Assembly (NCBI RefSeq): GCF_000024425.1
Contig: NC_013946.1
Span: forward strand, 186,001 to 250,000
Length of the DNA: 64,000 nt
Direction of reading: 5' to 3'
DNA from: Meiothermus ruber DSM 1279
GTDB lineage: Bacteria > Deinococcota > Deinococci > Deinococcales > Thermaceae
The translations under genes and the position numbers were made by a program. Below the pieces are notes generated by a model. That model was not told the origin of the DNA. It saw nothing but the letters and a program-made list of their open reading frames with translations, and did no database searches. Of this stretch, positions 1-64,000 are shown piece by piece. The stretch's first letter is position 1. Every line of letters starts with the position of its first letter.

Positions 1-666
1 GGGGTGTTCACGGTGCTGATTCCGCGCAACACCACCGTACCGACCCGCAAGTCGGAGATCTTCACCACCGCCGAGCACAACCAGCCCTCGGTGGAGATCC
101 ACGTGCTGCAGGGTGAGCGCCCCATGGCCGCCGACAACAAGAGCCTGGGCCGCTTCCGTCTCGATGGCATCCCGCCCATGCCGGCCGGCGTGCCCCAGAT
201 CGAGGTGACCTTCGACATCGACGCCAACGGCATCCTGCATGCGACCGCCAAGGAGAAATCCACCGGCAAGGAAGCCTCCATTACCATCCAGAACACCACC
301 ACCCTCTCCGAGCAGGAGATCGAGCGCATGATCAAGGAAGCCGAGGCCAACGCCGAGGCCGACCGCAAGCGTAAAGAGCACGCCGATCTCAAGAACAACC
401 TCGATGCCGCGCGCATTCAGGCGGAGCGGGTGATGGGGGAGAAGGAGAGCACCGCCGAGGCCAAGAGCCGCCTCGAGGCCGCCATCAGCCGGGCCAAGAC
501 CCTGGTGGACACCGACGGCTCCGACGCCGACCTGCGCCAGGCCACCGAGGAGCTGCTCGCGGCCCTGCAGGCCTACGAGCAGGGGGCGGCTGCGGGCAGC
601 CAGGCCCAGAGCAGCACCCCCAAGTCCGACGACGTGATCGACGCCGATTACAAACCCGCCGACTAA
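1..666 (+). CDS. dnaK: DnaK (Hsp70) chaperone, C-terminal part
   Basis: ATP-driven cytoplasmic Hsp70 that binds unfolded segments and works with the DnaJ and GrpE encoded just downstream. The reading frame is open from base 1, so the nucleotide-binding domain and the start lie outside the window. The 221 visible residues cover the substrate-binding beta domain (for example [19 protein letters not shown], then the [20 protein letters not shown] segment), the helical lid, and a low-complexity tail ending in [12 protein letters not shown], close to the conserved DnaK C-terminus that binds partner proteins. It leads a dnaK-grpE-dnaJ operon. The family call is very secure; only the upstream limit is unknown. 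Confidence 0.97.
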
Positions 667-744
667 GCCGCCAGCGATGGGGTGTGGGGAAGCCTGGCCT
701 AGGCCGCGCCCCACGCCCCACTTTGGCCCACAGAGGTGCGATGT

Positions 745-1299
745 ATGGAGAATAACGAACCGGTGGTTGAGACCCCAGAGGCCCAGAACGATCTGCCTGA
801 AGTGGAGCGCCTCAAGGGTGAGGTGGAGTTTTTGAAAGCGGAGCTCGAGGCCTCCAAAAACAAATTCCTGCGCCTGTACGCCGACTTTGAAAACTACAAA
901 AAGCGCATGGTGCAGGAGCTCGAGGCCGCCCAGCGCAACGGCAAATTCGATGCGGTGCGGGCCCTGCTGGGCACCCTGGACGACCTCGAGCGGGCGTTGG
1001 GCTTTGCCAGCGTGAAGCCCGAAGATCTGATTCCGGGCGTTAGAAGCGTGCTGGAAAACTTCACCCGCAGCCTCAAGAGCCTGGGGGTAGAGGCCGTGCC
1101 GGGGGTGGGGGCCGAGTTCGACCCGCGCTACCACGAGGCCATCGGGGCCGTGGAGGGCGAGGAGGGCAAGGTCATGCACGTCTACCAGCAGGGCTTCAAG
1201 TACGGCGACCTGCTGGTGCGGCCGGCGCGGGTGGTGGTTGGCAGCGGCGCTAAACCGGAAGAGGCCGAAGGCCCAAAACCGAGCGCCGAGAGCAACTAG
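745..1299 (+). CDS. grpE: GrpE nucleotide exchange factor
   Basis: Cytoplasmic co-chaperone that releases ADP from DnaK. The 184-residue protein has an acidic N-terminus, a long charged coiled coil (about residues 15-65, with the YADFENYKKR segment typical of GrpE) and a C-terminal beta domain ending in the YGDLLVRPARVVVG motif. I chose ATG at 745 because AGAGGTG at 732-738 is well placed for it; an in-frame GTG at 736 lies inside that ribosome binding site. It lies 79 bases after dnaK and 55 bases before dnaJ, in the usual order for Deinococcus-Thermus. Confidence 0.95.
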   Translation: MENNEPVVETPEAQNDLPEVERLKGEVEFLKAELEASKNKFLRLYADFENYKKRMVQELEAAQRNGKFDAVRALLGTLDDLERALGFASVKPEDLIPGVRSVLENFTRSLKSLGVEAVPGVGAEFDPRYHEAIGAVEGEEGKVMHVYQQGFKYGDLLVRPARVVVGSGAKPEEAEGPKPSAESN

Positions 1300-1354
1300 C
1301 CTCCGGCGTTCGGCCCTCGGCCTCGAGCCTTACGTCTAACTTGCGGGGATGAAT

Positions 1355-2230
1355 ATGGCCTACAAGGACTACTACAAAATTCTTGGGGTTCCTAAGAACG
1401 CCAGCGAAGATGAAATCAAAAAGGCCTTCAAGAAGCTGGCCCGTAAGTACCACCCGGACGTGAACAAAGAGCCGGGGGCCGAGGAGAAATTCAAAGAGAT
1501 TAACGAGGCCTACACGGTGCTGTCCGACCCGGAAAAGCGCCGCTACTACGATACCTACGGTGCGGCTGCGGGCAGCGCGGGCTGGCAGGGCCCCCCGCCG
1601 GGGCCGGGTGGTTTTGGGGGTTTTACCGGCAATGTGGGCGATTTCTCCGACTTTTTCCAACAGCTTTTTGGCGGCCGGGGTGGTTTTGGCGGCCTGGGTG
1701 ACCTGTTCGAGCAGACCCCAGGCCGGGGTGCGCGCCGGGTGGCGGGCGACCTCGAGGCCGAGCTTCCCCTGAGCCTCGAGGAGGCCTACCGCGGCGGAGA
1801 AAAAACCATCTCCGTTGGCGCCGAGCGCCTTACGGTGCGCATCCCACCAGGGGTGCGCGAGGGCCAGAAGATCCGCCTGGCCGGCAAGGGGCGCGCCGGG
1901 GGCGACCTGTACCTGCACGTCAAGCTGCAGTCCCGGCCGGAGATGCGCCTGGAAGGCGATGACATTTACACCGTGGTGGAAGTACCGGCCCCCATTGCGG
2001 TGGTGGGGGGCAAGGTGCGGGTGCAAACCCTCGACGGCCCGGTGGAAATCACCATTCCCAGGCGAACCCAGGCCGGACGCAAGCTGCGCCTGGCCGGGAA
2101 GGGCTGGCCCCGCAAAGACAAAAGCCGGGGCGACCAGTACGCCGAGGTGCGGGTGACCATCCCCACCAACCCCAGCCCCGAGGAAGAGCGCCTGTATGCC
2201 CAACTGGCCGAGCTGATCAAGGTTCAGTAA
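1355..2230 (+). CDS. dnaJ: DnaJ co-chaperone without zinc-finger domain
   Basis: Stimulates DnaK ATPase and delivers substrate. The J domain is residues 1-70 with the HPD motif ([10 protein letters not shown]). A Gly/Phe-rich linker (about 75-125) follows, then two C-terminal beta domains with [14 protein letters not shown] and [18 protein letters not shown]. The four CxxCxGxG zinc repeats of classical DnaJ are absent, giving 291 residues as in Thermus DnaJ and CbpA-type proteins. ATG 1355 suits the GGGG at 1345-1348 better than the in-frame ATG at 1349. It is the third gene of the dnaK operon and probably the only DnaJ of this machine. Confidence 0.94.
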
Positions 2231-2253
2231 CGTCTGCTTGTAAACTAATAGAC

Positions 2254-2799
2254 ATGACCCCCCAACAGCGCGACGACTTGCTCAGGCTGCTCAAAAACCG
2301 CTTCGAGCAACACCCGCACCGCCACCCAGGGCTGCGCTGGGCCGACCTCGAGGCCCGCCTCCTGGCCCAGCCCGATAAGCTGGCCTCGCTTCTGGAAATG
2401 GAAAACACCGGCGGTGAGCCGGACGTGGTGGGCCGCGACCCACAGACCGGCACCTTTATTTTTTTCGACTGCGCCCCCGAAAGCCCCAAAGGCCGCCGCA
2501 GCCTCTGCTACGACCAGGCTGCCCGTCTGGCTAGAAAGCAGAACAGGCCTGCCAGCTCAGCCCTGGAGATGGCCGCGGCCATGGGCATCGAGCTTTTGAC
2601 CGAGGAGCAGTACCAGGCCCTGCAGCAACTGGGCCGGTTTGACACCAAGACCTCGAGCTGGCTCAAAACCCCCGAGGCCATTCGCAAGCTGGGTGGGGCC
2701 ATCTTTGGCGACCGGCGCTACGACCGCGTGTTCATTTACCACAACGGGGCCGATTCCTACTACGCGGCTCGAGGGTTTCGTGGCTGCTTGAGGGTTTAA
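2254..2799 (+). CDS. DUF4256 family protein
   Basis: 181-residue protein of unknown function with the hallmark DUF4256 stretches MENTGGEPDVVGRDP, FFDCAPESPKGRRS, ALEMAAAMGIELLTEEQY and FDTKTSSWLKTPEAIRKLGG. The full family length is present. No signal peptide or membrane segment is visible, so it is probably cytoplasmic. TAAACT lies seven bases before the ATG and could be a -10 box for a leaderless transcript, but I see no convincing -35. It begins 24 bases after dnaJ, so read-through from the chaperone operon is also possible. No biochemical role is established for the family that I know of. Confidence 0.88.
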   Translation: MTPQQRDDLLRLLKNRFEQHPHRHPGLRWADLEARLLAQPDKLASLLEMENTGGEPDVVGRDPQTGTFIFFDCAPESPKGRRSLCYDQAARLARKQNRPASSALEMAAAMGIELLTEEQYQALQQLGRFDTKTSSWLKTPEAIRKLGGAIFGDRRYDRVFIYHNGADSYYAARGFRGCLRV

Positions 2800-2860
2800 T
2801 CGGAGGTGGCAAAGCAGAGCGGCGCAGCCTGTAAACTGGGCCGCAATTGCTTTGTATGGC

Positions 2861-2947
2861 TGGTGCCGGGAGCGGGACTTGAACCCGCATGAGCTTGCGC
2901 TCGCTACCCCCTCAAGATAGTGTGTCTACCAGTTCCACCATCCCGGC
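2861..2947 (-). tRNA. tRNA-Leu (anticodon GAG)
   Basis: On the minus strand the sequence folds as a class II tRNA: acceptor GCCGGGA pairs with TCCCGGC, the anticodon arm reads CTATC-TTGAGGG-GGTAG with GAG as anticodon, a long variable arm follows, and the T arm is GCGGG-TTCAAGT-CCCGC. The discriminator is A and the 3' CCA is encoded (TGG at 2861-2863 on the plus strand). The long variable arm and loop fit tRNA-Leu reading CUC and CUU codons. Confidence 0.96.
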
Positions 2948-2981
2948 AAAAGGGCGGTCTGATTGCTCAGACGCAAAGATT

Positions 2982-3010
2982 AGGTTAGTCGGTGGGGCGC
3001 CCCTTGTCAA
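2982..3010 (-). promoter_or_regulatory. tRNA-Leu promoter
   Basis: On the minus strand a perfect -35 TTGACA (3005-3010) is followed by a 17-base spacer and TAACCT (2982-2987) as -10. The mature tRNA starts 35 bases downstream. It faces away from the csm operon, whose first gene starts at about 3113 on the other strand, so the two promoters are divergent. Confidence 0.8.
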
Positions 3011-3112
3011 GAACGGCTCGAGGCCAGGGAGGGTGCTGACCTGCGAAAAAACGCACTTGGTTTATATAGCAGCGGTTGGGTTGCAAGGATGCTGTATAAA
3101 AGTGGACACTGT

Positions 3113-5533
3113 ATGTCAGACCCAGCGAACATCGCTTTGGCGGCCCTCCTGCACGACCTCGGCAAGCTCTACCAGCGGGCCTACTGGGGCCATGCGCCGG
3201 AAGGGGTTTCGGACTGGAGCCATCCGGCCTATACCGAATGGGCCATTCGGCAGCACCGGAGGCTCTTCGAGCAGGCGGGCCTCGAGCCCGACTGGCTGGC
3301 CCAGACCGCAGCCCGCCACCACGAGGGCTGGAGCAATAAGCCCCAGTACCAGCCCCAGACCCCCGAAGGGTGGTGCGTGGCCCTGGCCGATACCTACGCC
3401 TCGAGGGAGCGCCTCGAGGTAGACGAAAAGGGCAGCCGTGCGCCCGATACGCCGTTGAAATCGGTCTTTGCAAATTTGCGGGTTCAGGAAACCTACGGCC
3501 AGCGCGACCACGGCTACAGCATGGTGGAAGCCGGGCGGGAAGTGGGCTTGAAGCTGGGCGGGGCCTATCCCCAGGCCCGCCCCAACGTCTCCCGCGACAC
3601 CTACTGGCGCCTGGCCGAGCGGCTGGACGGGCGCCTGACCGAGCTGGCCAAGCACTCCCTGGGCCCGGAAGCCCTGCTCATGAACCTGCTGGGCATCTTC
3701 CAGGAGCTCCTGTGGAACGTACCCTCGGACACCCAGGGCGAGCCGGACGTATCGCTTTTCGACCACCTGCGCCTCACCGGGGCCATCGCCGCGGCGCTCT
3801 GGGCCTACCACGACGGCAAGGCCACGGTGGAAGCCCTCAGGGACGAGACTCCCGAGAAGTTCCTGCTCGTTTTGGGTGACCTGGGGGGCATCCAGGGCCA
3901 CATCTACCGCATTCAGGGAGCGCAGACCGGGGTGGGCGGCCTGGCCAAGCGGCTGCGGGCGCGCAGCCTCGAGGTCTCCCTGGCCGCCGAAGCCCTGGGC
4001 CTCGAGCTCCTGCAACGCACCGGCTTCACCCCTCTGCAGCGCATCATGAGCGCAGGGGGCAAGTTTTACCTGCTCCTGCCCAACACCGAGGCCGTGCACC
4101 GGGCGCTGGATGCGGTTCGTCAGGGCTGGGAAGCATGGGCTTTGCAGCAAGGGGCCACCTTACTGCCCTTTCTGGCGGCCCATCCCTTTGCACCGGGGGG
4201 CTTCCGGGCTTTTAGTGAGGTGCTGAAAGCAGCGCACCAGAAGCTAGTCGAGGCCAAACTAAAGCCGCTCTCGAGCCAGCTTTCCACGCCCTACCTGACC
4301 TCGGGCAGCACCAGCCTGCGCCCCTGCAGGGCCTGCGGGGTGCGGCCTGCTCAGTCCGCCACCGACGAGCTTTGCCATGGCTGTGAGCGCGATGGGCATA
4401 TGGGCCGGCTCATTCCCAAGCGTACGGAGATCGGCTTCTTCCCTCAGGATGCCCCCAGGCCCCACTACCGCTTTCCGGCCTGGCAGGTAGCGCTGGAGGC
4501 TTCCCCAGCCCACACCCTGCGCACCCGGCCCGACTTCACCCCGGCGGCCCACCCCTGGGAGGTGCGCCTCCTGGCTGGGCATATCCCTACCCTAGCGGAT
4601 GCCTTGCGCCAGGGCCGCTGGCGCGATCTGGCCGAGTACCAGGCCTGGGCCAAGGAGCAGGGGCTCTGGGAAGAGGAAGAAGAAGGGCGCAAGGCCGACG
4701 ACCCCCTTACCCTGGCCGAGCTGGCCGAGTTCTCCACCGGGGCCAAGTACCTGGGGGCCCTGATGCTCGACGCCGACCGCATGGGCGAGGCCTTCGCCAC
4801 CGGCTTCAAAGACGAAGAAGGGCAGGACAGCAGCAGCCCCAGCCGCATCGCCAGCTTATCGCGGATGCTCGAGCTCTTCTTCGCCGGGGAGGTGCTGGAG
4901 CTGATCAAAAACCCCCAAACCTACGCCAAGCGCCTGGGCTGGGACGAGCTGAAGGCCAGGGAAAAAGCAGCGCGCTACCCCCTCATCTACTCGGTGTATG
5001 CCGGGGGCGACGACCTCTTCTTGCTGGGGCCCTGGGACGTGCTTTTGGAGTTCGCCCTGGATCTGCAGGCGCTGTATCGGGAGTTCACCCAGCACCCCGC
5101 CCTCACCCTCTCCGGTGGCTTTGTGCTGGTGAGCCCCAGCCTGCCCATCCCGCTGCTGGCGGAGGCGGTGCAGGAAGCCGAGCAAGCAGCTAAAAATGCG
5201 GGCCGCAACCGGCTGCACCTGTTCGGGCAGGGCGTGCCCTGGGACGAGTTGCGTAACCTGCTCCCCTGGGTGCGGGACTTCCGCCGCCACCTCGAGGCCG
5301 AGGGCAAAGCGGGCCTGAGCAGCGCCCTGGCCTACCGCCTGCTCAGGCTGTGGAGAGGACACCAGGATGAGGACGAGGCCCGGCGGATGCGCTACAAGCC
5401 GCTCTTGGCCTATGCCCTGCGCGAGCGGAACGAGGAAATTCGCAAGCACTACCTGCAACTTACCGACCACACCCAGGCTGCGTGGCAATATCTGCCGGTC
5501 TGGGTGCAGTGGGGGTTGTATCTGGAGCGATAG
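3113..5533 (+). CDS. csm1: Csm1 / Cas10, type III-A signature protein
   Basis: Large subunit of the Csm complex. On target-RNA binding it makes cyclic oligoadenylates with its palm domain and can cut ssDNA with its HD domain. The 806-residue protein shows an N-terminal HD motif (LHDLGK, H14-D15), a first palm domain, a zinc-binding segment (CRACG...CHGC, about residues 405-428), and the active second palm with AGGDD (G631-D634). The GGDD motif is intact, so signalling to the two Csm6-like proteins should be possible. ATG 3113 begins just before the HD helix; an in-frame ATG at 3089 is an alternative. No clear Shine-Dalgarno fits either start. It is the first gene of a tightly packed operon. 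Confidence 0.95.
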   Translation: MSDPANIALAALLHDLGKLYQRAYWGHAPEGVSDWSHPAYTEWAIRQHRRLFEQAGLEPDWLAQTAARHHEGWSNKPQYQPQTPEGWCVALADTYASRERLEVDEKGSRAPDTPLKSVFANLRVQETYGQRDHGYSMVEAGREVGLKLGGAYPQARPNVSRDTYWRLAERLDGRLTELAKHSLGPEALLMNLLGIFQELLWNVPSDTQGEPDVSLFDHLRLTGAIAAALWAYHDGKATVEALRDETPEKFLLVLGDLGGIQGHIYRIQGAQTGVGGLAKRLRARSLEVSLAAEALGLELLQRTGFTPLQRIMSAGGKFYLLLPNTEAVHRALDAVRQGWEAWALQQGATLLPFLAAHPFAPGGFRAFSEVLKAAHQKLVEAKLKPLSSQLSTPYLTSGSTSLRPCRACGVRPAQSATDELCHGCERDGHMGRLIPKRTEIGFFPQDAPRPHYRFPAWQVALEASPAHTLRTRPDFTPAAHPWEVRLLAGHIPTLADALRQGRWRDLAEYQAWAKEQGLWEEEEEGRKADDPLTLAELAEFSTGAKYLGALMLDADRMGEAFATGFKDEEGQDSSSPSRIASLSRMLELFFAGEVLELIKNPQTYAKRLGWDELKAREKAARYPLIYSVYAGGDDLFLLGPWDVLLEFALDLQALYREFTQHPALTLSGGFVLVSPSLPIPLLAEAVQEAEQAAKNAGRNRLHLFGQGVPWDELRNLLPWVRDFRRHLEAEGKAGLSSALAYRLLRLWRGHQDEDEARRMRYKPLLAYALRERNEEIRKHYLQLTDHTQAAWQYLPVWVQWGLYLER

Positions 5534-5542
5534 GAGGCGCGT

Positions 5543-6025
5543 ATGGAGTTTTTTGAGAACCAAGAGAAGGGTATTTATAAGAAGGGTCTCTTTGATGAGG
5601 ATGCCAAACGCTGGGCACAAGATCTACGAAACGAAGGGCAGGGGCAGGATAAGCTCAAGTCGAGCCAGTTCCGCAACTACTTTCACGAGTTTCGCAGGCT
5701 CGAGGACGTCTTCGACCGTTACAAGCGCGAGACTGGGGGTGATGAGGCGCTGGCCTGGAACCGGCTCACCTCCCAAATCGAGTTACTGAGGGCAAAGCTG
5801 GCCTATGGGGGGCGCTCGAACGGTGGCCCTCTGCAAAAACTTCCTCTATTCCGGAGCAAGATGGACGAACTCCTATCAGATGCCAAGAGAAGCCCCAAGC
5901 ACTTCGCCGCGGTCATGCTGTTTTTGGAGGCAGTATTAGCCTATTTCTACGGTCTGGAAGGAGAGCGCGGAGGCGAAGCTGCACCCCGTAGTCCAGAGCG
6001 GCCTGCTCAGGGGAGGAGGTACTAA
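5543..6025 (+). CDS. csm2: Csm2, small subunit of the Csm complex
   Basis: 160-residue, mostly alpha-helical, highly charged protein in the csm2 position between csm1 and csm3. Csm2 forms the inner filament that lies along the crRNA-target duplex. Family features visible are the helical segment SSQFRNYFHEFRRLE and the ELLRAKLAYGGRS segment typical of Csm2 proteins. A low-complexity Arg/Pro tail ends the protein. Its stop abuts the csm3 start (TAAATG at 6023-6028). The call depends on both weak sequence features and gene order; order makes it secure. Confidence 0.9.
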   Translation: MEFFENQEKGIYKKGLFDEDAKRWAQDLRNEGQGQDKLKSSQFRNYFHEFRRLEDVFDRYKRETGGDEALAWNRLTSQIELLRAKLAYGGRSNGGPLQKLPLFRSKMDELLSDAKRSPKHFAAVMLFLEAVLAYFYGLEGERGGEAAPRSPERPAQGRRY

Positions 6026-6700
6026 ATGAAATTACTCGGCTACAAGCGCATCCACGGCATCATTCACCTTAGAAGCGGCCTACGCATCGGCATGAGCAAA
6101 GACCAGATGGCCATCGGGGACGTGGATAACCCGGTCATCCGCAATCCCCTGACCGATGAACCCTACATCCCCGGCTCCTCGCTCAAGGGCAAGATGCGGT
6201 ATCTGCTAGAGTGGCACCTCGGCGGGAAGTACATCACCGAGTCCGACCAGTACCATGTTTACAAGGACGAGGATGGCCCCATCGGGCGCATTTTCGGTGT
6301 AGCTCCCGGCAACGACCGTCGCAGTAAAGAACTAGCTCAACAGCGCGGTCCCACCCGCCTCCTGGTGCGCGATGCTTACCTAACGCGCGAATCTAAAGAA
6401 AGACTCGAGGCCATGACCGCCCGCGGCGGCTACCTGACCGAGGTCAAGCAAGAGGTGTTTATCCCCCGCATTGGCGGCAACGCCAACCCCCGCACCGCCG
6501 AGCGTGTACCGGCCGGGGCCAAGTTTGCCTTCGAGATGGTCTACCGGGTGATGGACACCGGCGACGGCGGCCAGACCGACCAGAGCAACTTCGAGTATGT
6601 AAAGAAGGCCCTCGAGCTGCTGCAACTCGACGGGCTGGGCGGCTACATCAGCCGGGGGTACGGGCAGGTGGAGCTGCGTTACGAAGTCGAGGAAAAATGA
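6026..6700 (+). CDS. csm3: Csm3, backbone RAMP and target-RNA nuclease
   Basis: RAMP-fold protein that polymerises along the crRNA and cuts bound target RNA every six nucleotides. In the 224 residues the active-site loop GDVDNPVIRNP is present, and D34 aligns by position and context with the catalytic Asp33 of Streptococcus thermophilus Csm3. IPGSSLKGKMR and the C-terminal glycine-rich GLGGYISRGYGQVEL are further RAMP hallmarks. A strong ribosome site, GGGAGGAGG, precedes the ATG inside the end of csm2. The last four bases overlap csm4 (ATGA), which suggests translational coupling. Confidence 0.96.
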   Translation: MKLLGYKRIHGIIHLRSGLRIGMSKDQMAIGDVDNPVIRNPLTDEPYIPGSSLKGKMRYLLEWHLGGKYITESDQYHVYKDEDGPIGRIFGVAPGNDRRSKELAQQRGPTRLLVRDAYLTRESKERLEAMTARGGYLTEVKQEVFIPRIGGNANPRTAERVPAGAKFAFEMVYRVMDTGDGGQTDQSNFEYVKKALELLQLDGLGGYISRGYGQVELRYEVEEK

Positions 6701-7584
6701 GGGTTCGGGCCTTTCATCTAAAGCTCTCCAGCATCACCGCCCCGCCCAGGGCTCCCACCCTGTGGGGCCACCTGGCCTGGTGGGTGCGCTATACCCAGGG
6801 AGAGGAAAAGCTGAAAGAGTGGCTCGAGGCTTTCCAGCACGACCCGCCCTTCCTGTTCTCCTCGGCCTTCCCCACCGGTTACCTGCCCCGCCCCTACCTC
6901 CCCCAGCTTCAGGTGGAGGACACCCAGGCGCGCAAAGCCCTCAAGAAGATCCGCTACCTGAGCCTAAAGACCTTCGCCAGGGTCATCCAGGAAGGCGAAC
7001 AAGCGCTACGCGATGCACCTGAACTCAAAGAGGGAAAAGCCCCCAAGGTCACCTTGGCCTCCCAGACCCGCGTGGGCATCAACCGCACCACCGGCACCGC
7101 GCAGGAGGGCATCCTCTTCACCGACCGGGTGTACTGGCTGAACGACAAAGCGCAACAGCAGACCTGGACGGTCTACGCCCAGGTTCGGCAGCAGGCCGAC
7201 TATTTGGAGCAAGCCCTGCGGGAGGTGGGCACCTTTGGTTACGGCGGTAAGGCCAGCGTGGGGCTGGGCCGCTTCGAGGTAGTAGACACCCAGGAACTCG
7301 AGCTGCCCGAGGCCGAGAACCCCACCCACTACGTCATCCTATCGCCCACTTTGCCCCAGGGCGAGGGGTTTTATGCCCTCGAGACCTACTGGGGCCGCCT
7401 GGGCGGGCACTTCGCCCTGGCCGAGACCCCCTTCAAGCGCCCCTACCTGCGGGCGGTGGAGGGAAGCGTGTTCAAGGAGAAGCCCAAAAGTGGCCTGCTG
7501 GACGTGACCCCAGCGCCGGCCCCGGAAGCGGGCGTGCGGGTGTGGGAGTATCTCTATCCCTTCTGCTTGGGGGTGCGGATATGA
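6697..7584 (+). CDS. csm4: Csm4, RAMP subunit binding the crRNA 5' tag
   Basis: 295-residue RAMP protein that caps the complex at the crRNA 5' tag and contacts Cas10. The N-terminus (FHLKLSSITAPPRAPTLWGHLAWW) and the glycine-rich YGGKASVGLGRFEV segment near residue 185 are typical of Csm4. It starts at ATG 6697 overlapping the csm3 stop by four bases, and ends with a TGA that overlaps the csm5 ATG at 7581 in the same way. This chain of ATGA overlaps is consistent with equimolar production of complex subunits. Confidence 0.93.
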   Translation: MRVRAFHLKLSSITAPPRAPTLWGHLAWWVRYTQGEEKLKEWLEAFQHDPPFLFSSAFPTGYLPRPYLPQLQVEDTQARKALKKIRYLSLKTFARVIQEGEQALRDAPELKEGKAPKVTLASQTRVGINRTTGTAQEGILFTDRVYWLNDKAQQQTWTVYAQVRQQADYLEQALREVGTFGYGGKASVGLGRFEVVDTQELELPEAENPTHYVILSPTLPQGEGFYALETYWGRLGGHFALAETPFKRPYLRAVEGSVFKEKPKSGLLDVTPAPAPEAGVRVWEYLYPFCLGVRI

Positions 7585-8711
7585 GTTTCATGGAGGCTTA
7601 CCGCCTCGAGCTCGAGCTCCTGGGCCCCGTTCACGTGGGCACCGGGGAGGCTTTCCCGGCCTACAGCTACTTGGTGGACGAGGCAAGGAAAGAGGTACTG
7701 ATCCTGGATTCTGGCCGCCTGCTGGAGTTGCTCTCCGAGAAGCAGAGGGACAACTACCTGCAAGCCGTGGCCCAAGGCCCCAAGCAGGCCCAGAACACCT
7801 TGCGATCGCTCTGGGGCAGCGGCCTGCTGGACCTCACCCCGGCTGTTCTGCGGCGGGTAGCGGCTAGCCCAGCCTTCATCAACACCGTCAAGAGTGCCAC
7901 CGACGCCGCGGGCCTCGAGTTCCGCACCCTGCCCAGGAGCCCGCTGGGGGCCTACCTGCCGGGCTCGAGCGTCAAGGGGGCTTTGCGCACGGCCTGGATG
8001 TTCCAGCGAATCCTAAAACGGGGTCAGGATATCGGGTATCACGATCGCTGGACATGGGGCAAGAAACCCCCGAAAGACGAATGGCCCCTCGTCCAGCCTC
8101 CCAAAAGCATCAACACCCGGGTTGCCCAGGAGTTTGAGGCCCTGGTGCTGGGCTACGCCACCGACCGTGGCCCTAACCTGCACCGTGACCCCTTCCGCCA
8201 GGTGCGTGTGGGAGACGGTGAGCCCTGCAAGAATCTGCTGCTCAACCGCATCGGGGTGTTTCATCCCGAGGGCAAGATGGATGGCACGGTGTTGCTGGCC
8301 GAGACCTTCCGCAGCAAGACCCGGCTCGCAGCGCTGGTGCGGCTTCACACTGGGCTGGCCCGACAGACCCACAACGACACCGTTTCTCACGCCATCTCGG
8401 CCCAGGCACTGATCAAAGCGTGCCAGGAGTACTACCAGGAAGTCGCGGCCAGGGAAAAGGAATTTGCCGAGAAACATGCCCTGGCACAGGGCCTGAAAAT
8501 CTATCAAGAGCTAGAATCTCGCCTAAACTCTGACCCACAGGCATTCCCCCTGCGCATCGGGTTCGGCTCAGGCCGAATGTCCATTCGACTGGCTCTGCTT
8601 CTAGATGGCGAGGAGGGGCAAGAACCCAAAACCCGCAAAACCGCCGGGCACTCTAACCCCAAGGACGGCTTCCCCATGGGTTGGGCTATTGCCAGGCTCG
8701 AGCCTTACTGA
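7581..8711 (+). CDS. csm5: Csm5, RAMP subunit at the crRNA 3' end
   Basis: 376-residue RAMP protein that caps the 3' end of the Csm filament. The start MEAYRLELELLGPVHVGTG, the YLPGSSVKGALRTA motif near residue 135, and the C-terminal LRIGFGSGRMS segment match Csm5. I took ATG 7581, which overlaps the csm4 stop, rather than an in-frame GTG at 7542 deep in csm4. The last bases of the gene contain a probable promoter for the vapBC pair that follows. No damage is seen. Confidence 0.94.
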   Translation: MSFMEAYRLELELLGPVHVGTGEAFPAYSYLVDEARKEVLILDSGRLLELLSEKQRDNYLQAVAQGPKQAQNTLRSLWGSGLLDLTPAVLRRVAASPAFINTVKSATDAAGLEFRTLPRSPLGAYLPGSSVKGALRTAWMFQRILKRGQDIGYHDRWTWGKKPPKDEWPLVQPPKSINTRVAQEFEALVLGYATDRGPNLHRDPFRQVRVGDGEPCKNLLLNRIGVFHPEGKMDGTVLLAETFRSKTRLAALVRLHTGLARQTHNDTVSHAISAQALIKACQEYYQEVAAREKEFAEKHALAQGLKIYQELESRLNSDPQAFPLRIGFGSGRMSIRLALLLDGEEGQEPKTRKTAGHSNPKDGFPMGWAIARLEPY

Positions 8712-8736
8712 AATCCAGCTTTTTTCAAGCTACACT
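8708..8736 (+). promoter_or_regulatory. Internal promoter for vapBC, overlapping the end of csm5
   Basis: CTGAAA (8708-8713) and TACACT (8731-8736) are separated by 17 bases, and the vapB ATG lies six bases after the -10, as expected for a leaderless transcript. This would let vapBC, cas6, csm6 and cas1 be expressed independently of the csm1 promoter. It is a sequence-only prediction. Confidence 0.6.
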
Positions 8737-8742
8737 GAACCC

Positions 8743-9009
8743 ATGGCCCTGACCGTCAAAAACCCCGAAGTCGAGCGCCTGGCCGAAGAAGTGGCCCGTC
8801 TGACCGGCGAGACCAAAACCGAGGCCATCCGCAAGGCCCTTTTGGAACGCAAGGCCCGGCTTTTGTACCCGCAGCGCCCCAGCAAGGAAAGCGTGCTGGA
8901 ATTTCTAGAGCGCGAGGTCTGGGCCAAACTGCCGCCCGAAAGCTTAGGTAAAGCCCCTACCAAGGCCGAACAAGAGGAAATTCTGGGCTTTGGCCCGGAG
9001 GGCTACTGA
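8743..9009 (+). CDS. vapB: VapB-type antitoxin (Rv0623-like)
   Basis: 88-residue protein whose N-terminal half (VERLAEEVARLTGETKTEAIRKAL) is the ribbon-helix-helix-like DNA-binding segment of the VapB/Rv0623 antitoxin family. The C-terminal half is the acidic, probably disordered toxin-neutralising tail. Its stop overlaps the vapC start (TGATG at 9007-9011), the usual TA arrangement. The pair is inserted between csm5 and cas6 without breaking the operon. There is no Shine-Dalgarno; the -10 box lies six bases before the ATG. Confidence 0.88.
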   Translation: MALTVKNPEVERLAEEVARLTGETKTEAIRKALLERKARLLYPQRPSKESVLEFLEREVWAKLPPESLGKAPTKAEQEEILGFGPEGY

Positions 9010-9389
9010 TGGTGCTGGACAGTTCGGTTCTGGTACAGCTTATTTTTGCCGAGCCAGGGCATCGGGAGACGCTCGAGCACATTCTTGAGGCCGAGGTGCG
9101 CGTGGTGGGGGCACCCACGCTGGTCGAGGTGGGTATGGTGTTGACCAGTCGGTTGGGGCCGGACAACCTGTACCTGCTGGACGAACTTCTGATGCGCCTC
9201 GAGGCCCGGGTGGTTCCTTTCGAGGCAAGCCATGCGCACCAAGCCCTCTCGGCCTTCCGCCGCTGCGGCAAGGGCCGCCACCCTGCGGCCCTCAACTTTG
9301 GCGACTGCCTGAGCTACGCGGTGGCTAAGGTGGCGGGGATGCCCCTGGCCTACGTAGGCGACGACTTCGCCCAGACCGACCTGGCATGA
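9009..9389 (+). CDS. vapC: VapC-type PIN-domain toxin
   Basis: 126-residue PIN-domain ribonuclease. Acidic metal-binding residues are in place: D4 in MVLDSS, E40 in APTLVEVG, and D99 in NFGDCLSYAVA, followed by the YVGDDF end motif. VapC toxins cut tRNA or rRNA when not bound by VapB. Translation starts inside the vapB stop, and its own stop overlaps the cas6 ATG (ATGA at 9386-9389). The toxin gene is therefore coupled to both its antitoxin and a CRISPR processing gene. It looks full-length and active. Confidence 0.93.
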   Translation: MVLDSSVLVQLIFAEPGHRETLEHILEAEVRVVGAPTLVEVGMVLTSRLGPDNLYLLDELLMRLEARVVPFEASHAHQALSAFRRCGKGRHPAALNFGDCLSYAVAKVAGMPLAYVGDDFAQTDLA

Positions 9390-10174
9390 TACTCGCAGCG
9401 CTGATACTCCCCCTCGAGGGCCCCACCCGCCCCGACCCCGACGGTTGGCGTGGCCTGGTGTATGGCCTGCTTAAGGAGATAGATCCCGAGCTGCACGCGG
9501 CCCAGCACAACCCCTTCAGCCTGGGACTGGGCGGAGCCCTGGGGCAGTGGTGGGTGCGGATTGCTTTTTTGGAGGAGGGCCTGTATGCCCGGCTCTCACC
9601 CCACCTGTTTGGCCTGGCAGGCCAGACCGTGCGGCTCAAGGAGGCCTTCCAGGTGCGCGCGGTGCTGCAAGAAGCGCACCCCTGGGCCGGCGTGAGCACC
9701 TATCCCAAGCTCTTCCAGGGCCAAGCCACCGCCAGCCTGGGGCTTCAGTTTGCCAGCCCCACCTTTTTCCGCCGCAAGGGGCACAGCTACCCCCTGCCCG
9801 AGCCCCGGCTGGTCTTCGAGTCGCTCACCCAGCGCTGGAACGCCTTTGCTCCGGTAAAGGTGCCCCAGGAGGTGCAGGAAGCCTGGGAACGCCTTTTGGT
9901 GGGCCAGTTCCAGGGCCGCACCCACCACATCGCCCCCAACCAGGACGAGCGGGGGGTGGGCTTTGTGGGCCGGGTGGTCTACTACCTGCCCAAAGCCAGC
10001 CCCACCGAGGCCCAGTGGCTCCAGGCCCTGGGGCGCTTTGCCTTTTACGCCGGGGTGGGGGCCAAGACCAGCCTGGGGTTTGGGCGGGTGCGGATGTTTG
10101 ACCCATTGCAACAAGAAAGGAGGCCCGATGAATCAGAACAAGGAGCGCTTACGGGAACTGTGGGCGGAGTATAA
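9386..10174 (+). CDS. cas6: Cas6, pre-crRNA processing endoribonuclease
   Basis: RAMP-fold nuclease that cuts CRISPR repeats to release crRNAs. The 262-residue protein has the conserved C-terminal glycine-rich loop GVGAKTSLGFGRVRM and the family segment TFFRRKGHSYPLPEP. Candidate catalytic His residues are present, but I cannot assign the active site with certainty. It begins within the vapC stop. Its last 47 bases overlap the start of the csm6-like gene, so the tail RRPDESEQGALTGTVGGV may be dispensable. With no functional array in the window, it would serve arrays elsewhere. Confidence 0.92.
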   Translation: MILAALILPLEGPTRPDPDGWRGLVYGLLKEIDPELHAAQHNPFSLGLGGALGQWWVRIAFLEEGLYARLSPHLFGLAGQTVRLKEAFQVRAVLQEAHPWAGVSTYPKLFQGQATASLGLQFASPTFFRRKGHSYPLPEPRLVFESLTQRWNAFAPVKVPQEVQEAWERLLVGQFQGRTHHIAPNQDERGVGFVGRVVYYLPKASPTEAQWLQALGRFAFYAGVGAKTSLGFGRVRMFDPLQQERRPDESEQGALTGTVGGV

Positions 10175-11594
10175 AACCCTTATAAGGCAGGAGAGTGCAA
10201 ATCGAGCGGGGTCTTCCCCTCAGAGCCAAAAAGCTAAAGAGCTGTACGATACGCAAATCTGGCCCCTCACAAAAGAGGGTTTTACCGATCGAGGCCAGCA
10301 GCAGTATGTCGCGTCCTTTCACACAGTTGGCACAACAGCGGAACCGATCATTCTTTCGGTTCGGGCGCTGGATGCAGAGAAAGTGTATTTGTTGCATACC
10401 AAAGACACCGAAAAGCTCTGTGGGCGGATTGAGAGGGAATTGGGGTGGGGGGTGGAGCGCATCAAGACCCTCCTGGTTGGCCGCAGCGACCCAGAAGACA
10501 TTTATAAACAGGTGCGGCAAAAGGTAGACGAACTTCCCCCGGATGCGGCCATTGCCTTCGACCCAACTGGAGGCACCAAGGCGATGGTGGCTGGGTTGGC
10601 GATGTTTGCCTTCTCGCTGGCCGAGGAAGGGCGCACGGCGCATGTTTACTACGTTGACAACGAAGAATACGACGATGAGTTGCGCCGTCCTGTCGCAGGA
10701 ACAGAGTTTTTGAAGCGCCTCGAGAACCCCCGTGAGGTCATACCCGACTGGATATACCACCGCGCCAAAGATGCCTACAAACGAGGTGATTTTTCGCTTG
10801 CAAAACAGCTTTTTGACCAAGCTAAAGATCGTGAAGGGCGAGCGCATAGCCTCGAGGCGGTGTTATCGGAGGCTTACGAATCTTTGGATGCCGCCCAGTT
10901 CAAGCAGGCCAAAGACAGGCTTAATGATCTGCTCGAGCTACTACAAAAACCCGCACATAGGCAAAGTTTCCTTACTAGAAATATAGCTACCATCGAGCGT
11001 CAAAAAGAAGCCCTCGAGGTCGTTGTTCAGCTTACCGAGGCACTTTCTGCCAAAGACAAGAGCATAGCGCCTCTGGCAGACCCTCAACAAGTGGCTTGCG
11101 TGCTGGCAGCCCTCGGTTTTATGACCGAAAAGAGACTAAAGACGGGCCGTATAGCCGAAGCCGTGCTCTTGCGCTACCGCGCCCTCGAGCTGTTCTTGCA
11201 ACACCGCCTTGCGCTCAGGGGTTTTGACACAGAGAAGCCAGACTTTCCGGGATTGTGCGCTGCAAACCATACCTCTATCGAAGATCTCCAGGAGAAGTAC
11301 CAAGCTGAGCGCAAAGCTGCAAAGGCTGGATCAGACGATAAGCTGATAGAAAAAAACGCAGTAGACTTTATCACCGCCTTCTTTTTGCTCCGGGCCTTAG
11401 GGGATGGGCCGGCTTTAGCCGTCAATGTAAACAAGGTGCTCGGACTAACTAAAACCCGTAACGCCTCGGTTTTTGCCCACGGCTTTACGCTTCCCACAGA
11501 GGACAACGCCAAAAACCTGTCTGAAGTGTTGGTGGCTCTTGTTCAAAGTGGAGGCTTGCCAGAGGTCAGGTTCGAGCCCATTCCCCTGTCGTGA
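10128..11594 (+). CDS. csm6: Csm6-like CARF-HEPN ribonuclease (TIGR02710 family)
   Basis: Stand-alone effector expected to be activated by cyclic oligoadenylate from Cas10. The N-terminal CARF-like domain carries FDPTGGTKAM (D145-K151), the ligand-binding loop typical of the TIGR02710 group. A long helical middle leads to a C-terminal HEPN nuclease motif, R444-N-A-S-V-F-A-H451, which matches R-x6-H. Length is 488 residues. I chose ATG 10128 because AAAGGAGG at 10116-10123 fits it perfectly; longer frames reach back into cas6. The gene ends at a GTGA overlap with cas1. Both sensor and nuclease motifs are intact. Confidence 0.88.
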   Translation: MNQNKERLRELWAEYKTLIRQESANRAGSSPQSQKAKELYDTQIWPLTKEGFTDRGQQQYVASFHTVGTTAEPIILSVRALDAEKVYLLHTKDTEKLCGRIERELGWGVERIKTLLVGRSDPEDIYKQVRQKVDELPPDAAIAFDPTGGTKAMVAGLAMFAFSLAEEGRTAHVYYVDNEEYDDELRRPVAGTEFLKRLENPREVIPDWIYHRAKDAYKRGDFSLAKQLFDQAKDREGRAHSLEAVLSEAYESLDAAQFKQAKDRLNDLLELLQKPAHRQSFLTRNIATIERQKEALEVVVQLTEALSAKDKSIAPLADPQQVACVLAALGFMTEKRLKTGRIAEAVLLRYRALELFLQHRLALRGFDTEKPDFPGLCAANHTSIEDLQEKYQAERKAAKAGSDDKLIEKNAVDFITAFFLLRALGDGPALAVNVNKVLGLTKTRNASVFAHGFTLPTEDNAKNLSEVLVALVQSGGLPEVRFEPIPLS

Positions 11595-12562
11595 CCCTCC
11601 ACCTCACCGAGCAATCCTCCACCCTGCGCCTCTCCCAGGGCCGCCTGCGGGTGGAGCTCGACGAGCAAACCCTGGCCGAACTGCCCGCCCGCAAGGTGCG
11701 GGGGGTGGTGGTCTGGGGGAATGTGCGGCTGACCACCCCGGCCCTGGCCTTCCTGTTGCGGCAGGGGGTTCCGGTGCTGTACGCCACCTTGGAGGGCCAG
11801 CTTTACGGGCAGGCCCAGGCGCCCCAAAGCCTCGCACCCGAGGTGCTGCGGGCCCAGCTTCTGGCACAGCAAAACCCCCTTCCGCTGGCGCAGGGCTTTT
11901 TGCTGGGCAAGCTGCGTTCGGGGCAGATGCTGCTCGAGCGCCTCGCGCGCCAGGCCCCCATCACACCCCAGCAGGCCGAGATAGAGGCCGCCCTCGAGGC
12001 GCTGCCCCAGGCCCGGAGCCTCGAGGCCCTGCGCGGTATCGAGGGCAACGCCGCCCGCGCCTACTTTGCCGGGCTGCAAGCGGTACTAGCGCCCTACGGC
12101 TTTTCCGGGCGCAACCGCCGCCCCCCCACCGATGCCGTGAATGCCGCGCTCTCCTATGGCTACATGGTGTTGCTGGGCCGGGTGTTGCTGGCCCTGGGCA
12201 TAGCTGGCCTGCACCCCGAGCTGGGCCTGCTGCACACCGAGGGCCGCCGGGTCCCCGCCCTGGCCTTCGACCTGATGGAGGAGTTTAGGGTTTCGGTGGT
12301 GGACGCGGTGGTAATTGCGGCCTTTTTACGCAGCGAGCTAACCCCCCAGCAGCACAGCGAGGCCCGCAACGGCGGGGTTTATCTGAACGAAGCCGGGCGC
12401 AAGGCGCTGCTTAGGCGGCTCGAGGAGCGCTTTAGCCAGGAGGCCCAGCACCCCAAGGGCTTCCGCAAGCCCTACCAGGAACTCATCGAAACCCAGGCGG
12501 CCCGCCTCAAGGCGGCCATCCTGGGCCGCGAACCCTACACCCCCTTCTACCTTTGGAGGTAA
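11591..12562 (+). CDS. cas1: Cas1 spacer integrase
   Basis: Metal-dependent integrase that, with Cas2, inserts new spacers at the leader-repeat junction. The 323-residue protein has the three expected active-site residues: E151 (GIEGNAARAYF), H215 (LGLLHTEG) and D227 (PALAFDLMEEF). The DNA-binding C-terminal helical domain is complete. Translation starts at GTG 11591, overlapping the csm6 stop. The gene is intact, unlike cas2 downstream, so Cas1 probably cannot form a normal Cas1-Cas2 complex unless another Cas2 is supplied. Confidence 0.95.
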   Translation: MTLHLTEQSSTLRLSQGRLRVELDEQTLAELPARKVRGVVVWGNVRLTTPALAFLLRQGVPVLYATLEGQLYGQAQAPQSLAPEVLRAQLLAQQNPLPLAQGFLLGKLRSGQMLLERLARQAPITPQQAEIEAALEALPQARSLEALRGIEGNAARAYFAGLQAVLAPYGFSGRNRRPPTDAVNAALSYGYMVLLGRVLLALGIAGLHPELGLLHTEGRRVPALAFDLMEEFRVSVVDAVVIAAFLRSELTPQQHSEARNGGVYLNEAGRKALLRRLEERFSQEAQHPKGFRKPYQELIETQAARLKAAILGREPYTPFYLWR

Positions 12563-12676
12563 AACCGGTTTTATGAAAAACAGAACCGGAAGGCGCTGTA
12601 AAAAACCCTCGAGCGCCATTTGGCGCGGCAAGTGAGTGGCGCTTCATGCGTCACTCACGCGCAGATTAGGTAAAAA
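12563..12676 (+). other. cas1-cas2 spacer with hairpins
   Basis: A 114-base gap, unusual in an operon where every earlier boundary is tight. It holds GGCGCT...AGCGCC with a loop containing A6, then a stronger GTGAGTG (starting near 12632) paired with CACTCAC (near 12652). The latter could hamper transcription or translation before cas2. I see no gene in it. Confidence 0.5.
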
Positions 12677-12952
12677 ATGCCCGACGAACGCTTCTACACC
12701 ATTGCCTACGACATCCCCGACGATGGCCGCCGGGTCAAGGTGGCCAACGTGCTCAAGAGCTTTGGCGAGCGGGTACAGCTTTCGGTGTTCGAGTGCTGGC
12801 TGGCCCCAGGGCAGCTCCAGCAGCTCAAGCAGCTTTTGTAAAAGAAGCTCGAGCTCTCCCAAGACAGCGTCCGCATCTACCCCATTGGCGGTACGGTGGA
12901 GGTGCTGGGTCTGGGCCGCCTCACCCAAAGCCCCGACTTCCTGATTCTCTAG
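12677..12952 (+). pseudogene. cas2: cas2, interrupted by an in-frame TAA
   Basis: Reading from ATG 12677 gives a Cas2 N-terminus (FYTIAYDIPDDGRRVKVANV, with the family Asp near the first strand), then LSVFECWL, up to codon 54. Codon 55 is TAA (12839-12841). The same frame continues for 36 more codons with typical Cas2 sequence (SQDSVRIYPIGG and a normal C-terminus) to a TAG at 12950-12952. The full frame would be about 91 residues, the usual Cas2 length. As written, the product lacks the second half of the ferredoxin-like fold and the Cas1-binding tail. A sequencing error or recoding cannot be excluded from sequence alone. Confidence 0.88.
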
Positions 12953-13096
12953 CCGTTACACCCCCCGTAACCTTGCCCCCACCCGCCAAAAATGCCTGCG
13001 CGATCGCACCCCACCTCACACAAAACCCAACCCGAAGCCAGTCCAGAACAGCATGGAAACACTTTCACTAAATAACCCATTATGTTTTGCGCAAAA

Positions 13097-13105
13097 TGCT
13101 ATAAT
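13097..13105 (+). promoter_or_regulatory. Extended -10 promoter in the CRISPR leader
   Basis: TGCTATAAT is a consensus extended -10 (TGn plus TATAAT). No good -35 is seen at 17 bases, which extended -10 promoters tolerate. It points toward the solitary repeat about 220 bases downstream. Confidence 0.55.
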
Positions 13106-13236
13106 ACTTTCGTCGAGCAATTCGACAGCGCACTTTGAAAGCCAGCTTTTGCGATGAATAAGGCAAACCCACACCACAAAAAATCTAAAAGTGCGGGAAA
13201 GTAAGCCCTCATCGCAAAAAACGCACTTTTTACCCC

Positions 13237-13264
13237 AGTTATCCACAGGGGGCTGTGGATAACT
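13237..13264. repeat. Inverted pair of perfect DnaA boxes
   Basis: AGTTATCCACAG (13237-13248), GGGG, CTGTGGATAACT (13253-13264) form a perfect 12-bp inverted repeat. Each arm contains TTATCCACA, the consensus DnaA box (13239-13247 and, inverted, 13254-13262). No T-run follows on either strand, so it does not look like a terminator. It sits 63 bases before the CRISPR repeat. Confidence 0.85.
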
Positions 13265-13327
13265 CCGGTTTCTCATAAATACCCCCTCCAGCACCCCTGT
13301 ACAGCACGGTGTTTAACGGGGTATGCT

Positions 13328-13362
13328 GTTGCAAACAAAAAGCCCCGTAAGGGGATTGAAAC
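13328..13362 (+). CRISPR. Solitary CRISPR repeat (array of one)
   Basis: The 35-base element begins GTTGCAAACAAAAAGCCCCG and ends TAAGGGGATTGAAAC. It has the GTTGC start, a CCCC-GTAA-GGGG stem-loop and the ATTGAAAC 3' handle of repeats used with Cas6-processed type III systems. It lies directly after the leader and next to cas1-cas2. I searched the following kilobase by eye and found no second copy, so there is no spacer unit. This is best explained as a collapsed or never-expanded array. Confidence 0.85.
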
Positions 13363-13419
13363 TCGACTGGGCCAGGCGGCGCTGTGGCGGGGCTAACAGG
13401 GGTGAGCTATCATGAGATT

Positions 13420-13626
13420 ATGGTTCTGCCCACTACTTTAGAAAAGGAACTCGAGCGCTTCAAAGAAGCTTATGGCCCAGGCTGGTACAAACGGCTACGG
13501 GAAATTCTTAGAGAGGAAGCCAAGCGCAAAAAAGCCGCTTTGGAGGCTGCAGAGCTGGCGAGGAGAATCAGTGCTACCAGCGGGCTTACCGAAGAAGAAG
13601 TATTCCGAACGCTGGAGAAAAGTTGA
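13420..13626 (+). CDS. Small antitoxin-like protein upstream of a PIN gene
   Basis: 68-residue, strongly helical, Lys/Glu-rich protein. Its TGA overlaps the TTG start of the PIN-domain frame (TTGA at 13623-13626), the usual antitoxin-toxin layout. I do not recognise a named antitoxin family. ATG 13420 is preceded by TATCAT (13408-13413), which ends six bases before it, fitting a leaderless promoter; an in-frame GTG at 13384 is less likely. It begins 58 bases after the CRISPR repeat, where the first spacers of an array would lie. Confidence 0.65.
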   Translation: MVLPTTLEKELERFKEAYGPGWYKRLREILREEAKRKKAALEAAELARRISATSGLTEEEVFRTLEKS

Positions 13627-14042
13627 AAGTTGTTTTGGACACCAATGTTTTGATAGCGGCCATCCTGACCCGTGGTAGAGCACATCATCTGGTGGTTGAT
13701 CTGGGGCTAGAGGGAAAGCGCTTTGAAAATGTGACCTCCCAAGACCAAATCGAAGAATTCAAGCGGGTAATTCAAAAAAAGTTTCCCAAAGTTAAAAACA
13801 AAGTGCTTATCGGTCGGTTTATACGGCAGTTCAAACAAGCCTCGTAGGTGGTTACGCCCGAGCGGGTGCACCTTTCGCCCGACCCCGATGATGATGCGAT
13901 CATCGGGACGTTGCTGGCCGCCAAAGCCGACTACTTGGTCACAGGGGACAAGAGCGACTTGCTGTCGCTCAAAAAAGTCCATAACATCCCGGTTGTAAGC
14001 GTAACTTGGCTCCTAAAAAAGCTGGATCCCTATGGCCTTTAG
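13623..14042 (+). pseudogene. PIN-domain toxin (COG1569-like), interrupted by TAG
   Basis: The frame opens with KVVLDTNVLIAAILTRGR, the first PIN motif with its Asp, and continues through the usual helical part to codon 74. Codon 75 is TAG (13845-13847). The same frame then runs on with the conserved C-terminal PIN residues (SPDPDDDAIIGTLLAAKADY and LVTGDKSDL) to 14042. Together they make a normal 139-residue toxin of the putative PIN toxin family. A GTG follows the stop directly, so a separate C-terminal fragment could in theory be made, but the split would separate catalytic acids. Probably inactive. Confidence 0.85.
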
Positions 14043-14220
14043 TCAAATCTGCAGCGTGCTGATTTTGCCCAAATCGGGTTTAAGTAAAAGTTTCCGGGCC
14101 TGGTGGGGTTGGCAGTGGTAGTTGACCATCGCTTGTCGCAGGTGGGGGGGTGGCATAGCCATCCCAGGGTTGTAAACAAATGCCACGCAAAGGCCGCGTG
14201 AAGTTTGATAGATTGGGGGC
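14043..14220. other. Intergenic gap between PIN pseudogene and second csm6-like gene
   Basis: 178 bases with no gene. TAGATT at 14209-14214 ends six bases before the GTG start of the next gene and may be a leaderless -10 box. I see no repeat copy or clear terminator. Confidence 0.4.
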
Positions 14221-15432
14221 GTGCAGGAGCAACTAAACACAGTTTTGATACTGGGGGTGGGGCAGACCCTGGAGCCCCTCGAGTTTGCCCTGACCGAGCA
14301 CACCCCGCAGGGGGTGATTTTTATAGCCAGCCAGGATTCGCAGGTGGTGTCGGCAGAGCTTATCCAACGCTATGGGGAAGCGCTGCGCTTTCACACCCTG
14401 CTGCTCGACGACCCCGAAGACCTGGGCGAGGTGTTTCGCAAGGGGCGCTTGGCACTGCAAAAGGCCCTCGAGTGGGAGGCGCGGGCCATTGTGGCCGATA
14501 TTACCGGGGGCACCAAAACCATGTCGGCGGGGCTGGTGCTGGCCCTTACCGGGCAGGGCGTTACCTTTAGCTACGTGGGCGGCCAGGCCCGCGACGGTCA
14601 GGGGCGGGTAAAAAGCGGCAGCGAGCGGCTGCGGCTGCTGGAAGACCCCACCTACCGCTACGGCCTGCGCGAGTGGGAGGGTTTCCGGCGGGCCTGGAAC
14701 CAGTGCGACTACCAGGCCGCACAGGCGTTTCTGGACGCACTGCTGGCCCGGCCCCTGACCCCCTCCGAGAAGCGCTTTTACGAGCACCTGAAGGGGATTA
14801 CCGAAGGCATGCTGGAGTGGGACTTGTTTTACCACAAGGCGGCCTGGCAGAAGCTGGAGAGACACCTCGAGCCCACCCTTACCATTGCCGAAGCCTGGGG
14901 GCACGGGGGCAAGGTGCGGGTGTTGCAGGAATTGCAGCAGGCCCAAGCCCGGCTGCGGGCCATCCTGGATCGGGAGGGCAAGCCCACCTTTGCCCTGCTG
15001 GCCGACCTTTTAGCCAACGCCCAGCGCCGGGCTTCCAGGGGCCGCCACGACGACGCGTTGGCCCGGCTGTACCGGGCGGTGGAGCTGGCCGCTGAGGCCG
15101 ACCTGTACGAGCGGCACCAGATTGTGCTGAGCGACCCCAAAAGCTATCCGCAGGCAGCCCAGCACCTTGCTCAACAGATTCAGAGGGCCACCGGCCTCAA
15201 GGATCGGCTGTCCCTGGCGGCTACCATAGATGGGGTATTGGGGCAGTCCCAGACCCTACCCCAGCGGCTCTACGCGGCCTACCTGGGCGAGCTAGGGAAC
15301 CTGCTCCAAGCGCGTCACAACAGCATTCTGGCTCATGGGTTTACCCCGGTGAAGCAGGAATCGTGGGAGAAACTTTATAAGTCCCTTCAGGGCTTGGGCC
15401 TCGAGGCCGCCCCCGCCTGGCCCACCTGGTAG
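14221..15432 (+). CDS. Second Csm6-like CARF-HEPN protein (TIGR02710 family)
   Basis: 403-residue relative of the csm6 gene at 10128. It keeps a CARF-like nucleotide fold with ADITGGTKTM (D93-K99, plus flanking residues) and a C-terminal HEPN motif R365-H-N-S-I-L-A-H372 followed by GF. The middle region is helical and shorter than in the first paralogue. It should also be a cyclic-oligoadenylate-triggered RNase. It stands apart from the csm operon with its own likely promoter. GTG 14221 is the only start that includes the complete first strand (TVLILGVGQ). Two such effectors in one locus may differ in ligand ring size; this is inference. Confidence 0.85.
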   Translation: MQEQLNTVLILGVGQTLEPLEFALTEHTPQGVIFIASQDSQVVSAELIQRYGEALRFHTLLLDDPEDLGEVFRKGRLALQKALEWEARAIVADITGGTKTMSAGLVLALTGQGVTFSYVGGQARDGQGRVKSGSERLRLLEDPTYRYGLREWEGFRRAWNQCDYQAAQAFLDALLARPLTPSEKRFYEHLKGITEGMLEWDLFYHKAAWQKLERHLEPTLTIAEAWGHGGKVRVLQELQQAQARLRAILDREGKPTFALLADLLANAQRRASRGRHDDALARLYRAVELAAEADLYERHQIVLSDPKSYPQAAQHLAQQIQRATGLKDRLSLAATIDGVLGQSQTLPQRLYAAYLGELGNLLQARHNSILAHGFTPVKQESWEKLYKSLQGLGLEAAPAWPTW

Positions 15433-15502
15433 ACGCTTGTCGGGTGGGTCTTGGGGGTGTAGCCTGAAGCCAAGGCCCGCTAGGGCCAGACAACCCGGTC
15501 AA

Positions 15503-15620
15503 GTTTTGGTGCCTGGGCGCGTAGCCCTGGCTTAAAGTGGGGAAGTCCGGTGAAAGTCCGGCACTGTCGCGCAGCGGTAACGGTGCATTGATCGCCCGAA
15601 GTCCGAATACCTGCCAAAAC
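15503..15620 (+). promoter_or_regulatory. Cobalamin riboswitch
   Basis: Conserved elements occur in order: closing stem GTTTTGG (15503-15509) with CCAAAAC (15614-15620), then GGTGCC, the GTGAAAGTCCGGCACTG segment, the GCAGCGGTAACGG loop, and the B12 box GTCCGAATACCTGCC. It precedes a B12 transport and salvage operon. A hairpin GCCTTC/GAAGGC (15621-15645) and a terminator follow, so bound cobalamin most likely stops transcription. Confidence 0.93.
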
Positions 15621-15683
15621 GCCTTCTTACTCCGATACGGAAGGCACCTCTCGCAAGAAGGGGGAGTTTCGGGGAACCTGTTT

Positions 15684-15712
15684 GGCGTCCTCACTCCCGA
15701 GGGCGTTTTTTT
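15684..15712 (+). terminator. Riboswitch-controlled terminator
   Basis: GGCGTCCTC...GAGGGCG hairpin followed by seven T. ACTCCC in its loop (15693-15698) can pair with GGGAGT at 15662-15667, a candidate antiterminator. This is the expected expression platform between aptamer and btuF. Confidence 0.75.
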
Positions 15713-15748
15713 ACGCCTAATAGCGAGACCGGGTTGGGGAGGGACGCG

Positions 15749-16630
15749 ATGAAGAGATCTTTCTGGCTTTTGCTTCTGGCTTTAAGCTTTGCGCTACTGG
15801 CCCCTGGCCTGGCCCAGCCGTTCCCGCGTACCCTGACCGACGACCTGGGCCGCAGCATAACCCTCAAAGCCGCGCCCCAACGCATTGTGGCCCTGCTGCC
15901 CTCGGTCACCGAGACGGTGTGCGCCCTGAATGCCTGTGGGCGGCTGGTGGGGGTGGACGACTACTCCGATTTTCCCGAGCAGGTCAAGCGGCTGCCCAAG
16001 GTGGGGGGGCTGTATAACCCCAACCTCGAGGCCATCCTGGCCCTCAAGCCCGACCTGGTGATCGTCTCAGTCTACGGCAAGCTGCACGAGGGGCTCGAGC
16101 GGGCCGGGGTCGCCAGCTTTGCCGTCAAGCCCGAGACCTACGACGACATCTTCCGCACCACCCGCCTGCTGGGCCGGGTGCTGGGCCTGGAGGCCCAGGC
16201 CGAGCGGCTGGTCGCGCAAATTCAACGTGAGGTGTACGCGGTGGAGAGCCGCGCCGCCAAGGCCGCCCAGCGCCCCACGGTCTACTACGAGATTGACCCC
16301 ACGCCCTACACGGTGGGGCCCGAGTCCTTCATCGGCGTGCTGATTACCAAGGCCCGCGGCCAGAACATCGTCCCCAGGGAGCTGGGGCTCTTCCCTCAGA
16401 TCAGCCCCGAGCTGGTGGTGCAGAAGAACCCCGCCGTTATCGTGCTGACCCATCCAGGGGCCGCCGACCTACCCAAGCGGCCTGGCTGGGCAGGGGTGGC
16501 GGCCATCCGCAACCAGCGCATCTGCACCTTTACCGGTCAGCAGGATAACCTGCTTTCGCGCCCCGGCCCGCGGGTGGCCCAGGGTCTGCAACTGCTGGTG
16601 GGCTGCTTCCACCCAGAACTGCGCCGCTAG
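15749..16630 (+). CDS. btuF: Cobalamin-binding periplasmic protein BtuF
   Basis: Solute-binding subunit of the B12 ABC importer. A signal peptide covers residues 1 to about 23 (a WLLLLALSFALLAPGLAQ core). The two-lobed helical-backbone metal/B12-binding fold follows, with RIVALLPSVTETVCAL, VGVDDYSDFP and GGLYNPNLEAILALKPDLV segments typical of BtuF and FhuD-like proteins. ATG 15749 has GGGGAGGGA just upstream; an in-frame GTG earlier lacks this. It is the first gene after the riboswitch, and the coupling to BtuC and BtuD supports B12 rather than iron-siderophore as ligand. Confidence 0.92.
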   Translation: MKRSFWLLLLALSFALLAPGLAQPFPRTLTDDLGRSITLKAAPQRIVALLPSVTETVCALNACGRLVGVDDYSDFPEQVKRLPKVGGLYNPNLEAILALKPDLVIVSVYGKLHEGLERAGVASFAVKPETYDDIFRTTRLLGRVLGLEAQAERLVAQIQREVYAVESRAAKAAQRPTVYYEIDPTPYTVGPESFIGVLITKARGQNIVPRELGLFPQISPELVVQKNPAVIVLTHPGAADLPKRPGWAGVAAIRNQRICTFTGQQDNLLSRPGPRVAQGLQLLVGCFHPELRR

Positions 16631-16638
16631 GAGGTACG

Positions 16639-17697
16639 GTGCACACCCCAGCCCTCACCACACCTAAGCGCCGGGTGGCGGCGGGGCTTCTCCCGCGGCT
16701 GTCGGCTTTTGCTGCCCTGCTGGTGTTGCTGGGGCTGGGTGGGCTGCTGGGGCTCTGGTATGGGGCGGTGCAGATACCAGCCCAGGAGGTGCTGCGGGCC
16801 CTGCTGGGCTGGCAAGACAACCCCATCATCACCGAGCTGCGCCTGCCCAGGGTGCTGGGGGCCATCCTGGTGGGGGCCGCGCTGGGCCTCTCGGGGGCGG
16901 CTTTCCAGGGCCTGTTCCGTAACCCTTTGGCCGACCCCTACCTGATGGGTTCGGCGGCGGGGGCGGCCTTTGGGGTCACACTGGCAGTGAGCCTGGCCGG
17001 TGGCTTGAGCGGTGCATTTGCGCAACACGCCATCTTTGGCTTTCTGCCTTCCTCGGCCACCTGGTTTGGTTTTCTGGGTGCGGTGGGGGCGGTGCTGCTG
17101 GTGTTGCTGCTCTCCGGGGGGGCCAGCCGCACCCACGACCTGATTCTGGCCGGGGTGGTGGTGGGGAGCATACTGGTGGGCCTGACCAGCTACCTGATGC
17201 TGCAGGACGCCGACCGGGTGCGGGCGGTGTTCGCCTATACGCTGGGCAACCTGGCCTTCATAAGCTGGCAGGGGGTGGGGTCGCTGGCTGGCTATCTGCT
17301 CCTCACCTTGCCGGTTTTTTTGCTGCTGGGACGCACCCTCAACGCCCTCACCCTAGGCGAGGAGACCGCCCGCAGCCTGGGTCTGCCCTTGGAGGGCCTC
17401 AAGCTACTTCTGATTGGGGTCTGTACCCTGCTGACCGCTGCGGCGGTGGCCCAGGCGGGCATCATCGGCTTTGTGGGCCTGGTAGCCCCGCACGTGCTCC
17501 GGCGGCTCTTGGGGGGTGACTACCGCTACCTGCTACCGGCCTCGGCCCTGGGGGGGGCGGTGCTGCTGCTCTGGGCCGACCTGGGGGCGCGGGTGCTGGT
17601 GGCCCCGGCGGAGCTGCCGGTGGGCATCGTGACCACGCTGCTGGGGGGGCCTTTCTTTTTGTACCTGCTGTGGCGGGAGCGGAGGCGGTATGGCTAG
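16639..17697 (+). CDS. btuC: BtuC, B12 ABC transporter permease
   Basis: FecCD-family inner-membrane permease of 352 residues with about ten membrane segments. Family hallmarks are LRLPRVLGAILVGAALGLSG, FRNPLADPYLMGSAAGAAFG, and GIIGFVGLVAPHVLRR (here IIGFVGLVAPHVLRRLLG), which contacts the ATPase. GTG 16639 has AGGAGGT immediately upstream. The 3' end overlaps btuD by eight bases. It forms the membrane channel for the btuF-delivered cobalamin. Confidence 0.93.
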   Translation: MHTPALTTPKRRVAAGLLPRLSAFAALLVLLGLGGLLGLWYGAVQIPAQEVLRALLGWQDNPIITELRLPRVLGAILVGAALGLSGAAFQGLFRNPLADPYLMGSAAGAAFGVTLAVSLAGGLSGAFAQHAIFGFLPSSATWFGFLGAVGAVLLVLLLSGGASRTHDLILAGVVVGSILVGLTSYLMLQDADRVRAVFAYTLGNLAFISWQGVGSLAGYLLLTLPVFLLLGRTLNALTLGEETARSLGLPLEGLKLLLIGVCTLLTAAAVAQAGIIGFVGLVAPHVLRRLLGGDYRYLLPASALGGAVLLLWADLGARVLVAPAELPVGIVTTLLGGPFFLYLLWRERRRYG

Positions 17698-18490
17698 GCT
17701 TCCCCATTCCGATGGTGTGGCAATTCCAAGGGGGCTGGCGGCCCATAACCTGGGCTTTTCGTACCGGCATAAAAGGGTGCTCGAGGGTCTTAGCCTGCAC
17801 CTGGAGCCGGGGGAGTGGCTGGCTTTGCTGGGGCCCAACGGCTCGGGGAAGTCTACCCTGCTGCGCTTGCTGGCAGGGCTGGTGAAGCCCACCGAGGGGG
17901 CGGTGTACCTGGAGGGTCGGCCCCTGGGATCCTACTCGAGCTGGGCTCGAGGGCAGGCGATTGCCTTTCTGCCGCAAAACGGCGGCTACCCCGAGGATCT
18001 TACGGTAGAGGAGGTGGTGGCCCTGGGCCGCACCCCGCACCTGGGGCTTCTGGGCCGGCTGGGTAAGGCCGATCTGGAGGCGCTCGAGTGGGCCTTGACC
18101 CAGACCCAGGTGGCGGCCTTCCGTCACCGGCGGCTCCCCACCCTTTCCGGCGGTGAGCGCCAACGGGTACTCCTGGCCCGAGCGCTGGCCGCACAGCCCA
18201 GGTTTTTACTCCTGGACGAGCCCACCAACCACCTCGACCTGCATCACCAGGCCGAGTTTTTGGGCCTGCTGGCCGGTCTGCGTTCTCTGGGCTTGGGCAT
18301 CCTTACGGTGCTGCACGACCCCAACCTGGCCGCTAGGGCCGACCGGGTGGCTTTCTTGCTGGAAGGCAGCCTGCTGGCCCTGGGCCATCCCGCCGAGGTG
18401 CTCAACCAGCCCTTGCTGCGCAGGGTGTACGGGCCAGGGGTGCAGGTGCACCGGGTGAAAGACCGACCGGTGGTGCTGTTGGAGGAGTAG
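17690..18490 (+). CDS. btuD: BtuD, B12 ABC transporter ATPase
   Basis: 266-residue ABC ATPase with Walker A GPNGSGKST, signature LSGGERQRVLLARAL, Walker B RFLLLDEPTNHLD and the switch His in VLHDPNLA. The FhuC/BtuD subgroup order fits its place after btuC. ATG 17690 overlaps btuC, which suggests translational coupling. A non-conserved 15-residue N-terminal extension precedes the ABC core. Confidence 0.94.
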   Translation: MARLPHSDGVAIPRGLAAHNLGFSYRHKRVLEGLSLHLEPGEWLALLGPNGSGKSTLLRLLAGLVKPTEGAVYLEGRPLGSYSSWARGQAIAFLPQNGGYPEDLTVEEVVALGRTPHLGLLGRLGKADLEALEWALTQTQVAAFRHRRLPTLSGGERQRVLLARALAAQPRFLLLDEPTNHLDLHHQAEFLGLLAGLRSLGLGILTVLHDPNLAARADRVAFLLEGSLLALGHPAEVLNQPLLRRVYGPGVQVHRVKDRPVVLLEE

Positions 18491-18829
18491 ATGCAGGCCA
18501 GCCTGAAAGTAACCGAGAAGCTGCTTTTGCTCGACCTGGGAGAGGTGCGCCGTCTGATGACCCAGGACGGCCCCTGCCTGGCGCGCTATATAGCCGTGGC
18601 GCAGGAGGCCCGCATCCGCTGTGTCCGCCCTGCGCGGGCCCGGCTGATGCGGCTGGGGGTTGCCCCTGGCGAGACCCTGCTGTACACCCTGCCGGGGGAT
18701 CCGCTGGACTTCGAGCAGGAAGGTGCCAACCTGTTGCTGCCAGGGCTCCGGCTGTATCTGGAGGGGCCACCGGAGTTTGTAGAAACCCCGCTGTATGCCT
18801 GGGTGGAAGGGGGGAGCGGATGCGGGTAG
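18491..18829 (+). CDS. Unknown 112-residue protein in the B12 operon
   Basis: I do not recognise a family. The gene starts directly after the btuD stop (TAGATG) and its end overlaps the next gene by ten bases, so it is clearly part of the operon. The protein has no signal peptide or membrane span. It has four Cys-containing or terminal Cys positions (GPCLARY, IRCVRP, and a terminal CG), and a hydrophobic strand-rich middle (GETLLYTLPGD). Codon use resembles its neighbours. A small cobalamin- or corrinoid-handling function is a guess based only on position. Confidence 0.7.
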   Translation: MQASLKVTEKLLLLDLGEVRRLMTQDGPCLARYIAVAQEARIRCVRPARARLMRLGVAPGETLLYTLPGDPLDFEQEGANLLLPGLRLYLEGPPEFVETPLYAWVEGGSGCG

Positions 18830-19671
18830 CCAGCCTGGTGCCTGCGGCCACCGAGATTCTGCGCTTTTTGGGGGTGGAGCCGGTGGGGGTCTCGCACTGT
18901 TGCGCCGTGGCAGACAAGCCCGTGCTGACCGAGAGCATCCTACCCAAAGGACTTTCGCAAGCCGAGATAGATCAGCGGGTGCGTCAGGCCGCCCAGGCCG
19001 GCCAGAGCCTGTACCGGGTGCGCACGGAGGTGCTCCAGTCTCTGAAGCCCGATCTGATCCTGACCCAGGGGGTTTGCGAGGTGTGTGCGGTGGGGCCCAG
19101 CGAGCTGCGCCAGGCGGTGGACTGCCTATCCTTTGGGGTGCCCACCCTCAGCCTGCAGGGCACCCGGCTGGCCCATCTGTGGGACGATCTGCGGGCGGTG
19201 GCAGCAGCCACCGGGGTCTCGGCAGAGGCAGGGATTGAGGAGCTACAGGGCCGGCTCGAGCGGGTGCGGCGGGCTGTGGCTGGGCGAAAGCGGCCCCGCG
19301 TGGCCTTTGTGGAGTGGCTCGAGCCCCCCTTTTTAGGCGGCCACTGGGTGCCCGACCTGGTCGAGGCCGCCGGGGGCGCACCCTTGGGGGCCAGCCCCGA
19401 GGCGCCCAGCTTCCGCACCACCTGGGAGGAAATAGCCGCTTTGCAGCCCGAGGTGGTGCTGTTTTCCTTTTGCGGCTACGGGCTGGAAGCAGCTTTGCGG
19501 GATCTGGCGGGCTGGGCAAACCCCCTGTCCGGGGTGGAGTGCTGGGCCCTGGACTCGGCCTATTTTTGCGCCCTGACCCCCCAGGTGGTGCAGGGGGTGG
19601 AGATTCTGGCCGGGATTCTGCACCCCGGGGCCTGGCCAGCGCCCGCGCCCGCCGAGGCAGTGCGGAGGTGA
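18820..19671 (+). CDS. BtuF-like cobalamin-binding protein without signal peptide
   Basis: 283 residues of the periplasmic-binding fold used by BtuF, starting directly with MRVASLVPAATEILRFLG, so there is no export signal. Conserved segments are VGVSHCC, SLKPDLILTQGVCEVCAVGP and GGHWVPDLVEAAGG. The CEVCAV motif and the WLEPPFLGGHW segment are typical of the cytosolic-looking cobalamin-binding family (COG0614) seen near B12 genes. It overlaps the previous gene by ten bases. It may act as a corrinoid chaperone in the cytoplasm, or the true start may be missed; I see no upstream start adding a signal peptide. Confidence 0.85.
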   Translation: MRVASLVPAATEILRFLGVEPVGVSHCCAVADKPVLTESILPKGLSQAEIDQRVRQAAQAGQSLYRVRTEVLQSLKPDLILTQGVCEVCAVGPSELRQAVDCLSFGVPTLSLQGTRLAHLWDDLRAVAAATGVSAEAGIEELQGRLERVRRAVAGRKRPRVAFVEWLEPPFLGGHWVPDLVEAAGGAPLGASPEAPSFRTTWEEIAALQPEVVLFSFCGYGLEAALRDLAGWANPLSGVECWALDSAYFCALTPQVVQGVEILAGILHPGAWPAPAPAEAVRR

Positions 19672-19674
19672 GGG

Positions 19675-20220
19675 GTGGGCGAGCTTTGGCTGGTGCGCCA
19701 CGGGGAGACCACCTGGAACCGGGAGGGCCGGCTTACCGGCTGGAGCGATGTGCCGCTCACGGCTTTGGGGGAGCAGCAGGCCCGGGCGCTGTCGAGCTGG
19801 CTGGCCGCCGAACGCTTCGAGCGGGTGGTGGCCTCCGACCTGCAACGGGCCATCCAGACCGCCCGGCTGGCCTACGGCGAACCCCAGGAAGTCTCGGCGG
19901 CGCTGCGTGAGCTCGAGTTCGGCCAGCTTGAGGGCCTGCGGTGGGCCGAGCTGCCCGAGGCGTACAAAGCGGCGCTCCTGGCCTTTGATGGCTTCCAGGC
20001 GCCCGGGGGGGAGTCCACCGCCCAGTTGCGCCGTCGGGTGTACGGCTTCTTCGACCGCCTGCCGGCGGGCCGCCACCTGGTCTTCACCCACGGGGGGGTG
20101 CTGCGCATGGTGCTGCGGGAGCTGGATCAAGACCGCTTCCTGCCGCCCTGCGCGGTGGTGGGGCTGGACTGGGCGCACAAGCGGGTGCTCTTTGTGCGGG
20201 CGCCCGAGAACGGGGGTTGA
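19675..20220 (+). CDS. cobC: Alpha-ribazole phosphatase, histidine phosphatase family
   Basis: 181-residue phosphoglycerate-mutase-like phosphatase with the catalytic LVRHGETTWNREGRLTGW motif and the second His in FTHGGVLRMVL. In the cobalamin pathway CobC removes phosphate from alpha-ribazole-5'-phosphate or the cobalamin phosphate. GTG 19675 sits next to GGAGGTGAGGG. Sequence alone only shows a histidine phosphatase; the assignment to CobC rests on position between btuF-like, cobU, cobT and cobS. Confidence 0.87.
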   Translation: MGELWLVRHGETTWNREGRLTGWSDVPLTALGEQQARALSSWLAAERFERVVASDLQRAIQTARLAYGEPQEVSAALRELEFGQLEGLRWAELPEAYKAALLAFDGFQAPGGESTAQLRRRVYGFFDRLPAGRHLVFTHGGVLRMVLRELDQDRFLPPCAVVGLDWAHKRVLFVRAPENGG

Positions 20221-20226
20221 GGCCCT

Positions 20227-20736
20227 ATGCAGAAGCATCTGGTGCTTATCACGGGGGGGGCCAGGGCCGGCAAGAGCCGCTTTGCCCAGGCCCAGGCCCA
20301 GGCCCTGGGGCAGGCGCAGGTGAGCTTTATCGCTACAGCGGAGCCGCTGGACGGGGAGATGCGCCAGCGCATCGCCAAGCACCGGGCCGAGCGCCCCCCC
20401 GCCTGGGAAACCCTGGAAGCCCCGCTCGAGGTGCCCCAGGCCCTGCAGCAGGCCCGGCATGGGGTGGTGCTGCTGGACTGCCTGACCTTGTGGGTCTCCA
20501 ACCTGATGCTGGCCGGGCTCGAGGTGCTGCCCGCGCTCGAGCGCCTGTTGGCGGTTTGGGCCCAGAGCGACAAGACCCTGCTGGTGGTCACCAACGAGGT
20601 GGGCCTGGGCATCGTGCCCGAGAACCCCCTGGCTCGGCGCTACCGCGATCTGCTGGGGGCGGCCAACGCCCGTGTCGCCCAGGAGGCCCACCGGGTCTAC
20701 CTGCTGGTGGCCGGTATCCCGCTACAAATCAAATAG
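20227..20736 (+). CDS. cobU: Adenosylcobinamide kinase / guanylyltransferase CobU
   Basis: Bifunctional enzyme that phosphorylates adenosylcobinamide and transfers GMP to it. The 169-residue length is normal. The P-loop GGARAGKSRFAQ, the FIATAEPLDGEM segment, HRAERPPAWETLE with the guanylylated His, and LLDCLTLWVSNL are all present. It lies six bases after cobC and six before cobT. Confidence 0.94.
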   Translation: MQKHLVLITGGARAGKSRFAQAQAQALGQAQVSFIATAEPLDGEMRQRIAKHRAERPPAWETLEAPLEVPQALQQARHGVVLLDCLTLWVSNLMLAGLEVLPALERLLAVWAQSDKTLLVVTNEVGLGIVPENPLARRYRDLLGAANARVAQEAHRVYLLVAGIPLQIK

Positions 20737-20741
20737 TTGCT

Positions 20742-21788
20742 ATGCTTCACTTCAAGATCCAACCCATTGCTCAAGAATGGCTGGCCCAGGCCCGCGCCCA
20801 CCAGGATCAGCTCACCAAGCCGCCCGGCTCCCTGGGGTATCTGGAGGAACTGGGGGTTCGCCTGGCCGCCATCCAGCAGACCCTGCGCCCCACGCTGGGC
20901 AAGGGCGCCGTGATCGTCTGCGCCGCCGACCATGGCGTGACCGCCGAGGGCGTCTCGGCCTACCCATCCGAGGTGACCGCCCAGATGCTGCTGAACTTTC
21001 GGGCGGGGGGCGCGGCCATTAATCAAATTGCCCGAGCCGCCGACGCCCAGGTTTACGTGCTCGACGTGGGTATCAACTCCCCCACTCCGTCGCCGGAGCG
21101 GGTGCGCTCGGGCACCGGCAACATCGCCCGGGAGGCCGCCATGACCCGCGCCGAAGCCGAGCAGGCCATCCAGGTCGGGGCCGAGGCCGCCCGCCGGGCC
21201 ATCGCCGAGGGCGCTACCATTCTGGCCGCCGGCGATATGGGCATCGGCAATACCACCGCCGCGGCAGCCCTCACGGCGGCTTTGCTGGGCCTGGAGGCCA
21301 GGGCGGTGACCGGGCGCGGTACCGGGGTGGATGCGGCCCGCTACCAAAACAAGGTGCAGGTTGTGGCTACGGCGCTGCGCCGGGCCCAGGCTCGTTTGGG
21401 TGAGCTTACTAAAGCCGGGCCGCTCGAGGTACTGGCCGAGCTGGGGGGGCTGGAAATCGCGGCGGTAGCGGGGGTGTTTCTGGCCGGGGCCGAGGCCGGC
21501 CTGCCCCTGGTGACCGACGGCTTCCCGGTGACGGCAGGGGCGCTGCTGGCTTGTCGGATCAATCCGAACGTGCGCGATTACCTCTTTGCTGGACACCGCT
21601 CGCTGGAGCCGGGGCACAGCAGGCAGCTAGAGGCCCTAGGGCTCAGGCCCGTCCTCGAGCTGGATATGCGCCTGGGCGAGGGCACCGGGGCGGTTTTGAG
21701 CTTTCCCATCCTGCGGGCGGCGGCCTCGGTAATGGCAGGCATGGCTACCTTTGCCCAGGCCGGGGTGTCGCAGACTGGGGGATTGTAG
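20742..21788 (+). CDS. cobT: Nicotinate-nucleotide--DMB phosphoribosyltransferase CobT
   Basis: Makes alpha-ribazole-5'-phosphate, the lower ligand of cobalamin, from dimethylbenzimidazole. 348 residues with TKPPGSLGYLEELGVRLA, ADHGVTAEGVSAYP, the GDMGIGNTTAAAA substrate loop, and the C-terminal RLGEGTGAVL with the conserved catalytic Glu. ATG 20742 follows the cobU stop directly; no strong Shine-Dalgarno is visible, so translation may be coupled to cobU. Confidence 0.95.
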   Translation: MLHFKIQPIAQEWLAQARAHQDQLTKPPGSLGYLEELGVRLAAIQQTLRPTLGKGAVIVCAADHGVTAEGVSAYPSEVTAQMLLNFRAGGAAINQIARAADAQVYVLDVGINSPTPSPERVRSGTGNIAREAAMTRAEAEQAIQVGAEAARRAIAEGATILAAGDMGIGNTTAAAALTAALLGLEARAVTGRGTGVDAARYQNKVQVVATALRRAQARLGELTKAGPLEVLAELGGLEIAAVAGVFLAGAEAGLPLVTDGFPVTAGALLACRINPNVRDYLFAGHRSLEPGHSRQLEALGLRPVLELDMRLGEGTGAVLSFPILRAAASVMAGMATFAQAGVSQTGGL

Positions 21789-21897
21789 AAAGCCGGTAAC
21801 AGACCAGATGAGCATGCGGGTGAGGCTGGACTGTAATCCCAAGCCAGATTGATATTCAATCCAGAGAACAAAGTAGGATATTTGCAAGGAAGCAAAG

Positions 21898-22131
21898 ATG
21901 GCCAGAGCAGAGCTCAAAGAAAACGTGGATTACTACATCGAAAATGGTCTCTACGTTTTCACCGCAGACTACCACCGGCGGCGCGGCTACTGTTGCGGCT
22001 CCAGGTGCCGCCACTGTCCTTACCCTAAAGAGATTCAGGCCCAGACCGTGCAACTGCGGCTCGAGGGCCGTCCCATCAAAACCAAAGAAGAGTTCGAGGC
22101 GCGTTTTGGGGCGGTTCTGGTACAACCTTAA
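21898..22131 (+). CDS. Small Cys-rich protein, DUF5522 type
   Basis: 77 residues with a central RRRGYCCGSRCRHCPYPKE motif: four Cys in a C-C-x3-C-x2-C pattern, as in DUF5522 proteins, which suggests a metal site. The function is unknown. AAGGA lies 7-8 bases before the ATG. It follows a 109-base gap after cobT and its TAA is one base before the cobS GTG, so cobS translation probably depends on it. Confidence 0.8.
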   Translation: MARAELKENVDYYIENGLYVFTADYHRRRGYCCGSRCRHCPYPKEIQAQTVQLRLEGRPIKTKEEFEARFGAVLVQP

Positions 22132-22132
22132 G

Positions 22133-22843
22133 GTGCGCCCTTTCTGGCTGGCTGTAGGCTTTCTAACCACGTTTCCCGTGCCCAACCTGGGCGAGGTCAA
22201 AGACGGCGAAATGAAGGCCGCCTCGGCTTTCTACCCCCTGGCGGGCTACCTGATTGGCGGGGTGCTGGCGCTGGTGGCGTGGCTGACCGCTGCCCTGCCC
22301 GACGGTCTGCAAGGGGCCCTCCTGCTGGCGGCCTGGCTGGCCTGCACCGGCATGCTCCACCTGGACGGCCTGCTGGACTCCGCCGACGCCCTGCTCTCCA
22401 TGAAGCCCCCCGCCGAGCGCCTGCGCATCCTGGGCGATGTGCACATGGGCAGCTTTGCCTTTGGGGTGGGGTTTGTGGTGCTGCTCCTGAAGTGGCAGTT
22501 GCTGGCCTCGAGCCCCTCGCCCTGGCTGCTTTTGTGCCTGCCCGCCCTGGTGCGCTTTGCTTTGCTCCTGCCCATGAACCTCTTTCCGGCGGCCCGCAAG
22601 GAGGGCCTGGGGGTCCGCAGCCGTGAGGGGCGAATCTTCCCGGCCTTGCTGTTTGCCCTGCCAGCCATCTACTTCTTCCCCTGGGTTGCGCTGGCCGTGG
22701 TTGCGGCGATGCTACTGCTGGCCTCCTGGGCTGCCAGAAGGCTGGGGGGTGGGCTTTCCGGCGATGTGTACGGGGCGCTGGTGGAGATAGGGGAGGTGGC
22801 GGGCTTGTTGGTGGGGGTGTGGTGGATTAAGTACGAAATGTAA
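22133..22843 (+). CDS. cobS: Cobalamin synthase CobS
   Basis: Membrane enzyme that joins adenosylcobinamide-GDP and alpha-ribazole to give adenosylcobalamin. 236 residues and several hydrophobic spans. Hallmarks are RPFWLAVGFLTTFPVPN at the N-terminus, GMLHLDGLLDSADALLS with the acidic metal-binding residues, and DVHMGSFAFG. I place the start at GTG 22133, one base after the previous stop, because this matches the family N-terminus; the open frame extends upstream without support. It is the last gene of the B12 salvage operon. cobA and cbiB are not in this window. Confidence 0.92.
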   Translation: MRPFWLAVGFLTTFPVPNLGEVKDGEMKAASAFYPLAGYLIGGVLALVAWLTAALPDGLQGALLLAAWLACTGMLHLDGLLDSADALLSMKPPAERLRILGDVHMGSFAFGVGFVVLLLKWQLLASSPSPWLLLCLPALVRFALLLPMNLFPAARKEGLGVRSREGRIFPALLFALPAIYFFPWVALAVVAAMLLLASWAARRLGGGLSGDVYGALVEIGEVAGLLVGVWWIKYEM

Positions 22844-22903
22844 CGCGCACTACACATTGGGGGGTTGGTCTAAATTGCAAAAAAACATTCCAAAGGGGGC
22901 ATT

Positions 22904-23650
22904 ATGCTACACAATCGCAAGGCGCTGGCTTGGCTGATGGTGGCGTTGCTGGTATTGGCGGGGTGCTCGAGCACGCCCAGGGTGGTGGAAACAAAGCCAA
23001 ACCCAACCGTTGTAACCCCCGAAATCCGGGCGCAAATAGAAGCTGATCCTGAGGTTCAAACCTTGATTTTACTGGCCAAAAATGAGGGGAAGGGACTAGA
23101 TTGGACGAAGGCCACTCAGAGTGCTGACTCCAACGATAGTTTAGTTGTTCAAGTCCCCATTTACATTAGTGAGGAAACCCTTGAGCTAGTGGTCGTAACT
23201 TTTGAGCAGAATAGGGTCACGAGTGTACTGTTATCCCGTCTTTCCCGTGAACGGGAAAAAGAGCTTATAGCATTAGCATTTTCAGACCTCAAGACTCATC
23301 TAGTTGTAAACGGTACTGTTGATCCATCACAGGGTCGTCCTGTCTTTCAAAAGGTTATTTGGGGCATCAACAGAGTAGGGAGCACCCAAACCCTAGGCGA
23401 CCTGTTAGAACTTCAATCGCTTGAGCGAGACAGCTTGCATTATTCGCAGGCCAATTGTTCAGAAATCATTGCAAACTATGTAGCTGCTACTGCAGCCCTT
23501 GTAGCAGCGACGTACGCACTTTATGCAACATGCAATCCTTTTACATTTTGGACCCCTGCGTGTTTGATTGCAGTAGTAAGTTATTCGCTTGCGTTAAGCA
23601 GCTATAATTACTGGGCGAATCAGATGATAAGACATGGATGTGTATACTAA
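22904..23650 (+). CDS. Lipoprotein with Cys-rich hydrophobic C-terminus, unknown
   Basis: 248 residues. A type II signal peptide ends in the lipobox LVLAGC (C21). Residues 80-175 look like a soluble alpha/beta domain. The tail, 185-248, has four Cys (185, 210, 220, 246) around two hydrophobic stretches (AATAALVAATYAL and CLIAVVSYSLAL). The gene is visibly more AT-rich than its neighbours, a sign of transfer. I do not recognise the family. The tail loosely resembles Cys-bridged bacteriocin-type peptides cut from larger precursors, but this is only a shape resemblance. A small membrane protein follows after 19 bases. Confidence 0.75.
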   Translation: MLHNRKALAWLMVALLVLAGCSSTPRVVETKPNPTVVTPEIRAQIEADPEVQTLILLAKNEGKGLDWTKATQSADSNDSLVVQVPIYISEETLELVVVTFEQNRVTSVLLSRLSREREKELIALAFSDLKTHLVVNGTVDPSQGRPVFQKVIWGINRVGSTQTLGDLLELQSLERDSLHYSQANCSEIIANYVAATAALVAATYALYATCNPFTFWTPACLIAVVSYSLALSSYNYWANQMIRHGCVY

Positions 23651-23669
23651 CCCAAAATAGGTGATTACA

Positions 23670-24002
23670 ATGAACGCGGTTCGGCAGCACACCCTCGAGT
23701 TTTTCGGTCGAGTAGCATTCTTTGCCGGGGCTAGCATGATGGCGGTCAAGGCGAGCGTGGGTGTCACTTCCGGAAGTCTGTCGCTTGGCGCATGGGTCTC
23801 GAGCCCGGAGTTTCTCTGGTTCTTGTTTGCGCTAGCGATGGGGCTACAGGCCATTTTTGGAGTCAACCGCAAGCTAATTGCACGGCGTCCCGAACTCACA
23901 GGTTTCGTCCACTGGAATTACCTGGCGCTGGGTGTGCTGTATTTTCTACTCTCGCTCTTTTACAGCTTCTTCGTAAAGCCCTCGTATCAAATCTTGCCGT
24001 GA
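23670..24002 (+). CDS. Small membrane protein, unknown
   Basis: 110 residues with three likely membrane segments (about 12-30, 48-65 and 87-105). AGGTGA sits seven to eight bases before ATG 23670; an in-frame GTG at 23661 is part of that site. It is probably co-transcribed with the lipoprotein gene. Copy 1 of the 138-bp repeat begins 13 bases after its stop. No family recognised. If the lipoprotein is a bacteriocin precursor this could be its immunity protein, which is speculation from gene order. Confidence 0.7.
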   Translation: MNAVRQHTLEFFGRVAFFAGASMMAVKASVGVTSGSLSLGAWVSSPEFLWFLFALAMGLQAIFGVNRKLIARRPELTGFVHWNYLALGVLYFLLSLFYSFFVKPSYQILP

Positions 24003-24014
24003 TTTTCGGTGGAT

Positions 24015-24152
24015 GATACCGTTTCCGCTTGAATCCTTCAGCTTTGGACGCAGTCATAGGTGAAGGATTCAAGCCGACCGAAGGGAGTAGAAAAGCATTT
24101 CGGTAGTATTGTTTAGGCTTGTCAAAGTGAACGATACTACCGAAATGCGTAT
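24015..24152 (-). repeat. 138-bp palindromic interspersed repeat, copy 1 (MITE-like)
   Basis: Read on the minus strand it starts ATACGCATTTCGGTAGTATC and ends ACGGTATC. It contains two stem-loops: GCATTTCGGTAGTATCGTT paired with its complement (one mismatch here) and CTTGAATCCTTCA/TGAAGGATTCAAG. An equally long copy lies inverted at 51147-51284, about 90% identical by eye, with most differences in the second loop. No gene inside. Confidence 0.9.
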
Positions 24153-24340
24153 AACACCCAGGGCTTCAGGCTGGCGGTTGGGCTCGAGGTGCTTCCATGA
24201 GCAAGCGGTGGTGGACCTTTTTTGGCTTCGCTGCCGCGTTCCTCCTTTCAACGCGGCAATACCCCAGTCCACAGTAAATGCCCAGCACGGCGGTTTTTCG
24301 CCGTACTGGGCAGTCTGCGGTGTCTCTGGCCAATGCCCCG
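24153..24340. other. Convergent intergenic region with a strong hairpin
   Basis: Holds a GCCGCGTT/AACGCGGC stem and, at 24279-24312, TGCCCAG-C-ACGGCG-GTTTTT-CGCCGT-A-CTGGGCA, a 13-pair stem with one mismatch. It lies between convergent genes and may terminate both, although it lacks a T-run. No gene is supported. Confidence 0.55.
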
Positions 24341-25648
24341 TCATGCCCCCAAGGGCAGGGCGGGTCGCAGGGTTTCGGAGCGGGGGATCGAATAGGTGAG
24401 CGCGCGGGCTTGCAGGACTTCGCGGGCGGCCCGCCGTCCGCTGGCATAGGCCCCGTGCACGGTGGCGGCCCAGGCGTTGGAGGCGGTGTGCTCGCCGGCA
24501 AAGAAGAGCCGGTTGCCCACCGGCTGGGCCAGGATGCGGCGGGCCTGGGAGGCCCCCACGCTGGCCTTGGAGTAGGCCCCCAGGGTGTAGGGGTCGTCCT
24601 GCCAGTGGGCCAGCCGGGCCCGGCGGGGGGTGAGGTCGGGGCGGCCTAAGGCCTGGCGCAGGGTTTGCAGGGCGCTTTGCAGGGCCTCTTCCTCGGGCAG
24701 GGCTAGGAGCTCACGGGCTTTGGGGCCGGTGGCCAGGGCGGTCAGAATCTCGAAGTTTACGCCGTGGCCAGCAGCGCTGCTCCACCACTCGTCGGGGCTG
24801 TGGCCGGGCACGTAGAGCTCCACAATGCCGGGCGGGAAGACCGGCCCATCGAACAAAAAGAAGAGCTTAACCGCATCGGTGAGGCCTAAGCGGTGCAGCG
24901 CTTCTTGCTTGGCCTCGGGCAGCTCGGGCACAAAACGAATCTTGCCGGCTTTCAGCACGCCCAGCGGCACGGCGATCACGGCCTGGTCGGCCAGGAAGAT
25001 CCGCCCGTCGGTGGTGAGGGCCTTGACGCCAAAAGGGCCCCACTCGAGCGTCTCCACCACGGCCCCCAGCCGGATGTCCAGTGAGGTCGCAAGTTTTATC
25101 GCTAGTTAATCGTAGCCCTCGAGGATGCGGTAATCCCCCTCCTCGGCGGACTTGTCGCACAGAAACTCCAGCGCGGCTTGCGCGCTGAGGGTTTCTGGAG
25201 CATCGAAGTCGGAGATGTACTCTTGCAGCTTGTAGGGGATTTTTTGGCCCTCGAGCCGGTTGCGCTGGAGGTACGCGGCCAGCGACTCCTCGCCGATGGC
25301 CTGGGGCCAGTCCACCAGCCGAATGTTGTTGTATCCCAGTTCCTCGCAGCCGACCTCGGCAATGGTGCGCAGGCTGCCATCCGGCAGGCGTACCAGGGTG
25401 TCGTCCTGCTGGTTGAAGTAGCGGGTGCGCAGGCCAAACTGTGCGGGAAGGGGATAGGTGGGAACCTGGCTGCTGTGGATGAATTCCGCGCCCAGCTCGA
25501 TAGGTACAGCAGCAAAACTTCTATCGGTGCGGATGCGTCCTCCGACGCGGTGTTGGGCTTCAAGAACAGTAACCTGATGTTTAGCTTTCTGTAGGTCTTG
25601 GGCCGCGGCCAGGCCGGCGGCTCCGGCGCCTATGACGAGCGTTTTCAT
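24341..25648 (-). pseudogene. Flavin amine oxidase, interrupted by an in-frame TAA
   Basis: The first 180 codons give an FAD-binding N-terminus (VIGAGAAGLAAAQDLQ and EAQHRVGGRIRTD) ending at ILEGYD. Codon 181 is TAA (25106-25108). The same frame then continues for 254 codons (ending at 24341) with the rest of a monoamine-oxidase-like enzyme, including the C-terminal FAD motif FFAGEHTASNAWAATVHGAY. The complete frame is 435 residues, normal for the family. As written it is a nonsense-mutated gene; a base error is possible. Substrate unknown. Confidence 0.88.
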
Positions 25649-26014
25649 GCGAATCTACCTTTTTACACTTCTGCAAACCTTTCTCCCGAGAATTGTTCTG
25701 GATGCTCGGGCATCACCCTGCCGACTTAGTCGCTCCATCGCACGGTGGCATACCGTGTGGTGGCAGTTCGTCGTATTGCTTGTAATCAAGGTCTAACCAG
25801 CAATGGGAAGTTCCTTGCGGTGTTCGATCAACCTCCTTTCTGGCTTGGTTTCCCCTTGGCGGGGTGGATTTAGTTTAGCTCGAGGCCCCAAAGCCCGATG
25901 AAGGATTACGCACAATTGAGGCAAAAACCGTATTTTTTGTTACGGCAAAGCACCGACAAACGAATCCTGGAGAACATAGTGCCATATTTCGCAAGTGCAT
26001 ATTTATTCAAATGG
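25649..26014. other. Intergenic region, no gene seen
   Basis: About 370 bases. It contains a small palindrome CACGGT-GGCAT-ACCGTG near 25740 and an AT-rich part from 25900. No frame with coding character or known RNA fold is visible. It may be the decayed remnant of something, but I cannot identify it. Confidence 0.4.
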
Positions 26015-26052
26015 AAAAATGCGGCCCGAGCGAACAGCGAGAAGCGGGCCGC
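26015..26052 (-). terminator. Terminator of the 26118-26630 gene
   Basis: On the minus strand GCGGCCCG pairs with CGGGCCGC (26021-26052) and is followed by ATTTTT (26015-26020), a Rho-independent terminator just below the gene's stop. Confidence 0.75.
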
Positions 26053-26117
26053 ACTCGGGTAGACCCGGCACGCCACGACGAGCGCGGGGATGATTAGCCA
26101 TGCGCTGGGGTGGGTCT

Positions 26118-26630
26118 CTATTGGGATGTGTATGCACTCGAGGTCGGCAGCTCGAGCAGGGCCAGAATTTTTTCCAGCCGCTCACGCTCGCTCATAAACC
26201 CCAGCCCCCGGCGCCGCACCAGCCAGGCGCGCAGGGCCTGCTGGCGGTGGGGCAGGCCCCGCAGGCGGCACAACCCGTCCAGCCCGTGCACAAAGGCCCC
26301 CACCGTCTCGCTGCTGTACGAACACACCGGACAGCCCAGGTACATGGGGTTGGAGTCGTACTGAAAAACCAGCCGGCCCCGGTGGTAGGCCCAGAGCAGC
26401 AGGGCGCTGTCCTCGAGGTTCATCACCGCCAGGGCGGTGCAGTGGAGCTTTTCGGAGAGCTGGGCTGCACGCTCCGCAAAACCCGCCTGCTGCTGGCACA
26501 GATGCTCCAGGTCGGGCTCGAGCGGGGGGTATAGCCACCAGTAGTCGCCGCAGGACACAGCCCTCAGGTTTTCTAATTCCCGGTGGGCCGCACCGGGCAC
26601 GCCCCACAGGAGGATGTACGGCCTGGGCAT
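26118..26630 (-). CDS. Unknown 170-residue protein
   Basis: No recognised family, no signal peptide. The N-terminus PYILLWGVPGAAHRELENL and an Arg-rich C-terminal third (RQQALRAWLVRRRGLGF) give a mixed alpha/beta character; three Cys occur at CGDYWW, GCPVCSY. CATAAT lies five bases before the ATG on the coding strand, consistent with a leaderless start. It follows the fbc operon terminator and has its own terminator, so it is a single-gene unit. Confidence 0.7.
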   Translation of the reverse strand: MPRPYILLWGVPGAAHRELENLRAVSCGDYWWLYPPLEPDLEHLCQQQAGFAERAAQLSEKLHCTALAVMNLEDSALLLWAYHRGRLVFQYDSNPMYLGCPVCSYSSETVGAFVHGLDGLCRLRGLPHRQQALRAWLVRRRGLGFMSERERLEKILALLELPTSSAYTSQ

Positions 26631-26651
26631 GCTTTATTATGCAGCGGAACC

Positions 26652-26677
26652 AAAAAAAGCGCTCCACAGGGGAGCGC
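26652..26677 (-). terminator. fbc operon terminator
   Basis: On the minus strand GCGCTCC pairs with GGAGCGC across a short loop and is followed by seven T (26652-26658). It is 19 bases after the fbcB stop. Confidence 0.9.
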
Positions 26678-26695
26678 CTTGGGACGGAACAAGCC

Positions 26696-27985
26696 TTAAT
26701 CGTCGGCAGCAGAGCCTTTGCCAGTCAGCTTAATCTCGGGCTCCCGGTTCCAGTCCTTGCCGTAGATGGCCTTCATGATGATGTAGCAGACCACCCCGGT
26801 AACGATGGGCACGATAAAGACCAGTACCCACAGCAGCCCGTTGGAGAGGCCCAGATCCACCTTGTAGCCGGCCAGGGTGCTCATGATGTAGAACATCAGC
26901 ATCCCCACCACAAAGCTGGTGCGGAAGGGGTGCTGGCTGGGGAGCTCGAGGTAGCGCTGTTTCTCTTTGGAGTAGTCCAGGAAGGGAATGGCCAGGGCCC
27001 CCAGGATGATAACCGTGGGCACCAGGATACCGCCCCAGAACTGCGGGCCAAAGGTGGCCCCCAGGAACTCAAAGCGCCAGTTGGCCGGGATGATCTGCAG
27101 AATCCCGTAGATCCACATGAAGTACCAGTCGGGCTTGACCGCTGGGGTGTTGGCGGTGGGGGGGCCAAAGGCCTGCACCGGGTGGGCCAGGAAAGCCCCG
27201 GCGATGAAGGTGGTCACGGCGATGTAGACCAGAAACAGAATGCCCATCATCGCGGCCTGCTGCGGGAAGAGCGGCACGCCCACGATCTTGCCCGGTGCCA
27301 CCTTTTCGGCGTACTTGGGCTGGGTGTGCTTCTGCTTGATCATGATGGTCAGGTGCGCGCCAATCAGGGCGATCAGGGCCAGCGGCAGCCAGAGCACGTG
27401 GATGGGGAAGAGCCGGGGGATGGTCTGGGTGTTGGTGGGCGAAAGCTCACCAGCAAAGAGGATATCCGAGAGCAGCTTGCCCACCCAGGGGGCCGCCGCG
27501 CCAATCTCGTAGCCGATCTTGGTGGCGGTGAGGGCGTAGTTGTCGAAGGGCAGGGCGTAGCCGGTGAAAGCCGTGATGATGGCGAGCACCAGCAAAAACA
27601 CCCCCACAATCCAGTTCAGCTCGCGGGGGTTTTTGTAGGCCCCGGTGAGGTGGATGCGCAGCATGTGCAGGAAGGCGGCGGCGATCATGATGTGGGCGGC
27701 CCAGTGGTGCAGCGAGCGGATCACCGCCCCAAAGGGCAGCGAGTCGATGTAGAGAATCGAGTAGTAGGCCGCCGGCACTTCCTGCCCGCCCGAGAGCGAG
27801 CCCGAGACCGGGCGGATAGAGGGTTCGTAGTTGAGGGTCAGGAAAATGCCGGTGAGCACCAGGGTGACAAAGGAAAACAGGGTGATCTCGCCCAGGAAAA
27901 ACGAGTGGTGCACCGGGAAGGCCTTGCGGAAAGCCTTGGCGTATAGCTTTCCGATGCTCAAGCGATCATCTAACCACTGATACAT
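26696..27985 (-). CDS. fbcB: Cytochrome b subunit of the bc complex
   Basis: 429-residue integral membrane protein that carries both b haems and the quinol and quinone sites. Visible hallmarks are the haem-ligand region SLHHWAAHIMIAAAFLHMLR, the second His pair around FPIHVLWLPLALIALIGAH, and the quinol-site PDWYF (KPDWYFMWIYG). Extra C-terminal helices follow, as in the Thermus cytochrome b. It is last in an operon of four genes transcribed right to left. Confidence 0.95.
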   Translation of the reverse strand: MYQWLDDRLSIGKLYAKAFRKAFPVHHSFFLGEITLFSFVTLVLTGIFLTLNYEPSIRPVSGSLSGGQEVPAAYYSILYIDSLPFGAVIRSLHHWAAHIMIAAAFLHMLRIHLTGAYKNPRELNWIVGVFLLVLAIITAFTGYALPFDNYALTATKIGYEIGAAAPWVGKLLSDILFAGELSPTNTQTIPRLFPIHVLWLPLALIALIGAHLTIMIKQKHTQPKYAEKVAPGKIVGVPLFPQQAAMMGILFLVYIAVTTFIAGAFLAHPVQAFGPPTANTPAVKPDWYFMWIYGILQIIPANWRFEFLGATFGPQFWGGILVPTVIILGALAIPFLDYSKEKQRYLELPSQHPFRTSFVVGMLMFYIMSTLAGYKVDLGLSNGLLWVLVFIVPIVTGVVCYIIMKAIYGKDWNREPEIKLTGKGSAADD

Positions 27986-27994
27986 ACTCCCTCC

Positions 27995-28639
27995 CTATAC
28001 GTCGGCGCCGGGCTTGCCCAGGAACTCGCCCGCCACCACCACCTTGCCCCCCTCCACCTTAACCGGCAGTTGGGGAACGGGGGCCGGCACGGGGCCCCCC
28101 ACCACCTTGGCCTGGTTGTAGATGTCATACCGGCCGCCGTGGCAGGGGCAGAGCCAGGTGTCGTTCTGCCACAGGCTCACCGTACAGCCCAGGTGTTTGC
28201 AGACCGCCGAGTAGGCCAGCACCCCTTCAGGGGAGGCGTGCTGGCGGGTCTCCGGGCTCATCTTGGCCGGGTCGGCCAGGATGACCATGATGGTGTTGGT
28301 GATCAGGTCTTTTTTGACCACGTTCTCGGGGCTTTTGGGGAAAGCGATGATGAAGGGGATTCTTTCCCGTTGAGCAGCCCGCAGGTCGTCCAGCGTAATC
28401 TCTTGCTCGGCTTTGGGGCCGGTGGCAAAAACCAGGACATCACCCACTGCCACCGGTTCTTTGCTGGGAATCTTTTCTTCGCGGGGCATCAGACCCGCAC
28501 CCACCCACAGGGTCGAGAGCACCGCGGCCCCTGCGCTCACACCGATGGCCGCCTGCAGGATGGCCCGGCGGGTGGCGTGGGCCTGGGGGTCTTCGGTATG
28601 GTGCTCGTGGTGATGGGCAGTGGCTTCATGATCGGCCAT
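27995..28639 (-). CDS. fbcF: Rieske iron-sulfur protein
   Basis: 214 residues. A His-rich N-terminus is followed by a twin-Arg-like RRAIL and a single anchoring span (about 29-50). The 2Fe-2S site is CKHLGC (C147, H149, C152) and CPCHGG (C164, C166, H167). The redox domain faces outside the membrane. I use ATG 28639, which has GGAGGA seven bases upstream, not the TTG 15 bases earlier that overlaps this site. It passes electrons from quinol to the cytochrome c subunit. Confidence 0.95.
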   Translation of the reverse strand: MADHEATAHHHEHHTEDPQAHATRRAILQAAIGVSAGAAVLSTLWVGAGLMPREEKIPSKEPVAVGDVLVFATGPKAEQEITLDDLRAAQRERIPFIIAFPKSPENVVKKDLITNTIMVILADPAKMSPETRQHASPEGVLAYSAVCKHLGCTVSLWQNDTWLCPCHGGRYDIYNQAKVVGGPVPAPVPQLPVKVEGGKVVVAGEFLGKPGADV

Positions 28640-28663
28640 TGTCAAATCCTCCAAACTCCTGTG

Positions 28664-29155
28664 CTACCAGGGGAAGTCGCTTTTCTCGTCCTCAGCCAGA
28701 ACTTCTTCTGGTACGAAGTATTTTTTGTAGATGGCAATGAGCAGGGCCAGGATAAGCATCATCGAGGCAAACACCCCGGCCTGTAAGGTGGTGGCGTTGT
28801 AGTAGCCAATCTCGGGGTTGTTGGCGAACACCAAAGTGCGCACGAAGAAGCCCGAGAGCATCACCAGTAGAAGCGAGAGCACCACCCCGGCCACCATCGG
28901 CAGGCTGCTGGGCTCAGGTTCGTGTTTGCCGGGGCGCAGCTCGGAGCCCTCGAGCCAGTTGCTCAACAGCCCGATAAATCCATAAATGAACAGCACCATG
29001 GCAAAGGCCATCAGCCCGATGTTGCCCACCGTGAGGTGGGGCACCACCCCGGCCTCGTGCACCACCCGCATCCGGTCGTTGAGGTAGGCCATCAGAAACA
29101 ACGCCGCTGAGAAGACCAGGGCGAAGTAGGGAACCACCGTATCGTTGCGGTACAT
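28664..29155 (-). CDS. fbcX: FbcX-like membrane subunit of the bc complex
   Basis: 163 residues with four likely membrane spans (about 9-24, 44-65, 87-107 and 126-145). It occupies the position of fbcX in the Thermus thermophilus fbcC-X-F-B operon. The function of FbcX is not defined. The start MYRNDTVVPYFALVF is well placed after the fbcC stop. Assignment rests on position and membrane topology. Confidence 0.82.
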   Translation of the reverse strand: MYRNDTVVPYFALVFSAALFLMAYLNDRMRVVHEAGVVPHLTVGNIGLMAFAMVLFIYGFIGLLSNWLEGSELRPGKHEPEPSSLPMVAGVVLSLLLVMLSGFFVRTLVFANNPEIGYYNATTLQAGVFASMMLILALLIAIYKKYFVPEEVLAEDEKSDFPW

Positions 29156-29169
29156 CTTCCCTCCAGGGT

Positions 29170-29925
29170 TTAGCGGGCCGCCTTGAACTCGTCGGGCGTC
29201 ACACCGCCAAACTTGTTGCTCCAGCTATTCTTGATATAGGTGGCAACTGCGGCCAGTTCCTCATCGGAGAGCCGGGCAAAGGAGGGCATGCCCCCCTTGC
29301 CTTTGAGCAGAATGTTGATGGTGTAGGCCTTATCGGCCACGTTCTTGCTGCCGTCCAGGGCCGGGAAGACCCCCGGCAGGCCCTTGCCGGTGGGCTGGTG
29401 GCAGCCGGCGCAGTTGGCGCTGTAAACCTGCTCGCCTTTGGCTTTAAGGGCTTCGTCCACGGCCGCCACCGCCCCGCCGTGATCGCCCCCATGGGCCCCT
29501 GCCTCGGCGGCAGCGGGGGGTTTGGCTACTTCCTCGAGGGTTTTGTTGGTCACGCCAGTTGCGGCAAAGAAGAGCCAGATCCCGCCCAGAATTACAGCGG
29601 TGGCGATGGCCGCGCCCAGCCCGGGGAAGCGCTCGCGGCCGGGCTTCACATCGGGGTCGGCCACCCGCAGGGTCACGTCCAGGGTGCCCGAGACCTCCTT
29701 ACCCTCCTCGAGGCCCTGCAGCAGCACCCCCGGGGTGTTGGCTACCTTAAAGGGCACTTCCTTTACTTCCTGCGCGCCGTTGGTGTAGTAGGTAACCACC
29801 CGCAGCAGGTGTTCCCCATCGCTTAGTGAGCGGGTGTCGTAGGTGACTTTGAAAGGGGGTTGGGTGAGCACCTGCACAGGTTCGGCGCCGCCATCCAGAT
29901 ACACTTCGATTCGCTCAATCGGCAT
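29170..29925 (-). CDS. fbcC: Membrane-bound cytochrome c of the bc complex
   Basis: 251 residues. Residues 5-65 look like an Ig-type beta sandwich (VYLDGGAEPVQVLTQPPFKV). One membrane span follows at about 101-121. The C-terminal class I cytochrome c domain has C172-A-G-C175-H176 as haem site and M213 (GGMPSF) as likely sixth ligand. There is no N-terminal signal peptide. It is first in the operon and replaces cytochrome c1. The Ig-like N-terminal domain, on the cytoplasmic side if the single span is the only one, is unusual. Confidence 0.9.
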   Translation of the reverse strand: MPIERIEVYLDGGAEPVQVLTQPPFKVTYDTRSLSDGEHLLRVVTYYTNGAQEVKEVPFKVANTPGVLLQGLEEGKEVSGTLDVTLRVADPDVKPGRERFPGLGAAIATAVILGGIWLFFAATGVTNKTLEEVAKPPAAAEAGAHGGDHGGAVAAVDEALKAKGEQVYSANCAGCHQPTGKGLPGVFPALDGSKNVADKAYTINILLKGKGGMPSFARLSDEELAAVATYIKNSWSNKFGGVTPDEFKAAR

Positions 29926-30106
29926 TGCTTGATTCCTCCTGGCCAGGCCCGTTCAGGGGGGCTGGGCACTGCTTTCAAGACTACCAGAAAATTAGGGGCC
30001 TGCGCCCCGGTAAGACCATCATAAAAACTCGTTGAGGGGCAAATGTCCCTAGCAGGGGCTGCAACAATAAAAGCTTGCGTGCCCCAAATTGTAGCTTGGA
30101 GTAAGT

Positions 30107-30868
30107 TTAGGAATTGGCCCGTAACAGGGCCACGCTCCGGCGCACACCCCCCTCGCCGCCCGATACCTCGAGGGCCGCAGTACCGCCGAAGTTTTCCAGC
30201 AGCTTCCGCACCCAGGCCCAGTCCACGGCCCCTTCCCCACAGGGCAGGTGCTCGTCTTGGATGCCCCGGTTATCGTGCAGATGAAGATGCAGCAGGCGGT
30301 GGCCCAGCAGGTGGTGGTACTCCTGGGGGCCGGTGGGGCCCCGCTGGATAAGCGCGTGGCCCACATCCAGGCAGAAGCCGTACTGGGGGTGGGCCTCCAG
30401 CAGGTTCCGCAGTTCGCTGGGGGTTTCAAGCAGATCGGTTGTCTCAAGACCCAGGTTTTCCAGCGCCACCGGTATGGCCAGCTCGAGCTGCTCGAGGGCC
30501 TGATGGGCGAGCTGGTGGGCGTGGTTCACGGCCTCGGGCAGCCGCAGCGGAACCAGGCCGGTGTGCAGCACCCCGCAGGCCGCGCCGATCTGGGCCCCGA
30601 ACTCGATGGCCCGCTGGGTGCGCTCGAGGGAGAGCCGCCGCACCTCCGGCACCAGCGAGACCAGGTTCCAGTCCACAAAAGGCAGGTGTACGGTAAACCC
30701 CACCCCGGCGGCCCGGCCCATCTCAGCCAGCTCCCGGGCCTTGGGCAGCCGGGGATCCATCTCGTGCTGGTCAAAGGCGATTTCCAGAAACAGGCCCAGC
30801 TCGGCGGCCAGCTCGAAGGATTGCCGGTAGTTGAGACCAGCGGTAAGGGGACTAAAACCCAGTTTCAT
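30107..30868 (-). CDS. Sugar phosphate isomerase/epimerase-like TIM barrel
   Basis: 253 residues of the xylose-isomerase-like TIM-barrel family (AP endonuclease 2 superfamily). Strand-end motifs with metal ligands are visible: FTVHLPFVDWN, VALENLGLET, GFCLDVGHAL and LHLHLHDNRG. Glu, Asp and His positions are those expected for a divalent metal site. Substrate cannot be inferred. It stands alone between the fbc operon and an unknown operon on the same strand. Confidence 0.82.
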   Translation of the reverse strand: MKLGFSPLTAGLNYRQSFELAAELGLFLEIAFDQHEMDPRLPKARELAEMGRAAGVGFTVHLPFVDWNLVSLVPEVRRLSLERTQRAIEFGAQIGAACGVLHTGLVPLRLPEAVNHAHQLAHQALEQLELAIPVALENLGLETTDLLETPSELRNLLEAHPQYGFCLDVGHALIQRGPTGPQEYHHLLGHRLLHLHLHDNRGIQDEHLPCGEGAVDWAWVRKLLENFGGTAALEVSGGEGGVRRSVALLRANS

Positions 30869-30963
30869 ATAGAAAAACCGGGTGGATTATACCGCCTGGG
30901 CGTTGGGGGTATGGCGTTACATGGTCTGCGGGGCTGGCTTAACTCTGGAACAGTGCAGGTTTT

Positions 30964-32781
30964 TCAGAACTCCTCATCCCACTCCACGATGGTCTCGCTG
31001 GTCAGGCCGGGGTGCGGCTTGGTGCTGGCGGCGGCCCCCGCTGCACTGCCCGCAGCGGTCTGGGCTAAGGTGGAGCTGCGGCTGCGCTGTACTGGGGTGC
31101 GCTGGTTTTGCAACAAACCGAACTGGGTTGCGATGCCCCGCAGGCCAATGGTGGCGAAGATGATCACCAAGAACACCGTCAGGCCCCAGAACAACTGGGC
31201 CACCAGGTTTTGCTGAATGGACAGGTTGGTGAGAACGCCCAGGAAAGGCAGCCGACCGTAGCGCGGGTCGGACAGGATGGAGCCGATGTAGGATAGGCCT
31301 TCCATCATGGCTGGCAGCAGCAGGAAGAAAAAGGCCAGGCCCAGGAGGCGCCAGTAGACGTTGCGCCCGCCGAAGGTCAGCTTAAGCAGGTAAAGCGGGA
31401 AGAAGGCCAGCAGTCCGGCCAGGATGAACAGAAAAGCCCGGGGGATGCCCAGGATGGTTTGCAGCAGCCAGATCTGCAGGCTATGGAAAGCCCCTAGGCT
31501 CCTGCCCTCCAGAACCAGGGCGTTTTCCAACAGCTCCCCCGAAAGCACCGTGAAGTCGCTGGTGCGCAGACCCACGGCGTTCTCGGCCAGGTCGAGCACC
31601 CGGTTGGTGCGTTGGGCCAGCTCGGGTCGCAGGGCCTCGATTAGGGGAGCGATGGCTGTTCTGTAGCGGGCGCTGACCTGGGCCAGGGTGCGGCGGGCGA
31701 GGTCGGTCTGCCCGTTTTCAACCTGGGCCTGGGCTTCCAGCAGGCGTCCGCGCACCTCCAGCAGGGCCCGTTTCCAGTCGTCAATGCTGTAAACGCCGGC
31801 CCCTGTCAGGCTGTCGGCCACACGCTCGAGCTGGCGGCTATCTTTGATCAGAAAGCGCAGATCCCCCAGCAATTGCTGGTAGGCATCCGGGGTAGAGGCC
31901 GCCTGGACGGCCGGGCGGGTTTGCACTGCAATGGCCGGGGCCGTTTCCCTGGGGGCCGGGGGGGTGCGGGGGGCCTCTAGGCGAACCCCCCCAGCGGCCG
32001 GGGGGGTTTGGGTGGTGGTGGTGGGGTTACTTCGCCGCTGGCTCTGGGGGCTCGAGGCCGCTCTTAGGAAGTTCTGTGCCTGGGTTAACAGCCCCTGCAC
32101 ATCGGTCTTGAAACCACCCAGGTTACCGCTGGACAGTTTGCCCAGGGCATCCACAAAGGCTTTGGCGCTGAGCCCGCGGGCGCGGGGCGAGTCTTGCACG
32201 ATCAGGTAGAGGGCATAGGCCCGGGTGGCCTCGAGGTAGGCCCGCACCGCACTGGTCTGGGCCTGGGCCCGCTGGAGGGCGTTGGCGATGCCCTGGGCAT
32301 AGGTGCGCTCAAACAAACGGCGCACCCCCTCCAGGTTGTTCGCGGCGGCCAGGGTTTGTACCTGGGCCTGCAGGCTGTTGGGCAGCCCGCTGGCCGCGAG
32401 CACCTTGGGCAGCAGGCGCCCCGCATCCTCGGTGTTGCCCTTGTCGAGGGCGTTGAAGTAACCATCGTACAGGGCCTTGCCCAGGATGGCCTTGATGATC
32501 TGGATGCGGGCCTCGAGGTCGGCGCTGCTGCGGCGCGCTAAAGCCTGGCGGGCGTCGGCCAGGGACTGCTGTATGCCTTCACGCAGCACCGGGGGCAATT
32601 CACCGGCCCCTTTGCGGAAGTTGTCCTCGGCTTGCGCCAGGAGCTCGAGGGCCCGTGCAGGGTTGCTGTTTTGTAGCGTGCGCACCTGATCCAAGATGGG
32701 TGCGAGCTGGTCGTACAGGGTGAGGGCCGGAGCGGCCCAGGCCAGGCTAAATAGCGCGATTATCGCGAACCAACGCTTCAT
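30964..32781 (-). CDS. Exported helical protein with C-terminal membrane domain, unknown
   Basis: 605 residues. A signal peptide (WFAIIALFSLAWAAPA) is followed by a long alpha-helical extracytoplasmic region, a Pro/Thr/Ala-rich linker (about 255-300), another helical region, then several membrane spans between about 440 and 560, and a polar acidic tail. No family recognised. ATG 32781 is eight bases after AGGAGG; ATG 32787 is only two bases from it. It is co-transcribed with the Roadblock-like gene upstream. Confidence 0.75.
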   Translation of the reverse strand: MKRWFAIIALFSLAWAAPALTLYDQLAPILDQVRTLQNSNPARALELLAQAEDNFRKGAGELPPVLREGIQQSLADARQALARRSSADLEARIQIIKAILGKALYDGYFNALDKGNTEDAGRLLPKVLAASGLPNSLQAQVQTLAAANNLEGVRRLFERTYAQGIANALQRAQAQTSAVRAYLEATRAYALYLIVQDSPRARGLSAKAFVDALGKLSSGNLGGFKTDVQGLLTQAQNFLRAASSPQSQRRSNPTTTTQTPPAAGGVRLEAPRTPPAPRETAPAIAVQTRPAVQAASTPDAYQQLLGDLRFLIKDSRQLERVADSLTGAGVYSIDDWKRALLEVRGRLLEAQAQVENGQTDLARRTLAQVSARYRTAIAPLIEALRPELAQRTNRVLDLAENAVGLRTSDFTVLSGELLENALVLEGRSLGAFHSLQIWLLQTILGIPRAFLFILAGLLAFFPLYLLKLTFGGRNVYWRLLGLAFFFLLLPAMMEGLSYIGSILSDPRYGRLPFLGVLTNLSIQQNLVAQLFWGLTVFLVIIFATIGLRGIATQFGLLQNQRTPVQRSRSSTLAQTAAGSAAGAAASTKPHPGLTSETIVEWDEEF

Positions 32782-32793
32782 GATCATAACCTC

Positions 32794-33423
32794 CTATTGC
32801 TCAGCGCCCACCTGGAGGGCTTCGATCTTGCCCATTCGGTATAGCAATTGCCCCAGATTGGCCTCGTTGCGCGTGAGCACAGCCAGGTAGCCTTGCCCCA
32901 ACGGGCGCAGCACCAGCTGAGCCTCCCTGAACACAGTGTAAAACACCCGGTAACTCCCTTTACGGTCAAGTAACCGGTGCATGGTAGAAAGCAGATCGGC
33001 CAGGCCCTCGCTGTAAGCTCCCAGGCGCAATTCGCGCCCGTAACTGGACTCCAGCACCACCGCCAGCACCCCCTCCTTGCGAGCCAGTTCCAGCACCAGG
33101 CGCTGGCGCTCGGACTCGCTTTGCAGGTCTATGTACTCGGCCAGATCGGTGACCTCGAGGGTAGGAGCTGCCACTGGCTGGGGGCTGCGGGCTTGGGTTT
33201 TGAGCTGCTGAGCCAACTGCTTTAGCTCGGGCAGAAGCCCATTCATCGGCAGGATCTCTCTGATTTCTCGCTGCAACGGCCCCTCGATCAGTTCGGCCCA
33301 GCGCTGCGGCTCCAGTGCCTCGGGCGACTGCCCCCCCAGCGCCCGTTTGAGCAGGCTGCTGGCTGCCAGGGGCGAGACCACCTGGGACAGGGCCTCGATG
33401 ATTTTTTGTGCGGTTTTGTCCAA
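32794..33423 (-). CDS. Roadblock/LC7-like protein with helical N-terminal domain
   Basis: 209 residues. The N-terminal 60-90 residues are helical. The C-terminal half (VLAVVLESSYGRELRLGAYS and the VFREAQLVLRPLGQGYLAVL strands) has the alternating pattern of the Roadblock/LC7 fold, which usually binds small GTPases or forms dimers. I place the start at TTG 33423, six bases after GGGAGGA; an in-frame GTG at 33435 would place that Shine-Dalgarno inside the gene. Its partner gene lies 12 bases downstream. The fold assignment is by pattern only. Confidence 0.65.
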   Translation of the reverse strand: MDKTAQKIIEALSQVVSPLAASSLLKRALGGQSPEALEPQRWAELIEGPLQREIREILPMNGLLPELKQLAQQLKTQARSPQPVAAPTLEVTDLAEYIDLQSESERQRLVLELARKEGVLAVVLESSYGRELRLGAYSEGLADLLSTMHRLLDRKGSYRVFYTVFREAQLVLRPLGQGYLAVLTRNEANLGQLLYRMGKIEALQVGAEQ

Positions 33424-33497
33424 TTGTCCTCCCACGCTGGGTTCGGGCCGGAAAGCCCCAACTCAGGCCCGGCCTGGGGATGATTATAGTGAAGGAC

Positions 33498-33526
33498 TTG
33501 CCAAAACCTGGGTCATCTTGTACCAT
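33498..33526 (+). promoter_or_regulatory. Promoter of the tRNA-Gln/tRNA-Glu unit
   Basis: TTGCCA (33498-33503), 17 bases, TACCAT (33521-33526). tRNA-Gln begins 31 bases downstream. Confidence 0.8.
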
Positions 33527-33556
33527 ACCCGTTGCCTGCTCGAACAGGCTCCCTGT

Positions 33557-33630
33557 TGGGGCATCGTCTAACGGCAGGACTACGGATTCTGGCTCCGTCA
33601 ATCGTGGTTCGAATCCACGTGCCCCAGCCA
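33557..33630 (+). tRNA. tRNA-Gln (anticodon CTG)
   Basis: Acceptor TGGGGCA pairs with TGCCCCA, anticodon arm ACGGA-TTCTGGC-TCCGT gives CTG, T arm CGTGG-TTCGAAT-CCACG, discriminator G, CCA encoded. The unpaired-looking U1-A72 closing pair is normal for tRNA-Gln. Confidence 0.96.
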
Positions 33631-33706
33631 GATTTATCTCGAAGAGCTGCTATCTGCTGCGCCCTGACCTGGGCGCAGGGCAGCACCCCCGAGATAAAAC
33701 CAACCT

Positions 33707-33781
33707 GGCCCCATCGACTAGCGGTTAGGTCACCGCCCTTTCAAGGCGGCGGCAGGGGTTCGAATCCCCTTGGGGTCACCA
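33707..33781 (+). tRNA. tRNA-Glu (anticodon TTC)
   Basis: Acceptor GGCCCCA pairs with TGGGGTC, anticodon arm with TTTCAAG loop gives TTC, T arm AGGGG-TTCGAAT-CCCCT, CCA encoded. It lies 76 bases after tRNA-Gln and is probably in the same transcript. Confidence 0.95.
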
Positions 33782-33785
33782 GCAG

Positions 33786-33809
33786 CCCTCGGTTCGCGCC
33801 GGGGGTTTT
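33786..33809 (+). terminator. Terminator after tRNA-Glu
   Basis: CCCTCGG pairs with CCGGGGG (one G-T pair) and is followed by TTTT. It lies five bases after the tRNA. Confidence 0.7.
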
Positions 33810-33826
33810 AGCTTTGCCGAGAAATT

Positions 33827-34942
33827 GTGAGCCCACCCATGAACCCGGTAGACAACGCCCAACGTTCACGCCTGACCTGGGGCAGCGCCCTGGGGCTGTT
33901 TATGACCGGGGCCATTGGGGCGGCGGTGGGGGCGGCCATCCCCCAGTGGCAAGCCCAGTTTGCCGTGGGCCCCGAGCTGGCCTGGTACTTCAACCTGTTT
34001 TTTGTAGGGGCTTTGCTGGGCATTTTCCTGGGCAGCCGCCTGCGCCGGCGCCACCCCTGGCTGCCCCTGGCCTTGCTGGCCGAGGGGTTGGGCCTGTTGT
34101 GCATGGCCCTGACCCCCTGGATGGGCGGGGTGTTTGCGGCTGCTTTGCTGCTGGGCCTGGGGGTGGCGGTGGTTAACTTCCACTGCAACGCCCTGCCCCT
34201 CGAGCTCTACCCCAGGGGCCAACTGACTGTGCTTTATCGTGTCAACACGGCCTTTGGGGTGGGGGCGGTGCTAGCGCCCTTGCTGATGGTGGGGCTGGGC
34301 TGGCGGGTGGGCTATGCGGTGCTGGCGCTGGTGGCCCTGGGGGCGGCGGGCCTGTTGTGGAAAGCCCCGGCGGCGCACCCGCGCCCCCAGGCTGAAGGAG
34401 CCCGCAACCCGTCGGGGCTGCTGCCCTTGGCGCTGCTGGCAGCGGTCTCGTACGTGGGGGTGGAGCTGGTGGTCTCGAGCTTCTCCGGCCTCTATTTGCG
34501 CCACCTGGGTTACGACCCCCGCTGGGTGGGGGTGCTGCTCTCGCTGTACTGGGTGAGCCTGACCCTGGGCCGCTGGCTCCTGGCCGACTTCGTGGCCGCC
34601 AACCCCCTGGCCCGGCTGGTGGGGCTGCACCTGGGGGCGTTGCTGGTGGTGGGGTGCTATTTTGTGCCTCCGCTGGCCTGGGTTTTTCCCCTGGTGGGGT
34701 TCTGGGTGGCCCCCACCTTTCCTACCCTTTATGCCTTCACCGAGAAGCACATCGGCTACGGTGGGCTGGCCTTTTTGTTTTATGCGGCGGCGGTGGGCAG
34801 CAACCTGATCCCGGCGGGATTTGCCCTGCTACCCAGGGAAACGCTAGCCACCGGTATGCTTTTGGTGGTGGCCTGGATGGCCGGCATGACCTACCTGCTC
34901 TGGAGGAAAAGTGAAGCTGAGGGCCCTGCTCTTCGACCTTGA
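33827..34942 (+). CDS. MFS transporter
   Basis: 371-residue major-facilitator protein with about eleven or twelve hydrophobic spans and the loop GSRLRRRHPWLPL between spans 2 and 3, similar to the MFS signature loop. Substrate unknown. GTG 33827 and ATG 33839 are both possible starts; neither has a Shine-Dalgarno. Its end overlaps the HAD gene by 32 bases, so the two are coupled. A sugar or sugar-phosphate-related role is suggested only by the HAD neighbour. Confidence 0.85.
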   Translation: MSPPMNPVDNAQRSRLTWGSALGLFMTGAIGAAVGAAIPQWQAQFAVGPELAWYFNLFFVGALLGIFLGSRLRRRHPWLPLALLAEGLGLLCMALTPWMGGVFAAALLLGLGVAVVNFHCNALPLELYPRGQLTVLYRVNTAFGVGAVLAPLLMVGLGWRVGYAVLALVALGAAGLLWKAPAAHPRPQAEGARNPSGLLPLALLAAVSYVGVELVVSSFSGLYLRHLGYDPRWVGVLLSLYWVSLTLGRWLLADFVAANPLARLVGLHLGALLVVGCYFVPPLAWVFPLVGFWVAPTFPTLYAFTEKHIGYGGLAFLFYAAAVGSNLIPAGFALLPRETLATGMLLVVAWMAGMTYLLWRKSEAEGPALRP

Positions 34943-35561
34943 CGGCACCCTGGCCGACACCGACCGCCTGCACGAGCAGGCCTGGCTCGAGGGCCTGTCC
35001 CGCTACGGCATCCAGGGCGACCACCACTTCTACCAGACCCAGATCAGCGGCGGCCTGAACCCCGAGATTGTACAGCGCCTGCTGCCCCAGCTTTCGGAGG
35101 CCGAAGGGCAGCGCTTTATCGAACAAAAGGAAGCCCGCTTTCGCGAACTGGCCACCACGGTACAGCCTTTGCCGGGCTTGAGGGTGCTGTGGAACTGGGC
35201 CGGCGAACGGGGGCTTGGGCGGGCGCTGGTTAGCAACGCTCCGCGGGGGAATGCCCTGTACCTGCTCGAGCGGCTGGGCCTGGTCTTCGACCACATCGTT
35301 CTGTCCGAAGACCTGCCCGCTGGCAAACCCGACCCGCTGCCCTACCGAATGGCCCTACAGCATCTAAACCTTGCCCCCCAGGAGGCCCTAGCCTTCGAGG
35401 ACTCCCCCTCCGGGGTACGCTCGGCGGTGGGGGCCGGCCTTCCCACCGTGGCCCTCACCACCGGCCACCCACCCGAGGCCCTGGCCCAGGCGGGGGCTTT
35501 CTTGTGCATCCCCGACTACACCGACCCGCGCCTGTGGGACTGGCTGCGGGCGCTGGGCTAG
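34911..35561 (+). CDS. HAD-family phosphatase, beta-phosphoglucomutase-like
   Basis: 216 residues. HAD motif I LLFDLDGTLADTD, motif II ALVSNAP, motif III Lys in AGKPDPLPY, and motif IV AFEDSPSGVRSA are all intact, with an alpha-helical cap at 15-80. It belongs to the Gph/PGMB subgroup that hydrolyses or isomerises small sugar phosphates. Starts inside the MFS gene. Confidence 0.9.
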   Translation: MKLRALLFDLDGTLADTDRLHEQAWLEGLSRYGIQGDHHFYQTQISGGLNPEIVQRLLPQLSEAEGQRFIEQKEARFRELATTVQPLPGLRVLWNWAGERGLGRALVSNAPRGNALYLLERLGLVFDHIVLSEDLPAGKPDPLPYRMALQHLNLAPQEALAFEDSPSGVRSAVGAGLPTVALTTGHPPEALAQAGAFLCIPDYTDPRLWDWLRALG

Positions 35562-35594
35562 GCCCCCTACCGCCCATTTTTCTCATCCTGGGGC

Positions 35595-35633
35595 CCCCGC
35601 GGGAAGCGCAAACAGGCGTGGCTTCCCGCGGGG
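35595..35633. terminator. Hairpin between convergent genes
   Basis: CCCCGCGGGAAGC (35595-35607) and GCTTCCCGCGGGG (35621-35633) form a perfect 13-bp stem between two convergent stops. No T-run, so it may be a structural or Rho-assisted terminator. Confidence 0.55.
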
Positions 35634-35636
35634 TAT

Positions 35637-36092
35637 CTAGTAGACCCAGGGAATCAGCTTTTTGACCCGTTGGCGATAGGCGCTGTACCCGGGGAAGCGC
35701 TCTTGAAGCCAGGTTTCCTCGAGGCTGGCCTTGCGGTCGAGCCAGACAAACAGCAGCCCACACAGCAGAAGCGTCCAGAGGTTCAGATGGGCCAGGCTGC
35801 TGCCCAGCGCCCACAGCAGCACCCCGCAGTAGATGGGATGCCGCACCACCCGGTAGAGCCCCTGCTGTACCAGGTAGCCCCCCGGCCTGGGTTTGGGCAG
35901 GGCGGTCAGGTTGCGGCCCAGTTGCCAGGCCGCCAGCAGCAGCACCCCCAGCCCCACCCAGGCCAGCCCCCGCCCCAGCCCCCCCAGCCAGGGCGGGCTA
36001 AAGGAAGGCGTAACCCACAAAGCCAGCACCAGCAGGCCCAGCAGGGCAAACTGCCCCACCACATACCCCTCGCCCCGCTCGCCCAGGCGCAT
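35637..36092 (-). CDS. Isoprenylcysteine carboxyl methyltransferase-like membrane protein
   Basis: 151 residues with four hydrophobic spans and the C-terminal motif YRVVRHPIYCGVLLWALG...ERFPGYSAYRQRVKKLIPWVY of the ICMT/PEMT-like family (SAM-dependent methyltransferases of lipids or isoprenoids). I prefer ATG 36092, which lies six bases after TATCCT on the coding strand with a TTGCTC further up, a leaderless promoter pattern; an in-frame start at 36125 would add eleven residues. Substrate unknown. Confidence 0.8.
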   Translation of the reverse strand: MRLGERGEGYVVGQFALLGLLVLALWVTPSFSPPWLGGLGRGLAWVGLGVLLLAAWQLGRNLTALPKPRPGGYLVQQGLYRVVRHPIYCGVLLWALGSSLAHLNLWTLLLCGLLFVWLDRKASLEETWLQERFPGYSAYRQRVKKLIPWVY

Positions 36093-36148
36093 GGGTACAG
36101 GATACAGCGTAAAAAAGCAGAGCAACAGGCGCTGTGTGAAACCCCGGC

Positions 36149-36802
36149 TCAGTTGCGCCGCAGCACCTCGGCATCGGCGGGCCGCTTGCGCAGGGTCTGG
36201 GGGGTTAGGTTGGCCCGGCGGAAGTTGGTGAGATTAAGGTCAGCCAGCACCTTGTTGCTGCTGTCGCGCAGGGTGATGGAGAGGGGGCGGGGGTCGGACT
36301 TGAGCACCAGAATTTCCATGCTGGCAAAGCCCAGCGAGGCGTCCTTGGGGGCGCCGCCAATGCGCCAGGCCGGGCCGGCGGGGGTGTTTTGCTCGCCCAG
36401 AAGCCGCAGCGTGACCCGCTGGGTGAGCTCCTCGAAGTCGCCGAGGTCGGTCAGGTTGAAGCCCAGGCCTTCGATGCGGGCTTTGGCGCGGGGCTGGATG
36501 ATGAGCTGGTTGGTCAGGAACAGGTAGTTCCAGACTTCCTTATCCGAGATCACCACGAAGTTGCCCTCGAGGGCGGCGGGTTTTTTGAACTCGACCCGGG
36601 CGAGCTGCTCCTTGCCCGGAATCACCTGGAGCCGGAAATCGGCCTCCTGGGTGCTGCCGTCGGGTAGCTGCACCTTGCCCGTGACGGTGGCCTCCCAGGG
36701 CGAACGTTCCATGTTGGCCTGCACCTGGCGGGTAATTTCGGCGATGCTCTGGGCCATAGCCAGCCCAAGGGATAAGAAGGCGATTGCTAGCAGTTTTTTC
36801 AT
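36149..36802 (-). CDS. LolA-like outer-membrane lipoprotein-sorting protein
   Basis: 217 residues with a signal peptide (LLAIAFLSLGLAMAQ) and a LolA/LppX-like half-barrel fold of the COG2834 type. Recognisable parts are ITRQVQANMERSPWEATVTG, FVVISDKEVWNYLFLTNQ and FGSMEILVL-like strands (here FASMEILVL). It binds lipid in the periplasm and may ferry it to the outer membrane. Its ATG overlaps the stop of the barrel gene upstream (ATGA), so it is last in a tetR-ABC-barrel-LolA operon. Confidence 0.85.
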   Translation of the reverse strand: MKKLLAIAFLSLGLAMAQSIAEITRQVQANMERSPWEATVTGKVQLPDGSTQEADFRLQVIPGKEQLARVEFKKPAALEGNFVVISDKEVWNYLFLTNQLIIQPRAKARIEGLGFNLTDLGDFEELTQRVTLRLLGEQNTPAGPAWRIGGAPKDASLGFASMEILVLKSDPRPLSITLRDSSNKVLADLNLTNFRRANLTPQTLRKRPADAEVLRRN

Positions 36803-37650
36803 TCATTACCTCCGAACTCGAGGATGTACCTTAGCCATAGGGAAAATCCACCGTCGTAGCTTGCATCGGCGCGGAAGCCGTAGGCCTCCACCCCCAGGGT
36901 AGCAGCCCAGGGGTAGGCCACGGTTAGGCGCAGCTTAAGATTGTTGAGCTGCTCCTCGTCTAAAGGCGTGGTTAAGGCTGCTTCCAGCCGGTTGAGCTGC
37001 CCGGCCCGCAGGGTGGCCTCGAGCAGCGTCCCGGCCTCGTCCAGCTCACCCCGCCAGCCCAAGAGGCCGTACAGGCGCGAATCGTCCACCCCCAGCCCAA
37101 AGGTGTAGGTCTGTTCCTGTCGCAGGGCATAGCTCAGCTCCCCCGAACCGCTGGCGATACCCGCCAGGCTGTTTTTGAAGCCCAGTTGCAGGCCCAGGGT
37201 CTGCCGGGGCTCGAGGCGGTAGCGCCCGCCCAGCCCCAGCTTCAGCCCGCCTTCGGCCTCGTCGCCCACCCACAGGCTCGAGCGCGGGGTGGTGCTGTAC
37301 AGCGCCTCCAGGCTGGCGGCCACCGGGCCCAGGACGGCGCTGGCCCCGGCCTGCAAGCCCCAGCCGGCGAAGCCCAGGCTAAAGCCTGCGCCGTAGCTCA
37401 GCCGGCCCAGGGCGCTTAGCTCCAGCGCGCCGTTCAACCCCAGGCCCAGCGCATCGCGCTGCAGCCGTGCGCGTAGCTCCAGCTCGCCCAGCGGAAGGGT
37501 GGCCTCGAGGGTGGGGGTCAGGTGGTCGGGCGACAGGCGGCCAAAAAGCCCGAAGGTGAGGGACTGCCCAAGGCCGAGGGTCGAAAGCTGTAGACCCACC
37601 GCCGCCAGGGCGAGTTGCAGGAGACGTCGGTATGGGTGAAATCCTTTCAT
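36799..37650 (-). CDS. Outer-membrane beta-barrel protein
   Basis: 283 residues from ATG 37650. A signal peptide (LALAAVGLQLSTLGLGQ) precedes a chain of amphipathic strands rich in Gly, Leu and Arg with alternating hydrophobic residues, such as LELRARLQRDALGLGLNGAL and GYRLEP-like turns, typical of barrels. No family recognised. It ends with four bases overlapping the LolA-like gene. Placement with an ABC-2 exporter and a periplasmic lipid carrier suggests a trans-envelope route. Confidence 0.75.
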   Translation of the reverse strand: MKGFHPYRRLLQLALAAVGLQLSTLGLGQSLTFGLFGRLSPDHLTPTLEATLPLGELELRARLQRDALGLGLNGALELSALGRLSYGAGFSLGFAGWGLQAGASAVLGPVAASLEALYSTTPRSSLWVGDEAEGGLKLGLGGRYRLEPRQTLGLQLGFKNSLAGIASGSGELSYALRQEQTYTFGLGVDDSRLYGLLGWRGELDEAGTLLEATLRAGQLNRLEAALTTPLDEEQLNNLKLRLTVAYPWAATLGVEAYGFRADASYDGGFSLWLRYILEFGGNE

Positions 37651-37707
37651 GAGCGTTCTTTTCCTCACGGTCAGAAAGAGCAGGCTAACGATACCATCCA
37701 GCGCCCC

Positions 37708-38829
37708 TCAGGCCGCCAGCCGTTTGCCAAAGCGCAGGCTGGCCAGACCCAGCACGGCCACGCTGAAAATGACGAGCGCCACCAGGTCTACCCAGAGGGT
37801 CTCGAGGCCCGCGCCCCGGAGCATTACCCCCCGCGTGCCATCAATCAGATAGCGGGCCGGAATCACCGCTGCCAACCACCTGAACAGCAGGGGCATGCCA
37901 TCTACGGGGAACACAAACCCCGAAAGAAAGATGGTGGGCAGGATGTAGGCAAAAGTGCCAAACACCGCCTGAATCTGGGTGCGGGCCAGGGTGGAGATCA
38001 GCACCCCCACCCCCAGCGAGCCCAGCACGAAGAGCACGATCAGCCCAAAGAGCAGCAGCAGGCTCCCACGCACCGGCACGCCAAACACCCAGTGCCCGAT
38101 CGAGAGCACCACCAGGCTCACCAGGGTGGCGATCACAAAATAGGGCAGCACCTTGCCCAGCACCACCTCGTAGGGTTTGATGGGGCTGGCCATCAGGGCC
38201 TCCATGGTGCGGCCCTCGTTTTCGCGCACGATCGAAAGCGCGGTCAGGAGCACCGTAAAGATGGTCATAATCAGGCCGATGATGCCCGGGATGGTAAACC
38301 AGGCGGTTTTGTTGTCGGGGTTGTAGAGGGTGTGCAGGCTGGGGGTGAGGGGCGGGGTGGTGGCGGTTCCGGCCAGCACCTTGCCGGCCAGCAGGCGGCT
38401 GTTGACGTCTCCCAGCACCTTGCGCAGGGCGGCCTGGGCCTGGAAGGCAAAGTTGGGGTCGGCGCCATCCACAAACACCTCGAGCTGTACGGCTTTATCC
38501 TGCCGCACGGCTTGCAGGGCGCCCGAAGGAATCACCAGGCCGACCCGGGCCTGGTTTTTCTGGATGGCCTGCGGCACCTCCGCCGGGTTTTGTGCGATGT
38601 GGGTGAGGGTAAAGCGGTTTTCCTTTTGCAGCTCTTGCAGCAGGTACTGGCTGATGCGATCCTGCGAGCCATCGTAGACGGCCAGGCGGATGCCCGAGAG
38701 GGTGAAGTTGATGGCGTAGCCGAACAGCAGGGTCATGACGATGGGCAGCCCCACAATAAGCCGGGACAGCACGTGATCGCGGCGGATCTGGGTGAACTCC
38801 TTTTGCGCCAGGGCCAGGATGCGGCTCAT
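37708..38829 (-). CDS. ABC-2 type transporter permease
   Basis: 373 residues. One N-terminal span (LIVGLPIVMTLLFGYAINF), a large extracytoplasmic domain (about 45-170), and five C-terminal spans with IVRENEGRTMEALMASPIKP, the conserved ABC-2 cytoplasmic loop. It resembles YbhR/YhhJ-type exporters. Overlaps the ATPase gene by four bases. The substrate is unknown; drug or lipid export is typical. Confidence 0.9.
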   Translation of the reverse strand: MSRILALAQKEFTQIRRDHVLSRLIVGLPIVMTLLFGYAINFTLSGIRLAVYDGSQDRISQYLLQELQKENRFTLTHIAQNPAEVPQAIQKNQARVGLVIPSGALQAVRQDKAVQLEVFVDGADPNFAFQAQAALRKVLGDVNSRLLAGKVLAGTATTPPLTPSLHTLYNPDNKTAWFTIPGIIGLIMTIFTVLLTALSIVRENEGRTMEALMASPIKPYEVVLGKVLPYFVIATLVSLVVLSIGHWVFGVPVRGSLLLLFGLIVLFVLGSLGVGVLISTLARTQIQAVFGTFAYILPTIFLSGFVFPVDGMPLLFRWLAAVIPARYLIDGTRGVMLRGAGLETLWVDLVALVIFSVAVLGLASLRFGKRLAA

Positions 38830-39701
38830 GCGGCACCCCCTTGACGGCGGGTCAGGATGATGAAGACGTCCTCGAGGTTGGGGTATACGGTCTGGAGGGG
38901 CAGGCTGAGGGAGGCCTGCTGCTCCAGAATCAGCCGCACCCCGCGCCCGCTGGGCCAGGCGTCCAGCACCCCCGGCAGGGCCCGGATGCGCTGGAGGGGC
39001 AGGTCGGTCTCGCAGTAGGCCACCCTGGCTTGCTGCAGCGCGAGCTGCTCGAGCTCGTGGGGGGTGCCCTGGGCCACCACCTGACCGCCAAAGAGCAGGG
39101 CCAGCCGGTGGCAGCGCTCGGCCTCGTCCATGTAGTGGGTGGTGACCAGCACCACTGCCCCTCGAGCGGCTTCCTGGTGAATCAAGTCCCAGATGATGCG
39201 GCGCGAGACCGGGTCGAGGCCGGTGGTGGGCTCGTCCAAAAACACCACCCTGGGCCCGTGCACCACCGCCTGGGCCAGGGCCAGCCGCTGCCGCCAGCCC
39301 CCGGAGAGGGCCCCGGCAAGCCGATGAGCAAAGTCCTGCAAGCCAAAGCGCTGCAAGGTGGTTTCGACGGCTTGTGGTACAGCCTGCGCTTTCAGGTAGA
39401 GCCGGGCGCGGAACTCCAGGTTTTCCCGCACCGTGAGGTCGCGGTAGACGCTGGCCTCCTGGGTGGCGTAGCCGATGGCGGCCTTGACCTGCTCGGGGAA
39501 GCGGGTTACATCCAGTCCGGCCACCTGGGCCTGGCCGGCGCTGGGCAGCAGAACCCCGCTCAGGATGCGAATCAGGGTGGTTTTGCCCGCACCGTTGGGC
39601 CCCAGCAGGCCAAACACCTCGCCGGGGCGAACCTCCAGGCTTACATTGTTAAGGGCCACCAGAGGGCCAAACCGCCTCGAGATCTGCGTAACGCTAATCA
39701 C
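38826..39701 (-). CDS. ABC transporter ATPase
   Basis: 291 residues with Walker A GPNGAGKTTLIR, signature ALSGGWRQRLALAQA (a G-W variant of LSGGQ), Walker B VVFLDEPTTGLD and switch VTTHYMDEAE. It powers the adjacent ABC-2 permease. The start overlaps the tetR stop by eight bases. Confidence 0.94.
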   Translation of the reverse strand: MISVTQISRRFGPLVALNNVSLEVRPGEVFGLLGPNGAGKTTLIRILSGVLLPSAGQAQVAGLDVTRFPEQVKAAIGYATQEASVYRDLTVRENLEFRARLYLKAQAVPQAVETTLQRFGLQDFAHRLAGALSGGWRQRLALAQAVVHGPRVVFLDEPTTGLDPVSRRIIWDLIHQEAARGAVVLVTTHYMDEAERCHRLALLFGGQVVAQGTPHELEQLALQQARVAYCETDLPLQRIRALPGVLDAWPSGRGVRLILEQQASLSLPLQTVYPNLEDVFIILTRRQGGAA

Positions 39702-40299
39702 CTTGCCTCCCTTTCAGAAAACCCCGCACATGGGCCTGTAAATCGAACGCCGGGCGGAGGGCCAGGGCCCCCAGAAGCACCCCCCGGGCAAAAAGCGGCC
39801 CCAGCAAGGCGACGGCCACCTGAGAAGGGGCTTCATCAGCACGCAACAGGCCCTGTTTTTGCAGCTCGGCAAAATACTCAAAAACCGCCGACATGGCCTT
39901 TTGCAAACCCAGTGGCCCGGTTTCACCGCGCAGCTCGGGGTGGCGGGCCAGCTCGGGCAGGAGCCGAACCAGAAGCCCCTGGTTGGCCTCGAGCATCTGC
40001 GCGTACCCCTGGGCCAGGTGCAGCAGGCTGTCTTCCAGCGAAGACGCGCTCATCTGACCGTGGGATGGGCGGGGCAGGATCAGCTCTACCGGTGGGCGGA
40101 GCTTCTGTACCGCTGCTTGCAGCAGGGCTTTTTTGCTGCCAAACTGCCTGAACAGCGTGACCTCGGAGACCCCGGCCCTGGCCGCGATTTCGCGGGTGGT
40201 GGTGCCTTTGTAGCCTTTCTCGGCTAGAAGCTCCAACCCCGCGCGCATCAGGGCGGTGCGGGTGGAGTCGGCCTCGTCGAAACTTGAAAGTAAGTACAT
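39694..40299 (-). CDS. TetR-family regulator of the ABC export operon
   Basis: 201 residues. The N-terminal helix-turn-helix is clear (ALMRAGLELLAEKGYKGTTT, REIAARAGVSEVTLFRQFGS). The C-terminal ligand domain is helical. ATG 40299 is supported because it lies exactly six bases after a TACTAT -10 with a 17-base spacer to TTGCCC. An inverted repeat covering the start codon would allow autoregulation and control of the four genes downstream. Confidence 0.93.
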   Translation of the reverse strand: MYLLSSFDEADSTRTALMRAGLELLAEKGYKGTTTREIAARAGVSEVTLFRQFGSKKALLQAAVQKLRPPVELILPRPSHGQMSASSLEDSLLHLAQGYAQMLEANQGLLVRLLPELARHPELRGETGPLGLQKAMSAVFEYFAELQKQGLLRADEAPSQVAVALLGPLFARGVLLGALALRPAFDLQAHVRGFLKGRQGD

Positions 40300-40334
40300 A
40301 CTTACATAGTAAACCTCGAGCCCCGCCTGGGCAA
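40290..40334 (-). promoter_or_regulatory. tetR promoter and overlapping operator
   Basis: On the minus strand TTGCCC (40329-40334), 17 bases, TACTAT (40306-40311), six bases, ATG. The operator GTAAGTA-CA-TACTTAC (40290-40305) is a perfect 7-bp inverted repeat covering the transcription and translation start. Confidence 0.78.
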
Positions 40335-40364
40335 GCCCTGCCCAGGGCCATTGGTAATAAACCT

Positions 40365-40393
40365 TTGCCGCTTTTGCCGGAGGATGTCAGAAT
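40365..40393 (+). promoter_or_regulatory. ppa promoter
   Basis: TTGCCG (40365-40370), 17 bases, CAGAAT (40388-40393). The ppa ATG lies nine bases further on, so the leader is near zero. Confidence 0.55.
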
Positions 40394-40402
40394 AGGTGCG
40401 CT

Positions 40403-40942
40403 ATGGCGAATCTCAAGAACCTACCGGTTGGGAAAAAAGCCCCTGAAATTGTCCACATGGTCATCGAAGTGCCGCGCGGCTCTTCCAACAAGTACGAGTA
40501 CGACCCCGACCTCGAGGCCGTCAAACTTGACCGGGTGCTGCCCACCGCCCAGTTCTACCCCGGCGACTACGGCTTCATCCCCTCCACCCTGGCCGAGGAC
40601 GGCGACCCCCTGGATGGCATCATCCTTTCCACCCACCCCCTCTTGCCGGGCGTGGTGGTGGATGTGCGGATTGTGGGCATGGTGGACATGCAAGACGAAA
40701 AAGGCGGCGACGCCAAGATCATCGGGGTGGTGGCCGAAGACCCCCGCTGGGATCACATCCAGGATCTGAGCGACGTGCCCACCGCCTACAAACAGGAGAT
40801 CCAGAACTTCTTCGAGACCTACAAGGCCCTGGAAGCCCACAAGGGCAAGTGGGTCAAGGTGGCGGGCTGGAAGGACAAGGCCGGGGCGGTGGCCGAGGTC
40901 AAGGCCTGCATCGAGCGCTTCCAGCAGACCAAGGGCCACTAG
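40403..40942 (+). CDS. ppa: Inorganic pyrophosphatase
   Basis: Family I soluble pyrophosphatase, hexameric in most bacteria, which pulls biosynthetic reactions forward. 179 residues with the signature EVPRGSSNKYEYD, YPGDYGFIPSTLAEDGDPLDGI (metal-binding Asp cluster) and DPRWDHIQDLSDVP. All expected acidic ligands appear present. Confidence 0.97.
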   Translation: MANLKNLPVGKKAPEIVHMVIEVPRGSSNKYEYDPDLEAVKLDRVLPTAQFYPGDYGFIPSTLAEDGDPLDGIILSTHPLLPGVVVDVRIVGMVDMQDEKGGDAKIIGVVAEDPRWDHIQDLSDVPTAYKQEIQNFFETYKALEAHKGKWVKVAGWKDKAGAVAEVKACIERFQQTKGH

Positions 40943-41048
40943 CCTGGTTTTTGAAGACAACCGGGCGCAAACAGGGTCGGGTTAGCCGCGGTTGGGTTTG
41001 CTTGACCGGTTTGCGCATTTGTGGTTATGTAATCAAACGAGCTTGCTT

Positions 41049-41480
41049 ATGGCCTTGCAACAGCGAATAGAATCCTTGCTGAGAGCGCTGGGGGTGCCCG
41101 ACCTGAATGTCGAGGTACCTTCTGTGGCCGACGAAGAGGGCTTTCTCGAGGCCCTCGAGGCGGCCATTACCAGCTTTGTGGAGGATGGCGAGGACGACCA
41201 AAGCCCCCTGGGCCTGATCGAGGCCGATCCTTCGGCCTACGACCTCTCCGACGAACCCGATCACGAGGAGCTGCAAAATGCTGTGCGGGACTTCATGAAT
41301 GCGGGCGATTCCCAGCTCACCCTGATCACCCCCGAAAGCCCCATACAGCCCGATGGCGGCGAGAACCCCAGCAAGTTCTGGGTGTTTCTGCTCCAGATGC
41401 CCTCGCTCTCCGAACACCGCTGGTGGGCCATTGTGGACAAGAATGGCCGCCACGATACCTACAACTACGGGGTCATCTAA
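41049..41480 (+). CDS. Unknown acidic 143-residue protein
   Basis: A strongly acidic middle ([20 protein letters not shown]) and a C-terminal domain with [34 protein letters not shown]. No signal peptide or known family. ATG 41049 is preferred over a GTG-type start 57 bases upstream. It stands alone between ppa and moaA and may be a cytosolic binding protein. Confidence 0.7.
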
Positions 41481-41515
41481 GTACCCTACCACTGATTGTT
41501 CTCATTCTGGGGCGC

Positions 41516-42511
41516 TTAGCCGCCAATGCCCACCATCACCCGCTCGCGCAGGGTGGGCAGGGTGTTGCCGAAGGCCGGTTTGCGGTCGGTGGCCAGCAGG
41601 ATGGCGTCTACCAGGGCCTCAACAGGGTTCTCGGCCTCGAAGGCCCAGGCAATGTCCATCTCCAGGTCGGTTAGCAAGCAGGGCCGGATTTTTTTGTCGG
41701 CGGTCAGGCGCAGGCGGGAGCACTTGGAGCAAAAAGGCTCGGTAACCGGGTTGATAAAGCCCACCGTACCCACCGCGCCGGGGATGTGATAAACCCGCGC
41801 GGGGGCGGTGGGATCGTGGTCTACGCGCTCGAGGGGGCCAAAGTGGGCCTCGATTCTGGCGCGGGTCTCGGCCCCGCTGATAAAGCGGGCGTGGTAGAGC
41901 TCGGGGTTGGAGTTGTCGAGGTGCATGTACTCCAGGAAGCGCACCTCGAGGGGTTTGTCCAGCGAGAGTGCGGCCAGCGGAATTACCTCCTGTTCATTCA
42001 TGCCCCGGATCATCACCGCGTTGATTTTGACCGGGTGCATGCCCAGCTCCCAGGCGGTTTCGATGGCCTCCCAGACCTTCTCGACCTGCCCACCCCGGGT
42101 CATGCTGCGGAAGACCTCGGGGGTCACCGCGTCCATCGAGAGGTTAATCCGTTTGAGCCCAGCGCTTAGAAGCTCCCTGGCCTTGCGCTTGAACAGGAGG
42201 CCGTTGGTGGTGATGGCGATGTCGGGGATGCCCAGCTCGCTGGCTGCTGCAATCATCTGGGGCAGCTCTTTGCGCACCAGCGGCTCGCCGCCGGTAAAGC
42301 GCACCGATTCCAGCCCCAGTAGCTGCATGGCCCGCAAAAAGTGGCGGGTGTCCTCGACCGAGATGGTGCCGGGGGGTTCCGACTGTTCCCAGCCCAGCGG
42401 ATGGCAGTACAGGCAGTGCAGGTTGCAGCGCGGCGTGACCGAAAGCCGCAGGTCTTTGATGATGCGCCCGTATTGGTCGGTTAGTTTCACGCTGGCCACC
42501 CCGTGTTGCAC
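41516..42511 (-). CDS. moaA: MoaA, GTP 3',8-cyclase
   Basis: Radical-SAM enzyme that starts molybdenum cofactor synthesis. 331 residues. The N-terminal cluster C29-x3-C33-x2-C36 (CNLHCLYC) binds SAM, and a second cluster is formed by FCSKCSRLRLTADKKIRPCL near the C-terminus. The C-terminal two-glycine motif ends in MVGIGG, as in MoaA. GTP-binding Arg residues are in place. No other moa gene lies in the window. Confidence 0.95.
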   Translation of the reverse strand: MQHGVASVKLTDQYGRIIKDLRLSVTPRCNLHCLYCHPLGWEQSEPPGTISVEDTRHFLRAMQLLGLESVRFTGGEPLVRKELPQMIAAASELGIPDIAITTNGLLFKRKARELLSAGLKRINLSMDAVTPEVFRSMTRGGQVEKVWEAIETAWELGMHPVKINAVMIRGMNEQEVIPLAALSLDKPLEVRFLEYMHLDNSNPELYHARFISGAETRARIEAHFGPLERVDHDPTAPARVYHIPGAVGTVGFINPVTEPFCSKCSRLRLTADKKIRPCLLTDLEMDIAWAFEAENPVEALVDAILLATDRKPAFGNTLPTLRERVMVGIGG

Positions 42512-42601
42512 ATTCTAGCAACACGGGGGGTCTGAGGCGCAAGGCGGGTTACAAATACCCCCGCCACATTCCCTCGAGCCACACCCGCCTAAACTGAAAC
42601 C

Positions 42602-43009
42602 ATGAAGACGGTGGTGCTGTTCGATGGCGTTTGCAACCTTTGCCACCGCAGCGTGCAGTTCATTCTGCGCCACGACCGGGCCCAGCGCTTTGTGTTTGCC
42701 TCCCAGCAGTCCGAGGTTGGGCAGCAACTGCTTCGCCAATACGGTGTCCCGACCGAGGCGGCCCTGGCCGATAGCCTGGTGGTTATCGAGGGGGCGCGGG
42801 TCTGGCTGGAATCGGACGCCGCCCTGCACATCCTCTACCGGCTGGGGGGGGTGTGGCGCATAGCGGCTGTGCTGCGGTGGGCGCCCAAGGGGTTGCGGGA
42901 CTGGGTTTATCGGTTGATCGCCAAAAACCGCTACCGTCTTTTTGGGCGGCTCGAGCGCTGTATGGTGCCAACCCCCGAACTCAAGAGGCGCTTTTTAGAT
43001 GCTTTGTAA
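42602..43009 (+). CDS. DCC-family thiol-disulfide oxidoreductase (DUF393)
   Basis: 135 residues with VVLFDGVCNLCHRSVQFIL, where C11 and C14 form the DxxCxxC motif naming the family, and the DALHILYRL-type segment (here AALHILYRLGGVW). Function is not known beyond a predicted redox role. Divergent from moaA. Confidence 0.9.
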   Translation: MKTVVLFDGVCNLCHRSVQFILRHDRAQRFVFASQQSEVGQQLLRQYGVPTEAALADSLVVIEGARVWLESDAALHILYRLGGVWRIAAVLRWAPKGLRDWVYRLIAKNRYRLFGRLERCMVPTPELKRRFLDAL

Positions 43010-43060
43010 GTGGCGCTTGTCTAAATGGAATAACGAGCGGCTTGGGGTTAGGCTAGAGGC

Positions 43061-43891
43061 ATGGCGGAGTCTAAGCGCTTTGGAATGGCTTTGGGCGGCG
43101 GGGGGGCTCGAGGGTATGCCCACATTGGGGTCTTGCGGGTGCTGGAGCGCGAAGGCTTCCGCCCCAGCGTGGTGGTCGGAACCAGCATGGGCAGCATCAT
43201 GGCGGCCTTTTTCGCCGCAGGTCACTCGGCCAATCGGGTACAGGAGATCCTGTCCCAGATGTCTTTTTGGCGCTTTTTGGACTTGAACCCCCTGAGCGAT
43301 ATGCTCAACTTCAGCGAGCTGGTGCGCTTTTTGGAGCCGCACCTACCCCGCCAGATAGAAGATTTTCCTATTCCGCTGGGCATCACCGCCACCGATCTGG
43401 TTACCGGAACCGAGGTGTATTTTCGCCAGGGCGATGTGTTCCAGGCCATTCGGGCTTCGATTGCCTACCCAGGGGTGATCAGCCCCATCTGGGTGGGGGA
43501 GCAACTGCTGGCTGACGGCGGCATTCTGAACCAGATTCCGGTGGATCTGGCCCGCTTTTTGGGGGCCGAGCGGGTGATTGCGGTGGATGTGACCCCGCTG
43601 GAGGTGCTGCGCGAGCACCCGCAGAAAAAAACCTGGTGGCAGCAGATTTTCCGCCGGGGCACGGATACCAATCCGATCCAAAACGTGTATCGCTCGGTGG
43701 AGATTATGCAGATTCGGCTGGCCGAGGTAAAGCTGGCGGTCTCGCGCCCCGACCTGATTTTGCGACCCAGCCTCGAGGGCATCGGGCTTTTTAGCTTCCA
43801 GCAGCTCGAGCAGGCCATCCAGGACGGCGAGGCGGCCGCCGAAGGGAAGCTCGAGGAAATCCGCCAACTGCTGGTTATGGAGTCGAACTGA
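43061..43891 (+). CDS. Patatin-like phospholipase (RssA-type)
   Basis: 276 residues. The oxyanion loop GGGGARGYAHIGVLRVLE, the nucleophile elbow GTSMGS and the catalytic Asp in ADGGILNQIP are intact, so it should be an active lipid hydrolase. The bacterial RssA/NTE type often acts on membrane phospholipids. Its 3' end overlaps that of pyrD on the other strand by 17 bases, which limits any terminator. Confidence 0.93.
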   Translation: MAESKRFGMALGGGGARGYAHIGVLRVLEREGFRPSVVVGTSMGSIMAAFFAAGHSANRVQEILSQMSFWRFLDLNPLSDMLNFSELVRFLEPHLPRQIEDFPIPLGITATDLVTGTEVYFRQGDVFQAIRASIAYPGVISPIWVGEQLLADGGILNQIPVDLARFLGAERVIAVDVTPLEVLREHPQKKTWWQQIFRRGTDTNPIQNVYRSVEIMQIRLAEVKLAVSRPDLILRPSLEGIGLFSFQQLEQAIQDGEAAAEGKLEEIRQLLVMESN

Positions 43892-44942
43892 GCTCCGCGA
43901 GGCTGCCCACGCCCTCTTGCTCCATTCTTTGCAGCAGCCCTTTGCACAGCTTTTTCACCATCAAGGGCCCCTCGTAGACCAGGCCGGTATACACCTGTAC
44001 CAGGGTGGCCCCGTTCTCCAGCCGTTGCCACACGTCCTCCGGGCTGAAAATGCCCCCCACCGAGACGATGGGCAGGCGGCCTTGTAGCTGTGCGTGCAAG
44101 TATTTGAGCACCTCGAGCGAGCGCCCCCGCAAGGGCCTGCCCGAGAGGCCGCCGTCTTCGTCTATGGGGGTTTGCAGGCCGGTGCGGGCGGTGGTGGTGT
44201 TGGTGGCGATCAGGCCCGCGAGCCGGTAATCTTCCACCAGGCTCAGAATCTCGTCAATCTGCTCCCAGGTCAGGTCGGGGGCAATTTTGAGCAGCAGGGG
44301 CTTCCGGCCCTGCACAAAACCGGTAAGCGCGGCCAGCAGCTCTTCCAGCCGCGCTTTGTCCTGTAAGGCCCGGAGGCCCGGCGTGTTGGGGGAGCTTACG
44401 TTGATGACAAAGTAGTCGCCATAGGGCCAGAGGCGGGAAAGGCTTTGCAGGTAGTCCTGGGGGGCTTCCTTCAGGGGGGTGACCCTGGACTTGCCCAGGT
44501 TGATGCCCAGCGGCACCGGGGGCCGGCCAAAGGTTTGTTGCAAGCGTTCTAGTCTTTGAGCGATGGCCTCGGCCCCCTCGTTGTTGAAGCCCATGCGGTT
44601 GATTAGCGCCTGATCCTGGGGCAGCCGAAATAGGCGGGGCCTGGGATTGCCCGGCTGGGGCAGGGCTGTAACCGAGCCAATCTCCACGTGCCCGAAGCCC
44701 AGGGCGGCCCAGCTTCGCACAGCCACCGCGTTTTTATCGAAACCCGCCGCCAGGCCGATGGGGTTGGGGAAGCGCAGGCCAAACGCCGCGACCTCGAGGC
44801 GTGGGTCGCGCAGGCTGAAGAACTGGCGGATGAGCTCGAGGCTGGGCCCCCGCTGCCCCAGCCAGGCCAGGCCGTGCATCACCCGCTCGTGGATGGTCTC
44901 GGGGTCTTGGCGGAACAGCCAGGGTTTGAGCAGCTCGTACAC
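43875..44942 (-). CDS. pyrD: Dihydroorotate dehydrogenase (quinone)
   Basis: Class 2 membrane-associated enzyme of pyrimidine synthesis that passes electrons from dihydroorotate to quinone. 355 residues with an amphipathic N-terminus, AFGLRFPNPIGLAAGFDKNA (FMN), NRMGFNNEGAEAIAQRL, NVSSPNTPGLRALQ with the class 2 catalytic Ser, and IVSVGGIFSPEDVWQRL. It lies upstream of, and on the same strand as, nothing related. Confidence 0.95.
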   Translation of the reverse strand: MYELLKPWLFRQDPETIHERVMHGLAWLGQRGPSLELIRQFFSLRDPRLEVAAFGLRFPNPIGLAAGFDKNAVAVRSWAALGFGHVEIGSVTALPQPGNPRPRLFRLPQDQALINRMGFNNEGAEAIAQRLERLQQTFGRPPVPLGINLGKSRVTPLKEAPQDYLQSLSRLWPYGDYFVINVSSPNTPGLRALQDKARLEELLAALTGFVQGRKPLLLKIAPDLTWEQIDEILSLVEDYRLAGLIATNTTTARTGLQTPIDEDGGLSGRPLRGRSLEVLKYLHAQLQGRLPIVSVGGIFSPEDVWQRLENGATLVQVYTGLVYEGPLMVKKLCKGLLQRMEQEGVGSLAELSSTP

Positions 44943-44983
44943 CGGAAAAGGATAGCAGGGGGCAGGGAGGGCGGGAAGGGTTT

Positions 44984-46168
44984 CTAGCGGTACTGGGCCA
45001 GCAAGTGCTTGGCGATGATCACCTTCAACACCTCGCTGGTGCCCTCCCCGATGCGGGTCAGGCGGGCGTCGCGCCAGTAGCGCTCGACCGGGTACTCCTT
45101 GATGTAGCCATAGCCGCCTAGAATCTGGATGGCCTCGTCGCAGGCCTGCACCGCCACCTCCGAGGCGAAGAGCTTGGCCTGGGCCGCAGCCGGGCCGAAG
45201 GGCTTACCGGCGTCGCGCAGTTCGGCGGCCTTCAAGTACAAGAGCCGGGCGGCTTCTAGCTGCGTAGCCATATCGGCCAGCTTGTGTGAGACTGCCTGGA
45301 ACTCGGCGATGGGCCTGCCAAACTGTTCGCGCTCGAGGGCGTACTTGGTAGCAAACTCCAGAGCGGCCCGCCCCAGCCCCACCGCCATGGCAGCGATGCC
45401 GATGCGCCCGCCTTCCAGCACCCTCATCACATCGTAGAAGCCCCTGCCCCGCTCACCCAGCAGGGCCTCTTTGGGCAAGGTAATATCCTCAAAGATTATC
45501 TGCGCGGTGTCTGAAGCGTTAAGCCCTAGCTTCCGCTCCTTGCGCCCAATCCGCAAGCCTGGAATGGGGGCCTCGAACACCAGCGCCGAGAGCCCCAGAT
45601 GCTTTTTCTCCTCGCTGGGGGCGGCATCGGTGCGGGCGTTGACCACATACACCCCGGCCACCGACCCCTGGGTGATGAACTGCTTGGTACCGTTCAGCAC
45701 CCAGCTCGAGCCGGTGTCTTCGGCTTTGGTGCGCATGGCCGCGGCGTCCGAGCCGCTGCCTGGCTCGGTGAGGCCCCAGGCCCCCAGCACCTCGGCGGAA
45801 GCCAGCCGGGGCAGGAATTGCCGCTTCTGCTGCTCGTTGCCGGCAATCAGGATATGGCCGGTACACAGGCTGTTGTGCGAGGCCACGGTAAGCGCCAGCG
45901 AACCATCTACCGCTGCAATTTCTTCGATAATGCGGGCAAAAACGCGCGTGGATAGCCCCGCCCCGCCGTACTGCTCGGGTACCTGGGCTCCCATCACACC
46001 CATCTCGCCCAGCTTCTTCACGATTTCAAACGGAAAGGCGCCGGTCTCGTCGCGCTCGGCGGCGGTGGGGGCCACCTCGGCCTGCAAAAAATCCCGCAGC
46101 GTACCGATAATCTGGCGTTCCTCGCTATCAAGCTCAAACCATAAGTCCCTGGGGCGATCGGCAATCAT
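44984..46168 (-). CDS. Acyl-CoA dehydrogenase
   Basis: 394-residue FAD enzyme of fatty-acid or branched-chain catabolism. Signature [19 protein letters not shown], the flavin-contacting [13 protein letters not shown], and the C-terminal [22 protein letters not shown] with the catalytic-base region are complete. Short-chain or butyryl-CoA type is likely but not certain. The upstream region has direct TTACATTTGG repeats that may be regulatory. Confidence 0.94.
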
Positions 46169-46202
46169 TTTGCGTTCCTCCGTGGTTCAAATATATCACT
46201 TT

Positions 46203-46235
46203 TTACATTTGGTGTTGCAAATACGTTACATTTGG
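46203..46235 (-). promoter_or_regulatory. Direct repeats in the acyl-CoA dehydrogenase promoter
   Basis: TTACATTTGG occurs twice (46203-46212 and 46226-46235), 23 bases apart start to start, about two helical turns. On the coding strand TTGCAA and GATATA, 17 bases apart, could be the promoter. The repeats flank the -35, so a regulator site is plausible. Confidence 0.45.
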
Positions 46236-46370
46236 AGCCGCCAGGCCCCTCACAGCACCCGGCTTTGCGACGAAGCAGACCGGGGATGGTATAGTGAGGT
46301 ATCGTGAATCCCCAACAGCTTTAGTACACCTGAGCTATGGGATTGCGTATCGTTTTGGAGGAACGCTTGA

Positions 46371-46748
46371 ATGGAGCTTGAAGCCGGTGCAATCGTAGAA
46401 GGTCGTGTTACGCGAATTATGGAGTTCGGGGCTTTTGTGGAGTTTCCCAACGGCGAGTCGGGTCTGGTGCATATCTCGCAGGTGGCCCACGAGTTCGTCA
46501 AGAACATCCGCGACCATTTGAATGAAGGGGATGTGGTCTCGGTGCTGGTTTTGGGGCGCGACGAGAAGGGCCGCCTGGATCTTTCCATCAAGGAGCTGAC
46601 CCCAGCCCCAGTGGAGCCCCCCCGGCCCAAGCGCTTGCCCCGCCAGGCCCCCGATTTTGAGAACAAACTCAAAAGCTTTTTGCGTGGCTCGGGAGGTTTT
46701 GGTGGCGGTAAAAAGCCCGGCGGCAAGGGAGGACGCAAACGCCGCTAG
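46371..46748 (+). CDS. S1-domain RNA-binding protein
   Basis: 125 residues. Residues 1-75 form one S1 domain (GAIVEGRVTRIMEFGAFVEF, GLVHISQVAHEFV, DVVSVLVLGRDEKGRLDLSIKE). The rest is a basic Pro/Gly tail ending in GGKGGRKRR, which likely binds RNA non-specifically. Close to YugI/CvfD-type general stress S1 proteins. A strong TTTTGGAGGA precedes the ATG. Confidence 0.92.
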   Translation: MELEAGAIVEGRVTRIMEFGAFVEFPNGESGLVHISQVAHEFVKNIRDHLNEGDVVSVLVLGRDEKGRLDLSIKELTPAPVEPPRPKRLPRQAPDFENKLKSFLRGSGGFGGGKKPGGKGGRKRR

Positions 46749-46780
46749 GTGTTGTCCGTAAGAAATTGCCCAAAGCTGGC

Positions 46781-46812
46781 CGCTCCAGGGCGTTGCTCTG
46801 GAGCGGTTGCTT
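46781..46812 (+). terminator. Hairpin after the S1 gene
   Basis: CCGCTCCAG and CTGGAGCGG (46781-46807) form a 9-bp stem followed by TTGCTTG. Probable terminator. Confidence 0.6.
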
Positions 46813-46917
46813 GCTGTGGGGCTGACCAGGGCCACCCCACCCTTTTGCTTATACTTGCGGCAGGTAGATGTTAGCCTGAGCGCCCACAAATAAACGTTGC
46901 TGAAGAAAGCACAGGAT

Positions 46918-47712
46918 CTACTCCTGCACGTCATCCCAGCTCATGCCCATGATGCTGTAGCCCGCGTCCACGTAGACGGTCTGGCCGGTGGTGCCGCTGG
47001 ATAGGGGGGAGAGCAGGTACAGGCCCAGGTTGCCCACTTCCTCGTGGGTAATCATGCGCCCCAGGGGGGCTGTGGCGTTGTACTTGGCCACCATCTTGCG
47101 GAAGCCGGGGATGCTCATGGCCGCCACGGTGCGAATAGCCCCGGCGCTGATGGCGTTGACCCGGATGTTTTTCTTGCCCAGCTCATAGGCCAGGTAGCGC
47201 ACGCTGGCTTCCAGGGCAGCCTTGGCAATGCCCATCACGTTGTACCGGGGCACCACCTTTTCGGAGGCGTAGTAGGTCAGGGTGACCAGGCTACCCCCCT
47301 CGCGGAGCAGCGGCTCGGCTTCGCGGGCCACAGCGACCAGCGAGTAGGCCGAGACCTGCAGGGCGGTATTCCAGTCGGCGGCGGTGGTGTCGATGAAGCG
47401 TCCTTCCATGGCGGCGCGGGGGGCAAAGGCGATGGAGTGCACCAGATAGTCGAGGCCGCCCCAGGCCTGCCCCAGGTCGGCGAACATGGCCTTGAGGGCG
47501 GCTTCGTCGGTGACATCCACCTGGTACAAGCGCTGGTTTGGACGACCCGCGGTGAGTTTTTCCAGCTTTTCCCGCAGCCGCTCGCCCTGGTAGCTGAAGG
47601 CCACCTCGGCCCCAGCGGCATACAGCTTTTCGGCGATAGCCCAGCCCAGGCTATGCTCGTTGGTTACGCCCATGACCAGGGCTTTTTTACCGGACAGATC
47701 AATCGGAACCAT
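46918..47712 (-). CDS. fabI: FabI, enoyl-ACP reductase
   Basis: NADH-dependent enzyme that ends each round of fatty-acid elongation. 264 residues of the short-chain dehydrogenase fold. GVTNEHSLGWAIAEKL, LDYLVHSIAFAPRAAMEGRF, and the FabI catalytic pattern Y-x6-K (YNVMGIAK) are clear, with SPLSSGTTGQTVYVDAG at the end. Complete. Confidence 0.95.
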   Translation of the reverse strand: MVPIDLSGKKALVMGVTNEHSLGWAIAEKLYAAGAEVAFSYQGERLREKLEKLTAGRPNQRLYQVDVTDEAALKAMFADLGQAWGGLDYLVHSIAFAPRAAMEGRFIDTTAADWNTALQVSAYSLVAVAREAEPLLREGGSLVTLTYYASEKVVPRYNVMGIAKAALEASVRYLAYELGKKNIRVNAISAGAIRTVAAMSIPGFRKMVAKYNATAPLGRMITHEEVGNLGLYLLSPLSSGTTGQTVYVDAGYSIMGMSWDDVQE

Positions 47713-47939
47713 AACCCCCGTATCTTACTCGCACCTGCTCGAGGGTAGGCAAATTCATTTAGGGAAAGTGAGCGGCCGGGTCTCTGAGCCAACCCTCATT
47801 GAAATGCTTTATAATGTACCTAGAACACACTGTTGAGTACATGGCCCGCAACGGGACATAATTCTCTACTCCAATCCAACCCGTTCGGCTATAAACACCT
47901 TCGAGACCAGGTTTTGTAGCAGTGAGGGGGTGTAGAGTT

Positions 47940-48167
47940 ATGCAGGCGCTTCAACAAGGATTGGTGGCGAGGGGAGGTATTCAGTGCGAGTGGGTTCCGG
48001 GCACCATGAACCAGGTCAGGGTGTATCTGCCGGATCACCAAGTGCAGATCTCGCTCGAGCGTTTGCAGCAGATTGCTGGCATAGATGCGGTGCATGAGCT
48101 TTACTTGAAGGGCCTGGTCTGCCTGCCCTGCACCAGCAGTCTGTGCGAGGCCTTTGATAAGGCCTAG
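47940..48167 (+). CDS. Small unknown protein
   Basis: 75 residues, with a possible beta-alpha pattern (VRVYLPDHQVQISLERLQQIAG) and two close Cys pairs near the end (VCLPCTSSLC). No family recognised. ATG 47940 follows a GAGGGGGTG site. It may be a real conserved small gene, but the support is codon pattern and a ribosome site only. Confidence 0.5.
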   Translation: MQALQQGLVARGGIQCEWVPGTMNQVRVYLPDHQVQISLERLQQIAGIDAVHELYLKGLVCLPCTSSLCEAFDKA

Positions 48168-48231
48168 CATCAAGCACTGGAGGCAAAAAGCCATTTGTTA
48201 TCGGGGGGCTTGTTTTTTGTAGAATGCTCCC

Positions 48232-48771
48232 ATGTCTTCCGCACAGGAGATGCTGTCTCGCTTCGGCGATGCGGATCGCTGCCTGCGGCATCTGGAACGT
48301 TCACGGCAGGAGCTTTTGCAATTGGTGGAGGGCCTCACCGACGGGGTCTTGTTGGGGCGGCCTGGGCCAGAGGTTTGGAGTCCCGCCGAGGTGCTCGAGC
48401 ACCTGGCGCTGGTGGAGGAGTCGGCGGGAAAAATTATCCGGCGGCTGCGCAAGGTTGCCCTGGGCGAGGCCGAGCCCTTCCCACCGCCGCCGCCCGGTCG
48501 AACCCGGCCCGACGGCCGCTTCCTGGCCCCGCCCCCGATGGAGCCCAAAGGGGGGTTGACCCGCGCACAATTGCTAGAACGCCTGGAGGCAGTGCGCCAA
48601 CGCCTGCTGCTCGAGGTGGCCGAAAGTGGGGAGCGTCTGCCCCGGCCCCCCACCTATGCCCACCCCTTTTTCGGTGAGCTGACCGCCCTCGGCTGGCTAC
48701 AAACCCTGGCCTACCACGAGCGGCATCACCTGCAGCAGCTCCGCCAACGGTTGAGCCGCCTTGCACCGTGA
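48232..48771 (+). CDS. DinB-family protein
   Basis: 179 residues of the four-helix DinB/YfiT-like superfamily. The metal His positions are likely in VLEHLALVE and YHERHHLQQL. Such proteins are often thiol-dependent metalloenzymes (for example bacillithiol transferases), but the substrate cannot be read from this sequence. Confidence 0.85.
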   Translation: MSSAQEMLSRFGDADRCLRHLERSRQELLQLVEGLTDGVLLGRPGPEVWSPAEVLEHLALVEESAGKIIRRLRKVALGEAEPFPPPPPGRTRPDGRFLAPPPMEPKGGLTRAQLLERLEAVRQRLLLEVAESGERLPRPPTYAHPFFGELTALGWLQTLAYHERHHLQQLRQRLSRLAP

Positions 48772-48779
48772 GATATAAA
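48751..48779 (+). promoter_or_regulatory. Promoter for the DUF2892 gene
   Basis: TTGAGC (48751-48756), 17 bases, TATAAA (48774-48779), inside and just after the end of the DinB gene. A second TATAAT lies at 48796-48801 without a good -35. Confidence 0.55.
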
Positions 48780-48859
48780 AGACTTATGGGCGGCGTATAA
48801 TAGTAGCAAAGGCCTATGTACCTGCTCGCAACTGCTAGGCTCTGACTAAGGAGGGAGCT

Positions 48860-49063
48860 ATGATTCCCAACGTAGGCAGCACAGATCGGCTTGTTCGCTA
48901 CATCCTGGCGGCGGTGTTTTTCCTGATCGCTTTTTTCGGTAGTGGCGGCGTCTGGGCCTGGGTGTTTGGGCTGCTGGGGGTGGTCATGGTGGTAACCGCT
49001 ACCCTCAATTTCTGCCCCATCTGGGCGGCATTCAAGATTAATACTCGAGGGAAAGCCTCTTAA
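48860..49063 (+). CDS. DUF2892 membrane protein
   Basis: 67 residues, two membrane spans, with the DUF2892 start NVGSTDRLVRYILAAVFF and FCPIWAAFKI near the end. Related to the membrane part of YgaP rhodanese proteins. AAGGAGGGAG precedes the ATG. Confidence 0.88.
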   Translation: MIPNVGSTDRLVRYILAAVFFLIAFFGSGGVWAWVFGLLGVVMVVTATLNFCPIWAAFKINTRGKAS

Positions 49064-49073
49064 TTTCTCGCTT

Positions 49074-49107
49074 CCCCGCTCCGGTCGCGAAGGCCGGGGT
49101 TTTTGTT
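49074..49107 (+). terminator. Terminator after DUF2892
   Basis: CCCCG/CGGGG stem with a partly paired interior, then TTTTTGTTTG. Confidence 0.5.
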
Positions 49108-49166
49108 TGTTACGGTTTTGATTGGCGGTAGGGGCTCGTTTCGGATACAGTTTGCCTGGAGGATAT

Positions 49167-51092
49167 ATGGAGCCATTTTTGCGCATAGGGGTTTCATCGC
49201 TTGTCTTGGCTGGGTTGTTTTCGTACACGCACGGGCTTCTATCTTTCAGTACGTCCTCTGAATGCGATCTGCCTTATACCCCGATCTATAAAATTCAGGG
49301 CAGCGGCATGTCGGCAGCCATCACCGGCGATGTGGCAACCAAAGGCGTGGTGGTGGGGGATTACGAAGGCCCCACCCCGGCCCTGCGGGGCTTCTACATC
49401 CACGACCCCAGCGGTGACGGGGATGTGAACACCTCCGACGGCATCTTTGTGTTCAACGCTAACAACGACAGCGTGCGCCTGGGCGAGGTGGTGCGGGTGG
49501 TGGGAACCGCGGGTGAGTTCCAGGATCAGACCCAGATCAGCGCGGCCTCCATTACCAGGTGCGGAACCGGTACCGTAACGCCTACCGACGTGACCCTGCC
49601 CTTCGCCTCTGCCACCGAGGCCGAGCGCTACGAGGGCATGCTGGTGCGGCTGCCCCAGACCCTTTATGTAACCGAGCACTTCCAGCTTGGGCGCTTTGGC
49701 CAGGTGGTGCTTTCGTCGGGCGGGCGGCTGAAGCAGCCCACCCACGCGACCACCCCCGGCGCGGCGGCCAACGCCCTGCAGGCCCGGAACAACCTCAACC
49801 GCATCATTCTGGACGATGCCCTGCAAAACCAGAACCCCGACCCCATCCTGTTTGGGCGAAACGGCCAGCCCCTGAGCGCCAGCAACACCCTGCGCGGCGG
49901 CGACACCGCGACCGGCATCGTGGGGGTGATGACCTACACCTGGGCTGGCAACGCGGCCAGCGGAAACGCTTACCGGGTGCGGCCCATGGGGGCTCTGAAC
50001 GGGTATGTCAATTTCGTGGCGGCCAACCCACGCCCGGCCACCCCGCCTGCGGTGGGCGGCACGCTGCGGGTGGTGGGGTTCAACCTGCTCAATTTCTTCA
50101 ACACCTTTGATGGTCTGCCGGATACGGTAGACAACTGCACCTACGGGCTGGGTGGGGCCCCCGCCGACTGCCGCGGCGCTGATACCCCGGCCGAATTTGA
50201 CCGCCAGTGGCCCAAGACGGTGGCGGCCATCCTGGCTATGAACCCGGATGTGCTGGGGCTGAACGAACTCGAGAACGACGGGTACGGCCCCGATAGCGCC
50301 ATCGCCTTTTTGGTGAACAAACTCAACGAAGCCACCGCGCCGGGTACCTATGCCTTTATTGATGCGGACGCGGCCACGGGTCAGGTGAACGCCCTGGGCA
50401 CCGACGCCATCAAGGTGGGGCTGATTTACAAGCCGGCCCGCGTGACCCCGGTGGGCCAGACCGCGGTGCTCAACACCCCAGCGTTTGTCAACGGCGGCGA
50501 CAGCGCGCCGCGCAACCGGGCCTCGCTGGCCCAGGCCTTCCGGCAGAACGACAATGGGGCCATCTTTATCGTGAACGTGAACCACCTCAAGAGCAAGGGC
50601 TCGCCCTGCGACCTGCCCGACCAGGGCGACGGCCAGGGCAACTGTAATGCGGTGCGCACCAGGGCCGTTCAGCAACTGGTGGCCTGGCTGGCCACCCACC
50701 CCACCGGCATTGCCGACCCAGACATCCTCTTGATTGGCGATTACAACTCTTATGCCCAGGAGGATCCCATTGCCACGCTCAAGAAGGCCGGCTTTATCAA
50801 CCTGCTCGAGGCCCGCCTGGGCCCCGATGCCTACTCCTATGTGTTCGATGGGCAGTGGGGCTACCTGGACTACGCGCTGGCCTCGGCCTCGCTGAACGCC
50901 CAGGTGTCGGGGGTGGCCGAGTACCACATCAACGCCGACGAACCCAATGTCCTCGACTACAACACCAACTTCAAAACCCCCAACCTGCAGGTCCTGCTCT
51001 ACGCCCCCGATCAGTACCGCACCTCCGACCACGACCCGGTGGTGGTGGGGCTGAATCTTAGGGGAGAACCACAGCCCCCGGCCAGACCGTAG
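49167..51092 (+). CDS. Secreted ExeM/NucH-type endonuclease
   Basis: 641 residues with an export signal (VSSLVLAGLFSYTHGLL region), a beta-sandwich part (about 30-280), and a C-terminal endonuclease/exonuclease/phosphatase domain. In the latter, RVVGFNLLNFFNTF, VLGLNELENDGYG, VNHLKSKGSPC, LLIGDYNSYAQEDPI and TSDHDPVVVGL are the usual catalytic motifs. It is expected to degrade extracellular DNA or RNA for nutrients. Several Cys pairs may form disulfides. ATG 49167 follows GGAGGATAT. Confidence 0.92.
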   Translation: MEPFLRIGVSSLVLAGLFSYTHGLLSFSTSSECDLPYTPIYKIQGSGMSAAITGDVATKGVVVGDYEGPTPALRGFYIHDPSGDGDVNTSDGIFVFNANNDSVRLGEVVRVVGTAGEFQDQTQISAASITRCGTGTVTPTDVTLPFASATEAERYEGMLVRLPQTLYVTEHFQLGRFGQVVLSSGGRLKQPTHATTPGAAANALQARNNLNRIILDDALQNQNPDPILFGRNGQPLSASNTLRGGDTATGIVGVMTYTWAGNAASGNAYRVRPMGALNGYVNFVAANPRPATPPAVGGTLRVVGFNLLNFFNTFDGLPDTVDNCTYGLGGAPADCRGADTPAEFDRQWPKTVAAILAMNPDVLGLNELENDGYGPDSAIAFLVNKLNEATAPGTYAFIDADAATGQVNALGTDAIKVGLIYKPARVTPVGQTAVLNTPAFVNGGDSAPRNRASLAQAFRQNDNGAIFIVNVNHLKSKGSPCDLPDQGDGQGNCNAVRTRAVQQLVAWLATHPTGIADPDILLIGDYNSYAQEDPIATLKKAGFINLLEARLGPDAYSYVFDGQWGYLDYALASASLNAQVSGVAEYHINADEPNVLDYNTNFKTPNLQVLLYAPDQYRTSDHDPVVVGLNLRGEPQPPARP

Positions 51093-51146
51093 GGCCGGGG
51101 TTACATAACAAGAGCCTCCTGGGTGCGGCCCGTCGAATCCGGTATC

Positions 51147-51284
51147 ATACGCATTTCGGTAGTATCGTTCACTTTGACAAGCCTAAACGATACTACCGAA
51201 ATGCTTTTCTACTCCCTTCGGTCGGCTTGAATCCTTCACCTCTGCCTACGCAGGGCGGTGAAGGATTCAAGCAAAAACGGTATC
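51147..51284 (+). repeat. 138-bp palindromic interspersed repeat, copy 2 (MITE-like)
   Basis: Same element as 24015-24152 in the opposite orientation. The first stem is a perfect 19-bp inverted repeat (51151-51169 with 51186-51204, loop 16 bases). The second stem is CTTGAATCCTTCACC/GGTGAAGGATTCAAG, 15 bp. Its right end overlaps the stop codon of the next gene on the minus strand: the element's terminal GGTATC plus A gives TGA on that strand. A GGTATCA also lies just outside the left end (51141-51147), a possible target-site echo. Confidence 0.9.
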
Positions 51285-51930
51285 AGAGTGTGTCGAGGCG
51301 GGCCCGCAGGTGTTGGGCGCGCTCAAATAGCGGCGTGGCCTGGGGGTTGGCTTGCTCAAACTGCAGGATGGTCATGGGGTGGATGTGGTGCTCGTCGGGA
51401 TTGCCAAACAGGGAGTTGAGCAGTTCGAACTCCTCCTGTGAGCGCAGCGAGGCGTCCTCGCGGAACATGTTGAGATAGGCCCAGGCGAACTGCTGCTCGC
51501 TGATTGCTCCGCTCAGGTAGGCGTCCAGAAGCCGCTTGTAGGGCTCGAGGTTGCTTCTACCCCCTTCTTGTGCGGGTTCGACTTTTACATCCGGGAGGTG
51601 TTGCTGGAAGAGGGCCTCGAGGTTTTCCAGGGTGATCTCCCAGTTGTTCAGCTCGAAGAGCGGCTGGCCGTTGCGGAACAGAATAATTTGCGGGGAGTGG
51701 TGCACAATGCCGGTGCGCTCGGCCACCCGGTTCGAGGCTGGGCGGTGCTCCACCACCTTGATGATGCCCACCGGAATTTCGGGCCGCTCGCGCAGCATTT
51801 TTTCGACGTTGCCCCAGCCCTGCATGGTCTTGTGGCAGGTGCCGGCCTTGAAGATGGCCGTGATGGGTTTGCTGTCGATAAAAGCGTCGGCCTCTTCGGG
51901 GGTGGTGATGGCGAACATGCGCTCTCTCAT
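51283..51930 (-). CDS. Bacilliredoxin-like domain fused to a colicin-immunity-like domain
   Basis: 215 residues. The N-terminal about 110 residues form a thioredoxin fold like the monothiol bacilliredoxin BrxC, with [10 protein letters not shown] (C32) in place of the usual CPIS and [32 protein letters not shown]. The C-terminal 85 residues ([26 protein letters not shown]) look like the bacterial self-protective colicin-immunity family. ATG 51930 lies seven bases after TAGACT, fitting a leaderless start. Its stop lies on the edge of the repeat element. Confidence 0.75.
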
Positions 51931-51984
51931 GGATTTGAGTCTAACCCTCGAGGCTGCCCACAACCGTCAGCCGGAACACTTCCC

Positions 51985-52719
51985 CTAAGGCCGGGCATAC
52001 CAGAGCAGTTCGTGTTGTATGGGCCCTTCATAACCTGCTAGGTGGAAGGTTTCGCTGGCTAGCCGGGAGCTAAAGCGATCCATAAAGTTGAGCACCGAGA
52101 GGGCCTGGGTGCGGTGCTGGGCCATGGCCCGCAGCTTTTGCAGCAGCACCTCCATGGGCAGGTGGCGCACATGGTTGGGGGGCAGCCAGCCCTCCAGGTA
52201 CTCCGGCAGCGGCTGCGGGGAAGCGTAGAAGAATAGCTTGATCTTCTGTCCGGACTTTTCTACGGCCTTCACCACAAACCGATGGGTGGCGACGTGGTCG
52301 GGGTGGCGGTTGGAGCCATTGGGGCCAAAGGTAATGATGGCCCTGGGGCGCAGCACCTCCAAACGCCACAGCAGCAAATCGACAATTTCGGGGTGATCGG
52401 CCACGCCCTGCGGGGTGGAAAAACCGTGGCCCCTGGCTTCGCCGTCCACCGGGTTGTTGGGCAGACCATTGGGAAAATCGTAGAGCTCGAGGTGGCCCAG
52501 TTTGAGAATTTGCGCCGCCCGCTGTAGCTCCTGGGCTCGCAGTTCACCCAACTCCTCCGGCCTGCACAGCCCCAGGGTTCGCCCGGCCTCGCCTTTGGTA
52601 AGGGTGATCAGGCCGGTCTCCAGCCCCCAGTCGGCGTATTGAATGAGCGTTCCGCCTGCGCCGAACACCTCGTCGTCGGGGTGAGGCACCACCACCAGCA
52701 AGTCCATGGGCTCTATCAT
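51985..52719 (-). CDS. PIG-L/LmbE deacetylase, possibly BshB2
   Basis: 244 residues. VVVPHPDDEVFGAGGTLI holds the zinc ligands (H, D), and GPNGSNRHPDHVATHRF supplies the later His. ITLTKGEAGRTLG resembles the BshB2 version of the bacillithiol GlcNAc-malate deacetylase. Its neighbour is a bacilliredoxin-like gene, which supports a thiol role, though other N-acetyl sugars are possible. The start may be ATG 52719 or 52707. Confidence 0.82.
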   Translation of the reverse strand: MIEPMDLLVVVPHPDDEVFGAGGTLIQYADWGLETGLITLTKGEAGRTLGLCRPEELGELRAQELQRAAQILKLGHLELYDFPNGLPNNPVDGEARGHGFSTPQGVADHPEIVDLLLWRLEVLRPRAIITFGPNGSNRHPDHVATHRFVVKAVEKSGQKIKLFFYASPQPLPEYLEGWLPPNHVRHLPMEVLLQKLRAMAQHRTQALSVLNFMDRFSSRLASETFHLAGYEGPIQHELLWYARP

Positions 52720-52752
52720 GGCCCACCTACACGGCCCGCGCAACCGCAGCGC

Positions 52753-53889
52753 TCAGAGCTCGAGCAGATACAGGTTGACCCGCCCGCCCCGGTCGGAAGC
52801 ATAGAGAATGCGCTTCCCGTCCCAGCTCCAGGTGGGGTGGCAGTGGCTGGCCTGGGTGTGCCAGGAGGTGCCGTGCTCGCACAGCACCTCGAGCCGGGCC
52901 TGCTCCCCGGAGATATCGATGAGCACCAGGTTGTCGGCATCATCGCCCACCAGCAGGGTGTTGGAGGGGTTGGCGTGGTAATGGTTGCAGTAAAAAGGCA
53001 TCTCGATCCGGCGTACCAGCCGCCCTTCGCGATCCATCAGGCCCACATATGGACGGAAGTTGTCTGGAGAGGGGGATTGCACCACCGCCTGGGTCTTGGC
53101 GGAGGTGATGGTGCCGTCGTGGCCGGGGCCGCGGTTATCGAAGAAAATCAGCCCATCCTGGGTCCAGAACTCGTGGCCGACCGAGTCCTGCTCATCCTGG
53201 CGAAAGATGGGTTTTACTTGCCGGGCGGCCAGGTCGAGCAGCCAGATGCGCTGGGTTACCAGGTTCCAGGGGCCTTCGTGGCAAAACATAGCCAGGGTGG
53301 GATCGTCCGGTGCGAACTGGAAATGCCCCAGCCAGTGGGTGTCGCAGTGGACGTCGAACCAGCTCGAGCCATCGGTGCGGGCCAGGGTGATGCGCCCATC
53401 CTTGATCTGATAGAAACTCTCCTTAAAGCCCCCGTAGTTGACGTTGGTGTTGACGGCCTTAACCCGTTCGTTGCGGGCAAACCCCACATACCGGCGGTTG
53501 GGGCTGATCGAAGGGGAGTAGAGGTTGTAGTCCCCTTTGTCTTCGTAAAGCACGGTGGTTTTCCCGGTGCGGGTGTTCAAAAGCTTAACCTTTCCGGCCG
53601 TCAGGTAGGCGATCAGCTCGCTGTCGGGGGTTTTGGTGACACTGCCAACCGGCTGGTCTTCGTCGGTAAGCTGGGTGATCTCGCCGGTCAGGTAGTTCAG
53701 GCGAAAGAGGTTGTAGTGCGGGTTTTCGTGTGGGGCGCGCTCCTGCTTGGCGGCCCGGTCTGAGCGGAAGATGATCTCGGGCCGGGTGAGGTCGAAGGCG
53801 TTTTCGGTGAAGTAGAGGTGTACGTTGTTCCCTCGGTCGGTGAGCTGGGTGATGAGCCGACCGGTTCGAGGGTCGCGGAACTGGCGCAT
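52753..53889 (-). CDS. ogl: Oligogalacturonate lyase
   Basis: 378-residue beta-propeller lyase (PL22 family) that splits digalacturonates into 4-deoxy-5-keto sugars inside the cell. There is no signal peptide. Family stretches are DPRTGRLITQLTDRGNNVHL, VHCDTHWLGHFQFAP, VGHEFWTQDGLIFFDNRGPGH and PFYCNHYHANPSNTLLVGD, with a His/metal centre in these loops. ATG 53889 is just after AAGGAGA. Next to kdgF, kdgK and kduD. Confidence 0.93.
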   Translation of the reverse strand: MRQFRDPRTGRLITQLTDRGNNVHLYFTENAFDLTRPEIIFRSDRAAKQERAPHENPHYNLFRLNYLTGEITQLTDEDQPVGSVTKTPDSELIAYLTAGKVKLLNTRTGKTTVLYEDKGDYNLYSPSISPNRRYVGFARNERVKAVNTNVNYGGFKESFYQIKDGRITLARTDGSSWFDVHCDTHWLGHFQFAPDDPTLAMFCHEGPWNLVTQRIWLLDLAARQVKPIFRQDEQDSVGHEFWTQDGLIFFDNRGPGHDGTITSAKTQAVVQSPSPDNFRPYVGLMDREGRLVRRIEMPFYCNHYHANPSNTLLVGDDADNLVLIDISGEQARLEVLCEHGTSWHTQASHCHPTWSWDGKRILYASDRGGRVNLYLLEL

Positions 53890-53944
53890 GGTGTCTCCTT
53901 GCATCAGGGCTGCACGGTTAGGGGCCGATCCTCCAGGGTGCCGG

Positions 53945-54280
53945 CTACTCCGGATGGGCGGTGGGGCCATCGAGCAGATCTTCGCGCAGAGGGGAGAACA
54001 CATCGAGCAGTTCCCCCGCCTCCAGCGCCTCGGCGCCGTGCTCGAGGCCGCCGGGGATGAGCAGGCTTTCACCCGCAACCACCTCCCGCGCCTCCTGGCC
54101 CAGCCAGAAGCGGAAGCGTCCGCTCAGAACCTGGGTAAGCTGCTCGTGTGGGTGGGTGTGCGCGGTGCCTGCTGCGCCTTTAGCAAAACGAACCCGCACC
54201 GCCATCATGCGCTGGCCTAAAGCCACCAGCCGGCGTTCGATGCCTGGTTCCACGGCTTCCCAATCTCCGTTCAACTGCAT
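53945..54280 (-). CDS. kdgF: KdgF-like cupin
   Basis: 111-residue single cupin. The metal site is HTHPHEQLTQVLSGRFRF and the second motif LLIPGGLEHGAEAL. KdgF linearises 4,5-unsaturated galacturonate to DKI, the substrate of the isomerase step. ATG 54280 has GAGGAG five bases upstream. Confidence 0.88.
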   Translation of the reverse strand: MQLNGDWEAVEPGIERRLVALGQRMMAVRVRFAKGAAGTAHTHPHEQLTQVLSGRFRFWLGQEAREVVAGESLLIPGGLEHGAEALEAGELLDVFSPLREDLLDGPTAHPE

Positions 54281-54289
54281 GTACACTCC

Positions 54290-55228
54290 TCAAGCAAGAT
54301 CAGATAGTTCCAGTGGCCAGGGTCTGGGGGGTATAGCGCCCCGGTAGGCCAGTTTGGCCGCGGCCAGGCGGTTGGCCTGGAGGGCTGCCTCGAGGGGGTT
54401 CCACCCTTGCAACAAACCGTGTAGGAAGGCGCCGTTCCAGGCATCCCCGGCCCCCGTGGTGTCGCGAACCTGGTGAGGAGAAGCCGGAGGGACGTGCTGG
54501 ATTTGACCCTCCCAGCCCAGCCAGGCTCCCTCGGCCCCTGCCTTGAGCCCCACCCGTGGGACGTACTGCAGGAGAACCCGCAAGGCTGTGGGGGCCTCGA
54601 GGTGCTCCAGGCCCCACAGGGCCAGGTCGGCGGGCTGGCTCGGCAGCAGCAGGTCTACATAGGGGAGGATTTCTCCCAGGGCTTGCCGGGCGGTCTCCAG
54701 CCCCCCGCGCAGGGCCCACAGGCGGGGACGGTAGTTGGGGTCAAAGGCCACCCAGAGACCTGCTGAACGGGCCTGCTCGGCAGCCCGCAGCGTGGCCGCC
54801 TGGGCCGAGGGCGAGATGGCCTGGGTGATGCCGGAGAGCAGCAGCATGCGGGCGCCGGCCAGGTAGGCGGGCTGGATGTGTTCGGGGGAGAGCCTCGAGG
54901 CGGCGCTGCCCTGGCGTCGGTAGGTGAACTCGCGCTCGCCATTCTCCAGCAGCGAGATGAAGTACACCCCGTTCTCCCCCTCGACCAGGGGGGCCAGGGC
55001 TGTGTCAACGCCCTCGGCCTGCCAGGCCTGGAGCAGCCCCGGGCCAAAGGGATCGTTGCCCACCAGGGTGATGAAGCCGGTGGCACTGCCCAGCCGGGCC
55101 GCGGCCACCAGCGCGTTGAGCACATCCCCCCCAAACGACCGGGTAAAGGTGCGGGCCTGGCCCAGGGGCTCGTCGGTAAAGAACTCCACCATGCACTCGC
55201 CCAGGCCAACCAGATCGAGCGTTTTCAT
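54290..55228 (-). CDS. kdgK: 2-dehydro-3-deoxygluconate kinase (PfkB family)
   Basis: 312 residues. Ribokinase fold with GLGECMVEFFTD, GGDVLNALVAAARLG, and DTTGAGDAWNGAFLHGL with the catalytic Asp. In this operon it should phosphorylate KDG to KDPG. Overlaps the aldolase gene by four bases. Confidence 0.93.
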   Translation of the reverse strand: MKTLDLVGLGECMVEFFTDEPLGQARTFTRSFGGDVLNALVAAARLGSATGFITLVGNDPFGPGLLQAWQAEGVDTALAPLVEGENGVYFISLLENGEREFTYRRQGSAASRLSPEHIQPAYLAGARMLLLSGITQAISPSAQAATLRAAEQARSAGLWVAFDPNYRPRLWALRGGLETARQALGEILPYVDLLLPSQPADLALWGLEHLEAPTALRVLLQYVPRVGLKAGAEGAWLGWEGQIQHVPPASPHQVRDTTGAGDAWNGAFLHGLLQGWNPLEAALQANRLAAAKLAYRGAIPPRPWPLELSDLA

Positions 55229-55866
55229 GCAACCCCCGCTTCCGCCAGGGCCTGGCGGGCGGCGGCCTCGACGGCCGCCCAGTCGCCTCGCTCGAGCGCT
55301 GCCTTGGGAAAGAGGTTGGAGCCCAGACCCACCGCCCAGACCCCCGCCTGGAGGTAAGCCGGTACTTCGCCGGGCCGGATACCCCCGGTAGCCAGAATCT
55401 TCAGATGGGGCAAAGGCCCCAGCAAGTCCTTGATGTAGGCCAGGCCCCCGCTCGAGCCCGCCGGAAAAACCTTGACCATCTGGGCCCCCAGGCCCAGGGC
55501 CCGCACAATCTCGCTGGGGGTCAGCACCCCCGGTAGGTAGGGCACACCCGTTTCGCTGGCTAAGGCCAGCAGATCCTCGCCCAGGTGGGGGCTGACCAGA
55601 AACTCCGCGCCGGCCTCGAGGGCGGCGCGTCCTTCCTCTGCCGTCATGACCGTACCGGCCCCCAGTCGAACGTGTTCGGGGAGTTGCTGGCGCAGTGTGC
55701 GCAGGACCTCGAGGGCGCCGGGGGTGGTAAAGGTAACCTCGAGAACCTGCAAACCGGCCCGCACGGCCGCCAGCGCCGCTTCCACCGCCGCAGTGGATGT
55801 GCTGCTGCGCAGAATGCCCACCACCCGGGCCGCGGCCAGGGTCTGCATGAAGTTGGGTTGGCTCAC
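55225..55866 (-). CDS. eda: KDPG aldolase
   Basis: 213 residues. Class I aldolase with RVVGILRSSTSTAAVEAA, AGTVMTAEEGRAALEAGAEF (catalytic Glu region), the Schiff-base Lys in QMVKVFPAGSSGG, and LATGGIRPGEV. It cleaves KDPG to pyruvate and glyceraldehyde-3-phosphate. I prefer GTG 55866, six to seven bases after AGGAGG, over ATG 55872, which almost touches that site. Confidence 0.93.
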   Translation of the reverse strand: MSQPNFMQTLAAARVVGILRSSTSTAAVEAALAAVRAGLQVLEVTFTTPGALEVLRTLRQQLPEHVRLGAGTVMTAEEGRAALEAGAEFLVSPHLGEDLLALASETGVPYLPGVLTPSEIVRALGLGAQMVKVFPAGSSGGLAYIKDLLGPLPHLKILATGGIRPGEVPAYLQAGVWAVGLGSNLFPKAALERGDWAAVEAAARQALAEAGVA

Positions 55867-55876
55867 AGGCATCCTC

Positions 55877-56626
55877 CTACCGGGCCATCCAGCCCCCATC
55901 CACCACCAGGACATGCCCGTGGACGTAGTCGGAGGCGGACGAGGCTAGAAAAATGGCCGCGCCTACCAGGTCGGACGGCTGGCCCCAGCGCCCGGCGGGG
56001 ATGCGCTCGAGGATCTGCCTCGAGCGCTCGGGGTCGGCCCGCAGGGCTGCGGTGTTGTCGGTGGCGATGTAGCCGGGGGCGATGGCATTAACGTTGAGCC
56101 CTCTGGCGGCCCACTCGTTGGCCAGGGCTTTGGTGAGCCCGGCCACCGCGTGCTTGGCCGCGGTATAAGAGGGCACCCGGATACCCCCCTGGAACGAGAG
56201 CAGCGAGGCGATGTTGATGATCTTGCCCCGGCCCCGTTTCAGCATTCCTTGCCCCGCTGTCTGAGAGAGGCGCCAGACCGCGTTCAGGTTAAGCTCGATT
56301 ACCTCCTGCCAGTCGGTATCGCTAAAGTGTTCGGCCCACTCCCGCCGGATGATGCCGGCGTTGTTGACCAGGATATCCAGAGGCCCCAGGGCCGCCTCGG
56401 TCTCGGCGATGGCTCGAGCCGCCGATTCCGGCTGCATCAGATTGGCCTGCACCAGGTGAAAGCGCCGTCCAGCGGCCTGCACGGCCTGCCGGGTCTGCGC
56501 TGCATCGGCGGTATGGGTCACGATCGCCACATCGGCCCCGGCCTGGGCCAGCCCGATGGCGATGGCCTGGCCGATGCCCACGGCCCCGCCAGTGACCAGC
56601 GCGACCCGGCCTTCCAGCGAAAACAT
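55877..56626 (-). CDS. kduD: KduD-like 2-dehydro-3-deoxygluconate dehydrogenase
   Basis: 249 residues, short-chain dehydrogenase with FSLEGRVALVTGGAVGIGQA, NNAGIIRREWAEHFSDTDWQ and the catalytic Y-x3-K in YTAAKHAVAGL. It reduces DKII to KDG. The C-terminal VHGHVLVVDGGWMAR is typical of KduD. Between iolB-like and eda genes. Confidence 0.93.
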   Translation of the reverse strand: MFSLEGRVALVTGGAVGIGQAIAIGLAQAGADVAIVTHTADAAQTRQAVQAAGRRFHLVQANLMQPESAARAIAETEAALGPLDILVNNAGIIRREWAEHFSDTDWQEVIELNLNAVWRLSQTAGQGMLKRGRGKIINIASLLSFQGGIRVPSYTAAKHAVAGLTKALANEWAARGLNVNAIAPGYIATDNTAALRADPERSRQILERIPAGRWGQPSDLVGAAIFLASSASDYVHGHVLVVDGGWMAR

Positions 56627-56643
56627 CTGCACCTTCAGCCTCC

Positions 56644-57441
56644 TCACACCATGCCCACGGTTTTCTGTACCCAGGCCAGGTCGGGGTCGAAGCGCACCCC
56701 CTGCCGCCGCCCGTCGCCGGCCAGGAACCACAGGTAGTAGCCGGTGTAGCCGGGGGCGCTCACGTAGGTGTGGTAGCCATGCGGAATGGAGAGCAGGGTC
56801 TCGTCCTTCACCACATAGGTCTGGTCGTAGCCGCGCTCGGGGCTGTAGTGGCGGGTCAGCCCCCAGCCTTCCGGGGAGGAGATGCGGAAATAGTACATCT
56901 CTTCGTGGAATACCTCGCTCCCCTGGGCGGTTTCGTGTTTGTGGGGCGGGTAGGTGCTCCAGTTGCCGCTGGGGGTGATGGTCTCGCCCACGATCAGGCG
57001 GCTGGCCGGGCGCCCATCGGGTTCAACCAGGATTTCCCGGAACTGGCGGGTGAAGTTCAGGGTGCCCCAGCGGCCGGTGTTCACCTGCTCGGGGCGGATT
57101 TCGTAGGGCTCGGTCTCCAGATCGCTGGGGGCGGAGGGCAGGGCGGCCTCGAAGCGGGTAAGGGCGCGCACCCGGAAGCGCTGGCCTCGAGGTAAGTAAA
57201 CGCTGTGGGGGCTGCCCGCGAACACACTGGGCCGGCCACCGATCGGGGCAAACTTTCGCCCGCCCACCTCGAGCTCCGCTTTGCCGGAGAGCGCCACCAG
57301 CAGTATCTCGCGCTCGCCGGTCTCGCCCTCATAGCTCTGGCCGGCCTCGAGGTTGAGCTTGGCGAAGGCCAGCAGTTGACAGGCCTCGTCGGCAAGGGGC
57401 AGGAGGCCCGAACCTTGGGGGATGGTGTGAAAGTACTTCAT
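56644..57441 (-). CDS. IolB-family uronate isomerase, likely acting as KduI
   Basis: 265 residues of the IolB/KduI double-cupin family. The sequence is IolB-like: GETITPSGNWSTYPPHKHET, EEMYYFRISSPEGWGL, IPHGYHTYVSAPGYTGYYLW. IolB isomerises 5-deoxy-glucuronate in inositol breakdown, but no inositol genes are here. In this pectin operon the step needing an isomerase is DKI to DKII, so I infer this role. His ligands are present. Confidence 0.85.
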   Translation of the reverse strand: MKYFHTIPQGSGLLPLADEACQLLAFAKLNLEAGQSYEGETGEREILLVALSGKAELEVGGRKFAPIGGRPSVFAGSPHSVYLPRGQRFRVRALTRFEAALPSAPSDLETEPYEIRPEQVNTGRWGTLNFTRQFREILVEPDGRPASRLIVGETITPSGNWSTYPPHKHETAQGSEVFHEEMYYFRISSPEGWGLTRHYSPERGYDQTYVVKDETLLSIPHGYHTYVSAPGYTGYYLWFLAGDGRRQGVRFDPDLAWVQKTVGMV

Positions 57442-57493
57442 CGGATGGTTCCGCTCCTTTTGGGGGAGGGGCCGCTAGCGACCCCTCTAGGGC

Positions 57494-59026
57494 TTACTTG
57501 AGGTATCCGCTTTCTCGGAGGGTTTTGGCCGCTGCTTCCTCGTACTGCTCGAAACGCACATTGCGCAGGCCGCTCAGGAACTGGCCCCAGCTTGCGTCGC
57601 TGATGGGCCGCTGGCCCAGCGCAAACTGCACCAGGTTTTCCGATACGTAGCGCTCGATGTCGGCCTGGTTGGCGGCGGCCTTCACGACCAGGTCGCCGGT
57701 GCGGTCGATCCAGTTGCCCTGCCGCTGGGCCTGGGCCATGAGCTGGTGCATCACATATTTACGCCCACCCACATTGATCTCGGGGTAGCGGCCGCGCATC
57801 TCCAGGGGGTTGCCGTTGAAGGCCAGCCAGCGCATCTGGGTGTAGCTCCCGCGCACGCTGATGGGGATCTGGGTGTTGATGGTGGGAACATTGTTGGGCA
57901 GGGTGTAGTCGGTCTTGTAGCGCCCCCAGCCCAGCAGGAAGTACCCTTCGCCGCTGTGGGCCCACTCGAGGAAGCGCGCGATGGCCGGGCCTTTGCCCGC
58001 GTCCATAGCCCGCTTGGAGACCGCGTAGAGCCAGCCAGCCGAGGAGTAGGTGCCCATGGCGCTTTTGCCCTCGGGGCCTTTGGGTGGGGGGAGCATGAGC
58101 AGCTCCGCGCCGGGGTTGTTGGCGTGGAAGTTCTGCAAGCCCGCCTGCAAACCGCCTACGCTTTCAAAAAACATCCCATAGCGGCCCTGCTGCCAGCGGG
58201 TGCGCAGATCAGCCCGGCGCATGGTGGCCCAGTCGGGGTCAATAACCTTGGCCTCCACCAGCCGTCGGATGTACTCGGTGGCCCGGCGGAAGTTGGGGTC
58301 GCGCAGATTGGCGGCGAAGGCTTTGGGGTTGTAGTTCCAGGTGCCCGCTACCCCGTAAGCCCCATAGACCCACTGAAAGTGGTTGCCCAAACCCAGCCCC
58401 GGCAGGATACCGGCCGTATCAAAATCAATCACCCCGCCGAAACCAAAGGTGTCGTTGCGGCCATTGCCGTCCGGGTCGCGCTCGGTAAAGGCCCTGGCTA
58501 CTTCGAAAAATTCTTCCAGGGTGGTAGGCGCCTTAAGTCCAAGCTTATCGAGCCAGTCCTTACGCACCCAGATGGCGTACTGGCGGCTCAGGGTTACCGG
58601 CTCCTGCAAACCGTAGATCTGCCCATTGGTGGTGACCAGCAGGTTGCGCCTGGCATCGCTGTAGCGCTCGGCGGTGCGTTTGGGCATCTGAGGCAGAAGG
58701 CTGTTGACCGGGGCGAGCTGGCCTTGCTGCACCAGGCGGTCGAAAAGGGCCAGGCTGCGCACCTCGAAGAGGTCGGGTAGGTCGTTGGCGGCAGCCAGCG
58801 CGCCCAGGCGGTTGTCCCCATCGGCCCCGGTGGGCAGCATGGTGAACCTGAGGTTGATCCCCAGCTTCTCCCGCACCAGGCGGTAGACCTCCCAGTTGGC
58901 CGGTGGGGCCGGGGCCTCGGGGTTGGCCGCGTACAGGGCCACGCTGAGGTCGGTCAGGTTGGCCTGGGCCAGCGCGCCTGGAGCGGCCAGGAGCAAAGAA
59001 CACAAGACTCTAGCGCCAATCTTCAT
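57494..59026 (-). CDS. ABC sugar-binding protein of the pectin importer
   Basis: 510 residues with a signal peptide (LCSLLLAAPGALAQA). Large LplA/AlgQ-type extracellular solute-binding protein used for oligo-uronides. The DPDGNGRNDTFGFGG loop is a calcium-binding-type loop typical of this group. Co-transcribed with two permeases, no ATPase in the operon, so a shared MsiK-type ATPase is presumably used. Confidence 0.9.
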   Translation of the reverse strand: MKIGARVLCSLLLAAPGALAQANLTDLSVALYAANPEAPAPPANWEVYRLVREKLGINLRFTMLPTGADGDNRLGALAAANDLPDLFEVRSLALFDRLVQQGQLAPVNSLLPQMPKRTAERYSDARRNLLVTTNGQIYGLQEPVTLSRQYAIWVRKDWLDKLGLKAPTTLEEFFEVARAFTERDPDGNGRNDTFGFGGVIDFDTAGILPGLGLGNHFQWVYGAYGVAGTWNYNPKAFAANLRDPNFRRATEYIRRLVEAKVIDPDWATMRRADLRTRWQQGRYGMFFESVGGLQAGLQNFHANNPGAELLMLPPPKGPEGKSAMGTYSSAGWLYAVSKRAMDAGKGPAIARFLEWAHSGEGYFLLGWGRYKTDYTLPNNVPTINTQIPISVRGSYTQMRWLAFNGNPLEMRGRYPEINVGGRKYVMHQLMAQAQRQGNWIDRTGDLVVKAAANQADIERYVSENLVQFALGQRPISDASWGQFLSGLRNVRFEQYEEAAAKTLRESGYLK

Positions 59027-59035
59027 ACGTACCTC

Positions 59036-59905
59036 CTATTCCTTCACGCTGCCGATCAGCACACCCTTGGTGAAATAACGCTGGATCCAGGGGTATACCA
59101 GAAGCATCGGTAGCGTGATAAGGACAACCGCCGCCATCTTCAGAGCCTCCGCCGGCGCAGCCTGGGCCGCCGTGCCCTCCACGTACTCGGCCACGTTGAG
59201 GCCGGTCAGGATGTCCCGCAGCACCACCGGTAAAGGCATCAGGCTGCGGTCGGAAAGAAAGAGGATGGGCTCGAAGAAGTTGTTCCAGTTAGCCACGCCG
59301 TAGAACAGCCCAATGGTCAGGAGGATGGGCCGGGACAGGGGCAGCACCACGTGCCACAGCACCTGCCAGTCGTTGGCCCCATCTATGCGGGCGGCCTCCT
59401 CGAGGCTCTCGGGCAGGCTCTGAAAGAAGGTTTTCATCACCAAAAGGTTGTAGACGCTCACCGCCCCGTTGAGCAGCACCGACCAGTAGGTGTTGAGCAG
59501 GCCCAGATCCTTGACCACCAGGAAGGTGGGAATCAGGCCGGCGTTGAACAAAAAGGTGAAGAGAATCAGGCCCACAAACAGGTTCCTGCCGGGCAGTTCG
59601 CGGCGTGAAAGAGGGTAGGCGGCCAGCACGGTAAGGGTCAGGCTGATGGCCACACCGCCCAGGGTGAGCACCAGGCTGTTGAGCGCGGCCCGCCAGATGG
59701 TGGGCTGGAAAACGAGCTGGGCGTAGGCTTCAAAAGACCAGTCCCAGGGGGCCAGGAACAGACTGGGGCTTTTGCCAAAGGGCAGCAGCGAGATCATCAC
59801 CACGTACCACAGGGGCACCAGGGTGACCACCAGCACCCCCACCAGGAACAGGTCGATGCTCCACTCAAAGAGGCGGTCGCCGGGAGATAGGCTGCGCTTT
59901 TTCAA
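59036..59905 (-). CDS. ABC permease, LplC/YtcP type
   Basis: 289 residues, six membrane spans, with the binding-protein-dependent transport signature EEAARIDGANDWQVLWHVVLPLSRP that contacts the ATPase. Pairs with the next gene. Confidence 0.93.
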   Translation of the reverse strand: MKKRSLSPGDRLFEWSIDLFLVGVLVVTLVPLWYVVMISLLPFGKSPSLFLAPWDWSFEAYAQLVFQPTIWRAALNSLVLTLGGVAISLTLTVLAAYPLSRRELPGRNLFVGLILFTFLFNAGLIPTFLVVKDLGLLNTYWSVLLNGAVSVYNLLVMKTFFQSLPESLEEAARIDGANDWQVLWHVVLPLSRPILLTIGLFYGVANWNNFFEPILFLSDRSLMPLPVVLRDILTGLNVAEYVEGTAAQAAPAEALKMAAVVLITLPMLLVYPWIQRYFTKGVLIGSVKE

Positions 59906-59915
59906 GATGCACCTC

Positions 59916-60863
59916 CTAGTACAGGCTGCTGCCGGTAAAGCGCCGGGCCAGGCGGTTCGCCACCACGATCAAGACCAGGCCGATCAGGCCCTTGAACAGG
60001 CCCACCGCTGTAGCCAGGCTGAACTGAAAGTTTTGAATGCCCTGCCGGTACACCCAGGTGTCGATGATGTCCCCCACGCTGTAGACCGGCAGCGAGTACA
60101 GGACAAAGATTTGGTGAAAGCCCGCGTCCAGGATGCTTCCGATCTTGAGCAGCACCACCAGCACCAGTACATCCATCAGCCCCGGCAGGGAGATATGGCG
60201 CACCTGTTGCCAGCGCGAGGCTCCGTCGATGGCGGCGGCTTCGTAGAGGGCCGGGTTGATGGAAAGCAGGGCGGCCAGAAATAGAATCGCGCTCCAGCCG
60301 GTCTCTTTCCAGACCTCCGAGAGCACCACCACCGGCTGGAAGGTGGCGGTGGAGGTGAGGAAGGGGATGGGCTCGAGGCCCAGCGCCCGCAAACCGTGGT
60401 TCAGCAGGCCCTCGCTGGGGGAGAGCATGGCCAGCAGAATGCCGTAGACGATGACCCACGACAAAAAGTGCGGTAGGTAGCTCATGGTCTGCACCACCCG
60501 GGCCAGAAAGCGCCGGCTGGTTTCGTGCAGGGCAATTGCCAGTAGGATGGCGGGGGGAATACCCAGCGCGATCTTGGCCAGGCTGATCACGAGGGTGTTG
60601 GCTAAAAGCTGACCAAAGTAGTAAGAGCTGAAGAAGTCCTGAAAGTGCTGCAGGCCCACCCACGGGCTGCTCCAGACCCCCAGCGTGGGCTGGAAGTCCT
60701 TAAAGGCGATCTGGGCGTTCCACAAGGGCCAGTAGCGAAAAACCAGAAAGTAGAGCAGGCCGGGCAGCAGCATCAGGTAAAGCAGCCGGTAGCGCCAGAT
60801 CCGGCGGACGAGGGTTGCAGGCCCGTTGTGGCCAGCCAGGCTTTTTGCGGTTGCGGGGTTCAT
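59916..60863 (-). CDS. ABC permease, LplB/YteP type
   Basis: 315 residues, six spans, EAA-type loop YEAAAIDGASRWQQVRHISLPG. The N-terminus RYRLLYLMLLPGLLYFLVFRYWPLW is typical. Overlaps the lacI gene by four bases. Confidence 0.93.
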   Translation of the reverse strand: MNPATAKSLAGHNGPATLVRRIWRYRLLYLMLLPGLLYFLVFRYWPLWNAQIAFKDFQPTLGVWSSPWVGLQHFQDFFSSYYFGQLLANTLVISLAKIALGIPPAILLAIALHETSRRFLARVVQTMSYLPHFLSWVIVYGILLAMLSPSEGLLNHGLRALGLEPIPFLTSTATFQPVVVLSEVWKETGWSAILFLAALLSINPALYEAAAIDGASRWQQVRHISLPGLMDVLVLVVLLKIGSILDAGFHQIFVLYSLPVYSVGDIIDTWVYRQGIQNFQFSLATAVGLFKGLIGLVLIVVANRLARRFTGSSLY

Positions 60864-61888
60864 ACTTTTTCTCCGGGGATTCGGGGGGGTGCGCTCGATT
60901 CCCGAACGATCAGCTCGCTGGGAAACTCCACCAGCACGTCGCGCACCTGCTCGCCGGCCTTGGCCTTGATGATCAGATCCACCATGGCCTGGCCCATGGC
61001 TTGAATGGGATGCGCTACGGTGGTCAGGCTGGGGTGGGAGTGGGCCGCGGTGGGGATGTCGTCGAAGCCCACCACCGAGAGGTCTTGCGGCACCTGCAAA
61101 CCCCGGGCCTGGGCCGCGGCGATAACCCCAAAGGCGGTGAGGTCGCTGGCCGCGAAGATGGCGGTGGGGGGCTCCTCGAGGCTCAAAAGCTCATGGCCGG
61201 CCTCCACCCCCCGCTGCTGGGTGAAGTCCCCGGGCCGCACCAGCCGCTCATCCCACAGCCCCGCCGCCAGCATGCACTCCCGGTAGGCGCGCAGGCGCTC
61301 GGTGGCCTGGCTGGAGTGGGCCGCTCCGGTGATAAAACCGATGCGCCGGTGGCCCAGGGCCAGCAGGTGCCGCACAGCGGCCAGGGAACCCTCGAAGCTG
61401 TCGGCCCGCACCACCGGGAGGTGGGTTGGTGCGCCGAAATGGTTGACCAGCACCACCGGGGCGCGGCTGCGCTCGAGGCTGGCTAAAAAGCCCGCCGACC
61501 CAATCGGCACCACTATGATCAGTCCGTCGGCCAGCCCACCGAGCAGGGCCCCCACCCGCTCGCGCTCCCGCTCCGGGTCGCGTGAGGTGGTAAACACCGC
61601 CAGGTCGTAGCCCATCTGGCTGGCCGCATCGGCCGCGGCCCGCGCCAACTCGGCAAAATACGGGCTGACCAGCTCGGGAATGACCATCCCCAGAATCTGG
61701 GTGGGGTGCCCGCGCAGGCTACGCGCCGCCGTATTGGCTACGTAGCCGAGCTGGTTGGCGGCCTGGAGCACCCGGGCCCGGGTGGCCTCCGAGAAGCGCC
61801 CTTTGTTGTTGAGCACCCTGGAGACGGTGATGATGGAGACCCCGGCGAGGCGGGCCACATGAGCTAAGGTAACCTTTTCGCTAGACAT
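60860..61888 (-). CDS. LacI-family repressor of the pectin operon
   Basis: 342 residues. HTH VTLAHVARLAGVSIITVSRVLNN, hinge and periplasmic-binding-like effector domain (ILGMVIPELVSPYFAEL, VGFDDIPTAAHSHPSLTTVA). First gene of the operon, so it is autoregulated by the operator within its promoter. A uronate or KDG is the probable inducer. Confidence 0.93.
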   Translation of the reverse strand: MSSEKVTLAHVARLAGVSIITVSRVLNNKGRFSEATRARVLQAANQLGYVANTAARSLRGHPTQILGMVIPELVSPYFAELARAAADAASQMGYDLAVFTTSRDPERERERVGALLGGLADGLIIVVPIGSAGFLASLERSRAPVVLVNHFGAPTHLPVVRADSFEGSLAAVRHLLALGHRRIGFITGAAHSSQATERLRAYRECMLAAGLWDERLVRPGDFTQQRGVEAGHELLSLEEPPTAIFAASDLTAFGVIAAAQARGLQVPQDLSVVGFDDIPTAAHSHPSLTTVAHPIQAMGQAMVDLIIKAKAGEQVRDVLVEFPSELIVRESSAPPRIPGEKV

Positions 61889-61928
61889 TTAATTTTGCCA
61901 TCCTTACGAGGTATTTTTTTGAGATAAC

Positions 61929-61967
61929 GTTAGCGCAAACAATATCACCCATCCTTCCTACTGTCAA
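61929..61967 (-). promoter_or_regulatory. Pectin operon promoter and LacI operator
   Basis: On the minus strand a perfect -35 TTGACA (61962-61967), 17 bases, TATTGT (61939-61944), and directly after it GTTTGCGCTAAC (61929-61940), a LacI-type half-symmetric operator covering the transcription start. TAACGTTA also lies just downstream. Confidence 0.82.
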
Positions 61968-61999
61968 CCCTGGGCGGCGGTCGCGCATCAAACAGGCAC

Positions 62000-62028
62000 T
62001 TGACAGCGCTTTCAAAATCTGATTTACT
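62000..62028 (+). promoter_or_regulatory. Promoter and operator of the second lacI gene
   Basis: TTGACA (62000-62005), 17 bases, TTTACT (62023-62028). TTGACAGCGCTTTCAA (62000-62015) overlaps the -35 and spacer and matches the palindrome at 63135-63152 with one change, so this is probably autoregulation. Confidence 0.8.
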
Positions 62029-62065
62029 CTTCCCTCAGAAACCTAAAGCAGTTCTAGAGGTCAGC

Positions 62066-63094
62066 ATGCGCGAAGCCGTAACCCTTAGCGATGTAGCCCG
62101 TGAGGCCGGAGTCTCGCCCAGCACCGTTTCGCGGGTGATCAATGGCACGGCTCGAGTAGCTGCCAGCAAGCGGGAAGCCGTTCTCAGGGCCATTGAGCGC
62201 CTGCACTACCGCCCCAACATCATGGCTAAGGGCCTGGCCCAGGGTCGCTCGCTCACCATCGGGGTCATCACCCAGGAGATCAGCAGCCCCTACTACGCCG
62301 AGATGCTCAAGGGGGTGGAACAGGCCCTCGAGGGCACCGCCTACCACCCCATCTTTGCCAGCGGACACTGGCGGGTTGACCAGGAAGAGGCGGCCTTGAA
62401 GGTGCTGGTGGGCCGCCAGGTGGATGGTCTGATCGTGATGGACGGCAGCGTGCCGGAGGAGCGCCTGAAGGAACTGGCCCACACCATGCCGGTGGTGGTG
62501 GTGGGCCGCAGGATACCAGGTTTGCAATGCCTGGGTATAGACAACCGACGGGCAGCCTATGAGGGCGTCCAGCACCTGATTGAGCTGGGCCATCGCCGGA
62601 TTGCCCACATTGCCGGCCCCACCTCCCATCCCGACTCTATCGAGCGCCTCGAGGGCTACCGGGCGGCCCTCGAGGATGCCCATATCCCCTTCGACCCCGC
62701 CTTGGTGGTGGTGGGGGACTACATGGAGCAGTCCGGGGTGCTGGCCGTCGAGGCGCTGCTGGCTCGAGGCGCTCTGTTCACCGCCATTTTCGCCGCCAAC
62801 GACCAGATGGCCTACGGCGCCAATGTGGCCCTGTACCGCCGGGGAATTCGCGTTCCCCACGATGTCTCGCTGGTGGGCTTCGACGATCTACCCAGCTCCA
62901 GCTACTTCACCCCACCCCTCACCACCGTCCGCCAGCCGGGCCCGGCCATGGGCTGGGAGGCTGCGCGCCTGATGCTGGCCCTCCTCGAGGGGCGCGATTA
63001 CACCCCTAAACCCCTCTCCACCCACCTGGTGGTACGGGAATCCACAGCCCTGATCCGTTCTACGGGCGCCCTGGCTGCGCACCTGTTGACCTGA
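62066..63094 (+). CDS. LacI-family regulator of the next sugar operon
   Basis: 342 residues. HTH VTLSDVAREAGVSPSTVSRVIN and typical effector domain (IGVITQEISSPYYAEMLKGV, VGFDDLPSSSYFTPPLTTV). ATG 62066 follows AGAGGT. It is divergent from the pectin lacI and is followed by a sugar-binding protein gene that carries the same operator. Confidence 0.93.
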   Translation: MREAVTLSDVAREAGVSPSTVSRVINGTARVAASKREAVLRAIERLHYRPNIMAKGLAQGRSLTIGVITQEISSPYYAEMLKGVEQALEGTAYHPIFASGHWRVDQEEAALKVLVGRQVDGLIVMDGSVPEERLKELAHTMPVVVVGRRIPGLQCLGIDNRRAAYEGVQHLIELGHRRIAHIAGPTSHPDSIERLEGYRAALEDAHIPFDPALVVVGDYMEQSGVLAVEALLARGALFTAIFAANDQMAYGANVALYRRGIRVPHDVSLVGFDDLPSSSYFTPPLTTVRQPGPAMGWEAARLMLALLEGRDYTPKPLSTHLVVRESTALIRSTGALAAHLLT

Positions 63095-63134
63095 CGGCTG
63101 GAGTGAAGGAGGTGATGAAGGCTATCTGAATAAC

Positions 63135-63152
63135 TTTGAAAGCGCTTTCAAA
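63135..63152. promoter_or_regulatory. LacI-type operator, perfect palindrome
   Basis: TTTGAAAGCGCTTTCAAA, 18-bp perfect palindrome between the lacI gene and the sugar-binding gene. It is the classic core (GAAAGCGCTTTC) of GalR/LacI sites. Confidence 0.85.
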
Positions 63153-63188
63153 ACCGGCTTAGGCAATCTGCTTGTTTAGGAGGAAACC

Positions 63189-64000
63189 ATGAAGCAAATC
63201 CCATCGCTGCTGGCACTGCTGGTACTGTTTGGACTGGGCCTGGCCCAGAAAACCACCCTCACGGTTGGGGTCTTTCCCAACCTGGACGACGCCCTTAAAG
63301 CCCAGATACAGCTGTTCAACAAGAAGTACCCCGACGTCGAGGTCAAGCTGGTAATCCAGCAGTACGCCGACCACCACAACGCCCTCACCACCGCCCTGGC
63401 TACCGGGCAGGGCCTGCCCGACGTGGCGGCCATCGAGATTGGCTTTGTGGGCCGCTTTGCCGAGGGGCAGGGTTTCGAGGATCTGAACAAGGCCCCCTAC
63501 AACGCCGGGCAGTACAAGCGGTTCTTTACCCCCTACACCATCGCCCAGGCCACCGCGTCGGATGGCCGGTTTATTGCCATGCCGGTGGACATCGGCCCCG
63601 GCACCTTCTTCTACCGGGTGGATATCCTGCAAAAAGCCGGTGTAGACCCCAAGAACATGATGACCTGGCCGGGCTACATTGCAGCAGGCCGCAAGATCAA
63701 GGCCACCACCGGCGCTTTCCTGATTGCCGATGCTTCCGATGTGGCCTGGATCAATATCTTCGCCACCACCCCGGCCAATACCAGCCCCTACTTCGATGCC
63801 CAGGGCAAGGTGATTGTGGACAGCCCCCGCTTTGTGCGGGCCTTTGAGCTGGCTAAAAACATTCGTGCGGCTGGGCTGGATGCCCGGGTTGGGGCCTGGA
63901 CCAACGAGTGGTACGATGCTTTCAAAAAAGGTACCGTGGCCACGCAGTTCTCTGGGGCCTGGCTGCAAGGCCACCTGCAAAACTGGATGGCCCCCGAAAC
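63189..64000 (+). CDS. ABC sugar-binding protein, N-terminal part
   Basis: Open from ATG 63189 (after TTTAGGAGG) to the end of the window, 270 residues. Signal peptide LLALLVLFGLGLAQ, then a family 1 extracellular solute-binding domain (TVGVFPNLDDALKAQIQLFN, LPDVAAIEIGFVGRFAEGQG, GPGTFFYRVDILQKAGVD). Probably imports an oligosaccharide under control of the lacI gene upstream. The remainder of the operon is outside the window. Confidence 0.9.
   Translation, partial: MKQIPSLLALLVLFGLGLAQKTTLTVGVFPNLDDALKAQIQLFNKKYPDVEVKLVIQQYADHHNALTTALATGQGLPDVAAIEIGFVGRFAEGQGFEDLNKAPYNAGQYKRFFTPYTIAQATASDGRFIAMPVDIGPGTFFYRVDILQKAGVDPKNMMTWPGYIAAGRKIKATTGAFLIADASDVAWINIFATTPANTSPYFDAQGKVIVDSPRFVRAFELAKNIRAAGLDARVGAWTNEWYDAFKKGTVATQFSGAWLQGHLQNWMAPE

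Follow-up and report, generated by a model that had tools for sequence, protein, structure and literature searches.

The question raised by this locus is why a CRISPR leader of Meiothermus ruber DSM 1279 carries two perfect, inverted DnaA boxes, and whether such boxes would serve spacer integration, array transcription or something else. The 28 nt palindrome at 13237-13264 of the window (the whole 64,000 nt stretch of DNA analysed here) lies exactly where a preliminary description of this DNA had placed it, and reads AGTTATCCACAG-GGGG-CTGTGGATAACT (in full letters AGTTATCCACAGGGGGCTGTGGATAACT). It is composed of two perfect TTATCCACA boxes on opposite strands, inverted and separated by a gap of 6 bp, and these are the only exact TTATCCACA sites in the window. 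The right box and its flanks form the 13-mer CTGTGGATAACTC. The spacing of 63 nt between the palindrome and the CRISPR repeat given in that description was confirmed, as was the absence of dnaA and dnaN from the window; oriC is located approximately 198 kb away. No intrinsic terminator or consensus sigma-70 promoter was found at the box pair.

The type III-A locus and its leader

The presence of csm1–5, cas6, a CARF gene, cas1 and cas2 upstream of the leader identifies this as a type III-A locus. The features of the locus and leader are as follows.

3089-8711, forward strand: csm1-csm2-csm3-csm4-csm5, type III-A effector genes (NCBIfam matches over cut-off)
9386-10174, forward strand: cas6 (NCBIfam match)
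9963-11594, forward strand: CARF protein of the TIGR02710 family (NCBIfam match)
11591-12562, forward strand: cas1 (NCBIfam match)
12677-12952, forward strand: cas2 with an in-frame TAA at 12839-12841, a probable recent pseudogene
13080-13105, forward strand: promoter-like block TTATGTTTTGCGCAAAATGCTATAAT, with TTTTGCGCAAAATGCTATAAT at 13085-13105, among the most conserved blocks of the leader alignment
13239-13247, forward strand: left DnaA box TTATCCACA, identical in 38/38 leaders
13254-13262, reverse strand: right DnaA box TTATCCACA, perfect in 36/38 leaders
13269-13280, forward strand: conserved leader block TTTCTCATAAAT, directly 3′ of the boxes (Thermus form TTTCTCACAAAC)
13279-13325, unstranded: leader-proximal inverted repeat ATACCCC ... 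GGGGTAT around a conserved GTACAG.ACG
13328-13362, forward strand: single CRISPR repeat GTTGCAAACAAAAAGCCCCGTAAGGGGATTGAAAC of 35 nt, the same repeat as in the 7-repeat array at genome position 11834
14221-15432, forward strand: second CARF protein (TIGR02710), found downstream of the array in most relatives

The placement of the boxes inside a CRISPR leader in the preliminary description holds, and the leader is of type III-A: it is located directly before the first repeat, contains a promoter-like block and is common to several arrays of the same repeat. The ‘array’ in the window, however, is one repeat with zero spacers. The leader also exists in another copy, with 98 % identity and the same box pair, at genome position 11625-11868, where it precedes a real array of 7 repeats. 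The Cas2 protein of a near relative is intact and otherwise identical to the product of the window cas2. Adaptation at the window locus thus seems to have been lost recently, although a sequencing error in cas2 is possible; given the single repeat and the stop-interrupted cas2, the window's own leader copy may be inactive. Two small genes after the single repeat resemble an antitoxin and a PIN-type toxin and are candidates for these functions.

The centre of the box pair is located approximately 77 bp upstream of the leader–repeat junction, 3′ of the promoter-like block and adjoining the leader-proximal block. The start of the pre-crRNA is predicted approximately 215 nt upstream of the repeat, and no −35 consensus was found at the promoter-like block. 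A perfect 12 bp palindrome, TTTTGCGCAAAA, overlaps the extended −10 at 13085-13105 and is nearly invariant across leaders; it is a possible operator for an array regulator.

Conservation of the box pair

Thirty-eight leaders of the same type spanning the site, from 17 genomes of three genera, were aligned. The left box does not vary among them, and the two leaders with an imperfect right box differ by one substitution each. Among the 37 leaders in which the gap was measured it is 7 bp in 32 and 6 bp in 5. The distance from the boxes to the repeat varies by only 1 nt over 37 leaders, as would be the case for an IHF-like site; the whole leader is nearly constant in length, however, so that this spacing is not peculiar to the boxes. 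A leader tree was built from the non-box columns; its length is 4.5 substitutions per site. On this tree, parsimony requires 2 changes in all for the 18 box columns, compared with a mean of 2.64 for each of the other columns. So low a total was not reached by any of 200,000 sets of 18 columns drawn at random. The box pair is therefore under selection above that of its surroundings. As leaders of one genome are mutually related, the independent evidence resides in the depth of the tree rather than in the count of 38.

Fifty genomes of the family were searched in two independent ways, with leader DNA and with the box-pair pattern, and the same places were found. Every pair with a 6–7 bp gap in genera g1–g3 is inside a leader of this type, and the records carrying a leader pair include Meiothermus rufus and Meiothermus sp. 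SKYB64. The number of pairs per genome ranges from 1 to 6 and tracks the number of arrays. Leaders with one mutated box still precede arrays (17 repeats in G006), and in the one recognisable decayed leader, with an eroded promoter, a degenerate repeat and no array, the boxes have been lost. A chance origin of the pair was rejected, both by the column draws and by a reversed control pattern, which gave 0 matches in the 50 genomes. Spread by phage or plasmid was likewise considered and rejected; there was no phage match, and the one partial plasmid match stops short of the boxes.

What has been conserved is sequence rather than structure. Across the 38 leaders, none of 23 predicted base pairs, those within the boxes included, shows a compensatory change. 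Both substitutions within the boxes disrupt pairing, the base pair that immediately flanks the boxes is lost in 8 of 38 leaders, mismatches at the stem edge are tolerated and the composition of the loop varies freely. The leader RNA folds better than its shuffles (z −4.6), yet the fold is without covariation support. From the absence of compensatory changes, the conserved object appears to be two 9-mers in a fixed geometry and not a hairpin.

DnaA boxes elsewhere in the genome

Genome-wide statements rest on pattern searches of the window's genome, a single contig of 3,097,457 bp. Exact TTATCCACA sites number 32, compared with 7 for the reversed control, and comparable figures were obtained for each of the 18 genomes of the genus. 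The dnaA–dnaN intergenic region is oriC and contains 8 perfect TTATCCACA boxes; the leader boxes match the consensus of this, the organism's own origin, exactly. When gaps of up to 25 bp are allowed, inverted pairs are confined to three places in the entire genome: each of the two CRISPR leaders, and the promoter of dnaA. An inverted pair upstream of dnaA is also present in four further species. Likewise, the 13-mer CTGTGGATAACTC has exactly four genomic copies: at oriC, at the dnaA promoter and in the two leaders. Of the other single boxes, thirteen were inspected, and all are inside open frames of some length. A scatter of similar palindromes across the genome, named beforehand as an outcome that would speak against a leader element, was not seen.

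Thermus leaders, other CRISPR types and other taxa

A search of other leaders of the same type for the palindrome had been proposed. It is present in Meiothermus and in two sister genera (38/38 leaders, 36 of them with a perfect pair) and absent from the leaders of Thermus. The latter are those of genus g4, the Thermus label being taken from kinship and repeat, among other signs. With a related repeat, Thermus leaders keep the promoter-like −10, a TTTCTCA.AAA block and the proximal inverted repeat. Where the box pair would sit there is a conserved TGCATATTCC, and the best box match in these leaders has 2–3 mismatches. Replacement of the pair by TGCATATTCC with the flanking blocks kept is as expected of an exchangeable host-factor site, and the occurrence of different motifs at this position in the two genera is suggestive of a docking site that is modular. 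The TGCATATTCC leaders are L056, L058, L060-L062, L065, L066 and L068, with an inverted AATATGC further upstream; in these Thermus-like leaders TGCATATTCC/AATATGC is probably the site of another leader-binding protein. Thermus type III arrays do acquire spacers (PMC7515739), and given that the Thermus leaders examined are without the pair, DnaA is not generally required.

Two further CRISPR types are present in the genome; their arrays occupy 1502548-1503505 and 3049070-3053624, and each has a cas1 of its own nearby. No TTATCCACA box was found in the 18 kb surrounding the former array, and no box adjoins the latter, the nearest being approximately 3.7 kb away. In the rest of the phylum (61 genomes) the pair occurs in two genomes only, and the one of these loci that was examined is without an array. 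Among the matches listed from outside the Thermaceae, no CRISPR array adjoins the pair in the genome loci examined. The pair as a general CRISPR leader motif was considered and rejected: the pattern is widespread in other genomes and viral contigs with no adjoining array in the genome loci examined, and it is absent both from Thermus leaders and from the genome's two other CRISPR types.

Possible functions of the box pair

Spacer uptake is dependent on replication and on host factors. To our knowledge, most of the host factors are unknown outside of the organisms that use IHF. A selected DnaA site in every full leader of one CRISPR family would supply a named candidate. The sequence comparisons give good support to a leader element linked to DnaA, and it is very probable that DnaA binds the pair. 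With roughly even confidence, the palindrome can be regarded as a functional, selected DnaA-binding leader element, most likely serving as the site of a host architectural factor for Cas1–Cas2. That the pair acts in integration, and not in transcription, is held with slightly less than even confidence; this role is ranked first because the zone between promoter and repeat serves integration in the systems that have been studied.

In such a mechanism DnaA would occupy both inverted boxes, forming a small nucleoprotein complex approximately 77 bp before the leader–repeat junction. This complex would act as a lineage-specific architectural factor, helping Cas1–Cas2 to locate and bend the junction in an IHF-like manner, and spacer uptake could become tied to replication or to the ATP-DnaA state of the cell. 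The preliminary description had envisaged that leader activity or spacer integration might be linked to replication initiation, and the conserved pair would be consistent with such a link. A stronger proposal is tentative: in the Meiothermus lineage DnaA would be dedicated to spacer integration as its host factor, docking on the pair in every leader of these arrays and so coupling the gain of immune memory to the replication state. In Sulfolobus solfataricus, specific integration depends on host factors and ATP hydrolysis as well as on a long leader (PMC5815122).

Alternatively, DnaA on the pair could control transcription of the array by blocking or releasing RNA polymerase, coupling pre-crRNA output to the DnaA cycle. 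Since the conserved promoter-like block is 5′ of the boxes, the leader transcript must cross them, with DnaA positioned approximately 130–150 nt downstream of the leader promoter, and such a roadblock is ranked second for this reason. It is also in keeping with the other inverted pair being at the dnaA promoter, where it is a likely autoregulatory operator. In E. coli, DnaA can block elongation and regulates promoters, a further point in its favour. Regulation of uvrB by DnaA is reported (PMC6015884). However, the site is away from the promoter, the cas operon is without a pair, and a block upstream of each array would carry a high cost were steady transcription needed. Transcriptional control is considered rather unlikely, but it is the strongest of the alternatives.

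That another DNA-binding protein, for example a Cas or nucleoid protein, reads the palindrome and that the likeness to DnaA boxes is convergent is improbable. The unrelated motif at the same spot in Thermus would fit such a protein. Against this, 13 nt of the leader exactly match boxes at oriC and at the dnaA promoter of the same organism and have no further copies in the genome, and the tolerance of a 6–7 bp gap of free sequence fits two separate 9-mer contacts.

Smaller still is the probability of a DnaA titration or replication-timing site, in which leaders would be datA-like sinks and the link to CRISPR incidental. Titration had been offered in the preliminary description, and it draws on the genome-wide over-representation of boxes throughout the genus and on the location of arrays near oriC in several species (12–98 kb). 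Each site, however, contributes only two boxes among about 30, and titration would not require a fixed orientation, gap and place in the leader; the strong constraint on the boxes and the variation in copies per genome with array number weigh against it further. Least probable is a DNA cruciform or RNA hairpin recognised by Cas1 or other proteins, a form of which (a hairpin for integrase recognition) had also been suggested: perfect 12 bp arms in the window, the folding of the leader RNA and the leader stem-loop bound by Cas1 in Sulfolobus islandicus (PMC9456107) are in its favour, but the pairing has been neither compensated within the boxes nor maintained at the stem edge.

Comparison with known systems

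The preferred reading, a DnaA site used in integration, has several partial parallels. IHF is the host factor that bends the leader of type I-E arrays in E. coli and type I-F arrays in Pectobacterium, and in E. coli its site is within about 35 bp of the repeat. The leader described here is similar in having a site for a host nucleoid- or replication-associated protein at a fixed place; it differs in that the putative site consists of inverted DnaA boxes, centred approximately 77 bp from the repeat of a type III-A array, and is predicted from sequence. DnaA, moreover, is the protein that initiates replication. The pair at the Meiothermus dnaA promoter has the same 9-mers, the same inverted arrangement and the same 13-mer CTGTGGATAACTC, but has a gap of 14–15 bp and is promoter-proximal, whereas the leader pair has a gap of 6–7 bp and is within the transcribed leader. 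A DnaA box is also present in the end of IS50/Tn5, likewise inside a region recognised during a DNA integration reaction; there the box is single and the enzyme an unrelated transposase, while CRISPR integration employs Cas1–Cas2. The leader of Sulfolobus islandicus is similarly of two parts, an upstream accessory-factor motif and a proximal inverted repeat, yet the system is archaeal and of type I-A, and the leader-distal motif involves the CARF regulator Csa3a instead of DnaA boxes (PMC9456107).

The author of the preliminary description knew of no report of DnaA boxes in a CRISPR leader, and none was found in the open-licence literature, where co-occurrences of the terms were in genome papers and similar articles. 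Host-factor sites are a known kind of leader element; the novelty lies in the factor, the geometry and the lineage. The conserved pair points to a connection, hitherto unreported, between replication of the chromosome and bacterial immunity. If true, this would be the first direct physical link known to us between a replication initiator and CRISPR memory.

Array positions and other features

At least one array of this type is located approximately 12–98 kb from a dnaA-associated pair in G000, G005, G015, G016, G017, G018 and G021, seven genomes in which both are on one contig. This proximity may be plain synteny. Three perfect DnaA boxes in direct order, at steps of 21 and 12 bp, are found at G000:C1:3045320-3045361 (L073), and box clusters with similar spacing are present in G005, G006, G007 and G008; the three-box direct cluster is a candidate DnaA titration or reactivation locus. 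Downstream of the leader, a cobalamin riboswitch is located at 15490-15632 of the window, upstream of a periplasmic binding protein gene.
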